Shown piece after piece: positions 1 to 35,352 of a stretch of DNA of 35,352 nucleotides (its first letter is position 1; every line of letters starts with the position of its first letter). Source of the stretch: Desulfobacterales bacterium (lineage in GTDB: Bacteria; Desulfobacterota; Desulfobacteria; Desulfobacterales; Desulfosalsimonadaceae). Below the pieces are notes generated by a model that was given only the letters and a program-made list of their open reading frames with translations, was not told the origin of the DNA and did not search any database. A program made the translations under genes and the position numbers. The stretch is taken from positions 1 to 35,352 of the forward strand of contig JAGXLR010000010.1 in assembly GCA_018334555.1 (NCBI GenBank). The letters are read 5' to 3'.

Positions 1-1481
1 AGGAGCTCCTCGTATCCTTCCGTGCGATTCTCGATAAATTCACGGTCCTGCAGATTCTCCTCGATGATTACATGCATCATCGCATTGAGCAGGGCGACAT
101 CCGTTCCCGGTTTGTGCTGCATATGGGCGGAGGCTATCGAGGCCAGCTCGATGCCGCGCGGATCGCCCACGATTAGTTTCGTATGGCCTGAGTTCACCCC
201 CTGACGGATGATCCTGCCGACAATCGGATGGCAATCAGTGGTATTGGAGCCAATCACGAAAAGCAGATCCGCTGCGGCGATATCAGAAAAAGAGTTGCTC
301 ATCGCCCCGCGGCCGAAAGCGGCTGAGGCCCCCGTGACCGTGGAGGCATGGCATAAACGGGCGCAGTGATCCACGTTATTGGTCCCCAGCACCAGCCGGG
401 CGAACTTCTGCACCACGTAGTTTTCCTCGTTGGTGAATTTGCCGGAGCCCAATACCCCAATACGATCAGGGCCATATTCATCTTTAATCCCGGAGAGCCT
501 GCGGGCCACCAAGTCAAGCGCCTCTTCCCAGCTCGCTTCGCGGAAAACTTCATGGAGATCCCCATCCACCTTGATGTCTTTGCCTTTGCCCGCATTTCTT
601 ATCAAAGGTTTGGTCAACCGATCGGGATGGTTGATGAAATCAAACCCGAATCGACCCTTCACACAGAGTCCGCCCTTGTTAACCGGGCTTTGATCGTCGC
701 CCCGTACGCTGACTATCTCGTTGCCCCGGGTTCCGAGGTAGATGGAGCAGCCAACGCCGCAATATGGACAAACGGTTTTGGTCTCCCGGACAGCCTGTTT
801 TTTGTGCCGGGGTATAAGGGCGCCTGTCGGACACCTGGAAACACATTCGCCGCAGGACTCGCAGATGGATTCCAGAATCGGTTTGTCGCCGAAGGTGCTT
901 ACCTTGGATTCGTCGCCGCGGAAGGCGAGATCAATCGCACCGACACCCGCGATTTCGTGGCAAGCGCGGACACATTTGGCACAGAGGATGCACTTGTTGG
1001 GGTCATAGATGAACGCCGGATGGCTGTCATCGATGGCAAGGACCTCCTCTCTCTCGCGAAACCGGTTGAAATGCGCCTCATCCATGCCCAGGTACCTAGC
1101 TATTTTCAGCAGTTCACAATCCTGATTCTTGGCGCATGTAAAGCAGTTGCCGTGATGGTTGGCCATGAGCAGTTCCATGGTGGACCGACGCGACTGGTTG
1201 ACTTTTTCCGTGTCGGTATGGACGATCATACCGTCCTTGGCCTCAGTGGTACACGAAGTGGGAAGCCCTCTCATTCCTTCAATTTCGACCACACAAAGCC
1301 GACACGCCCCGTAGGGTTTGAGGTCAGGATCATAACAGAGGGTGGGTATATAGATATCGTTTGCCAAGGCAGCCTCGAGGACTGTAGCCCCCTTTGCCGC
1401 CTCGACGCTCTTTCCGTCAATAGTTAGGGTTATGGTTTCCGTATTTGTCCGTTCGGCCACCGGAGAGAGTTCCGCCGTCAT
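1..1481 (-). CDS. fdhA: Formate dehydrogenase catalytic subunit, molybdopterin type (3' end outside window)
   Basis: This is the catalytic subunit of a cytoplasmic NAD-linked formate dehydrogenase, oxidising formate to CO2 or the reverse. The reading frame is open from the ATG at 1481 to the window edge (493 residues seen). In order it shows an N-terminal [2Fe-2S] domain (CRLC around residue 70), a His/Cys cluster motif HHGNCFTCAKNQDC, two ferredoxin-type [4Fe-4S] motifs (CILCAKCVRAC and CESCGECVSRC), then the bis-MGD domain with CPYCGVGC starting at Cys238. The metal ligand lies in ARLCH at Cys377; in E. coli FdhF this position is selenocysteine, but here the codon is TGC. The start has a strong GGAGGAGG ribosome site just upstream. 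It follows the NuoF-like gene by 68 bases, so the three genes form one operon. The closest architecture is the HydA/NuoG-like FDH that works with NuoEF partners. Confidence 0.93.
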   Translation of the reverse strand, partial: MTAELSPVAERTNTETITLTIDGKSVEAAKGATVLEAALANDIYIPTLCYDPDLKPYGACRLCVVEIEGMRGLPTSCTTEAKDGMIVHTDTEKVNQSRRSTMELLMANHHGNCFTCAKNQDCELLKIARYLGMDEAHFNRFREREEVLAIDDSHPAFIYDPNKCILCAKCVRACHEIAGVGAIDLAFRGDESKVSTFGDKPILESICESCGECVSRCPTGALIPRHKKQAVRETKTVCPYCGVGCSIYLGTRGNEIVSVRGDDQSPVNKGGLCVKGRFGFDFINHPDRLTKPLIRNAGKGKDIKVDGDLHEVFREASWEEALDLVARRLSGIKDEYGPDRIGVLGSGKFTNEENYVVQKFARLVLGTNNVDHCARLCHASTVTGASAAFGRGAMSNSFSDIAAADLLFVIGSNTTDCHPIVGRIIRQGVNSGHTKLIVGDPRGIELASIASAHMQHKPGTDVALLNAMMHVIIEENLQDREFIENRTEGYEEL

Positions 1482-1549
1482 TCTCGCCTCCTCCCGTTAT
1501 ATCTTCTTTTGGTTGCTCCCTGCCTTCTCGGAGGGAAGTCGATTGAGTG

Positions 1550-3472
1550 CTATTCCTTTGCCTTTTCCTTTTTCTTCACGGGGATGGGTTCAGAGGGGAC
1601 CTCCACGGTCTCCCCGGAGACTTTGACGACTGCGCTGAACTTGGACGGGCAGACGTCAAAGCACGTCCCGCATTTAATACATTTGCTCTGGTCGATTACA
1701 TGCACCATCCGTTTGCCGCCCGCTATGGCCTCGACCGGGCATTTTCTGGCGCATTTTCCACACCCTGTACATTTATCGGGCAGAATATAGAAGGAGACTA
1801 AATTCTTACAGTGAAGTGCGACACAACGTTTCTTAAAAATGTGTTCTTCATATTCATTCCGGAAATACTCGAGACTGGTAAGCACGGGGTTCGGCGCGGT
1901 CTGCCCCAATCCGCAAAGCGCGCTGTTCTTCAGGGACTGGGCCAGTTCCTCAAGAAGTTCGATATCACCGGGCCGTCCCTCACCATTGGTGATATCCTCC
2001 AGGATGTCCAACATTTGTTTGGTCCCGCATCGGCATGGTACGCATTTGCCGCAGGATTCGGCATGGGTAAAGGAGAGGAAGAACTTGGCCGTATCGACCA
2101 TGCAGGTATCCTCGTCCATTATCACCATGCCGCCTGAACCCATAATCGAGCCCGCCTCGGCCAGGGACTCATAGTCCACCGACAGGTCCAGAAGATTTGT
2201 CGGTATGAATCCACCCGAGGGGCCGCCGGTCTGGATCGCTTTGAGCTCCTTGCCTTCCGGAATACCACCGCCGATCTCGTAGACGATTTCCCGCAGCGTA
2301 ATCCCCATCGGGACCTCGATGAGTCCGGTCCGGTTGACTTTACCCGCCAAGGAGAAATTCTTTGTCCCCTTGCTTTTTTCCGTCCCATAGCCGGCATACC
2401 AGTCGGCACCGTTTTGAAGGATGATGGGCACATTACTCCAGGTTTCCACATTGTTTATATTTGTGGGTTTCCCCCATAGGCCGGATTGCGCCGGAAAGGG
2501 CGGTCGTGGGCGCGGCATCCCCCGACTCCCCTCAATGGAGGCCATCAGTGCGGTTTCCTCTCCACATACAAAGGCCCCCGCCCCTTCTTTTATCTTAATA
2601 TGAATATCAACCCCGCTCTCCATTATGTTTTCGCCGAGGAGACCGTAGTTTTCCATCTGTTCTATCGCGCTAACCAGTCTTTGAATGGCCAGGGGGTACT
2701 CAGCGCGGATATAGATATAGGCCACTGAGGCGCCCATCGCATAGGAACCGATAACAATGCCTTCGAGAACAGAGAACGGATCGCCCTCAAGCAGAGAACG
2801 GTCCATGAAGGCTCCGGGATCGCCTTCGTCGGCATTGCATATGACATATTTGGTGTCGCCGGGGGCATCGTAGCAGAACTGCCACTTTACGCCGGCCGGG
2901 AACCCGGCGCCGCCGCGGCCCCGCAACCCCGATTGCTTGATTTCGTCTATTACCTCTTGACGCTTCATCCCCAGCGCCCTCTCCAAGCCCTGGAAGCCGC
3001 CATTGGCGATATAGGGATCGATGCTCTCCGGGTTGATATTGCCGCAGTTGCGCAGGGATATGCGTACTTGCGAGCGAAGCACCGGCAGGTCAAAAAGCTT
3101 CGGAATGCCCTCCAGGGTTCCTTCCCCCCGCGTGCCTAAGGCAAGATCCGGGCGCGGATCGTCGCCTGCCAAATAGTCTTTCACGATTTCAGCGGTCAGT
3201 TCCGGGGTCAGATTGCCATAGAACACGCTCGGTTTGCCCGGCTTAACCACTTCAATAAGCGGCTCGGCGTAGCATAGGCCTATACAGCCGACTTGTATAA
3301 GATCACATTTGATGTTCTGATCCTGGATTTCTCTGCTAAGCGTGTCAAAGATATCTTCTCCCCCTGCAGCCCTGCCGCACGTGCCCATACCGACGAGGAT
3401 ACGGGGCGTCGGACTGTTCTGCATGGTCTCCCACTGCGAAATCGCACGTTCTTTAATATCCTGAAAATGCAT
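1550..3472 (-). CDS. NuoF/HydB-like NADH- and FMN-binding subunit with extra ferredoxin domain
   Basis: This is the diaphorase subunit that passes electrons between NAD(H), through FMN and Fe-S clusters, and the formate dehydrogenase subunit. Domains in order: an N-terminal thioredoxin-like [2Fe-2S] domain (GTCGRAAGG, VGCIGLC), the NuoF core with the FMN/NADH loop GLRGRGGAGFP and NADEGDPGAF, the [4Fe-4S] motif SCGKCVPCRCG with a later LCGLG Cys, and a C-terminal pair of ferredoxin motifs (CTGCGKCARKCP and CIKCGTCFDVCP). The extra C-terminal clusters are typical of HydB-type subunits of soluble hydrogenases and formate dehydrogenases, some of which bifurcate electrons with ferredoxin, rather than of complex I. 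I place the start at 3472, giving 640 residues, because a GGAG site lies 5 bases upstream. A longer frame from 3538 would overlap the NuoE-like gene. Confidence 0.93.
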   Translation of the reverse strand: MHFQDIKERAISQWETMQNSPTPRILVGMGTCGRAAGGEDIFDTLSREIQDQNIKCDLIQVGCIGLCYAEPLIEVVKPGKPSVFYGNLTPELTAEIVKDYLAGDDPRPDLALGTRGEGTLEGIPKLFDLPVLRSQVRISLRNCGNINPESIDPYIANGGFQGLERALGMKRQEVIDEIKQSGLRGRGGAGFPAGVKWQFCYDAPGDTKYVICNADEGDPGAFMDRSLLEGDPFSVLEGIVIGSYAMGASVAYIYIRAEYPLAIQRLVSAIEQMENYGLLGENIMESGVDIHIKIKEGAGAFVCGEETALMASIEGSRGMPRPRPPFPAQSGLWGKPTNINNVETWSNVPIILQNGADWYAGYGTEKSKGTKNFSLAGKVNRTGLIEVPMGITLREIVYEIGGGIPEGKELKAIQTGGPSGGFIPTNLLDLSVDYESLAEAGSIMGSGGMVIMDEDTCMVDTAKFFLSFTHAESCGKCVPCRCGTKQMLDILEDITNGEGRPGDIELLEELAQSLKNSALCGLGQTAPNPVLTSLEYFRNEYEEHIFKKRCVALHCKNLVSFYILPDKCTGCGKCARKCPVEAIAGGKRMVHVIDQSKCIKCGTCFDVCPSKFSAVVKVSGETVEVPSEPIPVKKKEKAKE

Positions 3473-3488
3473 AGTCGCTCCTGCTTGT

Positions 3489-4001
3489 CTATGAGGTTTC
3501 CTTACATGCCTCCAAGATTTCGTCCACCCGCGATACATTCATCTTGCCGTACACTTTGTCATTAACCACCACTACGGGCGCCAGTGCACATGAACCAAAG
3601 CAAGCGATGGTTTCTATCGAATATTCGAAATCAGGGGTCGTTTCACCCGCCTTGATACCCAGTCGTTCTTCCACCTTCTGAAGGATCTCGGCCCCGCCGC
3701 GCACATAGCAGGCGGTGCCCCGGCATACCTTAATAACGTTTCTTCCGAGGGGCACGAGCTTAAACTGGGCATAGAAAGTGGCCACACCAAATATGGTGCT
3801 CTCCGGAATGTGCGTGAATTTCGCTATTTTTTTCATCGCCGGCTCCGGCAGGTAGCCGAATTTCTGTTGCGTTTTTTGCAGGATGGGGATCAACTCATCC
3901 TTGCCCCCTTTAAACAAGGAGAAGACATCGGCTGTCTGGCTCTCGATGTATTCCTCTTGAAGTCCTGATTGCGGATCCTGAACGGTTTCAGTCGTGACCA
4001 T
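3489..4001 (-). CDS. NuoE/HydC-like [2Fe-2S] subunit
   Basis: This thioredoxin-like [2Fe-2S] protein of 170 residues is the small electron-transfer partner of the NuoF-like subunit. The four cluster cysteines are visible as VCRGTAC and IACFGSC, the spacing typical of the NuoE family, and the helical N-terminal part (LIPILQKTQQKFGYLP) is also typical. It is the first gene of the formate dehydrogenase operon: a GAGGAGG site precedes the ATG by about 6 bases, and only 16 bases separate its stop from the next start. Given the formate dehydrogenase downstream, it most likely belongs to that complex and not to complex I. Confidence 0.93.
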   Translation of the reverse strand: MVTTETVQDPQSGLQEEYIESQTADVFSLFKGGKDELIPILQKTQQKFGYLPEPAMKKIAKFTHIPESTIFGVATFYAQFKLVPLGRNVIKVCRGTACYVRGGAEILQKVEERLGIKAGETTPDFEYSIETIACFGSCALAPVVVVNDKVYGKMNVSRVDEILEACKETS

Positions 4002-4236
4002 TTTGCCTCCTCACCATCAACCAATTAACTATCATAGCTGTTTTTACCATCTCGTCTATTGCAGTTGCCGCTACGGCCATTTGTCCTGCCCCCCGGGGCC
4101 GAGTTGGCGATCCGTTTTTTTTAGTTCACTGGACGCTGCCACTGGCCATGACAACCTTTGCTCCACAGATGAGCCCCTAATCTTGGAGAATCCCCTGCGG
4201 GTCCTCCTTATGGCTGACCATTTAATCGGTGTCCGC

Positions 4237-4288
4237 AGATAAGCCCTCCCGTTAGGTCAGAATAACCCCGGCCGCTGATGGCTTATCT
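4237..4288 (-). other. Inverted repeat in the leader of the formate dehydrogenase operon
   Basis: AGATAAGCC (4237-4245) and GGCTTATCT (4280-4288) form a perfect 9-bp inverted repeat around a 34-base loop. It lies in the predicted leader between the promoter at 4341-4369 and the NuoE-like start at 4001. The rest of 4002-4340 holds no convincing gene. I compared the leader by eye with the molybdenum cofactor riboswitch and did not see its core, so the class is unknown. Confidence 0.45.
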
Positions 4289-4340
4289 CCCAAGTCTTTG
4301 ATTAATTGGAAAATAGGAGCCCTTTTTAAACAAAAAAAAT

Positions 4341-4369
4341 TTTATAGCAAGATTCGATGGGTATGTAAA
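4341..4369 (-). promoter_or_regulatory. Predicted sigma-70 promoter of the formate dehydrogenase operon
   Basis: Read on the minus strand, TTTACA (4369-4364) and TATAAA (4346-4341) are separated by exactly 17 bases. Transcription would start near 4333, leaving an untranslated leader of about 330 bases before the NuoE-like gene. Confidence 0.6.
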
Positions 4370-4462
4370 GTTGTAATTGCCATTTAAATTTACCGGCAGC
4401 TGGCTGGGGGTTATGCGGATACCTGGGACCATCCGGAAAAAATCAGATAGCGGTAAAAAAGT

Positions 4463-4491
4463 TTGACTTTAACGTTAAATAAATGTATTCA
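4463..4491 (+). promoter_or_regulatory. Predicted sigma-70 promoter of the riboswitch transcript
   Basis: TTGACT (4463-4468) and TATTCA (4486-4491) are separated by 17 bases. The start would fall near 4498, about 35 bases before the riboswitch. The fit in position and direction with the downstream aptamer supports it. Confidence 0.6.
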
Positions 4492-4532
4492 AAAGTTACA
4501 CTGCGGAATGGTGTTTATGTTTTTGAATACCG

Positions 4533-4622
4533 TTTAGAAACCGAGAATCAGAAAAAGCCAAAGCCGCCGTGAGGTGGTGACGGAAAGCCACGGGTCTTAC
4601 GAAGACAGCCGGGTTGCCTAAA
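4533..4622 (+). promoter_or_regulatory. GEMM-I (cyclic di-GMP) riboswitch aptamer
   Basis: The GEMM-I core can be followed by eye. The outer stem pairs TTTAG/AACC (4533-4542) with GGTT/CTAAA (4612-4622). GCCAAA is followed by a 6-bp stem (4563-4568 with 4573-4578) capped by a GTGA tetraloop of the GNRA class. Then come GACGGAAAGCC, a second stem GTCTT-ACG-AAGAC, and AGCCGGGTTGCC. Against the Vibrio Vc2 aptamer, the base aligned with G20 is G (4557), which favours c-di-GMP over the A20-bearing cyclic AMP-GMP class. The G21-C46 pair of Vc2 is here C-G, a compensatory change. The element lies directly upstream of a small secreted-protein gene. Confidence 0.88.
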
Positions 4623-4641
4623 GGGGCGGCCCGGCTTTTTT
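4607..4641 (+). terminator. Intrinsic terminator overlapping the riboswitch 3' half
   Basis: AGCCGGGTTGCC (4607-4618) pairs with GGCGGCCCGGCT (4625-4636), a 12-bp stem with two G-U pairs and a 6-base loop, running into six T. The 5' arm is the same sequence the aptamer needs for its ligand-binding AGC and its closing stem. Terminator and ligand-bound aptamer therefore exclude each other, which predicts that c-di-GMP turns the gene on. Confidence 0.85.
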
Positions 4642-4701
4642 ATTGAGGGCCAAAAACGGCAGAAACGAGGGGTAAACCAAAGACAAAAAAGGGGGGGCGT
4701 A

Positions 4702-5148
4702 ATGAAGAAAACATTAATCATTTTAGCAATCATTGGTGTGTGCGTGGCTTTGTCATCCGGTCCGGTTTTCGGGGATTCCTGGCTGCAAGGCAAGAAGTAT
4801 GGAATATTCAATATATTGGGTATCCAGGCGGACCATACCTATCATTGCGCGAGCAGTAGCTGCTGGTCATGGACCGGCGGCGAGTCCGGCGGCTCTTATA
4901 TTTCTTACTCCGGCGGTTACGGCGATTACGGTGATGCAAGATGCACATCGACGAACTGGGGGTGCCGTTTTATATATGCTGTTCAGGGGGTTTGCCACCA
5001 GGAGGCCAACCGCGGGTTGTATACAAACGGCAGGGATATTTCCAGGGGCGGCGTCGGCGGGTATTGGCTGACCGGGGCTGTCTTCGGAACCTACGGTGAA
5101 TGGTCGTCCTGGACCGCGTGCAAGACCGCCTGCTGGCTGTGGTGGTAA
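4702..5148 (+). CDS. Small secreted Cys/Trp-rich protein under riboswitch control, family unknown
   Basis: A 148-residue protein with a clear signal peptide: a KK start, a hydrophobic stretch, and likely cleavage after VFG (residue 24). The mature part is short and rich in Gly, Tyr and Trp, and has seven cysteines (49, 54, 81, 88, 98, 140, 144), suggesting a disulfide-stabilised extracellular or periplasmic fold. It holds a Cys-His pair in QGVCHQEANR and ends in WLWW. I do not recognise the family. The start follows an AGGGGGGG run. It is the only gene between the riboswitch and the terminator at 5199-5251, so it is the direct target of c-di-GMP. That context suggests a role in surface attachment, motility-to-biofilm change or the extracellular matrix, but this is inference. 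Confidence 0.85.
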   Translation: MKKTLIILAIIGVCVALSSGPVFGDSWLQGKKYGIFNILGIQADHTYHCASSSCWSWTGGESGGSYISYSGGYGDYGDARCTSTNWGCRFIYAVQGVCHQEANRGLYTNGRDISRGGVGGYWLTGAVFGTYGEWSSWTACKTACWLWW

Positions 5149-5198
5149 TCGTCCGGCCTGTTGGCGTCAATCAAATACACCCGTAAACCCAATTCATC

Positions 5199-5251
5199 AA
5201 AAAAAGCCCTTTTGCATAAATACATCGATGTTTATCGAAAAGGGCTTTTTT
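5199..5251. terminator. Long hairpin terminator, possibly bidirectional
   Basis: AAAAAAGCCCTTTT (5199-5212) pairs with AAAAGGGCTTTTTT (5238-5251), and the arms continue with minor mismatches around the palindrome ACATCGATGT. A T-run ends the stem on both strands. It closes the riboswitch transcript. The following stretch to 5342 shows no other feature. Confidence 0.8.
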
Positions 5252-5342
5252 ATATGGTATCCTGTGATAACCCGGTTGGCGTCCCGACGGACGGTGCCGG
5301 GGAAACTTCAACGTCCCGGATTGATATTTTAGGACGGTCAAG

Positions 5343-6710
5343 ATGCTAAGTCGGCGAAGCAAAATTATATTAATAGGCTTTTTTTTGCTCCTCATCCTGG
5401 CGGTAGGCATATACCTATATGCGGCGGATGGGCCGGTGGTTATCGAGGAAAGCCGCCATATTCAGAAAGAAACAGGCGTAAACCAACTACCGGCCCCTGT
5501 TTCAGGAAAAAATCTGAAGCCGGGCCCGGCCCCGCTGTCCCGGATAAAGAGGGCCGCCCCGGGAGCTTCGGCTGATGATACGGCGCCAAGGGATAACGAG
5601 CCCTATGTGTCCTGTCCTGAGAGGATCGTCGGCTTGCTGGGCGTTGACATGGAAACGATGCGCGAAAAACGGGGGGCGTTTAAAAACACCATTGTCCACG
5701 TGGAGTGGATGGATCGGGTCAATAATGTTCTGGAAGGCCTTGACCCCCAAAAAAAGGCGGCGATTATAAAAAACCACACCACGCTTCTCTACCTGAAAGA
5801 TCTGCTCAACGAGGCCTATCTCACGGGGGAAATGGATTACGAAACCTTTACCAGGGCTTTGGCCGATCTGATGAAGTGGCATCAGCATACTTTTGACGCG
5901 ATGTTAAGCGATGCGGATTATGAAACCCTCTTTGAGTTAAAGCCTGAAATGGCCGAAGAGATGATCGATGATATAATAGAGGCCTCGCCGAGGTACAGCT
6001 TTGTCCTCAACCCGGATATATCGACAGAAGAAGTCACAAAACAGGTTCAGGGTTACAAGCTGGAAGAAGTCGATTCCCATTTCAAAAAAATGATATACGA
6101 AAGGGATCGGATTGGCAAAAAAATCAATGAGGGCAAGATAACCCTTGAAGAGGCGAGGAAGGCCCTGCATGAGAGCCAGCAGGCATTTATTGATAAATGC
6201 AAGCAAATGTTGACCGAAGAGGAAATAAAAACGATTTTCGGATCTGTTGAAGCCCTCGAAACCGGCCAGACCCAGACGGAGCCGCCGGCGGTCCGGGGCG
6301 ATTCAGATGTAAAAGAACTCGGTTTTAAGATCGAAAACCCCCGTACGAGCATAGAAAATGTCAGGCAGAGCCTTGATAAAGAAAAAATCGAAGATATCAG
6401 ATTCTTTTACCAGCAGCGGGATAAAGAGAGAGAGGCCCTTATCGAGCGGCTAAACGCCGGAGAAATTAAAGAGAGGGATATGGAAAATATCTCCAGGAAT
6501 ATAGACGCGGCATACGAAGAAAACTGTCGGAGCACGTTAACGGATAAGGCCTATCAAATGATTTTTGAAAAAAAGCCCCCTGCTGAAAGCGATGCCGCCG
6601 CCGCTGCTGATGATATGTCAAGGAGCGAGGATATTACGGCCGCAGAAATGGAAGGGGAATCTGAAGCGTCTGCGGAGCAAATTCTAGAGCAGGCTGAACA
6701 GGCCCAGTAA
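5343..6710 (+). CDS. Membrane-anchored helical repeat protein, paralogue of the next gene
   Basis: A 455-residue protein of no family I can name. Residues 8-27 form a single hydrophobic segment near the N terminus, probably a membrane anchor with the rest outside the cytoplasm. A low-complexity Pro/Ala linker follows, then a helical domain (about 95-205, starting GLLGVDMETMREKRG). Two related charged helical repeats come next, near 223-300 (NPDISTEEV ... IFG) and 330-405 (IENPRTSIENV ... IFE). The tail is acidic and Ala-rich. The helical domain and the repeats match the next gene clearly by eye (LKDLLNEAYLTGEMD beside IKDRIDNAHLNGDID), so the pair arose by duplication. There is no DUF1573 domain here. 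The 15-base gap to the next gene suggests one operon. Function unknown; a role in the cell envelope is inference. Confidence 0.85.
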   Translation: MLSRRSKIILIGFFLLLILAVGIYLYAADGPVVIEESRHIQKETGVNQLPAPVSGKNLKPGPAPLSRIKRAAPGASADDTAPRDNEPYVSCPERIVGLLGVDMETMREKRGAFKNTIVHVEWMDRVNNVLEGLDPQKKAAIIKNHTTLLYLKDLLNEAYLTGEMDYETFTRALADLMKWHQHTFDAMLSDADYETLFELKPEMAEEMIDDIIEASPRYSFVLNPDISTEEVTKQVQGYKLEEVDSHFKKMIYERDRIGKKINEGKITLEEARKALHESQQAFIDKCKQMLTEEEIKTIFGSVEALETGQTQTEPPAVRGDSDVKELGFKIENPRTSIENVRQSLDKEKIEDIRFFYQQRDKEREALIERLNAGEIKERDMENISRNIDAAYEENCRSTLTDKAYQMIFEKKPPAESDAAAAADDMSRSEDITAAEMEGESEASAEQILEQAEQAQ

Positions 6711-6725
6711 AGAGGCCCGGCGACG

Positions 6726-8099
6726 ATGCGCAGCACGCGATTGGTTATACTTATCGTTTTTTCCTTGATGGTTAGTCCGGCAGGGCTTCGTGCCGCTGAC
6801 CACCCCCCCCCGGAGCTTTCATATCCGAAACCCCTTCTTTCAAAGCTGGGGCTCGACGCCCGGGATGTGGTCAAAAACAGGGATGAATTCAAAACGGACA
6901 GGATCCACCGCATGTGGATGGCCCATGTGCATTCGGCGATTGCCGACATTGATACGGAAAAGGAGAAACGCCTTATCAACATCCACGCATCCATGCGCTA
7001 CATAAAGGACCGGATAGATAACGCCCACCTCAACGGGGACATCGATAGGCAAACATTTTCAGCCCAATCCGCCGAACTGATGCGATGGTTTCGGAAGGCC
7101 CATCAGAGGGTGTTGGGCGAACAAGCGGTCGCGGCTTTGTTCTCAGAGGCGGCGAAGAAGGAAATGACAGGCGTTATCGATACGGGCAATGGGCTCGGGT
7201 TTCCGATCCAAAACCCTGAAACCACGGTTGAAATGATAAAAGAAGCGCTTGACGCGCGTACCATTGAGAAAATCGGCCGTTTTTATCAGGAGCATGCGCG
7301 GGAGCTCAGGGATATCAAAAAAATATATAAAAATCCGCCCGCCGATGTACCGAAAGAACAGATCAAAAAGGATATGCGCAGGATTAAAAAAGAGCTGTCC
7401 GCCGCTTACAGGCAGTATTGCCGTAAGCTTTTGACAGATGAGGCCTTTAAGCTGATTTTTGATGTGAAAGAGGAGTCAAAGGCCATCCCGGAAGCGGCGG
7501 TTGAGCAGCCATCCGTTTCGTTCCCGCCGGCTATCGCGGGCTCCGTAGTGACGCACACTTTCAGTATCCAGAATGCCGGCGATGCGAGACTCAATATCCT
7601 GGGCGTTCATACGCAGTGAGGGTGTACGGCCGTCTCGTATTCGAGACGGATCCCCCCCGGCGGGAAGGGAAAAGTCACGTTAAGGATCGACACTAACGGC
7701 AAAGCCGGTGAAAGGGTAAGCCAGAGGGCCACTGTATATACAAATGATCCGGAAAAACCGAAAATCGCTTTAAGCCTTGCCGGCGATGTCATCCGGCCCG
7801 CCTTTATCGAGCCAAAGGCGGCCCGGTTGAGGGGGAGAGCCGGTGAAGAAGTCCGGGTCGATATAAATATCGTCCCGCCCGCCAACAATATGTTCGACAT
7901 CACCGGGGTGGCGGCCGAAAACGGCACGAATATCCGGTTTCAACTGGAAAAAAGCAATGCCGAATCCCGCTCTTTTGTCCTTCATGTATTCAATACCAGG
8001 CCCGAAGCCGGCCGATATTTTGACAAAATCACTCTGTCAACCACCAGCGGCATCAGTCCCGAACTGACCATCCGGGTTTTCGGGATTATTCGCGATTAA
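6726..8099 (+). CDS. Probable selenoprotein: exported helical protein with C-terminal DUF1573 domain, UGA read as Sec298
   Basis: The frame from 6726 is interrupted only by TGA at 7617-7619 and then stays open to the TAA at 8097-8099, giving 457 residues if UGA is decoded. The N terminus is a signal peptide (cleavage near LRAAD). Helical regions match the previous gene. From about residue 259 the sequence is a DUF1573 Ig-like domain with THTFSIQNAGDARLNIL before the stop and RRIPPGGKGKVTLRIDT and TNDPEKP after it. DUF1573 proteins carry a CGCT motif at this spot; here it reads U-G-C-T, so the TGA replaces the first motif Cys exactly. A perfect hairpin follows at SECIS distance. A second beta domain ends the protein (about 366-457). 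A nonsense mutation TGC to TGA is the alternative, but the intact downstream frame and hairpin argue for Sec. The redox-active motif would act in the periplasm. Confidence 0.85.
7617..7649 (+). other. In-frame UGA (Sec) codon and bacterial SECIS-like hairpin
   Basis: TGA at 7617-7619 is followed by CCGTCTCG (7630-7637), loop TATT, and CGAGACGG (7642-7649), a perfect 8-bp stem. An outer GGG at 7620-7622 can also pair with the C-run at 7652-7658. The loop begins 18-19 bases after the UGA, about the spacing in E. coli fdhF. If the closing G-C pair is counted in the loop, it starts with GU, matching the bacterial SECIS preference for a G at the first loop positions. Codons continue through the hairpin without a stop. 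Confidence 0.8.
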
Positions 8100-8168
8100 G
8101 TGATGGGGCGTATCAGGTTCGAGAAATCGTATGCGGCCTGACACCCGAACGCGACCCCCTTCCGAGGC

Positions 8169-10094
8169 CTATGCACGAAGCCGCGCCCGGTCGACGAACC
8201 CAAGATTCAACTTTTTGAGCGTCTTTTCCGTGGGAATGCCGTTGGCATCCCAGCCGCGAAGCCTGTAGTAGGCGGGGAGCATTTTTGACAGCGGCACCCG
8301 GGTCTTGGGCTTCTCCTTTAACAGGGGCTCATCGGTGAAGCGTCCGGGCAGCGTGTCCTCGGAGCCGGCAATACCCTCGCGAATATTAAAAAGCCGCTCC
8401 AGATTGTATCCCCGTGCGCCGACCTTCATGAATTTGCCGAAGTCCATCTTCATGCCGGTAGCCAGTTTGATGAGTTTGGAATGCGGCAGCATGGGCAGGT
8501 TAATTTTCATTAATGCCGGCGGCAAAACCAGCAGCATGGAAATCAGAAACCAGGTATAGGTTAAAAACTTGGTGACAAACCAGGAAAGCGTTTTATGGCC
8601 GGGCAGTTTGAAGGCAAACTTGGGCACAAACGTCCAGGCCGTAAACAGGCAATTGCCGCCGGCACTGATGGCCGCCAGAAGGTTCTGATCCAGTATCGTC
8701 CATGCCGGTTTGGACCGGTAGTGATGGGGATCCAGCGTCATGGGGCCGTTTACTTCGAAATAGGCCATATACCCCCCGTCCAGATGGCAGGCGCCACGGT
8801 TTGAGGTGGCATAGCCCAGCGCATGCCCTACGGCGCCCCGGGGGGAGTACCCGGCGATTTCAAGGCCTTTTACATGGGCGGCAAAATCCTCGCCCCCATA
8901 TTTTTTCGATAAAAAGCGAGTCCCTTCGGCCAGATCGTCTCCGATGTCCTGCCGGTAAGCGATTCTATGGATAATATCGGAGATATTTTCTTTTTCACCG
9001 AATTCGATTCCGTTCTTCCACAACCCCTTTTCATTCAACTCCGCTGCAAATCCGAGGGTGTTGCCGGTGGTAATGGCGTCCATACCCAATAGATCCATTT
9101 CATAGTTCCAGCGGATAATGGCCGGCATGTCATCGATCTCAAGGTTTGACCCCATCAGGCAGAGCGTTTCATATTCCGGGCCCTTGATCTCTTTGCCGTC
9201 CAGTTCAACAACGCGGCCGCAACGGATCGGGCAGGAGGGGCAGCCGTAGTTTTTTACCAAATAGTCCTTGGCCATACGCTCCCCGCTGATATTGTAAGCG
9301 CCCTCAAAATTGCCGCGCGAAAAATTGCGGGTGGGCAGGGCGTTTTTTTCGGACAGGATATTGACGAACTGGGCGGTGCCGTATTTCGGGCATAAATCCC
9401 CGGTGGCCGGGTGGGCCTTTAACATTTTGACCCATTTTTTGACCCCGGCACGGAATTTTTCTTTCTCGGCCAATTCGATTTTCTTTCTGCCGTTGGCAAT
9501 GACGGCTTTAAGATTCTTCGAGCCCATGACCGCTCCCATGCCGGTCCGGCCGTGAACCCGCTCTTGGGAGACAATTACTGAATATTTAACCAGATTCTCG
9601 CCCGCCGGGCCGATGACCATTTTACCGCCTTTCCCGAGCGCTTCCTGGGTTTCTTCGGTATTTTTCCCCCAAAGATGGCCGGCGGGTTTTATCTGGATGT
9701 CGTCTTCATTGATATCAATAAATACCGGGGTCTCCGATTTGCCGCGGATAACTATGCCGTCCCAGCCGGCGCGTTTGAGGTGCATGCCGAAGTGGCCGCC
9801 GCTGTTTGAATGGCCAATGGCGCCGGTTTGCGGGCTTTTGGCGGAGATATCGTATCGACTGGTGGAGGGGGCGCCGGTGGCGGTCATGGGAGAGGTCATG
9901 ACAACGAGCAGGTTTTGCGGTGAAAGGGGGTCAGTGCCGGGTGCCAATTGGTCCCAGAGGATTTTGGTGCTCAAAAAACGGCCGCCCAGGAACTTTTCCC
10001 GGTCCAGATCGGTCAGCGGATATTCGCCGATGACGCCCTCCGTCAAATTGATATCCAAGATTTTTCCCGTATATCCTTTATATTGACTGGCCAT
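8169..10094 (-). CDS. aor: Aldehyde:ferredoxin oxidoreductase (tungsten enzyme)
   Basis: This enzyme oxidises aldehydes to carboxylic acids with ferredoxin, or runs in reverse, using a tungstopterin and one [4Fe-4S] cluster in the cytoplasm. The N terminus (GYTGKILDINLTEG, FLGGRFL) is typical of the AOR family. The cluster ligands are CPSCPIRC and a distal Cys in GGNCLF near residue 482. I start at 10094 (641 residues) behind a GGGG site; the longer frame from 10178 would overlap the enoyl-CoA hydratase gene. Unusual is a hydrophobic stretch at about 505-528 (WFVTKFLTYTWFLISMLLVL) after the distal Cys, making this region longer than I expect for the family. It is the last gene of the acyl-CoA run, 22 bases behind the hydratase, which suggests an aldehyde arises in the pathway. 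Many AOR-family members have other substrates, so the substrate is open. Confidence 0.92.
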   Translation of the reverse strand: MASQYKGYTGKILDINLTEGVIGEYPLTDLDREKFLGGRFLSTKILWDQLAPGTDPLSPQNLLVVMTSPMTATGAPSTSRYDISAKSPQTGAIGHSNSGGHFGMHLKRAGWDGIVIRGKSETPVFIDINEDDIQIKPAGHLWGKNTEETQEALGKGGKMVIGPAGENLVKYSVIVSQERVHGRTGMGAVMGSKNLKAVIANGRKKIELAEKEKFRAGVKKWVKMLKAHPATGDLCPKYGTAQFVNILSEKNALPTRNFSRGNFEGAYNISGERMAKDYLVKNYGCPSCPIRCGRVVELDGKEIKGPEYETLCLMGSNLEIDDMPAIIRWNYEMDLLGMDAITTGNTLGFAAELNEKGLWKNGIEFGEKENISDIIHRIAYRQDIGDDLAEGTRFLSKKYGGEDFAAHVKGLEIAGYSPRGAVGHALGYATSNRGACHLDGGYMAYFEVNGPMTLDPHHYRSKPAWTILDQNLLAAISAGGNCLFTAWTFVPKFAFKLPGHKTLSWFVTKFLTYTWFLISMLLVLPPALMKINLPMLPHSKLIKLATGMKMDFGKFMKVGARGYNLERLFNIREGIAGSEDTLPGRFTDEPLLKEKPKTRVPLSKMLPAYYRLRGWDANGIPTEKTLKKLNLGFVDRARLRA

Positions 10095-10116
10095 TTCAAT
10101 ACCCCTTTTTATTTTA

Positions 10117-10920
10117 TCATTTGCCCTTATAATTTGGCTTTCGTTTTTCCTTAAACGCTTTGGGGCCTTCTCTGGCATCTTTGGTCAAAAACACCGGGGC
10201 GCCGAGCTCGATTTCCCGGGCTAGTCCTTCTTTCGTCGGCCTGCCGATGCCTTCCAGGACGATTTGTTTGATGGCCTTGATCGCCAGGGGGCCGTTTTCC
10301 ACAATAATCGCCGCCATCCGTTCGGCTTCGGCCATGACCTGGTCCTGGGGGACGATTCGATTGATAAAGCCAAACCGGTAGGCTTCCTCGGCATCCATCA
10401 GTTCACCGGTTAAAAGAATCTCCATGGCTCGTGCATAGGGCATCTGTCGGGGGAGACGGATGGAGGAGCCCATTAAGGGAACAATCGCCCACTTCACTTC
10501 CTGCAGGCCAAACTGTGTGCCTTCGGCGGCGATGCGGATATCCGTGGAATAGAGAAACTCCATCCCGCCGGCGATGGCCCTGCCGTTTATGGCGGCAATA
10601 ACAGGCTTATATAAGTCAAAATCCCTTAACATCGCCTGGTTGAACAACTCGGGATTGGCCTTCACTTTTTTATCCGCCTCGGTTTCCGGCTGTCGGGCGC
10701 CGGTAAACAGGGGGATGAGCTTGGCCAAATCCGCTCCCGACGAAAACACTGCATCGCCTGCGCCGGTGAGGATGGCGCATCTTAACCCGTCATCATCCCG
10801 GTAGTCGGTCCACGCGTCCACGAGTTCCAGAACGGTTTCCGGAGAAATCGCATTGCGGGCTTCCGGCCGGTTCAAGGTTAGATACGCGACCCCATCCTTT
10901 TTTTCATAGATCAGACCCAT
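10117..10920 (-). CDS. Enoyl-CoA hydratase/isomerase (crotonase family)
   Basis: A 267-residue crotonase-fold protein that would add water to an enoyl-CoA or shift its double bond. The oxyanion-hole segments (SSGADLAKL and INGRAIAGG) are present. Both glutamates of the classic hydratase site are kept, Glu121 in AGGMEF and Glu141 in FGLQEVKW, so hydratase activity is likely. The start has an AGGAAAA site, and the gene lies 15 bases behind the small DUF35 gene, in the same run. It is an S-specific hydratase fold, distinct from the MaoC hotdog hydratase encoded at 17.8 kb; the two could serve different turns of the pathway. Confidence 0.92.
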   Translation of the reverse strand: MGLIYEKKDGVAYLTLNRPEARNAISPETVLELVDAWTDYRDDDGLRCAILTGAGDAVFSSGADLAKLIPLFTGARQPETEADKKVKANPELFNQAMLRDFDLYKPVIAAINGRAIAGGMEFLYSTDIRIAAEGTQFGLQEVKWAIVPLMGSSIRLPRQMPYARAMEILLTGELMDAEEAYRFGFINRIVPQDQVMAEAERMAAIIVENGPLAIKAIKQIVLEGIGRPTKEGLAREIELGAPVFLTKDAREGPKAFKEKRKPNYKGK

Positions 10921-10935
10921 GTTCGCATTTTCCTT

Positions 10936-11400
10936 TTATGAGACCGGTTTGAAATGATCGATATCCAGGATGGTGCTTGTCGTGTTCTCGCTGTATACGG
11001 CTTCCACACGCATTCCGGCTTTGACATCTTCGCTTTTTACTTCATCCAGGATATGAACCATCGGCGTGTCCGCGCCATCGAGTTTGATCATGGCCAGTAT
11101 GTAGGGCGCTTCGCGCGGCAGATGCCTGTCACTGTACCTCACAACCGTAAAATTGATGACTTCCCCGGTGTTTTCAACCGTCACCCAGTTCTCGCGGAGA
11201 TCCGCCATGCATTTCTCGCAAGTTTGACGGGGTGGCACGAAGACCTTGTGGCACTTTTCGCAGCGCACGCCCAGGATCTGTCGCGAATCCCGCAGCGCGG
11301 TAATGAAGGTGCTGCCCACGCGGCCGGCGAAATAGCTGTACGGCAGCGCCAGCTTGCCGTCAATGACATAGGCGTCGGCGCTATCAACGGTTTTCTGCAT
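10936..11400 (-). CDS. DUF35 protein: zinc ribbon plus OB-fold, stand-alone
   Basis: A 155-residue member of the DUF35 family, which partners thiolase-fold enzymes and helps bind acyl-CoA. The zinc ribbon is C-x2-C-x10-C-x2-C (Cys47, 50, 61, 64) followed by an OB-fold ending in ILDIDHF. It is closely similar along its length to the N-terminal half of the DUF35-MaoC protein at 17826-18716 (shared segments KVFVPPRQTCE and GADT). I prefer the second ATG (11400), because AGAGG directly abuts the first ATG (11409) but is 9 bases from the second. Unlike its neighbours it is separated from the upstream gene by 189 bases that hold a repeat element. It is likely the second DUF35 subunit of the module 2 thiolase-like complex. 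Confidence 0.88.
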   Translation of the reverse strand: MQKTVDSADAYVIDGKLALPYSYFAGRVGSTFITALRDSRQILGVRCEKCHKVFVPPRQTCEKCMADLRENWVTVENTGEVINFTVVRYSDRHLPREAPYILAMIKLDGADTPMVHILDEVKSEDVKAGMRVEAVYSENTTSTILDIDHFKPVS

Positions 11401-11447
11401 TGTATTCATCCTCTTTTGTTAAAAAGGTTTGCCAAATTGCCAGATTT

Positions 11448-11585
11448 GATGGCAAAGCAAAAAGTTCAAGCCCCGTTTAAGATTAGGGGGCGCCGCAAAT
11501 CCCGAGGAGTGAGGCGTACTAATAGTACGTTGAATGACGAGGGATGGAAGCGCCACACAGAAATTGGGCTTTTTGCGAAGCCATC
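11448..11585 (+). repeat. Dispersed intergenic repeat, copy 1 (MITE/REP-like)
   Basis: A 138-base element with imperfect inverted ends: GATGGCAAAGCAAAAAG at the left and CTTTTTGCGAAGCCATC at the right. Nested inverted repeats lie inside (GGCGC/GCGCC, ATCCC/GGGAT, and CGTACT-AAT-AGTACG at the centre). A second copy in the same orientation is at 33196-33334. It sits within the acyl-CoA run between two DUF35 genes and carries no coding frame of its own. Confidence 0.85.
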
Positions 11586-11589
11586 AGGA

Positions 11590-12438
11590 TTACTCATCTA
11601 TCTCAAAGTACTGTATATCAAACACGCTCCCCGTCCGGTTCTTTGCCCAGACCGGCCGCAGACGGGTCCCATGGCGGACCCTGTCGCCCATCACAATGCC
11701 CATTTGAACCCGGTCCAGCTGATCCGGCCGTAGCAGGTGCCAGAAGACCTCTTCGCCCTGACAGCCGTCCAAAAGAATTCCGATGGCCCCGTATGGCGTC
11801 TCCCGGGTCTCTCCGGTCAAGGGGTCCGGGCTGGCATAATAGCAGTATTCCATCATCCGCATTTCCCCCTTGGGGCCGATTTCCACCCACTCATCATTAC
11901 GCACGCGGCATATGGCGCAGGCCTCTCTCGGAGGCGACTGCAGCCGCCCGCAGGACGGACATTTAATGGCAAGAATGGTCTTATTTTTCAAGCCCTGCAA
12001 AAACTTGCCCATGACCGGACCGGTAGCAAAGCGTTGGTCCACCGAAATCGTCTGTTTAAGGGCGATGAGCTCCTGTTCTTGGGTGGTTTCCGCCCCTGGC
12101 GGGACGTATTTTTGAAAAATTTTGCTGGTTATGCCGAATGTATTGACGTCGCCGCGGATTTTCAGCTTGCCGGCGGTCAATGCCGACATCGCATCGACTT
12201 TTCCGATATTTAACCCCACAAATGTGGCCCCGTCGGTCTCCATGACGACGTCGCAGGAAGACAGGTCATCGGCTTTCTCGAGGCTCATATCGCCGTCTTT
12301 GACGGTAAGCCGCCATTTGCCCTCTTCGCTGATGTCATAGCCGAAGGTATGGTTCACTCCGGCTGCGCCCTCGGGGCGGAAACGGGCCTTCATGGAATTG
12401 AATATATCCTCTATATGGATACCGTGGTATTCACTCAT
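11590..12438 (-). CDS. SCP2 - DUF35 fusion protein
   Basis: A 282-residue two-domain protein. Residues 1 to about 120 are an SCP2-like lipid-binding domain (typical end KLKIRGDVNTFGITSKIFQKY). Residues about 130-282 are a DUF35 domain with zinc ribbon Cys160, 163, 174 and 177 (KCPSCGRLQSPPREACAIC) and an OB-fold (YYASPDPLTGETRETPYG). The whole protein parallels the last third of the 895-residue ligase fusion at 18762-21449, down to the linker QRFATGPVMGKFL. SCP2 domains hold hydrophobic acyl or sterol groups, so it probably presents the acyl-CoA to the thiolase-like pair encoded just upstream. The start has an AGGGGGA site, 9 bases after the stop of the type A thiolase-like gene. Confidence 0.9.
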   Translation of the reverse strand: MSEYHGIHIEDIFNSMKARFRPEGAAGVNHTFGYDISEEGKWRLTVKDGDMSLEKADDLSSCDVVMETDGATFVGLNIGKVDAMSALTAGKLKIRGDVNTFGITSKIFQKYVPPGAETTQEQELIALKQTISVDQRFATGPVMGKFLQGLKNKTILAIKCPSCGRLQSPPREACAICRVRNDEWVEIGPKGEMRMMEYCYYASPDPLTGETRETPYGAIGILLDGCQGEEVFWHLLRPDQLDRVQMGIVMGDRVRHGTRLRPVWAKNRTGSVFDIQYFEIDE

Positions 12439-12447
12439 AAATTCCCC

Positions 12448-13641
12448 CTACCAGTTGAGTTCTTTCTCGAGCATCGTCAGGACGGTCCACATGGTGCCGC
12501 CGAATGCCGAGGCCAGCGCGTGGTTGACCGGCTTTTGAATTTGGTGCGGTCCGGCGTCGCCCCGAATCTGCTTGGCGGCTTCCGCCACCCGGACAAGGGC
12601 GGTGGCCCCGATGGGGTTGGCGGCGATAACACCGCCGGATGGGTTGATGGGCATTTTGCCGTCAATCATGATCTCCTTGTCTTCGACGAGCTTCAAATGC
12701 GCGTCACCTGCCAGCAGGAAAAACTCCTTTAACCAGTCGGTGCCCCACCAGGCGGAGGGATCATACATCTCAAAGACGTCGAAGTATTCCAGCGGATCGG
12801 TAATGCCGTTTCGCTCATAGAGCTTCTCCGCGGCAAACCGGTGGGTGGTGTCCGTGGGGTAGTAGTTGTTGCATAGATTCAAGGTCTCTTCGCGGTGCAC
12901 CGTAATATGGTCCCGGACCCAGACCGGGGTGTCGGTGATCTCTCGGGCTTTTTCTTCCGAGGCAAAGATCACCACACAGGCGCCGTCGGATTGGGAACAC
13001 ATGTGAATCAGTCGCAGATCTCCGATAAGCGGGGGCGAGGTCTCCATGAGCTCATCCATCTGGTCCCATTCCAGGCCGAACGCCCGATGGGAGTTGGGAT
13101 TCAAGCAGGCGTGCTTGTCCATGATAATCCGGTAGGTCATAGCGGCCCTTCGGGCCCGATCCGCACCGAATTCCTCGATGAGTTTCACCGCCGTGGAATC
13201 GGTGAGCGCCCCGGATTGGAGTTTTCTCGCCCAGAGGGGGTCGGCCATATTGGTAATACCGCCGGTGGTATGGCCTTCCTGGAGTTTTTCGAAGCCAATG
13301 GCCATTACCACATCATACATCCCCGATGCCGCCAGGTTGTCGCCGGAACACGCCAGTGTGCCGCCGGTCGTTCCGCCCGTCGTCAACCGGAAGGCCTCTT
13401 TCCCATAGGATCCAGAGCCCAGCGTATGCCAGAGATCCGGTTGATGGATCATCTCGAAAAGCTCCATGTTGCCGTGGACCACGCAGTCCACCGCATCCAT
13501 GGTCAGATTGGCGTCATCCAGCGCCTGGCGAACGGCTTCATGTATCATCTCCGCCTGGTTGACATCTTCGCGATGGCTGGAAAACTTGGTCTCCCCTACG
13601 CCCACGATGCCGACATGTCTGTTTTTTTTTCGATAGCCCAT
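12448..13641 (-). CDS. Thiolase-fold protein type A without the nucleophilic Cys (module 2)
   Basis: A 397-residue protein with the SCP-x/thiolase fold throughout (HVGIVGVGETKF, YDVVMAIGFEKL, NPSGGVIAANPIGA). In classical thiolases a nucleophilic Cys lies 17 residues before the Gly of the ASG-x-YD segment; here that place is Gly90 (TTGGTTGG). The HD of the central His motif is YD (EMYDPSAWW) and GHP is ANP. It should not act as a normal thiolase. Ltp2-type steroid retro-aldolases share such losses and need a DUF35 partner, as available here. Cys98 is nearby but off register. The 13659-14804 gene directly upstream encodes the probable partner subunit. It is strongly similar to the product of 21483-22664. 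Confidence 0.88.
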   Translation of the reverse strand: MGYRKKNRHVGIVGVGETKFSSHREDVNQAEMIHEAVRQALDDANLTMDAVDCVVHGNMELFEMIHQPDLWHTLGSGSYGKEAFRLTTGGTTGGTLACSGDNLAASGMYDVVMAIGFEKLQEGHTTGGITNMADPLWARKLQSGALTDSTAVKLIEEFGADRARRAAMTYRIIMDKHACLNPNSHRAFGLEWDQMDELMETSPPLIGDLRLIHMCSQSDGACVVIFASEEKAREITDTPVWVRDHITVHREETLNLCNNYYPTDTTHRFAAEKLYERNGITDPLEYFDVFEMYDPSAWWGTDWLKEFFLLAGDAHLKLVEDKEIMIDGKMPINPSGGVIAANPIGATALVRVAEAAKQIRGDAGPHQIQKPVNHALASAFGGTMWTVLTMLEKELNW

Positions 13642-13658
13642 AATAAATGATACTCCCC

Positions 13659-14804
13659 TTATTTTTCCAGTATTAAAGCCGCATGATGCTGGCCTGCCGC
13701 GCCGGTTGTGCCATGCGCAAGCGCCCTTTTCGCGCCTTCCACCTGACGGTCTCCGGCCTCCCCCCGAAGCTGGTGGACCGCTTCAAGGGCTCGGGCTAGT
13801 CCGCCCAGCATGACGGGGTTGCCGTTTAGCATGCCGCCGGAGGTATTGACATGATTGGCCTCCAAGCCGCCTTTTTCGATCCATCGGCCGGCTTCGCCTC
13901 TTTCAACCAATCCGGCGCCTTCGGCCCACATTGGCAGCTGGTAGGCATAGGGGTCGTTTAATTCCACCACATCAAAGGCATTTTTGGGCTCCGTGATGCC
14001 GGCCATCCGGTAGGCCCTGGCGGCCGCTTTCTCGAGTGCGAAGTTGTCCGTCAAATCCCTGTCGCCCAGAAAATAGCTATCCATACAGCTTCCAAAGCCG
14101 GTGACCCAGACCGGATTGTCCGTGAATTCGTGTACCCGTTCCTCGCAGCAAAGAAGCAGCCCCGCCGCCCAGTCGGTGACCGGGTAGGCATGGAGCTCCC
14201 GGATCGGGTCAGAGATCATCGGGGATTTCATTACTGCCTCCTCAGTAACCATTTCATTTTTTCTGGCAAACGGGTTTTTTGCGGCCATCTGCCGGGATCG
14301 CACCACGACCCGGGCCAGATGTTCATCGGTGATACCGGATGCTTCCATATAGGCCCGCGCCTGGAATGCGCTGGCATTTAAGAAGTCAAGCCCCAGCGGC
14401 CGGCAGTAAAAGGGATCAAAGGCCAGATTCGTGCACATATGCCGGCTTTCAGGCTGGGATTCCTTGCAATGGCCGATTAAAAGGATAATATCGTCGTGCC
14501 CGGATAGAATCGAGGCCATGGCATAGCCGATACCGTTGATGCCGTCCTGGGCGGTTTTTTCCTCTCCACGGAAATGGGCGCCCACGACATCGGTCATCCC
14601 GTTGTCGGAAATGGTCCGGGCGTCAAATACGTCATCGGAGCAGGTCACCACATTACGGATGCCCGTTTCCATGTCAAAGGTGACGCCCGTCTGGCTCACA
14701 ATGGATTCAAAGCAGTCGAACAGCATGCCTTGAAACCGCTGATACCAGATATCCGGTTCATTTTTAATCTGCGCGGTTGCGCAGATCGCCACTCTGCGGC
14801 TCAT
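13659..14804 (-). CDS. Thiolase-fold protein type B without the nucleophilic Cys (module 2)
   Basis: A 381-residue, more divergent thiolase-like protein. The position of the nucleophilic Cys is Ala85 (KTAQDGING), the central motif is ELNDPYAY in place of a HD motif, and the GHP motif is GNP (LNGNPVMLGG). The N-terminal MSRRVAICATAQ matches the MARRVGICAVAQ of the copy at 22675-23832, which decides the start at 14804, as does an AAGGAG site. An upstream ATG at 14819 overlaps the stop of the ligase gene in an ATGA arrangement but would absorb this ribosome site. With type A it likely forms a mixed thiolase-fold dimer in which one or both subunits may be structural. Confidence 0.87.
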   Translation of the reverse strand: MSRRVAICATAQIKNEPDIWYQRFQGMLFDCFESIVSQTGVTFDMETGIRNVVTCSDDVFDARTISDNGMTDVVGAHFRGEEKTAQDGINGIGYAMASILSGHDDIILLIGHCKESQPESRHMCTNLAFDPFYCRPLGLDFLNASAFQARAYMEASGITDEHLARVVVRSRQMAAKNPFARKNEMVTEEAVMKSPMISDPIRELHAYPVTDWAAGLLLCCEERVHEFTDNPVWVTGFGSCMDSYFLGDRDLTDNFALEKAAARAYRMAGITEPKNAFDVVELNDPYAYQLPMWAEGAGLVERGEAGRWIEKGGLEANHVNTSGGMLNGNPVMLGGLARALEAVHQLRGEAGDRQVEGAKRALAHGTTGAAGQHHAALILEK

Positions 14805-14815
14805 AGGGTCTCCTT

Positions 14816-16615
14816 TCATTCACGATACATCTCTTCGATCAGATCGTTGTATTTTTCATAGATAACATTTTTTTTCATTTTAAGCGAGGGGGTGAGCTCT
14901 CCGCTCTCCTGGGAGAACTCCTGTTTGAGGATCCGGTATTTCTTTATGGTTTCATAGCGCGCCAGCTGTTTATTTTTTTCCGCTATATGCGCGTCTACAA
15001 TAGACAGAAAATCCTTGTCGTCCAGAAGATCCGTGGGCTCTTTATAGGCAATGCCTTGCTGCTGGGCGATCCTTTCGGCCTGTTCCAGATTGATGTTGAC
15101 CAGGGCGCTTAAAAACTTCCGCCGGTCGCCGATAACGAGGAAATGGGCGAAAAGCGGGTCGAATTTGAAGACCCCTTCAATTTTCTGGGGGGCGATATTT
15201 TTGCCGCCCGAGGTAATGATCAGATCCTTTTTTCGATCAGTGACCATTAAAAATCCGTCTTCATCGAATTTGCCGATATCCCCGCTCATAAAATAGCCAT
15301 ATTGATCAAAGGCATCCCGGGTCTCCTCCGGCATCTTCCAGTAGCCGGCGAATACGTTGTCGCCCCTGACCAGAATCTCCCCATCTTCAGCAATGCTTAC
15401 ATCCACGCCGGGCAGGGGCTTTCCGACGGTACCGATCTTGTAGTCATCCAGACTGCTCATGGTCGCCGGGGCGCATGTCTCTGTCATGCCGTAGCCTTCG
15501 ATGACCGTAATGCCGGCGGCATTGAAAAACAGAACGATTTCTCGGGATGTGGGCGCCCCTGAGGCGGTCATCCATCGTACCCGGCCGCCCAACGCGTCGG
15601 CCAGGTTTTTAAAGATCATTTTGTAGGCCAGCTTGAACTTCAGGTTCAAAAACAGGGGGATCGGCTTTTTCTGTTCGCGCAGGGCGCTGATCTCGGTTCC
15701 TACGGCATGGCCCCAGTAAAAAACCTTCTGCTTCCATGCGGGCTGTTCTTCAACCTGAGAAAGGATCCGTTGATAAACCTTTTCGCAAACCCGGGGCACC
15801 GCCAGCACAACTGTGGGACGCTTCTCTTTTACATCCTCTGCGAAAGTATCCAGGCTTTCCGCATAGGAGGCGGTAAGCCCCACGTACATGCCGTAAAAGT
15901 GGCCGGCTACCCGCTCAAAAACGTGGCTCAAGGGCAGAAACGGGACAGTCTGGTCTGAATCATATCCGAATCTGGGCTTGATCCGGTCAAGGGAGTCAAT
16001 GACCGCCATGATGTTTTTATGGGTAATCATGGCGCCCTTGGGAACGCCCGTGGTGCCTGATGTATAGACAATCGTGGCGATATCTTCGGGAGCGACCCCA
16101 TCGGAGAGCTCGCTGAAGCGATCGGGATGCTCGCGTTGTTCTTCCCGCCCGGTTTCCATGAGTTTTGAAAAGGCAATGACCGCGTCATGACCGGTGGCTG
16201 CCGCCTCATCAAAGCACACGATTTTTGTAAGGCTGCCGACCCCATCGACAAACGCCAGGGCCTTGTCCAGCTGTTCCCGGTTTTCTACGAACAGGACTTT
16301 TGCTTCAGAATTTTCCGCAATATACCGGACTTCTTCGGCCACCAGGGTCGTGTAAACCGGAACGACCACCGCCCCGATGCCCAAAGCGCCCATATCGGTG
16401 TACACCCACTCCAGACAGTTTTCGGAGAGGATGGCGATCCGGTCGCCTTTTTCCACCCCTAACTGGTAAAGGCCCACGCCTACTGCGCCGGCCCGGTCAT
16501 AATACTGGTTCCAGGTGGCGGATTCCCATGCGCCGCCCCGTTTTTTTTCCACCGCCAGACGGTCCCCGTAGGTTTGGGTCCGTTTTTTGAAAACCTCATT
16601 AATCGTTTTTTCCAT
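14816..16615 (-). CDS. AMP-forming long-chain acyl-CoA synthetase
   Basis: A 599-residue ligase that activates a carboxylic acid with ATP and CoA through an acyl-adenylate. Motifs: the phosphate loop YTSGTTGVPKGAMITHKN, the A5-type GYGMTE, the hinge region GDIGKFDEDGFLMVTDRKKD, and a C-terminal ELTPSLKMKKN that bears the region of the catalytic Lys. Length and motifs fit the FadD15-like long-chain group. I choose the ATG at 16615 because it has an AGGGG site; the frame reaches back to 16648 but would then overlap the acyl-CoA dehydrogenase stop. It sits between the acyl-CoA dehydrogenase and the type B thiolase-like gene, so it probably primes the substrate or re-activates an acid intermediate. 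Confidence 0.92.
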   Translation of the reverse strand: MEKTINEVFKKRTQTYGDRLAVEKKRGGAWESATWNQYYDRAGAVGVGLYQLGVEKGDRIAILSENCLEWVYTDMGALGIGAVVVPVYTTLVAEEVRYIAENSEAKVLFVENREQLDKALAFVDGVGSLTKIVCFDEAAATGHDAVIAFSKLMETGREEQREHPDRFSELSDGVAPEDIATIVYTSGTTGVPKGAMITHKNIMAVIDSLDRIKPRFGYDSDQTVPFLPLSHVFERVAGHFYGMYVGLTASYAESLDTFAEDVKEKRPTVVLAVPRVCEKVYQRILSQVEEQPAWKQKVFYWGHAVGTEISALREQKKPIPLFLNLKFKLAYKMIFKNLADALGGRVRWMTASGAPTSREIVLFFNAAGITVIEGYGMTETCAPATMSSLDDYKIGTVGKPLPGVDVSIAEDGEILVRGDNVFAGYWKMPEETRDAFDQYGYFMSGDIGKFDEDGFLMVTDRKKDLIITSGGKNIAPQKIEGVFKFDPLFAHFLVIGDRRKFLSALVNINLEQAERIAQQQGIAYKEPTDLLDDKDFLSIVDAHIAEKNKQLARYETIKKYRILKQEFSQESGELTPSLKMKKNVIYEKYNDLIEEMYRE

Positions 16616-16644
16616 GCGAGCCCCTTTTTCTGGGATGGTTAAAA

Positions 16645-17808
16645 TCAAAGCATCAGCCGTGAAATAATTTCATTCATGATCTCCCTTGTGCCGCCGCCGA
16701 TGGAAAGAATACGGTTGTCCCGGTAGAGGCGTTCGACCGGGTAGCCGCGCATGTACCCGTAGCCGCCGAAAAGCTGGAGCGCGTCATAGGTGACTTTGTC
16801 GCTGACATCGCAGGCAAAATTTTTGGCCATGGAGATTTCCTTGATTTGATCCACGCCGGCACCGATCTTGGCGGCTATCCGGTAGGTGAACTCGGTGCTG
16901 GCCTCAACCATTGTGGCCATATCCGCCAGTTTGTGCCGGGTGACTTGAAATCCGGTGAGGGACTTGCCAAAGGCCTCTCGCTCCTTGCTATACTTGATGG
17001 CTTCTTCCAGGGCCATACGGGCCGTCATGTTCGCCATTATCGCAAGGGAAAGGCGCTCGGCCTGGAAGTTGATCATGATGCCGTAGAATCCCTGGTTTTC
17101 CTCGCCGAGCAGGTTGGCCGTGGGTACCCGGCAGTTATCGAAAAATATTTCCGCGGTGTCTGATGCCCACCAGCCGGTTTTTTTGAGTTTTTCAGAAACC
17201 GAGTAGCCGGGGGTATCGGCTTCAATTACCAGCAGGCTGATGCCGTGGGCGCCTTCACCGCCGGTTCGCACGGCGCAGGTCAGTTGATCCGCCCGGCAGC
17301 CGCTGGTAATAAAGGTTTTACTCCCGTTTACGGTATAGTGGTCCCCATCCCGGATCGCCGTGGTCTGGAGATTGGCTACGTCCGAGCCGCCGCCCGGCTC
17401 TGTAATGCCCAGCGCCGCGATTTTTTCCCCGGCCAGCACGGGAGGGATAAACTTTTTTTTCTGTTCCTCTGTCCCAAGGGTCAGAATCGGCGGGATGGCG
17501 ATATTAAGGGAGCCCAGGCCGGCACAAAATCCGCCTGAAGTCGAGCGCATGAGCTCTTCGCTGACGGCAATCTGAAAGAATATGTCCCCCGGCGTCCCCC
17601 CGTACGCTTCCGGATAGCCCATGCCGAGGATGCCCACATCGGCCGCCTTTTTATAGATCTCCCGCGGAAACTCGCAGGCCTCTTCCCATTCGTCGATATA
17701 GGGCAGAACCTCTTTTCGGATAAAGTCCCGGACGGACTTACGGACCATCCCATGGGCCTTGGTAAAGTATTCCTGATAGGTGGATTCGGTTTTAAATTCG
17801 TATGCCAT
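16645..17808 (-). CDS. Acyl-CoA dehydrogenase
   Basis: A 387-residue flavoprotein that makes the alpha-beta double bond of an acyl-CoA and passes electrons to ETF. The family motifs LGITEPGGGSDVANL and FGGYGYMRGYPVERLYRD are clear. The 376-type catalytic Glu of short-chain enzymes is Gly (SIGGGTREI), but Glu251 in FQAERL aligns with the base of long-chain and isovaleryl-CoA dehydrogenases, so it should be active and may favour longer or branched chains. It lies 17 bases behind the DUF35-MaoC gene and is followed after 29 bases by the ligase gene. Confidence 0.93.
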   Translation of the reverse strand: MAYEFKTESTYQEYFTKAHGMVRKSVRDFIRKEVLPYIDEWEEACEFPREIYKKAADVGILGMGYPEAYGGTPGDIFFQIAVSEELMRSTSGGFCAGLGSLNIAIPPILTLGTEEQKKKFIPPVLAGEKIAALGITEPGGGSDVANLQTTAIRDGDHYTVNGSKTFITSGCRADQLTCAVRTGGEGAHGISLLVIEADTPGYSVSEKLKKTGWWASDTAEIFFDNCRVPTANLLGEENQGFYGIMINFQAERLSLAIMANMTARMALEEAIKYSKEREAFGKSLTGFQVTRHKLADMATMVEASTEFTYRIAAKIGAGVDQIKEISMAKNFACDVSDKVTYDALQLFGGYGYMRGYPVERLYRDNRILSIGGGTREIMNEIISRLML

Positions 17809-17825
17809 ACATAAGTCTCCAGCCT

Positions 17826-18716
17826 CTAGCCCATCGGCGTTGGGGGAATGGCGATGGCATGGCCCTCGGCCACCAGTTCATCCCGCTGGTTGGTCCAGGT
17901 GAGTTCCAGTTTGACCCAGCGACGATCCTCAATAAACTCGACAACTTCAGCAGTCGCCGTGACCGTATCGCCAAAATAGGTCGGCTTGCGAAAGCGCACG
18001 GTGATTTCCGGGATGACCGTACCCAGGCCGGGCAGCTTCATGCCAAGTACCGGCGCAATCAGGCTCTGGGGGAGCGCCCCGTGCGCGATACGCGTGCCAA
18101 ATGGGGTCATCTTGGCGAACTCCTCGTTTAAATGCATCGGATTGAAATCCCCGGAAATCCCGGCAAACTGGTAGACATCGGATTCTGTAATGGTTTTCGT
18201 AAAAGAAGCCGACATCCCGATCTCCAGATCGTCATAGCTATATCCCAGTTCGAATTTTGGCTTAACCGGCCGGAAGTGGTCGATGTCCATAATGCTGTTG
18301 GTCGGATTTTTGGCAAATTTTGCCTGGACGCGGATGCCGGTTTTCATCTGGGAGAGCGCCACGCCCTTGACGATATGGGTAAGGGAGGTATCCGCGCCGT
18401 CGAGTTGGATCTGGGCCAGAATATAGGGGGGTTTAAAAGGCTGATGGGGTTCCGCGTACCGGATGATGGTGAATCCGGTAACCGTGCCGGCGTTTTCAAG
18501 CTCCACCCAGTTCTCGGAGATATCCGCGAAGCAGCGTTCACAGGTCTGTCTCGGCGGGACAAACACCTTGTTGCATTTTTCGCATTTCAGACCCTTAATC
18601 TTCTTTTCATCCCGGATGCTGATTAAAAACCGGCTGCCGGTGCGTCCGGCAAAATACTGATAGGGAAGGGCCAGTTTTCCGTCAATGACGAAGCTGTCAG
18701 GACTTGGTTTGCTCAT
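17826..18716 (-). CDS. DUF35 - MaoC hydratase fusion protein
   Basis: A 296-residue fusion. Residues 1 to about 152 are a DUF35 domain with zinc ribbon Cys45, 48, 59 and 62 and an OB-fold, very like the stand-alone protein at 10936-11400. Residues about 155-296 are a MaoC-type hotdog hydratase with the motif GDFNPMH, catalytic pair Asp190 and His195, so it should hydrate an enoyl-CoA. In mycobacterial ChsH2 the same two domains occur in the reverse order and tie the hydratase to the retro-aldolase Ltp2; here the DUF35 domain probably docks on the module 1 thiolase-like pair. AGGAG precedes the start at 18716. The gene lies 45 bases behind the ligase fusion. Confidence 0.92.
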   Translation of the reverse strand: MSKPSPDSFVIDGKLALPYQYFAGRTGSRFLISIRDEKKIKGLKCEKCNKVFVPPRQTCERCFADISENWVELENAGTVTGFTIIRYAEPHQPFKPPYILAQIQLDGADTSLTHIVKGVALSQMKTGIRVQAKFAKNPTNSIMDIDHFRPVKPKFELGYSYDDLEIGMSASFTKTITESDVYQFAGISGDFNPMHLNEEFAKMTPFGTRIAHGALPQSLIAPVLGMKLPGLGTVIPEITVRFRKPTYFGDTVTATAEVVEFIEDRRWVKLELTWTNQRDELVAEGHAIAIPPTPMG

Positions 18717-18761
18717 TTTGGACTCCTATAAAAGGCTTTAGGTTTTGGCTTCTTTTCAACT

Positions 18762-21449
18762 CTACTCAACCAATTCAAAGTAAAGGATATCGGTGATCGC
18801 CCCCTTGCGGTCCGGGTTCCAGACCGGCCGGACCCGGTCGCCTTTTTTGGCCCTTGCATGGTCCGAGGGCTTGAGTTCATGCCAGAGCGTTTCATGTCCC
18901 TTGCACCCGTCAAGCAGGAAATGGGCCGCTACATAGGGGGTCTCGCGGCTTTCCCCGGTCAATGGGTCAGGGCTGGCATAATAGGTGATATCCATGATTG
19001 AGATGATGCCCTCTGGCCCGACTTCCACCCATTCATCGGCACGTACCACGCATTCCGCACAGACCTCCCGGGGCGGCAGTTGAAGACGACCGCATGATGG
19101 GCATTTATTGGCCAGTATCTTCTTATCCTTGAATGCGTTTAAGAATTTTCCCATTACCGGGCCGGTAGCAAAACGCTGGGGGATCGAGAGGATCTGTTTT
19201 TTGGACAGCAGCTCCTCGCGCTCCTCCTCCATTGCAGCGCCTGAGGGCGGGGTGTATTTTTTGAAAAACTTGGTCGCCTTGGTAAGGAGTCCGATATCGC
19301 CCTCCACCTGAAGTTTGCCCGAGGTAAAGGCGGACATGCCGTCCAGTTTACCGAGGGTAATGTCGATCCAGTCCTGGGCGGCACAGGTGGTGGTGACATC
19401 CGGATTTTGTATGCCTTCAACCACCTTGACCTCGCCGTCATTGGCGCAGACGGTCCACTCGCCCCCGCCGTCTCCGGTGATGCGGTAGCCGTAGTTGGCC
19501 ACAACGCCCTTGACGTTTTCCGGTATCACGCGCGCCTCCATGGTACCGAAGATATCGGCTACGGAGACTTCGGGCTCGGCTGCCGGCGGCTGGTATTTTT
19601 TAAAAAACTGGGTGGCCTTGGTCAGCAGGTTGAGGTCGCCTTCGACTTTTAGTTTGCCCGAGGTAAAGGCGGACATGCCGTCCAGTTTACCGAGGGTGAT
19701 GTCGATCCAGTCCTGGGCGTCGCAGGTGGTGGTGACATCCGGATCTTTTATGCCTTCAACCACCTTGACCTCCCCGTCGTTGACGCAGACGGTCCATTCG
19801 TCCCCGCCGTCGCCGGTGATGCGGTAGCCATAGTTGGCGACAATGCCCTTTAGGTTCTCCGGAATCGCCCGCTCCTCCATGGTGCCGAAAATATCGGCCA
19901 CCGACACCTGCGGTCCCTTTTCGCGTTTTGGCGCGCCTTCCTCCGCCCATTGCCGCAACGTTTTTTTCAGCACTTTACCGATGGGATTCCTGGGCAGGTC
20001 CACCTCAAGGATTTCCACGTACTTGGGCACCTTGAAGTCCGCCAGGTTTTTTTTGGCATATTCGGTGACTTCTTCTTCTGTAAGCGATGAGTCCTGGGGC
20101 ACGATAAAGACCTTGCCCTCCTCGCCCATGGTATCATCAGGCACCCCGACGGTCGCCGCCTCGAGAATCTTCGGGTGCGCGGAGAGCACGTTGTCGATTT
20201 CCTTGGGATAGATGTTCTCACCGCCGCGGATGATCATGTCCTTCATCCGGTCGACGATAAAGATGTAGCCGTCCTCATCCTTGATTCCTATATCCTCGGT
20301 ATGGAGAAAACCATGTTTATCAAGGATTTTGGCTGTTTCTTCGGGCTTGTTGTAATAGCCCTGCATGACGTTGTCGCCCCGGATAACGATTTCGCCCGGC
20401 GCGTGGGGCGGCTGTTCATTGCCCGCTTCATCGACAATGAGCACCTCCTGATCGGGCAGGGGAAGGCCGATGGAGCCGACCTTGCGCTCACCATCCATGG
20501 GGTTGATGGTGGAAACGCAGGTGCCTTCTGTCAGTCCGTAGCCCTCGAGAATTTTAACGCCGAAGGTGTCTTCGAAATCCTGCATCACTTCCTTTGTCAT
20601 CGGGGCCGCGCCGCAGATGCCGAACTCCATTGAGGAAAGATCATATTTCTGCCGGCTCGGGTCGGTTAGGAGAATTTGGTAGACGGCGGGTACGGCGGAC
20701 CAGAAATTGATTTTTTGCTGCTCCACTACCTCCCAGAATTCACTGGCACTGAATCCCTGTCGCAGGACTACCTGGTGGCCTTTGCCCAGGCAGGAGATAC
20801 AGGTCAGCAGGGCGTTTACGTGAAACAGCGGCAGAAAGCAGAGGAAATTACGATTTTCTCCGGTTTTCAGGGCCTCGTTAATCATGTTGGCATCGGCCAC
20901 GATATTTTTGTGGGACAGCAGCACGCCCTTGGGGCTTCCCGTAGTTCCCGAGGTGTAGAAGATAAACGCCGTATCTTCCGGGTCCGCATCGCAGCTTACC
21001 GAGCTGTCATCGCCTTTTTCCATCAGGTCCTCAAAGGCGAGATAGTCGCCGGATTTTTCCGGTCCGATTTCGATGATGGTTTTTAAGTGCGGGCAATTGT
21101 CTTTGATCCCATTGAAGAACTCAAGGTACTGGTCTTCAACAATGAGTCCGCTACCCTGGGAGTCGTTTAACAGGTATTCGACCTCCGCTCCCTTCCACCA
21201 GCCATTGATCGGACCGGCCACCGCGCCGATTTTAATGATGGCGTAATAGGCGATTAAAGTTTCCGGGCTGTTCTGGACCCATACATGAATGAAATCCCCT
21301 TTTTTGAAGCCCAGGTCTTTCAATGCATTGGCCAGGATATGCACTTTCTGCAAAAATTGCCCATAAGTATAGGTGGTGTCGTAATACTGGAGGTAGGGGT
21401 AGTCCTTAAACCGGTTGACGGCTTCATCAATATATTGACCGACGTTCAT
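18762..21449 (-). CDS. Four-domain fusion: AMP-forming acyl-CoA ligase - SCP2 - SCP2 - DUF35
   Basis: An 895-residue protein. Residues 1 to about 512 form a complete AMP-forming ligase: YTSGTTGSPKGVLLSHKN, GYGLTEG, the hinge DEDGYIFIVDRMKD, and the C-terminal PIGKVLKK with the catalytic Lys. Two SCP2-like lipid-binding domains follow (about 515-627 and 628-740), nearly identical to each other. A DUF35 domain ends the protein (zinc ribbon Cys783, 786, 797, 800; OB-fold to 895). The last third matches the separate SCP2-DUF35 protein at 11590-12438. The fusion suggests that acid activation, carriage of the acyl-CoA and delivery to the thiolase-like enzyme take place on one assembly. The frame is intact and the AGGAGG site is strong, so it is not a cloning or frameshift artefact. 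I know no named enzyme with this domain order. Confidence 0.92.
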   Translation of the reverse strand: MNVGQYIDEAVNRFKDYPYLQYYDTTYTYGQFLQKVHILANALKDLGFKKGDFIHVWVQNSPETLIAYYAIIKIGAVAGPINGWWKGAEVEYLLNDSQGSGLIVEDQYLEFFNGIKDNCPHLKTIIEIGPEKSGDYLAFEDLMEKGDDSSVSCDADPEDTAFIFYTSGTTGSPKGVLLSHKNIVADANMINEALKTGENRNFLCFLPLFHVNALLTCISCLGKGHQVVLRQGFSASEFWEVVEQQKINFWSAVPAVYQILLTDPSRQKYDLSSMEFGICGAAPMTKEVMQDFEDTFGVKILEGYGLTEGTCVSTINPMDGERKVGSIGLPLPDQEVLIVDEAGNEQPPHAPGEIVIRGDNVMQGYYNKPEETAKILDKHGFLHTEDIGIKDEDGYIFIVDRMKDMIIRGGENIYPKEIDNVLSAHPKILEAATVGVPDDTMGEEGKVFIVPQDSSLTEEEVTEYAKKNLADFKVPKYVEILEVDLPRNPIGKVLKKTLRQWAEEGAPKREKGPQVSVADIFGTMEERAIPENLKGIVANYGYRITGDGGDEWTVCVNDGEVKVVEGIKDPDVTTTCDAQDWIDITLGKLDGMSAFTSGKLKVEGDLNLLTKATQFFKKYQPPAAEPEVSVADIFGTMEARVIPENVKGVVANYGYRITGDGGGEWTVCANDGEVKVVEGIQNPDVTTTCAAQDWIDITLGKLDGMSAFTSGKLQVEGDIGLLTKATKFFKKYTPPSGAAMEEEREELLSKKQILSIPQRFATGPVMGKFLNAFKDKKILANKCPSCGRLQLPPREVCAECVVRADEWVEVGPEGIISIMDITYYASPDPLTGESRETPYVAAHFLLDGCKGHETLWHELKPSDHARAKKGDRVRPVWNPDRKGAITDILYFELVE
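19230..19907 (-). repeat. Tandem 339-bp duplication encoding the two SCP2 domains
   Basis: Two direct units of 339 bases (19907-19569 and 19568-19230) each begin with the codons for VSVADIFGTME. Long stretches are identical at the DNA level, for example the segment coding for LGKLDGMSAFTSGKL. The period is a whole number of codons (113), so the frame is kept. The similarity at synonymous sites points to a recent duplication or to gene conversion. Confidence 0.92.
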
Positions 21450-21482
21450 TGTTGCCTCCTGTGGTATGAATAGGATTTGATG

Positions 21483-22664
21483 CTACCAGGGAATATCCCG
21501 GGTCATTAAAAACAGGACCGTCCACATGGTGCCCCCGAATCCGGAGGCCATGGCCTGGTTAACGGTTTTGGGCACCTGGTGTTCACCGGCATCCTCCATG
21601 ATCTGGAGGGCCGCTTCAGCCACCCGGACCATGGCCGTAGCCCCGATGGGATTGGACGCGATGACCCCGCCCGACGGGTTTATCGGGAATTCACCGTCGA
21701 TGGCGATTTCATCGTTTTCCACCATTTTCAGGTGTTCATCGCCATCAAACAGCAGGAACTCGCGCAGCCAGTCGAGCCCCCACCAGGAGGAGGGGTCATA
21801 CATCTCAAACACGTCGATTTCTTTTTTCGGATCCTTGACCCCGTTTCTTTCGAAGAGCTTTTCCGCGGCATACCGATGGCTCATAAGCACCGGGGCGTCA
21901 CCGAATATATGAAAACATTCCTCCCGGTGAACCGTAATGTGATCCTTCATCCATGCCGGCTGTTTGCAGAATTGCTTGGCTTTTTCCTCAGAGGCGAATA
22001 TCATGACACACGCTCCGTCGCTTTGCGAGCACATGTGGATCATACGGAGCTCGCCCACCAGCGCCGGCGAATTGACCATTAGATCCTCGGCCTGGTCCCA
22101 TTGGAGGTCGAACCGGCGATGGGCTTTATGATTTTTCATGGCATGCCGGTCCATCATGATCCGGTATTTCATGGAGGCCCTTTTGGCCCGGTCCTCCCCG
22201 AACTCATTAATCATCTGTTCGGCCGTCATGCCGGTGAGGGCGCCGGTCTGTAGCTGGCGGGCCCAGAGGGGATCCGCCATATTGGTGATGCCGCCGGTGG
22301 TGTGCCCCTCCTGCAGCTTTTCAAACCCGATGGCGAGCACCACATCATGCAGGCCGGAAGCCACGAGGTGATCGGCCGCGCAGCAAAGCGTGGCCCCGGT
22401 GGTGCCGCCGGTGGTGACGCGCATGGTTTCTTTCCCGTATGCACCGGAGCCCAGTACATGCCAGAGATCCGGCTGATGAATCATTTCGAAGAGCTCCATA
22501 TTGCCGTGCACGATACAGTCCACATCGTCAATGGTCATTCCGGCATGATTCAACGCCTCGACGACAGCCTCATGAATCATCTCCGGCTGGTTCACATCCT
22601 CCCTGTGGCTTGAAAATTCGGATTGTCCCACTCCGATGATGCCTACGTTTCTATTTTTATTCAT
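21483..22664 (-). CDS. Thiolase-fold protein type A without the nucleophilic Cys (module 1)
   Basis: A 393-residue paralogue of the product of 12448-13641, strongly similar from end to end (for example SSHREDVNQ and GHGNMELF-type segments). The nucleophile position is Gly87 (TTGGTTGATL), the central motif is EMYDPSSWW, and GHP is SNP. Cys94 and Cys95 lie nearby but 7-8 residues off register. It probably forms the active half of a retro-aldolase or other Claisen-like lyase with the type B protein and the DUF35 domains encoded next to it. The start is at 22664 behind AGGAGG; the longer frame from 22826 lies inside the upstream gene. It is 11 bases from the type B stop and 34 bases from the ligase fusion. 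Confidence 0.88.
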   Translation of the reverse strand: MNKNRNVGIIGVGQSEFSSHREDVNQPEMIHEAVVEALNHAGMTIDDVDCIVHGNMELFEMIHQPDLWHVLGSGAYGKETMRVTTGGTTGATLCCAADHLVASGLHDVVLAIGFEKLQEGHTTGGITNMADPLWARQLQTGALTGMTAEQMINEFGEDRAKRASMKYRIMMDRHAMKNHKAHRRFDLQWDQAEDLMVNSPALVGELRMIHMCSQSDGACVMIFASEEKAKQFCKQPAWMKDHITVHREECFHIFGDAPVLMSHRYAAEKLFERNGVKDPKKEIDVFEMYDPSSWWGLDWLREFLLFDGDEHLKMVENDEIAIDGEFPINPSGGVIASNPIGATAMVRVAEAALQIMEDAGEHQVPKTVNQAMASGFGGTMWTVLFLMTRDIPW

Positions 22665-22674
22665 GGTTTGCCTC

Positions 22675-23832
22675 CTAACCCCGTTCCAGTGTGACAACAG
22701 AATGAAACTGCCCCGCCGGCCCCATGACGCCATGGGCCAGTGCCTTTTTGACGTCATCGATCTGATGGTTTCCGGCATCCTCCCGCAGCTGAAGCGCCGC
22801 TTCGGCGGCCCGGAAAAGTCCGCCAAGGATTAACGGGTTGCCCGCCAGCATACCGCCGGAAGGGTTGACACGGCCCTTATCCGGGCCCTCATTGTCGATC
22901 CAGTCGCCCCCTTTTCCTTCCTCACAAAGTCCCAGCCCTTCCATCCACATGGGATGTTGATAGGCGTACTGATCGGATATTTCGACAAGGTCGAAGGCCC
23001 CCCGGGGATCGTTGATGCCGGCGCGTTTATAGGCCCATTCGGCCGCTTTCCTTAAGGCAAAATTGGAAGCCAGGTCCCGGTCGCCAAAGAAAAAGCTGTC
23101 CATGCAGTTGCCCACACCGGTAATCCATACCGGTCTATCCGTCATTTTTTTGGCAATGTCTTCTGCGGCCAGAACCATCCCCACGGCACCGTCGGATACC
23201 GGATAGGCATGGAGTTCGCGGATGGGGTCGGCCAGCATTTCGGACTGCATCACCGTTTCGGCGGATACGGGTTCGATCTCCGGGGTATAGGGATTCTTTG
23301 CGGCGTTTTCCCTTGCCCGGACCACCACTTTGGCCAGTTGTTCATCCGTAATGCCGGTTTTTTCGGCATAGGCCTGGGCCTGGAGGCCGGCAGCCGCACA
23401 GAAGTCAAGCCCCACCGGCCGGGTAAAAAACGGGTCAAAGGCCATATGGGAAACCATATTCCGGCTTTTGGGCTGGGATTCTTTGCAGTGGCCGATGATC
23501 AAAACCTGGTCACAGTGTCCTGATTGAATGGCTGCCAATCCGTAATAGATGGCCTGGATGCCCTCCTGGGCCACCTTCTCCTCGCAGCCGAAATGGGCGC
23601 CAAGCACATCGGTCATGCCGTTGTCGGAAATGGTCCGGGCGTCAAAGACATCGTCGGATACGTTAATCGACATGTCGATGCCGGCTTTACCGGTATGCCG
23701 GGAGAATTCCACCGCCACCTGCTCCCTCAGCTTCTCCAGAACTTCCAGCGCCATGCCCTGAAAGCGCTCATACCATTTGTCGTGTTCAACCGTCGTTTGC
23801 GCCACTGCGCAAATGCCAACGCGTCTTGCCAT
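22675..23832 (-). CDS. Thiolase-fold protein type B without the nucleophilic Cys (module 1)
   Basis: A 385-residue paralogue of the product of 13659-14804. Ala88 (KVAQEGIQ) takes the place of the nucleophilic Cys, the central motif is EISDQYAYQ, and GHP is GNP (LAGNPLILGG). The family-typical NPSGGMLAGN stretch and the LREDAG helix confirm the fold. It is always placed directly upstream of a type A gene in this window, which supports a mixed A-B assembly. The start follows a GAGGGGG site. Confidence 0.87.
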   Translation of the reverse strand: MARRVGICAVAQTTVEHDKWYERFQGMALEVLEKLREQVAVEFSRHTGKAGIDMSINVSDDVFDARTISDNGMTDVLGAHFGCEEKVAQEGIQAIYYGLAAIQSGHCDQVLIIGHCKESQPKSRNMVSHMAFDPFFTRPVGLDFCAAAGLQAQAYAEKTGITDEQLAKVVVRARENAAKNPYTPEIEPVSAETVMQSEMLADPIRELHAYPVSDGAVGMVLAAEDIAKKMTDRPVWITGVGNCMDSFFFGDRDLASNFALRKAAEWAYKRAGINDPRGAFDLVEISDQYAYQHPMWMEGLGLCEEGKGGDWIDNEGPDKGRVNPSGGMLAGNPLILGGLFRAAEAALQLREDAGNHQIDDVKKALAHGVMGPAGQFHSVVTLERG

Positions 23833-23890
23833 TTTTCAAGCCCCCTCAAATTAGGTTTGAATGCAATTCCTGATGATTTCTTCGTTTTTT

Positions 23891-24484
23891 TTAATGGGCA
23901 ACCAGGTTTTTAAAAGGTTGACTCACATGATTGCTTTCCGCGAAACAGTTCCAGAAATCCCCGTGCCGGATTGCCCGGATGATTTTGTCCTTATCGCGCA
24001 TGCTGTCCATTTCGATCCAGGCGCGGCCGCACATGAGGCGGTTATGGGAGTCGTCTGAGGCGACCTTGACGTAGGGGATCTCCGGGGTTTCGAATTCAGG
24101 CGTGCGGAATCCCCTGGATGTAATCTCGACGGCATCCAGCGGCAGCTTTTGTCCGACCGCGTGAATGCGTTCTTTGGCCTTCTCCATCGGAAGATCCATT
24201 TCCGCCGGATGGTTGAAAACATGCAGGACATCGTTGTCGCCCGGGATTTTATTGACATGCACGTAGCCTTTTTCAAACACGGTCATTTCTACGCCCGGGA
24301 AGATAATCATATCGGTCCGCAGCGTCTTGACCACGTCATAACAGCTCCATCGGAGGAGGAAATCGTGATCCGTTAAGGCAAGGAAATCAAAGCCCAGATC
24401 GGTATATACCTTGACCACCTCTTTAATGCTGAGCTCACCATCGGAGCAGGTCGTATGGACATGTAACGCGCCTTTTAGATGCAT
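23891..24484 (-). CDS. PHP-domain metal-dependent phosphoesterase-like protein
   Basis: A 197-residue PHP-domain protein. The metal-binding motifs are all seen: HVHTTCSDG (His8, His10, Asp15), LTDHD (Asp39, His40), PGVEMT, FNHP and SDDSH. Family members hydrolyse phosphate esters with two or three metal ions, but the substrates of stand-alone members vary and I cannot assign one. Its start codon lies inside the end of the TetR gene (10-base overlap), so the two are translationally coupled. Why a PHP protein belongs with acyl-CoA genes is unclear; it might act on a nucleotide or CoA derivative, or serve in signalling. Confidence 0.88.
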   Translation of the reverse strand: MHLKGALHVHTTCSDGELSIKEVVKVYTDLGFDFLALTDHDFLLRWSCYDVVKTLRTDMIIFPGVEMTVFEKGYVHVNKIPGDNDVLHVFNHPAEMDLPMEKAKERIHAVGQKLPLDAVEITSRGFRTPEFETPEIPYVKVASDDSHNRLMCGRAWIEMDSMRDKDKIIRAIRHGDFWNCFAESNHVSQPFKNLVAH

Positions 24485-25155
24485 GATGCCTCTTCAAATA
24501 GATTGTTCACCCCGCCCACAATAAAGGCCACCGCGTCCCGGCCGATATGTTTGAGGTCTTCGGTTTTGTTCTGCCAGAGGAGATAATGATAGGCGACGCG
24601 TTCATAAATCCCCATTACGCTGACGGCAATCACTTCGGTGGAGAACTGGCCCTTGAATGTGATTCCCTGGTTTTGGGAAACCAGGGTCAGGGCGTTTAAT
24701 ACATCGCCGGTGCATTTGTCGAACAGTTCTTTGCGGTGCTGTTCCACGAGTGCGCTTTTTCCCACGGACTCTCTGAATACAATGGCGGCGCGTTCGGGGT
24801 AGTTGATGCAGAAATCTTCAAAAAAGGCGTAACCCGCCTGCTTAAAGCCTTCTATCGTGGCGCCGTATTTTTTAAACTCCGCCCCCAGTATGGAGCGCAT
24901 GAGGTAGCCGATCTCATCCATCATCTGGATCAGCAAATCCTCTTTGTTTTTGAAATAAAAGTAGACCGCGCCCACGGATACCTCCGCCGCATCGGCAATC
25001 TGCTCCATGCTGGCCTTGTGGTATCCCTCATTGGCAAAGAGGGTTTCCGCCGCCTGAAGAATGGTCTGGTAGCGCTGTTCCCTTTCCCGCTGACGCCGAA
25101 GCGCCGATTTGGACAGGTTCTCTTTATTATTATTATTGGTTTTAGGGGTTGGCAT
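24475..25155 (-). CDS. TetR-family transcriptional regulator
   Basis: A 226-residue regulator with the N-terminal helix-turn-helix typical of TetR (QIADAAEVSVGAVYFYFKNK, about residues 52-71) and a helical ligand-binding domain. Such proteins near fatty-acid genes (FadR/PsrA-like) usually release DNA on binding acyl-CoA, so it is a candidate acyl-CoA sensor for this cluster. It is encoded inside the run, 11 bases behind an acyl-CoA dehydrogenase, so it probably controls its own operon. A likely site is the inverted repeat at 27568-27684. The N terminus carries a short Asn run coded by AAT/AAC repeats. The start has an AGAGGA site. Confidence 0.92.
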   Translation of the reverse strand: MPTPKTNNNNKENLSKSALRRQREREQRYQTILQAAETLFANEGYHKASMEQIADAAEVSVGAVYFYFKNKEDLLIQMMDEIGYLMRSILGAEFKKYGATIEGFKQAGYAFFEDFCINYPERAAIVFRESVGKSALVEQHRKELFDKCTGDVLNALTLVSQNQGITFKGQFSTEVIAVSVMGIYERVAYHYLLWQNKTEDLKHIGRDAVAFIVGGVNNLFEEASCI

Positions 25156-25166
25156 CGGATTCCTCT

Positions 25167-26303
25167 CTAGTTCCTGTAGCCAAGGGCGGCGTCACCGATT
25201 TTTACCCTTCCGATTTCCGTCGAGGTGCCGGCGATCTGGACGTATTTGGCGCAACGGTAGGCTCTTTCAACGCTGTTGCCGGTGATATAGCCGTTGCCCC
25301 CCAGGATTTTGAGCGCTTCACTGCAGACCTGTTCCGCGGATTCGGCGCAGAAGACCTTGGCGCAGAGCAGCAACTCGCCGGCCTCCTTCGGGCTCGTCTC
25401 CGCTGTCCAGGCCGTACGGTAGGCCAGCAACTGGGATGTCTGGAAGAGGGTCAGCATATCAGCCAGTTTGAACCCGACTTCCTGGTAGGCGATAATGGGT
25501 TTTCCGCCGCTTCTGTGGGATTTGGCATGATCCCGGGCGGTTTCATAGGCGGCTTTCGACAGTCCCAGGCCGGCCCCCAGAAGGATTTGATTCTCCCACA
25601 TGCGAATGGCTTCGGCCATATCGATGTCAGCCGGCGGAAAAATCACCTGTTCATTTGGAATGCGGCAATCCTCAAGCCGGATGCCCGAAATCGGCGTTCC
25701 GTCATAGCCCAGGGTTTCCATGGCGGGTTCGACGGTTAAGCCGGAGGCCTCTTTTTCGATAAGGAACAGGGCATAGGCGTCATCGCAGGTGCCGGCCACG
25801 GCGATCCAATCGGCAATCGGTGCATTGATGACGTATTGTTTGGCCCCATTTATTGCGACGGATTCGCCCTGCCGCTCGCCTTGGGCTGTCAGCGGATCGT
25901 TTTCAATATTGAGCGTCTCCTCAGATATTGCCAGGGCGCCGATTAAATTGCCTTCAAGCAGGGGCGTCAGCCATTTGCTCTTTTGGTTGCTGTCTCCCCA
26001 TTCGTTGACAGCCCGTCCAAAGAGCCGGGTGCTGGCTTCCACGGCAAGATATGCGGAAGGGGAGACCGCGGCCAGAGTTTCAGCCGCCCCCATCCATGAT
26101 AACTGGCCCTGATAGCCGTCAACCGGCTGAAGGCCCAGTTTGAGATACGGGGTTTGGGCCAGTTGTTTTAGCGCCTGCTTGATATTTTCTTTGTTATGTG
26201 CCGGATCTTTTCGATCAAGCTGGCCGTTTGCCGCCAGGCCGGCCATTTTTTCGTTGATATCGACGAACAGGGTGAACTCTTTTTCCGAAAAGTCGTAATT
26301 CAT
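25167..26303 (-). CDS. Atypical acyl-CoA dehydrogenase-like protein
   Basis: A 378-residue acyl-CoA dehydrogenase-fold protein with an unusual active region. The substrate/flavin loop usually reading TEPDAGSD is SEETLNIEND, and the short-chain Glu motif is IAGTSTE. Glu237 in MWENQI aligns with the long-chain-type base but is followed by Asn in place of the usual Arg. The C-terminal half keeps ILGGNGYITGNSVERAYR. It could be active on an odd substrate or be the inactive half of a heteromeric dehydrogenase, as seen in steroid catabolism (FadE pairs), with the gene at 26341-27483 as partner. The start has a GAGGAG site. Confidence 0.85.
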   Translation of the reverse strand: MNYDFSEKEFTLFVDINEKMAGLAANGQLDRKDPAHNKENIKQALKQLAQTPYLKLGLQPVDGYQGQLSWMGAAETLAAVSPSAYLAVEASTRLFGRAVNEWGDSNQKSKWLTPLLEGNLIGALAISEETLNIENDPLTAQGERQGESVAINGAKQYVINAPIADWIAVAGTCDDAYALFLIEKEASGLTVEPAMETLGYDGTPISGIRLEDCRIPNEQVIFPPADIDMAEAIRMWENQILLGAGLGLSKAAYETARDHAKSHRSGGKPIIAYQEVGFKLADMLTLFQTSQLLAYRTAWTAETSPKEAGELLLCAKVFCAESAEQVCSEALKILGGNGYITGNSVERAYRCAKYVQIAGTSTEIGRVKIGDAALGYRN

Positions 26304-26340
26304 CTGGGTCTCCTCGATCTATTGGAATTCCGATGGGTTA

Positions 26341-27483
26341 CTAGATGATTTTGGAAATAATCATTTTCTGAATATCAGAGGTGCCGCCGCCGATAGGCGC
26401 CAGGCGGCTGTCCCTAAAAATACGCTCCATGTTGTATTCATGGCAGAAACCGTAGCCGCCGAATACAACCATTGCATCATTGGCCGGCCCGATGGACCAG
26501 TCGCCCACGAAGAGCTTGGCCACAGCGGCTTCCAAGTGGTTTAATGGGCGCCCCTGATCTTTGCACCAGGCGATTTTGTAGGCCAGGCTCTGGGAGGCTT
26601 CGGCAAAGATACGGATGTTGGCCAGTTTATGCTTAACCGCCTGGAATTTCCCGATGGGCCGGCCGAATTGTTCCCGCTTTCTGGCATAATCCGCACAGGA
26701 ATTGAGCATATATTTGGCTGCACCGACAAACGGGGCGAGCAGCGCACTCCGATCCCATTCCACGGTCTGAAGCGACATATTAAAGCCTTCGCCCTCCTTG
26801 CCGAGAAGGTTCTCCTCCGGGATTTCACAGTTATTGAAGAACAGCTCCGAGGTCTGGGAGGTCCGAACCCCCATTTTGATCAGCGGGGCGCCGGCGGCAA
26901 ACCCTTTGGTTCCCTTTTCCACGATAAAAGCCGATATGCCGGCATGTTTCTGGGAGGGGTCGGTTTTGGCATAAACAACGGCGACGTCGGCAATCGGGCC
27001 ATTGGTGATAAATATTTTGCTGCCGTTTAAGACGTATTTATCCCCCTTTTTTTCCGCCGTTGTTTTCATGGAGGCGACATCAGAGCCCGCGTCCGGCTCG
27101 GTGAGTCCCATACAGCCGATCCATTCGCCGCTGATCAGTTTGGGGAGGTATCTCTGCCGCTGTTCCTCGGTGGCGTGGCGCAAGATTGTGTCCGCACACA
27201 AAAATGAATGGGCCCCGTAAGCCAGCGTCAGCCCACCGTCGACACCGGCTTCCCCCAGCGCTTCTCCGGCCATGACCGTAGTTACCACATCCGCTCCGCT
27301 TCCGCCGTATGTTTCCGGGAAATGGAGGCCAAGTATGCCGAAATCGCCGAGTTTACGGAAAGATTCGAAGTCAAACGCCTCGTTTAGGTCATATTCCTGG
27401 ACCCTTGGAACGATTTCTTTTTTGGCGAATCGGATGATCTCCTTCTTAAACATCAGCTGTTCTTTGGTAAAGGCAAAATCCAT
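26341..27483 (-). CDS. Acyl-CoA dehydrogenase with Asp at the base position
   Basis: A 380-residue enzyme with clear family motifs: GLTEPDAGSDVASM, the RKREQFGRPIGKFQAVKHKLAN helix start, and FGGYGFCHEYNMERIFRD. The 376-type Glu is Gly (PIGGGTSDI). At the long-chain base position the residue is Asp244 (VEWDRSA), with Glu242 two residues before. It is the first gene of the minus-strand run and lies next to the divergent regulatory region. The 37-base gap to the next dehydrogenase gene suggests they are made together and may form a mixed complex. AGGAG precedes the start. Confidence 0.92.
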   Translation of the reverse strand: MDFAFTKEQLMFKKEIIRFAKKEIVPRVQEYDLNEAFDFESFRKLGDFGILGLHFPETYGGSGADVVTTVMAGEALGEAGVDGGLTLAYGAHSFLCADTILRHATEEQRQRYLPKLISGEWIGCMGLTEPDAGSDVASMKTTAEKKGDKYVLNGSKIFITNGPIADVAVVYAKTDPSQKHAGISAFIVEKGTKGFAAGAPLIKMGVRTSQTSELFFNNCEIPEENLLGKEGEGFNMSLQTVEWDRSALLAPFVGAAKYMLNSCADYARKREQFGRPIGKFQAVKHKLANIRIFAEASQSLAYKIAWCKDQGRPLNHLEAAVAKLFVGDWSIGPANDAMVVFGGYGFCHEYNMERIFRDSRLAPIGGGTSDIQKMIISKII

Positions 27484-27567
27484 CAGCGTCTCCTGTTAAT
27501 TATTAGTAGATCCGTCGATTGGGCCGATAATTTTTTAAAAAATAATTCATAAACAAAATCTAATTCA

Positions 27568-27684
27568 ATTTTTAAAACTGAGTTCAATAAGATGTCAAGC
27601 ATTTTTTTTGGGAAAAATTATACGTTGCATTCAGATAAAATTTATAATAATATTTTTAAAGTGAACGTAATTCAGTTTTAAAAT
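27568..27684. promoter_or_regulatory. Divergent AT-rich promoter region with a long-spaced inverted repeat
   Basis: ATTTTTAAAACTGAGTT (27568-27584) and AATTCAGTTTTAAAAT (27669-27684) are near-perfect inverted copies about 84 bases apart. They lie in the 270-base AT-rich region between the divergent acyl-CoA dehydrogenase and acyl-CoA synthetase genes. Sites placed this way often bind a local repressor; the TetR protein at 24475-25155 is the obvious candidate. I could not fix -35/-10 pairs with proper spacing on either strand. Confidence 0.4.
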
Positions 27685-27753
27685 ATAATTTTAATAATAC
27701 CGTTAACTTTTACGAGGCCATCAATTTTGACCCATGTATAAAAAGGAGGGGGC

Positions 27754-29634
27754 ATGACTGAGGCATATACCATTCGGGGTCTGGAGGACATCAGGGAGAT
27801 TGAAAAAATACCCTATTTTGAAAGAATCCCGGAAAAAAGCACCATCGAGATCCTGGAAAGGGGGGCGGCCAAGCATCCGGACAAAACCGCGATCAGTTTT
27901 TTGCTAAATGGCGATGCCTATGACCAGCCCATGGAAATCTCTTATCGGACCCTGTTCGGCCGGATTCGCCAGGCGGCCAATATGTTCAGCGATTTGGGCG
28001 TTGGACCGACGGATGTCGTGACCTATGTACTGCCCAATATCCCGCAGACCCATTATGTGCTTTGGGGGGCGGAAGCGGCCGGTATCGCCAATCCCATCAA
28101 CCCCCTGCTGGAGGCGGAAACCATCCGGGATATCTGCAAAGCGGCCGAAACGAAGGTTCTCGTAACCATGGGCGATGTGTCCGGTGTGGAAATGTGGCCC
28201 AAAATTGACGCCATCCGAAAACAGATCCCCACCCTGAAATATGTCATCCAGATTATGGGGGCCTCGGATGCGGCGGAAAACATCATTAATTTTGATGAGG
28301 CCGTTGAGAATTACGCGACTGATCGGTTCACTTTTGACAGAACCATCGATCCGGAGGATATCGCCTCCCTCTACCATACGGGCGGCACCACCGGAACGCC
28401 GAAGCTCGCCCGCCGCTCCCATTACAACGAGGTCGCCATGTCTTGGGACCTAATGGCGATGGGCGGTTTGACGGAAGATGCCACCCTGTTATGCGGTCTG
28501 CCGCTTTTCCACTGTAATGGGACGCTCGTCACCGGGCTTGCCCCATTTTCATACGGCGGGCATGTGGTGATGCTATCGCCCATGGGATACCGTGACCAGA
28601 GTATCATGAAAAATTTTTACAAAATCGTTGAAAAGTACCGGGCGGAGACTTTTTCCTGCGTCCCCACCATTCTGTCCGTACTTTTGGACATCCCCACCGA
28701 GGGCGTGGATATATCGTCTTTGAAGTATGTTATTTGCGGGGCCGCTCCCTTGAGCGTCGAACTGTTCAAGCGTTTCGAGGCGCATACGGGGATTAAAATT
28801 CTGGAGGGCTACGGGCTTACCGAGGGCGCCGTGGCCTCGGCCATCAACCCCAAAGACGGCGAACGAAAGATCGGCAGCATCGGCATTCGAATGCCCTATC
28901 AGGAGTTGAAGATTGCCATTCTTGACGATGACGGCAACTATGTGCGGGATGCGGCAACCGATGAAATAGGCGTTGTGGCGATAAAGGGGCCCACCATCTT
29001 CAAAGGCTATGTCGAAGCGGCCCATAACCAGGGCATATGGCTGCCGGGCGGCTATTTCAATACCGGAGACCTGGGCCGCATGGACGCGGACGGCTATGTT
29101 TTCCTGACCGGCCGCAAGAAGGAATTGATCATTCGGGGCGGCCATAATATTGATCCGGCCATGATCGAAGAGCCGATCTATAGAATGCCGGATGTCAAAA
29201 TGGTGGCGGCGGTCAGCCGGCCGGATCCCCATTCGGGAGAGGTGCCCGTGGCCTATGTGGAAGTGGCTGAAGGCGGGGATATTGATGAAGAAAAAATTAT
29301 GAACTGGGCCAGGGAAAATGTGGGGGAGCGGGCGGCGGTGCCCAAGGAGGTGGTGATTACCCCGGAGATCCCCCTGACGCCGGTGGGCAAAGTATTCAAA
29401 CCGGCGCTCCGGTGGGATGCCACCCGGCGGGCCTATGAACAGGAGCTTAAGTCCCTGGAGGATATGGTGGCGGGTTTTGAGGTCGCCGTTGGCGAGGACA
29501 GGGTACACGGAACAAAGGTCAATATCCGGGTCAAACCGGCTGCCGGCAACGCGCTCACCGCCATTAAGGACAGGATCGCCGAGATCCTTGCCCGTTATAC
29601 CCTGTATTACGAGGTCGAAGAAATGGGTGATTAG
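27754..29634 (+). CDS. AMP-forming acyl-CoA synthetase, divergent from the cluster
   Basis: A 626-residue acyl-CoA ligase. The phosphate loop is YHTGGTTGTPKLARRSH, followed by GYGLTEG, the hinge TGDLGRMDADGYVFLTGRKK, and PVGKVFKP with the catalytic Lys. The C terminus runs about 60 residues past the usual end (KSLEDMVAGFEVAVGED onward), as a small alpha-beta tail. The start has a strong AAGGAGGGGG site. It is transcribed away from the acyl-CoA run and shares its regulatory region, so it probably activates a substrate or by-product of the same pathway. The acid cannot be named. Confidence 0.92.
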   Translation: MTEAYTIRGLEDIREIEKIPYFERIPEKSTIEILERGAAKHPDKTAISFLLNGDAYDQPMEISYRTLFGRIRQAANMFSDLGVGPTDVVTYVLPNIPQTHYVLWGAEAAGIANPINPLLEAETIRDICKAAETKVLVTMGDVSGVEMWPKIDAIRKQIPTLKYVIQIMGASDAAENIINFDEAVENYATDRFTFDRTIDPEDIASLYHTGGTTGTPKLARRSHYNEVAMSWDLMAMGGLTEDATLLCGLPLFHCNGTLVTGLAPFSYGGHVVMLSPMGYRDQSIMKNFYKIVEKYRAETFSCVPTILSVLLDIPTEGVDISSLKYVICGAAPLSVELFKRFEAHTGIKILEGYGLTEGAVASAINPKDGERKIGSIGIRMPYQELKIAILDDDGNYVRDAATDEIGVVAIKGPTIFKGYVEAAHNQGIWLPGGYFNTGDLGRMDADGYVFLTGRKKELIIRGGHNIDPAMIEEPIYRMPDVKMVAAVSRPDPHSGEVPVAYVEVAEGGDIDEEKIMNWARENVGERAAVPKEVVITPEIPLTPVGKVFKPALRWDATRRAYEQELKSLEDMVAGFEVAVGEDRVHGTKVNIRVKPAAGNALTAIKDRIAEILARYTLYYEVEEMGD

Positions 29635-29713
29635 CAGGGCTGTTTAAAAAATAAAAAAGAATCTAAACTGAGCGATTTTCAAGTTTGCTGTAGATACGAG
29701 GAAGAAGAATCCG

Positions 29714-29752
29714 CCGCCTGACCGGTCCTCCTGGCAGGCGGTCTTTTTTTTC
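29714..29752 (+). terminator. Intrinsic terminator after the acyl-CoA synthetase gene
   Basis: CCGCCTG (29714-29720) pairs with CAGGCGG (29735-29741), followed by TCTTTTTTTT. The loop holds GGTCCTCCTG, which is repeated inverted just downstream as CAGGAGGACC (29759-29768), so an alternative fold is possible. The rest of 29635-29814 shows no gene. Confidence 0.75.
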
Positions 29753-29814
29753 GCTTGTCAGGAGGACCGCCTGATCCTATATTGGCTGTCAAATCATTAA
29801 AAACAGGTCAGCCT

Positions 29815-31050
29815 ATGACATTTTACGAACTAACGAAGAACCTCATCATCAGCTATAAGACATTTTTCCGGCTGTTCTGGCGGACGTTTTTTAGGAGCCG
29901 GAACACCCAGGCCCGGTTGACGCCCCGGCGGTTTTTCATGATGGCCGGATTTTTCCCGCTGCTGTTTCTGGTTCAGAGCATCCACTGGATCGGCTTTATC
30001 CTGGATGAGGTCCTGTTTCGGGGCTATAAAGCCGTGACGGTGCGCTCGCCCGTCTTTATCGTGGGTGTGCCGCGCAGCGGAACCACATTTCTCCACCGCG
30101 TACTGGCCAATGACAGCGAGCGTTTTACCACCCCGGCATTGTGGGAGCTGATTCTGGCCCCATCGGTCTCTGAGCGCAAATTCTGGCTCGGACTGGGCCG
30201 GATCGATCGATTCATCGGGGCCCCGTTCGCGCGCTCTATCCGATGGCTGGAACGGCGGATTTTCGGCAGTCTTGACAGCATCCATCAGATTTCGCTGTCT
30301 GATCCCGAGGAGGACTACTTTGCCCTGGTACCGATATACGCCTGTTTTATCCTGATTCTGCCGTTTCCGTTTCCGGATGAGCTGGGGCCTCTGGCTTTTT
30401 TCGACGATCAGATGCCGGCCTCGGATCAAGAACGCATCATGGTATTTTATAAATCCTGTCTTAAGCGGCATCTCTACGTCCGGGGAACCGATAAAACCCT
30501 CTTTTCAAAGAACGTCTCTTTTTCGCCCATGATTAATGCCCTGCGCAAGACCTTTCCGGACAGTCGGATTATCGGCACGGTGCGCAGCCCTTTAAACGCC
30601 ATCCCTTCCCATATCAGTTCCATGATGGCGGGGGCGGCAATTTTTGACAATGATACCAGGGGCCATGAGTTCCGGGATCAAATGATTGCCGTACAGCGCT
30701 ATGCCTATACCCATATAATGGAAACCCTGCCGCATCTGCCGGCCGATCGACAGATGATCGTCCGGATGGAAGATCTGCAGACAAGACTGGGGCCCGTGGT
30801 CCAATCAATTTATGAGAGACTGGGGTATGCAATGGCCCCCGTATTTAAAACCTATATCCAGGAACAGGACCGGCGCGAGAAGGGCTATAAAAGCGGGCAC
30901 ACGTATGATCTCTCCGCCTATGGGCTGACAGAAGCCAAAATTTATCAACAATTTTTTGATGTATTTGAAAAATTTGGCTATGATCCGCCGGTAAACGACG
31001 GACAATCTGCATACCGGCCGGAAATCGGCGCGGCCGGAAAAAGCATTTAG
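29815..31050 (+). CDS. Sulfotransferase-family protein
   Basis: A 411-residue protein of the PAPS-dependent sulfotransferase family, which moves sulfate from PAPS to a hydroxyl or amine. The 5'-phosphosulfate loop PRSGTTFLHR is at about 86-95 and the 3'-phosphate motif appears as RIIGTVRSPLNAIPSH. A hydrophobic segment (AGFFPLLFLVQSIHWIGFIL, about 44-63) suggests contact with the membrane. I start at MTFYEL, since the 20 extra residues of a longer frame run through the downstream arm of the preceding hairpin; the ribosome site is weak either way. With the glycosyltransferase and deacetylase-like genes next to it, a role in making a sulfated glycolipid or surface glycan is plausible but inferred. 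Confidence 0.88.
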   Translation: MTFYELTKNLIISYKTFFRLFWRTFFRSRNTQARLTPRRFFMMAGFFPLLFLVQSIHWIGFILDEVLFRGYKAVTVRSPVFIVGVPRSGTTFLHRVLANDSERFTTPALWELILAPSVSERKFWLGLGRIDRFIGAPFARSIRWLERRIFGSLDSIHQISLSDPEEDYFALVPIYACFILILPFPFPDELGPLAFFDDQMPASDQERIMVFYKSCLKRHLYVRGTDKTLFSKNVSFSPMINALRKTFPDSRIIGTVRSPLNAIPSHISSMMAGAAIFDNDTRGHEFRDQMIAVQRYAYTHIMETLPHLPADRQMIVRMEDLQTRLGPVVQSIYERLGYAMAPVFKTYIQEQDRREKGYKSGHTYDLSAYGLTEAKIYQQFFDVFEKFGYDPPVNDGQSAYRPEIGAAGKSI

Positions 31051-31100
31051 GGTGGGCCCTTTTGCAATCCCTCTTGGTAACAGACAAATGCGAAGCGGAT

Positions 31101-32213
31101 ATGGCGGCGATAGACGAAAAGCGGCTGAAGGTCCTTTTTTTATCGGATGCCATAGTCAGCCGCAACGGCGTGGGCGCCTATTACGCGGACCTGGTTGACC
31201 ATTTGACCGACTCTATAGGGCACGCGGAACTTTTGAGTCCGGGCGTCTACCCCGAGGATTTTGCGCATGACTGGACATTTCCGTTGCCCGGGGACGCGAC
31301 CCAGCGACTGTATCTGCCCAAGGTGGGCCGGATCTGGCAGCGGATAAAAGTGATGGATCCGGATGTCGTCGTTATCCCCACGCCCGGCCCCTATGGGCTG
31401 ACGGGATTCGCCATAGCCAGATATCTGGGAATACCCTTGTGCTCCGGTTACCATACGCAATATGATAAACTGACGGATATCTACTGGACTTCTGTATTCA
31501 GCGGGTTCAGCCGGTTTTCGATGAAACTTCTGAACCGGCTGCTTTTCAAGTCCAGTGCCGTTGTTATCGGAAACAGCCGGGAGATGATTGAGGCGGCCAG
31601 GGCGGATGGGGCGCAAAATGTGGAAGTGATCGGCACCCCCATTGCCAGATCGTTCCTGGCACCGCCCTATGCCCCCCTATCCTCGAAGCTGTCATCGGTT
31701 TGTTATGCCGGCCGGCTGGCGTCCGAAAAGAACCTTGCGGCTGTCTTTGAAGCCGCCGAAAGGCTCTCCCATATCCGATTCACCATAGCCGGTGACGGGC
31801 CGCTAAGAGATGAAGCGGCGTTCAAGGCGGAAACCACCCCAAATATCGAATATGTCGGTTGGGTATCCAGAGAGGGGGTCAAGACCGTTATCGATCGTTC
31901 GCAGATGCTGCTTTTGCCTTCGCATGTGGAGGCTTTCGGTACCATCGCGCTTGAAGCCATGGCGCGGCGACGACTGGTACTGGTCTCCGGGAGCTGCGGT
32001 ATTTTAAACTGGCCGAACCTGGCCTCCGGGGTTTATGCCATTGAGGACGATGAATCACTGGCAGATGCGATCAGCCGGGTTTCGAAAAAAAGCTTTTCGG
32101 AACGTCTCGAAAAGGCGGAAACGGGGCGTCAAGCGGCCGCTTCTTTTAATCATCAAACCTTGCGCCAGTGGCTCGACCTGTTTGTCGCCATCGCATCAGC
32201 CGCTCGGCAATAG
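31101..32213 (+). CDS. GT4-family glycosyltransferase
   Basis: A 370-residue GT-B fold glycosyltransferase of the GT4 family. The Gly-rich acceptor region (DAIVSRNGVGAYY), the SGYHTQYD segment and the donor-site EX7E motif (Glu277 and Glu285 in EAFGTIALE) are visible. The middle resembles glycosyltransferases that build glycolipids from a diacylglycerol-like acceptor, such as SQDG synthases and lipid mannosyltransferases. I chose the ATG at 31101; a TTG at 31062 would add 13 residues and is preceded by a GGGTGGG run, so the start is uncertain. It follows the sulfotransferase gene closely and precedes the deacetylase-like gene by 12 bases, so the three form one unit. Confidence 0.88.
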   Translation: MAAIDEKRLKVLFLSDAIVSRNGVGAYYADLVDHLTDSIGHAELLSPGVYPEDFAHDWTFPLPGDATQRLYLPKVGRIWQRIKVMDPDVVVIPTPGPYGLTGFAIARYLGIPLCSGYHTQYDKLTDIYWTSVFSGFSRFSMKLLNRLLFKSSAVVIGNSREMIEAARADGAQNVEVIGTPIARSFLAPPYAPLSSKLSSVCYAGRLASEKNLAAVFEAAERLSHIRFTIAGDGPLRDEAAFKAETTPNIEYVGWVSREGVKTVIDRSQMLLLPSHVEAFGTIALEAMARRRLVLVSGSCGILNWPNLASGVYAIEDDESLADAISRVSKKSFSERLEKAETGRQAAASFNHQTLRQWLDLFVAIASAARQ

Positions 32214-32225
32214 TTTGGGTCAGGG

Positions 32226-32942
32226 ATGAAAAAATACCGGCCTCGCCATAGGGCTTCGGCCATTGTCTCCATACATGATGTCATGCCGGAAACGCTGCCG
32301 CGTGTAATGGAAATCCTCGGGTTTCTCGAAAAAGCGGCGGTCTTTCCGGTGACCCTGCTGGTGGTTCCGGGACGGTCCTGGCCGGCAAGGGATATCAAGG
32401 CGTTGAAATCGCTTCAGGATTCAGGTTACGAACTGGCCGGCCACGGCTGGCAGCACCGGGCCGGAAGCGTTGCCTCCAAATGGCACCGGCTTCACGGGCT
32501 GCTCATTTCCAGAAATGAAGCCGAACATCTGTCTCTTTCAGCGCGGCGGATTGTTGATATTATTACCGGTTGTTATGACTGGTTTGCGGCGGTGGGGCTG
32601 GATGCGCCGACGCTTTACGTCCCCCCGGCATGGGCGCTGGGCAGGGTGCCCAAGAGGGTTTTAAAAATTTTGCCGTTTCGCCTGTATGAAACGCAAACGG
32701 GCGTGTTTGATGCATTCTCAGGCGTTTCCTATCGGATGCCGGTTGCCGGCTATATGGCGGATACCGCATTGCGCGCCAAGGCTTTAAAAATAATCAATCT
32801 TATCAATCGATTGTTAATTTTTGCCCCCCTGCGCATCGCCATTCATCCGGATGACCTGTACCTCGCCCTGTCACGGGATCTGCGCGAGCATCTGCGTCGC
32901 CGTCAAACGTATTTGGGCTACGGGGATCTCGCCGGTAATTGA
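32226..32942 (+). CDS. DUF2334 / polysaccharide deacetylase-like protein
   Basis: A 238-residue protein of the NodB-like deacetylase fold, DUF2334 branch. The metal-site motifs SIHDVMP, GHGWQHR and AIHPDDL are in the expected order. Members remove acetyl groups from sugars, but activity of DUF2334 proteins is seldom shown. There is no signal peptide. It is the last gene of the sulfotransferase-glycosyltransferase group, followed by a terminator at 33013-33034. It probably trims the sugar placed by the glycosyltransferase, as in GlcNAc deacetylation during glycolipid synthesis; this is inference. Confidence 0.85.
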   Translation: MKKYRPRHRASAIVSIHDVMPETLPRVMEILGFLEKAAVFPVTLLVVPGRSWPARDIKALKSLQDSGYELAGHGWQHRAGSVASKWHRLHGLLISRNEAEHLSLSARRIVDIITGCYDWFAAVGLDAPTLYVPPAWALGRVPKRVLKILPFRLYETQTGVFDAFSGVSYRMPVAGYMADTALRAKALKIINLINRLLIFAPLRIAIHPDDLYLALSRDLREHLRRRQTYLGYGDLAGN

Positions 32943-33012
32943 GAAGGGCTATGCTATTTATTATTCAATATGGTATGATAAATAAAAGTGACGGTCTCGT
33001 AAAAAGCGGTTT

Positions 33013-33034
33013 ATACCGCAGCCGCGGTATTTTT
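33013..33034 (+). terminator. Intrinsic terminator after the deacetylase-like gene
   Basis: ATACCGC (33013-33019) pairs with GCGGTAT (33024-33030) around AGCC, followed by a T-run. A competing hairpin GCGGT-TTAT-ACCGC overlaps its left arm. The gene-free stretch 32943-33352 holds this terminator and the two repeats below. Confidence 0.65.
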
Positions 33035-33064
33035 GCAGAAAGGAACTCTAAAAAACATCCGCAT

Positions 33065-33136
33065 TGTCATTTCGAGCGGCAGCGAGAAATCTTGAACAAT
33101 CAAGATCCCTCGTCACTTTCGTTCCTCGGAATGACA
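33065..33136. repeat. Palindromic intergenic repeat with TGTCATT ends
   Basis: A 72-base inverted repeat: TGTCATTTCGAG (left) against CTCGGAATGACA (right), with an inner perfect stem ATCTTG-AACAAT-CAAGAT. Elements with this TGTCATTyCGAG...CTCGGAATGACA form are widespread in bacterial genomes as non-coding palindromes. No open frame of note crosses it. Confidence 0.8.
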
Positions 33137-33195
33137 GCAGCGAAAGCATCTAAAATAATATTAAATATTGTCGAGTTCCTTAGAAGTCGGTCTTA

Positions 33196-33334
33196 GATGG
33201 CAAAGAAAAAAGTTCAAGCCCCAGTTAAGATCCGGGGGCGCGCAAAATCCCGAGGAATGCAGCGTACATAGGAGTACGTGAAATTCCGGGGGACGGAAGC
33301 GCAACGCAGATATTGGACTTTTTACGAAGCCATC
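33196..33334 (+). repeat. Dispersed intergenic repeat, copy 2 (MITE/REP-like)
   Basis: A second copy of the 138-base element at 11448-11585, same orientation, 139 bases long and roughly four fifths identical by eye. The ends are GATGGCAAAG and CGAAGCCATC, and the central CGTAC...GTACG hairpin is kept although its loop differs. It ends 18 bases before the J-domain gene, so it may lie in that gene's leader. Confidence 0.85.
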
Positions 33335-33352
33335 AAAAGTGAGCGCTAAAAT

Positions 33353-34396
33353 ATGTATATGGCAAAAAAACGCATCAGCGGGGCGACCCACTACTATCTT
33401 CGGCAAAGCTTTGATGAGGGGGGACGTCTGAAGAGCCGGGATCTTTTTTATCTGGGTCTCGATCCCCGCGACTACTTGGTCTATCCGGACGACGGCCCCG
33501 CCTTTTATTTCCATGAAGATATCTATGACGGGCTTTCCGAAATCGGCGTGCCCCCTGAGAATGAAGAACTGGAGCGGGTCTTTTTCCCTTTCCTGGATCC
33601 GGAGACCCAGCGGGTGATCGAGGGCTTTTCGCATCAGGGCAAGACCCGAAAGGATTGGGAGGCGCTTCGGGAAAAGGTGGACCGTGCGGAAAGAACCCGC
33701 TTTCATATGTTTGACAAGCGGCGAATGCACTATTTGCGGTTCGTTGAAATGGATCAATCCCGGATCGGAAAAGCGCCTAAAAAAATCTACCGGGATCTGC
33801 TGGACAAATCCCGGGATGAAATCGAACAGTATTTCATGGAAAAAGAAAATATTCTAAAGCCCAGGGAGAAAAAAACCTATCCCTATGTGATCTTTAATGT
33901 CGCCGGTCATTTTAAAAGTATCATATCGCGCAAGTTCCCCCAGGTCCTGGACCAGGAAGCGGTGGACGGCTGTTTTCTCGAAGAAGTCTGCCGACTGAAT
34001 GCGGATGAAGATTTCTGGGCGGACATCGGCCTCCAGGATTGGCTGAACGATTATCTGGTCCGATATGTATGCTGGTTTTTCGACAGTGAGTTTGGTGAGA
34101 GCCGGTATATGGAGGATATGATATGGGAATGGATGGCGCGTCGACAGCGATATCGGCCGCCGGCTCCCCAGAAACGGATGAACGATGAAGAGGCGGTTTC
34201 CATTATGGGCTTGGCCAATCAATCGGTGGCCGCAATGACGGTCAAACAGCTCACCCGGCAATATTGGCATATGGCCCAAACCTATCATCCGGATAAAGGC
34301 GGCGATCATGAGGACTTTATCAAGTTGAACCGGGCTTTCGAGCAGCTTCTGCGGCGTTTAAAATCCGGCTCCGGCTCTCGGGGCAGATACCGGTGA
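33353..34396 (+). CDS. Protein with C-terminal J-domain, otherwise uncharacterised
   Basis: A 347-residue protein whose last 60 or so residues are a J-domain (LTRQYWHMAQTYHPDKGG, with the HPD signature at 312-314), the part that stimulates Hsp70 ATPase. The N-terminal 280 residues are charged, soluble and unlike DnaJ/CbpA: no Gly/Phe region, zinc-binding domain or standard substrate domain is seen. The start of the protein (MAKKRISGATHYYLRQSF) resembles uncharacterised proteins with a KRI-x-G-x-x-HYY opening. It may be a specialised co-chaperone that brings a particular client to DnaK. An alternative start at 33359 lacks a better ribosome site. It is flanked by a repeat and a 117-base gap, so it is probably transcribed alone. 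Confidence 0.85.
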   Translation: MYMAKKRISGATHYYLRQSFDEGGRLKSRDLFYLGLDPRDYLVYPDDGPAFYFHEDIYDGLSEIGVPPENEELERVFFPFLDPETQRVIEGFSHQGKTRKDWEALREKVDRAERTRFHMFDKRRMHYLRFVEMDQSRIGKAPKKIYRDLLDKSRDEIEQYFMEKENILKPREKKTYPYVIFNVAGHFKSIISRKFPQVLDQEAVDGCFLEEVCRLNADEDFWADIGLQDWLNDYLVRYVCWFFDSEFGESRYMEDMIWEWMARRQRYRPPAPQKRMNDEEAVSIMGLANQSVAAMTVKQLTRQYWHMAQTYHPDKGGDHEDFIKLNRAFEQLLRRLKSGSGSRGRYR

Positions 34397-34564
34397 TAGC
34401 CCGCCGGCAGAGGCCCATCTGTTTTAACAGCCTCTTGGGCGGCCTCTTATCCGGGGCGTTTATGCGTGTAAAAACGGCTGATTTGACGGGGGGGGCGGTT
34501 CAGTGACGTATTATTGGAATTCGGTTGGCGATATGAATTTGCGGAAAAAGATCGGGAAAAGGCT

Positions 34565-35248
34565 ATGGAAATCTTAAGAAAAGCGTATAGCGAAGGCAAA
34601 AGGAGGCTCTCGGAGTATGACGCCAAGCGGGTCCTATCCGCCTATGGGATTCGTGTAAGCCGGGAAGCATTGACGGCAACCGAAAGCGAAATGCTTGATG
34701 CAGCGGCGGACATCGGCTATCCGGTGGTATTGAAGGGATGCCGCGAGGATCTGGTGCACAAGTCCGAAGCGGGGGTTGTCCGTACGGATATCCGAAACGA
34801 AGCCGAGGCAAAAGCCTCATATACGGAAATTCGCGATGCCATGGCCCCAAAAGGCGGCGTCAGCGTGTTGGTACAGGAAATGCTCGGAGGCAAACGCGAA
34901 CTGGTCGCCGGAATGACGCGGGACCCCCAATTCGGCCCCGCAGTCATGTTCGGCCTCGGCGGAATCTTTACCGAGATATTAAACGATGTCGTCTTCCGGA
35001 TTGCGCCGATCGAGCCCCAAGATGCCTTTGAGATGATGGACGAGATTCGGGGGCGCCGCATTCTGGACGGGATACGCGGAATGCCGCCGGCGGATCGGGA
35101 GCAGCTGAAAGCCATTTTGATCGCTATCGGACGGATGGGGCTTGATTTCCCAATGATCAAAGAGGTCGATATCAATCCGTTGATTATTTGCGACGGTCAA
35201 CCGGTGGCTGTTGATGCGATGATCGGCCTCGATAAAATCTATTTCTGA
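34565..35248 (+). CDS. ATP-grasp subunit of ADP-forming acetyl/acyl-CoA synthetase (beta type)
   Basis: A 227-residue ATP-grasp protein of the AcdB type, which with an alpha subunit interconverts acyl-CoA and acid with ATP formation. Seen are GYPVVLKGCREDLVHKSEAG, the loop GVSVLVQEML, FGLGGIFTEILNDV and the closing EVDINPLII. Length fits the stand-alone beta subunit. The alpha subunit is not next to it in the window. I prefer the ATG at 34565; a TTG at 34514 would add 17 residues (starting MEFGWRYEF) and cannot be excluded. It ends exactly where homology of the opposing mutase gene stops, which is odd. Confidence 0.88.
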   Translation: MEILRKAYSEGKRRLSEYDAKRVLSAYGIRVSREALTATESEMLDAAADIGYPVVLKGCREDLVHKSEAGVVRTDIRNEAEAKASYTEIRDAMAPKGGVSVLVQEMLGGKRELVAGMTRDPQFGPAVMFGLGGIFTEILNDVVFRIAPIEPQDAFEMMDEIRGRRILDGIRGMPPADREQLKAILIAIGRMGLDFPMIKEVDINPLIICDGQPVAVDAMIGLDKIYF

Positions 35249-35352
35249 TGAATACACGCCTGAAATTGATTTTATGGTTGCTTGGTAACGCCCGAATATC
35301 TCTTCCATCGCATCGGAAATCTCACCGAGTGTCGCGCGGTGCCGGGCTGCTT
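34979..35352 (-). CDS. Methylmalonyl-CoA mutase large-subunit fragment (5' end outside window, 3' end unusual)
   Basis: From the right edge the minus strand reads AARHRATLGEISDAMEEIFG then RYQATIKSISGVYSSE. This is the end of the catalytic barrel domain of B12-dependent methylmalonyl-CoA mutase, which converts methylmalonyl-CoA to succinyl-CoA in propionate metabolism. In fused mutases the linker and the B12-binding domain follow directly. Here the similarity stops near 35240, and the frame runs on for some 85 residues antisense to the ATP-grasp gene before a stop at 34979. The gene is therefore probably truncated, either as a remnant or as a large subunit whose B12 domain is elsewhere. The coding region upstream of 35352 is not in the window. 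Confidence 0.6.
   Translation of the reverse strand, partial: AARHRATLGEISDAMEEIFGRYQATIKSISGVYSSEIDFIEADHRINSHRLTVANNQRIDIDLFDHWEIKPHPSDSDQNGFQLLPIRRRHSAYPVQNAAPPNLVHHLKGILGLDRRNPEDDIV

Follow-up and report, generated by a model that had tools for sequence, protein, structure and literature searches.

The leader at positions 4463–4701 of the window (the whole stretch of 35,352 nucleotides analysed, contig JAGXLR010000010.1 of the Desulfobacterales assembly GCA_018334555.1) raises the question of which second messenger its RNA would sense, and whether the ligand would switch the following gene on or off. We consider it very probable that the leader belongs to the c-di-GMP-I clan and is an ON riboswitch acting on transcription, built on a Geobacter-type scaffold (C21-G46 and no 11-nt tetraloop receptor) but carrying G20. 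The features on which this reading is based are collected in Table 1.

The identity of the aptamer was assessed with the Rfam covariance models. At gathering thresholds the segment 4548–4622 was the sole match in the whole window, and it was recognized by RF03167 (c-di-GMP-I-GGC; 70.3 bits, E 7e-15, cut-off 59) as well as by RF01051 (c-di-GMP-I; 66.8 bits, cut-off 35), both of which belong to the c-di-GMP-I (GEMM-I) clan, CL00126. The aptamer of the c-di-GMP class proposed in the initial annotation thus passes the GEMM-I covariance check, and the two sequence details given with it hold as well: the position-20 equivalent is a G, and the 21-46 pair is a true compensatory swap, fixed in 22/22 aligned leaders. 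The site shares with RF01051 the P2/P3 architecture, G20, A47, C92 and the GNRA loop, but differs from it by the swapped pair and by a P3 that lacks the 11-nt tetraloop receptor. The receptor-less P3, with CGGGUC...GACAGCC, is common to the site and to RF03167, the top-scoring model, whereas the G that this model conserves at position 47 is an A here. P1 is weak at this aptamer (G4551-C4618 and A4550-U4619, followed by a C-A mismatch). The ligand-contact letters G20, A47 and C92 are all present, as G4557, A4584 and C4617. The last of these was counted via alignment to the Geobacter aptamers, in which the corresponding C75 opens the final GCC; the C of the AGC at 4607–4609 was discarded as the C92 site by comparison with the pilM numbering. 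The initial annotation had rightly put the ligand-binding C inside the 5' arm of the terminator, but in that AGC rather than at C4617. The misplacement leaves the ON logic unchanged; C4617 still lies within the terminator arm.

Table 1. Features of the riboswitch leader and its target gene (window positions).
Feature	Position	Strand	Evidence
Putative promoter: TTGACT 4463–4468, 17-nt spacer, TATTCA 4486–4491 (weak -10)	4463–4491	+	read from sequence, tentative
c-di-GMP-I (GEMM-I) aptamer	4548–4622	+	RF03167 and RF01051 matches
G, position-20 equivalent, ligand-contacting	4557	+	Rfam alignment
21-46 pair C4558-G4583, swapped relative to G-C in both Rfam consensus sequences	4558–4583	+	
Inner pair (22-45) C4559-G4582	within 4558–4583	+	
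P2 hairpin, 4563–4568 with 4573–4578; GNRA loop GUGA 4569–4572	4563–4578	+	
A, equivalent of A47, which sits between the two guanines of the ligand; RF03167 consensus G	4584	+	
P3 helix, 4586–4589 and 4591–4596 with 4604–4606 and 4609–4615	4586–4615	+	RF03167 match, covariation
Intrinsic terminator hairpin, 13 bp, 4607–4619 with 4624–4636, loop 4620–4623	4607–4636	+	fold, scan, covariation, own-arm test
C, equivalent of C92 and pilM C75, Watson-Crick ligand partner	4617	+	aligned to Geobacter aptamers
Terminator U-run, T4636–T4641	4636–4641	+	sequence and terminator scan
Predicted regulated gene, 148-aa secreted Gly/Cys/Trp-rich protein, signal peptide-like N-terminus	4702–5148	+	
Inverted repeat resembling a terminator, downstream of the gene (AAAAAAGCCCTTTT...AAAAGGGCTTTTTT)	5203–5250	+	read from sequence

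The 5' arm of the terminator consists of the 3' strand of P3 (4609–4615), the junction nucleotide G4616, C4617 and the 3' strand of P1 (4618–4619), and in the terminator fold C4617 pairs with G4626. Aptamer and terminator therefore exclude each other: the hairpin reuses the P3/P1 3' strands together with the ligand-binding cytosine. The sharing of the 3' arm had been claimed before and is conserved by covariation (see below); the stem, given then as 12 bp with its arm at 4607–4618, is corrected to 13 bp and an arm of 4607–4619. For the aptamer helices by themselves the calculated free energy was −23.7 kcal/mol, or −29.0 kcal/mol when a short upper hairpin was included; for the terminator it was −41.8 kcal/mol. 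The terminator is thus favoured by ∼13 kcal/mol on energy alone, so that switching must be kinetic and decided during transcription. On folding the growing transcript, the aptamer helices were kept until 4627–4630, the terminator took over at 4631 and was complete at 4636. A terminator belonging to a preceding gene on the + strand was discounted, as the upstream gene (3489–4001) lies on the − strand.

At this site the hairpin alone is moderately beyond chance, with a fold z of −3.15 and its energy reached in 210/5000 dinucleotide shuffles of the downstream DNA (4%). Far stronger evidence comes from the comparison of related leaders. For 54 leaders with a shared arm, pairing with the own downstream arm averaged −21.4 kcal/mol, versus −18.2 kcal/mol with permuted arms; none of 5000 permutations reached the real value, nor did any of 2000 when one leader per genome was used. 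A covariation alignment was made of 22 leaders, all from the same bacterial family. The aptamer pairs of P2 and P3 were held in 96.8% of the cells, with 9 pairs changed on both sides and 62 double changes. All six pairs of P2 covary on both sides, and the ten pairs of P3 are formed in 97.3% of the cells, columns 41 and 42 varying in step with 109 and 108, respectively. The lower terminator stem is paired in 96.6% of the cells, with 16 double changes, and 0/500 shuffles reached the covariation of the terminator columns. Column 108 forms U-A or C-G with column 42 in the aptamer and A-U, G-C or G-U with column 135 in the terminator; column 109 likewise covaries with 41 in the aptamer and with 134 in the terminator. 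Read from the alignment, this three-way covariation is the mark of selection on both of two alternative folds. The own-arm test and the terminator covariation make the hairpin firm, even though it is only moderate by the single-site statistics.

The direction of the switch was deduced from this anatomy, that is, from the arm common to aptamer and terminator. The aptamer could form while RNA polymerase passes about 4619–4627. Bound between G4557, A4584 and C4617, c-di-GMP would hold the 3' strand of P3/P1, and the polymerase would read through into the gene for the 148-aa secreted protein. Without ligand, 4624–4636 would invade the P3/P1 3' strand and G4626 would capture C4617, building the 13-bp hairpin and leading to termination at about 4641. 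The same arrangement is found in the pilM riboswitch of Geobacter metallireducens, an ON switch whose terminator captures the ligand cytosine (C75-G102), so that cGAMP blocks termination (PMC9262584). In both, the terminator takes as its 5' arm the 3' strand of the aptamer, with the cytosine that forms the Watson-Crick contact to the ligand; pilM differs in sensing cGAMP and in its target gene. The mechanism is thus not new, having already been worked out for pilM, and the present site adds an example of a known design. An OFF switch was rejected, as no separate antiterminator was seen and the two folds are mutually exclusive. The Cd1 c-di-GMP-I riboswitch of Clostridioides difficile, with a homologous aptamer and transcriptional control as here, differs in being such an OFF switch, in which the terminator can form alongside the aptamer and the competing element is a separate antiterminator (PMC9262584). 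It had been stated initially that ligand binding must block termination; the ON direction does follow from the anatomy, both folds are conserved and pilM has the same design, but "must" is too strong and ON is a prediction. The 13-bp stem, its advantage of 13 kcal/mol and the weak P1 would also suit a degenerate or constitutive leader, in which the aptamer folds but is always overridden by the very stable terminator, so that attenuation is independent of the ligand; Bc1 of B. thuringiensis provides a precedent (PMC11218506). We regard this as quite unlikely, since relatives and paralogues with similarly strong terminators have kept the pocket and helices, and since pilM does switch with this same design.

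The preferred reading of a ligand-controlled ON switch leaves the choice of ligand to be made. G20, A47 and C92 are the canonical letters for c-di-GMP. All 12 GGDEF domains found in the genome carry the canonical Asp, and none has the Ser that replaces it in Hypr (cGAMP-type) enzymes (PMC6456294); the draft genome is 94.9% complete, which means that a Hypr enzyme could have been missed. Given these three letters and the lack of a Hypr-type GGDEF domain among those found, c-di-GMP is the likely ligand, much likelier than cGAMP. The same ON switch could have 3',3'-cGAMP as its natural ligand, or respond to both, as in the GEMM-Ib switches of Geobacter with the C21-G46 scaffold. The cGAMP-type leaders of Geobacter indeed have C21-G46 and a shared terminator arm, so that scaffold and terminator layout match. 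Yet position 20 is G4557, where A would be expected of GEMM-Ib (cGAMP), all 12 GGDEF domains found have Asp where a cGAMP-making Hypr enzyme of the host would have Ser, and pair 22-45 is C-G here versus U-G in the Geobacter set, so that this alternative has little probability. The Geobacter relatives (A20, U22-G45) were collected by a pattern that fixes A20, the letter of the Gm0970 aptamer. More improbable still is that the site is a "GGC" variant in the sense of RF03167, with another, putative ligand preference. RF03167 does score 3.5 bits above RF01051, but its conserved G at the 47 equivalent is A4584 here, and G47 occurred in none of 117 aptamers sampled from the phylum. This G47 probably gives the variant its name; if GGC stands for G20/G47/C92, the site is G20/A47/C92. 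For want of the model's G at position 47 we do not assign the site to that variant.

The 117 aptamers of the phylum sample were drawn from RF03167 matches and are hence biased towards that model; 114 of them have G20 and 78 have C21-G46. A shared-arm terminator was present in 59/78 C21-G46 aptamers versus 3/34 with G21-C46 (shuffled downstream DNA gives one in 10% and 6%, respectively), and a differently defined first count yielded 55/78 versus 5/34; the sequences are related, so a Fisher value for this association is not a clean probability. Judged by these samples, neither the 21-46 swap nor the shared-arm design is special to the site; both occur commonly in this phylum, and also in Geobacter. 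Tentatively, and with somewhat more doubt than confidence, we suggest that C21-G46 with the shared-arm ON platform is one old lineage across the phylum, in which substitution at position 20 (with 22-45) converted the switch from one of the two ligands, c-di-GMP and cGAMP, to the other, and that the present site senses c-di-GMP and is related to the cGAMP switches of Geobacter. A possible evolutionary interest is that one platform lineage seems to serve both ligands. As a natural counterpart with G20 to the cGAMP switches of Geobacter, the site would allow the evolution of ligand choice to be tested on an unchanged expression platform. Two aptamers from other families of the order (L087 and L139) combine A20 with C21-G46; among the part of the accompanying GGDEF domains that was readable by pattern, none had the Hypr Ser (L168 has Asn).

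By prediction, the switch places an uncharacterised secreted protein under the influence of c-di-GMP. Searches of Pfam, NCBIfam and the PDB with the 148-aa protein returned no useful relative, and AlphaFold2 run with 10 sequences gave a pLDDT of 39. Among 59 neighbours, a further 12 genomes proved to encode relatives, every one of them within the same bacterial family; seven Cys and seven Trp are invariant among the relatives, and the protein carries a GVCHQExNRGLY motif. The aptamer and shared terminator are kept upstream of 8/10 of the target-gene relatives with readable upstream DNA, the exceptions being L153 and L155, the latter the second copy of a tandem pair. The repeat after the gene makes the transcript probably monocistronic; it was not listed by the terminator scan, which was limited to short loops. 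The putative promoter, from which the transcription start would be placed, was likewise not listed by the automatic scan. Between it and the aptamer, the 5' leader contains an inverted repeat at 4485–4529 (GTATTCAAAA...TTTTTGAATAC). Upstream of seven target relatives (L147, L149, L150, L151, L153, L154 and L155) a promoter block recurs (GGTTTTTCGAAC..AAAATCAGG.TTTCCCTGATTGACTT), which persists even in the aptamer-less L153 and L155, and several of the upstream regions also bear a palindrome like TGTACACTGTTTACA. The block and palindrome suggest a second, protein-based control of the target relatives.

The genome contains eight such aptamers, seven of them with the shared terminator. This adds, for a little-studied lineage of the Desulfobacterota, a well-supported predicted c-di-GMP ON regulon comprising seven similar switches within a single genome. 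Downstream of the other C21-G46 switches are genes for two secreted proteins, one of the endonuclease/exonuclease/phosphatase family and one of the FG-GAP/Lcl_C type, for a response-regulator protein, for a small Cys-rich protein, and for an OpuAC-type binding protein, after which come histidine-kinase-like and cyclase-like ORFs; one switch is close to the end of a contig. In the paralogous leaders L001, L003, L004, L005 and L007, sigma-70-like promoters (TTGACA/TTGACT) end a few bases from the aptamer, and the leader in the window is ∼50 nt longer than these. The eighth aptamer (L008 1501–1590, G000:C59) has the canonical G21-C46 and lacks a shared terminator. It is followed by CACCTCCTAAGG, which is complementary to TTAGGAGG, the ribosome-binding site of a secreted fibronectin/MopE-like protein, and this aptamer probably controls translation.

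Follow-up and report, generated by a model that had tools for sequence, protein, structure and literature searches.

Selenoproteins with a DUF1573 domain have been recorded previously. A DUF1573 domain-containing protein with the motif UGC figures in the selenoprotein lists of two reviews (PMC9312934 and PMC13188914), both of which cite Zhang and Gladyshev 2007, and OS_HP2 (pfam07610, UxC) was listed in marine data in 2008 (PMC2398784); the two reviews give no function for DUF1573 selenoproteins. The DNA analyzed in this work, hereafter the window, is a stretch of 35,352 nucleotides, and the protein under study obtained 113 bits with the NCBIfam model NF041425 (OS_HP2 family (seleno)protein), whose curated cut-off is 100. 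The sequence evidence presented below indicated, with a probability of about 0.9, that its gene is a genuine selenoprotein gene and a member of this known family with DUF1573 domain and U-G-C motif. An earlier note on the window had announced a candidate new selenoprotein; the UGA at a conserved redox Cys was upheld as a true Sec codon at this level of confidence, whereas the novelty had to be given up, since the cut-off of NF041425 was passed and DUF1573 proteins with UGC stand in review lists that cite work of 2007.

NF041425 matched in 161 genomes of a phylum sample of 395, in 45 of them over the cut-off, and in the genome of the window three genes, each with TGA, exceeded the cut-off. The window protein shared with OS_HP2 the DUF1573 domain, with Sec or Cys in U/C-G-C, and the passing of the curated cut-off, but differed in its fusion to an N-terminal helical domain (Hs) and in its position in a distinct clade tied to two neighboring proteins, C4 and H2. 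Cys forms of DUF1573 (PF07610) share the Pfam domain with it and differ by TGC or TGT at the site and in that the hairpin is mostly missing. What is new here is the Hs fusion, the gene-order group C4-H2-DUF1573-Sec, an operon of a paralogue with GDSL hydrolase and helical protein, and the deviation of the hairpins at the loop G.

The reading frame, which ended with a TAA stop at 8097-8099, and its single in-frame TGA lay exactly at the coordinates given in the earlier note, which had also noted that the TGA interrupts the DUF1573 domain where the first Cys of CGCT would stand (Table 1). Its description of an exported protein with a helical part plus DUF1573 was likewise borne out, the signal peptide and the helical nature by eye and DUF1573 by Pfam. 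The domain ran across the TGA (residues 260-355; PF07610, 63.8 bits vs. a cut-off of 26.1), and the surrounding sequence was VHTQ-U-GCTAVSYSRRIPPGG, the TGA therefore corresponding to the first Cys of the CGCT motif of the family. Among 55 aligned homologues both the U/C column and the column of the second Cys (C49 and C51 of the alignment) were invariant, and the half downstream of the TGA presented 27-57% identity to relatives without frameshift. A scan of frames alone returned ten more long frames with a single TGA in the window, the longest of 166 + 124 codons vs. 302 + 159 for the present gene.

Table 1. Features of the locus (window positions) and of a paralogous gene group (positions in the locus named).
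Feature	Position	Strand	Basis
C4, Cys-rich secreted protein (148 residues) without family assignment, GVCHQEANRG-type motif; probable client of the module	4702..5148	+	Cys conservation, gene order
H2, helical protein, membrane-anchored (by eye), two Hs-like repeats; probable redox or chaperone partner	5343..6710	+	Conservation
Probable selenoprotein gene, exported (by eye), helical + DUF1573, 457 aa, UGA = Sec298	6726..8099	+	Pfam, NCBIfam
Signal peptide (recognized by eye) followed by helical domain Hs, N-terminal; in relatives Hs is encoded by its own neighboring gene	6726..7481	+	Comparison
Invariant Cys232 of the Hs part	7419-7421	+	Hs conservation
DUF1573 domain, predicted Ig-like (ASH/PapD-like) sandwich, U-G-C in the loop between two strands	7503..7790	+	Pfam, model
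In-frame TGA, probably read as selenocysteine, U of U-G-C-T, residue 298	7617..7619	+	Codon census
TGT, Cys300, second residue of the U-G-C pair	7623..7625	+	Invariant column
Putative SECIS-type hairpin; stem of 8 bp formed by 7630-7637 and 7642-7649, enclosing the loop 7638-7641	7630..7649	+	Fold, recodings, covariation
Second, C-terminal beta-sandwich domain, absent from the earlier note	7797..8096	+	Model (pLDDT 94.8, two Ig-like units)
GDSL hydrolase, helical protein and DUF1573 (Sec or Cys), paralogous clade	L066 5543-8329, also L068, L025, L031		

A structure model of the two-domain region only (7473-8096), built with the 55 homologues, consisted of two Ig-like beta sandwiches at a pLDDT of 94.8, the U-G-C loop being located between strands 40-47 and 51-56. 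The first Ig-like domain (model residues 1-108) matched domains of the ASH/PapD type, namely VesB (4lk4; Z 12.2, rmsd 1.9 over 96 residues), HYDIN (2e6j; Z 10.2), and the pilus chaperones PapD, FimC, YadV, and CsuC (Z 8-9). The whole two-domain model resembled 2qsv of Porphyromonas gingivalis, a relative of the DUF1573 fold (Z 10.5 over 199 residues), to which a weak profile match was also obtained (E 0.0024). To our knowledge, none of VesB, HYDIN, and the pilus chaperones is a selenoprotein. The Ig-like fold is common and by itself shows no function, and the likeness of the window domain to the ASH, HYDIN, and PapD-like Ig domains is one of fold alone, from which a common function does not follow.

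The genes preceding the selenoprotein gene, of a secretion type, formed a conserved group with it. A scan of 84,980 species genomes yielded 12 C4 loci outside the window, all of which carried the label of Desulfobacterales, of a family or genus within it, or of deltaproteobacteria, and the order C4, H2, DUF1573-Sec was kept in all 11 of these whose contig was long enough. Many of the C4 loci contained in addition a separate Hs gene and a gene for a lipocalin-like lipoprotein; the latter lay between C4 and H2 in relatives (e.g., L053 9589-10047; PF13648, E 0.0089, below the cut-off) and was missing in the window. Hs and Sec domain were found in one protein in the window only, among the loci examined, and comparison of the sequences showed that in this genome the final gene for a helical protein has merged with that for the Sec domain, the N-terminal 252 residues representing Hs (helical by eye).

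Past its signal peptide, C4 had an odd number of invariant Cys, seven; H2 had exactly two conserved Cys, Cys286 and Cys395, both kept without exception in 12 members, and Hs one, each of those in H2 and Hs being located shortly ahead of an LT/LS-type motif. No convincing relative of C4 was obtained in searches of Pfam, NCBIfam, and PDB, and its predicted structure (pLDDT 41) was unusable. The appearance of H2 and Hs, together with the GDSL neighbor of a paralogue, had brought the lipase chaperones to mind; this idea was dropped, PF03280 not being among the families listed for the 12 H2 members, and no relation of the window's H2/Hs proteins to the proteobacterial lipase chaperones (PF03280) was shown.

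Paralogues of the selenoprotein occurred in other surroundings. One paralogue, on contig C146 of the genome of the window, and its relatives stood behind a helical protein in six of six loci examined, and a GDSL hydrolase gene preceded the helical protein in four of them, the other two barely reaching that far; a hydrolase maturation group composed of GDSL hydrolase, helical protein, and DUF1573 is possible. The helical neighbor in these loci is like the lipase chaperones of PF03280 in being membrane-anchored (by eye) and helical and in adjoining a GDSL hydrolase gene, but differs from them in scoring below the cut-off, with a single weak match among the six members (E 0.017; 15.5 bits vs. 25.7). 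The neighbors of the most widespread paralogue, which from their sequences we take to be priA, HAD phosphatase, or polA, offered no functional lead.

Gene order, fusion, and conservation of cysteines suggested, tentatively, as the likeliest of the roles considered that the window protein assists C4, the secreted protein encoded alongside it, as a selenothiol redox helper in the periplasm. A part in C4 maturation was proposed because Hs is fused to the Sec domain, the order of the genes is fixed, and each helical repeat has one invariant Cys. The product would be exported by means of its N-terminal signal peptide (recognized by eye), and Sec298-Gly-Cys300, on a loop of the predicted Ig-like PapD/ASH-type sandwich, would cycle between selenolate/thiol and selenenylsulfide; in this way the selenothiol helper might form, shuffle, or keep reduced the cysteines of C4, whereas the H2/Hs repeats, with one invariant Cys each, could serve as docking or resolving partner. 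Against such a helper role, the most widespread paralogue is placed between priA and HAD phosphatase, a position silent on secretion. Less probable, and doubtful as a whole, is the fuller picture of a Sec-based helper in thiol-disulfide exchange that uses a PapD/ASH-type Ig fold and not that of thioredoxin, and that serves a single Cys-rich secreted protein encoded next to it, with helical partners that offer one invariant Cys each and a SECIS class often devoid of the loop guanosine. The two operon types (C4-H2-Hs-Sec and GDSL hydrolase-helical protein-Sec), together with the fusion, provide concrete hypotheses on clients and partners for a family that, according to the citations in the review lists, has been listed since 2007.

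Among the other roles considered, that of a periplasmic selenoenzyme reducing peroxides or electrophiles, which would not act on the neighboring secreted protein, fared best, although we regard it as unlikely. Sec often takes the place of a redox Cys in peroxidases, and the housekeeping neighborhood of the widespread paralogue would suit an enzyme of this type; however, the fold is not that of a peroxidase but an ASH/PapD-like sandwich, an invariant second Cys stands two residues away from the Sec, and the kept C4-H2-Sec gene order speaks for a link to the secreted protein. Two further roles appeared still more improbable, both to a similar degree. The first, a protein that binds or traps metals or metalloids with the U-G-C pair as soft ligand, is in line with the proposal of metals in the earlier note, and a selenolate with a thiol two residues further on does suit soft metals; however, the conserved neighbors that were identified included no transporter, efflux pump, or regulator for metals, and redox chemistry fits the alternation of Sec and Cys equally well. 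According to the second, the Sec domain would be an Ig-like chaperone that assembles a secreted protein, the Sec-Cys pair merely stabilizing it. The fold match to YadV, CsuC, FimC, and PapD and the presence of helical partner proteins agree with this; a structural disulfide, on the other hand, needs no Sec, yet Sec has been kept or regained in most lineages.

The reading of the TGA as a Sec codon was supported by the codons found at the homologous site. When the protein was searched against 98 related genomes, 84 contained a match, mostly bearing one TGA. In a census of 133 distinct loci drawn from the order and the phylum, the codon corresponding to residue 298, at which the earlier note had proposed to look for TGC or TGA in relatives, was TGA in 107 and a Cys codon in 26 (TGC in 20 and TGT in 6), with no other codon present, which excludes a chance origin of the TGA; the G-C after the TGA was kept in every TGA form. 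In a tree of the 133 rows, from which the U/C column was left out, the window fell inside an all-Sec clade of 14 (support 99), and at least 13 changes between Sec and Cys occurred overall, six of them forced by strong branches. These changes, together with a census made up of TGA and Cys codons only, indicated an interchange of Sec and Cys and not decay. A lone TGA mutation followed by a decaying frame, named beforehand as what would speak against the claim, was not the situation encountered, the downstream half being conserved and 107 of the 133 loci having TGA. An alternative in which the TGA acts as a normal stop codon or stems from mutational decay, with translation ending after 297 residues or each half forming a gene of its own, is scarcely credible in spite of the stop demanded by translation table 11 and of the existence of Hs as its own gene in relatives, because the junction between Hs and DUF1573 lies around 45 codons ahead of the TGA, which therefore splits the DUF1573 domain itself, and the half past it is conserved in dozens of genomes with only TGA or Cys codons at the site.

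In bacteria, Sec is inserted when SelB, carrying Sec-tRNA, reads UGA at a downstream hairpin. Decoding of the UGA at 7617-7619 in the window would accordingly involve SelB with Sec-tRNA acting at the putative hairpin (Table 1), which started 10 nt past the UGA and comprised 8 pairs and a 4-base loop. Its folding energy was -14.8 kcal/mol vs. a mean of -6.3 in synonymous recodings, 0.7% of which were equally good. Considering all members, the fold energy relative to synonymous recodings was significantly lower with TGA than with Cys (mean z -1.60 vs. -0.44; p = 1.1e-6). When all 5-bp helices in the alignment were scanned, the nested helix +14..+21/+26..+33 ranked first for double (compensatory) changes; the pair +16/+31 displayed 73 double-change cells vs. 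30.4 (sd 4.6) in shuffles, with 0 of 500 shuffles as high, a count that is not a probability, since shuffling of this kind destroys the phylogenetic relationships among the sequences. All five core pairs were formed in 50 of 107 TGA members vs. 1 of 26 Cys members; many of the remaining TGA members presented the stem in a shifted register, as seen in the sequences and in example folds, and in Cys versions the hairpin was weak or absent. The 60-base region was not unusually stable with respect to dinucleotide shuffles (z -0.64), so that the signal of the hairpin comes from synonymous recodings and covariation and not from this measure. Rfam gave no match at 7630-7649. A second hairpin, +36/+53, paired well and was considered as part of the SECIS, but was left out because it had only 6 double changes, a number equaled in the Cys set despite the smaller size of the latter.

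In the published bacterial SECIS model, the loop measures 3-9 nt and the stem 4-16 bp, the distance from the UGA is 16-37 nt, the MFE is -7.5 kcal/mol or lower, and the first two positions of the loop include a G; some families deviate from this model (PMC13188914). The window hairpin agreed with the first four of these features (loop of 4 nt, stem of 8 bp, 18 nt, and the energy given above). In its lowest-energy form, the loop was UAUU, with no G in the first two positions, whereas opening of the closing G-C pair gave GUAUUC, with G in first place. The same deviation was common in homologues, 33 of the 50 in-register hairpins having no G in the first two positions past the fifth pair. The hairpins without loop G are perhaps a separate SECIS class, and the hairpins of the family as a whole provide natural variants with which the range of SECIS loops accepted by the SelB of Desulfobacterota can be explored.

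The machinery for Sec incorporation was complete as regards the components searched for. The genome of the window contained selB (385 bits), selA (615 bits), and selD (372 bits), all over their cut-offs, as well as a tRNA-Sec (78 bits vs. a gathering score of 47), and the lack of Sec machinery that the earlier note had named as grounds for abandoning its proposal was thus not observed. The selD gene of this genome (L048 1347-2267) was itself read through a UGA near its N-terminus.
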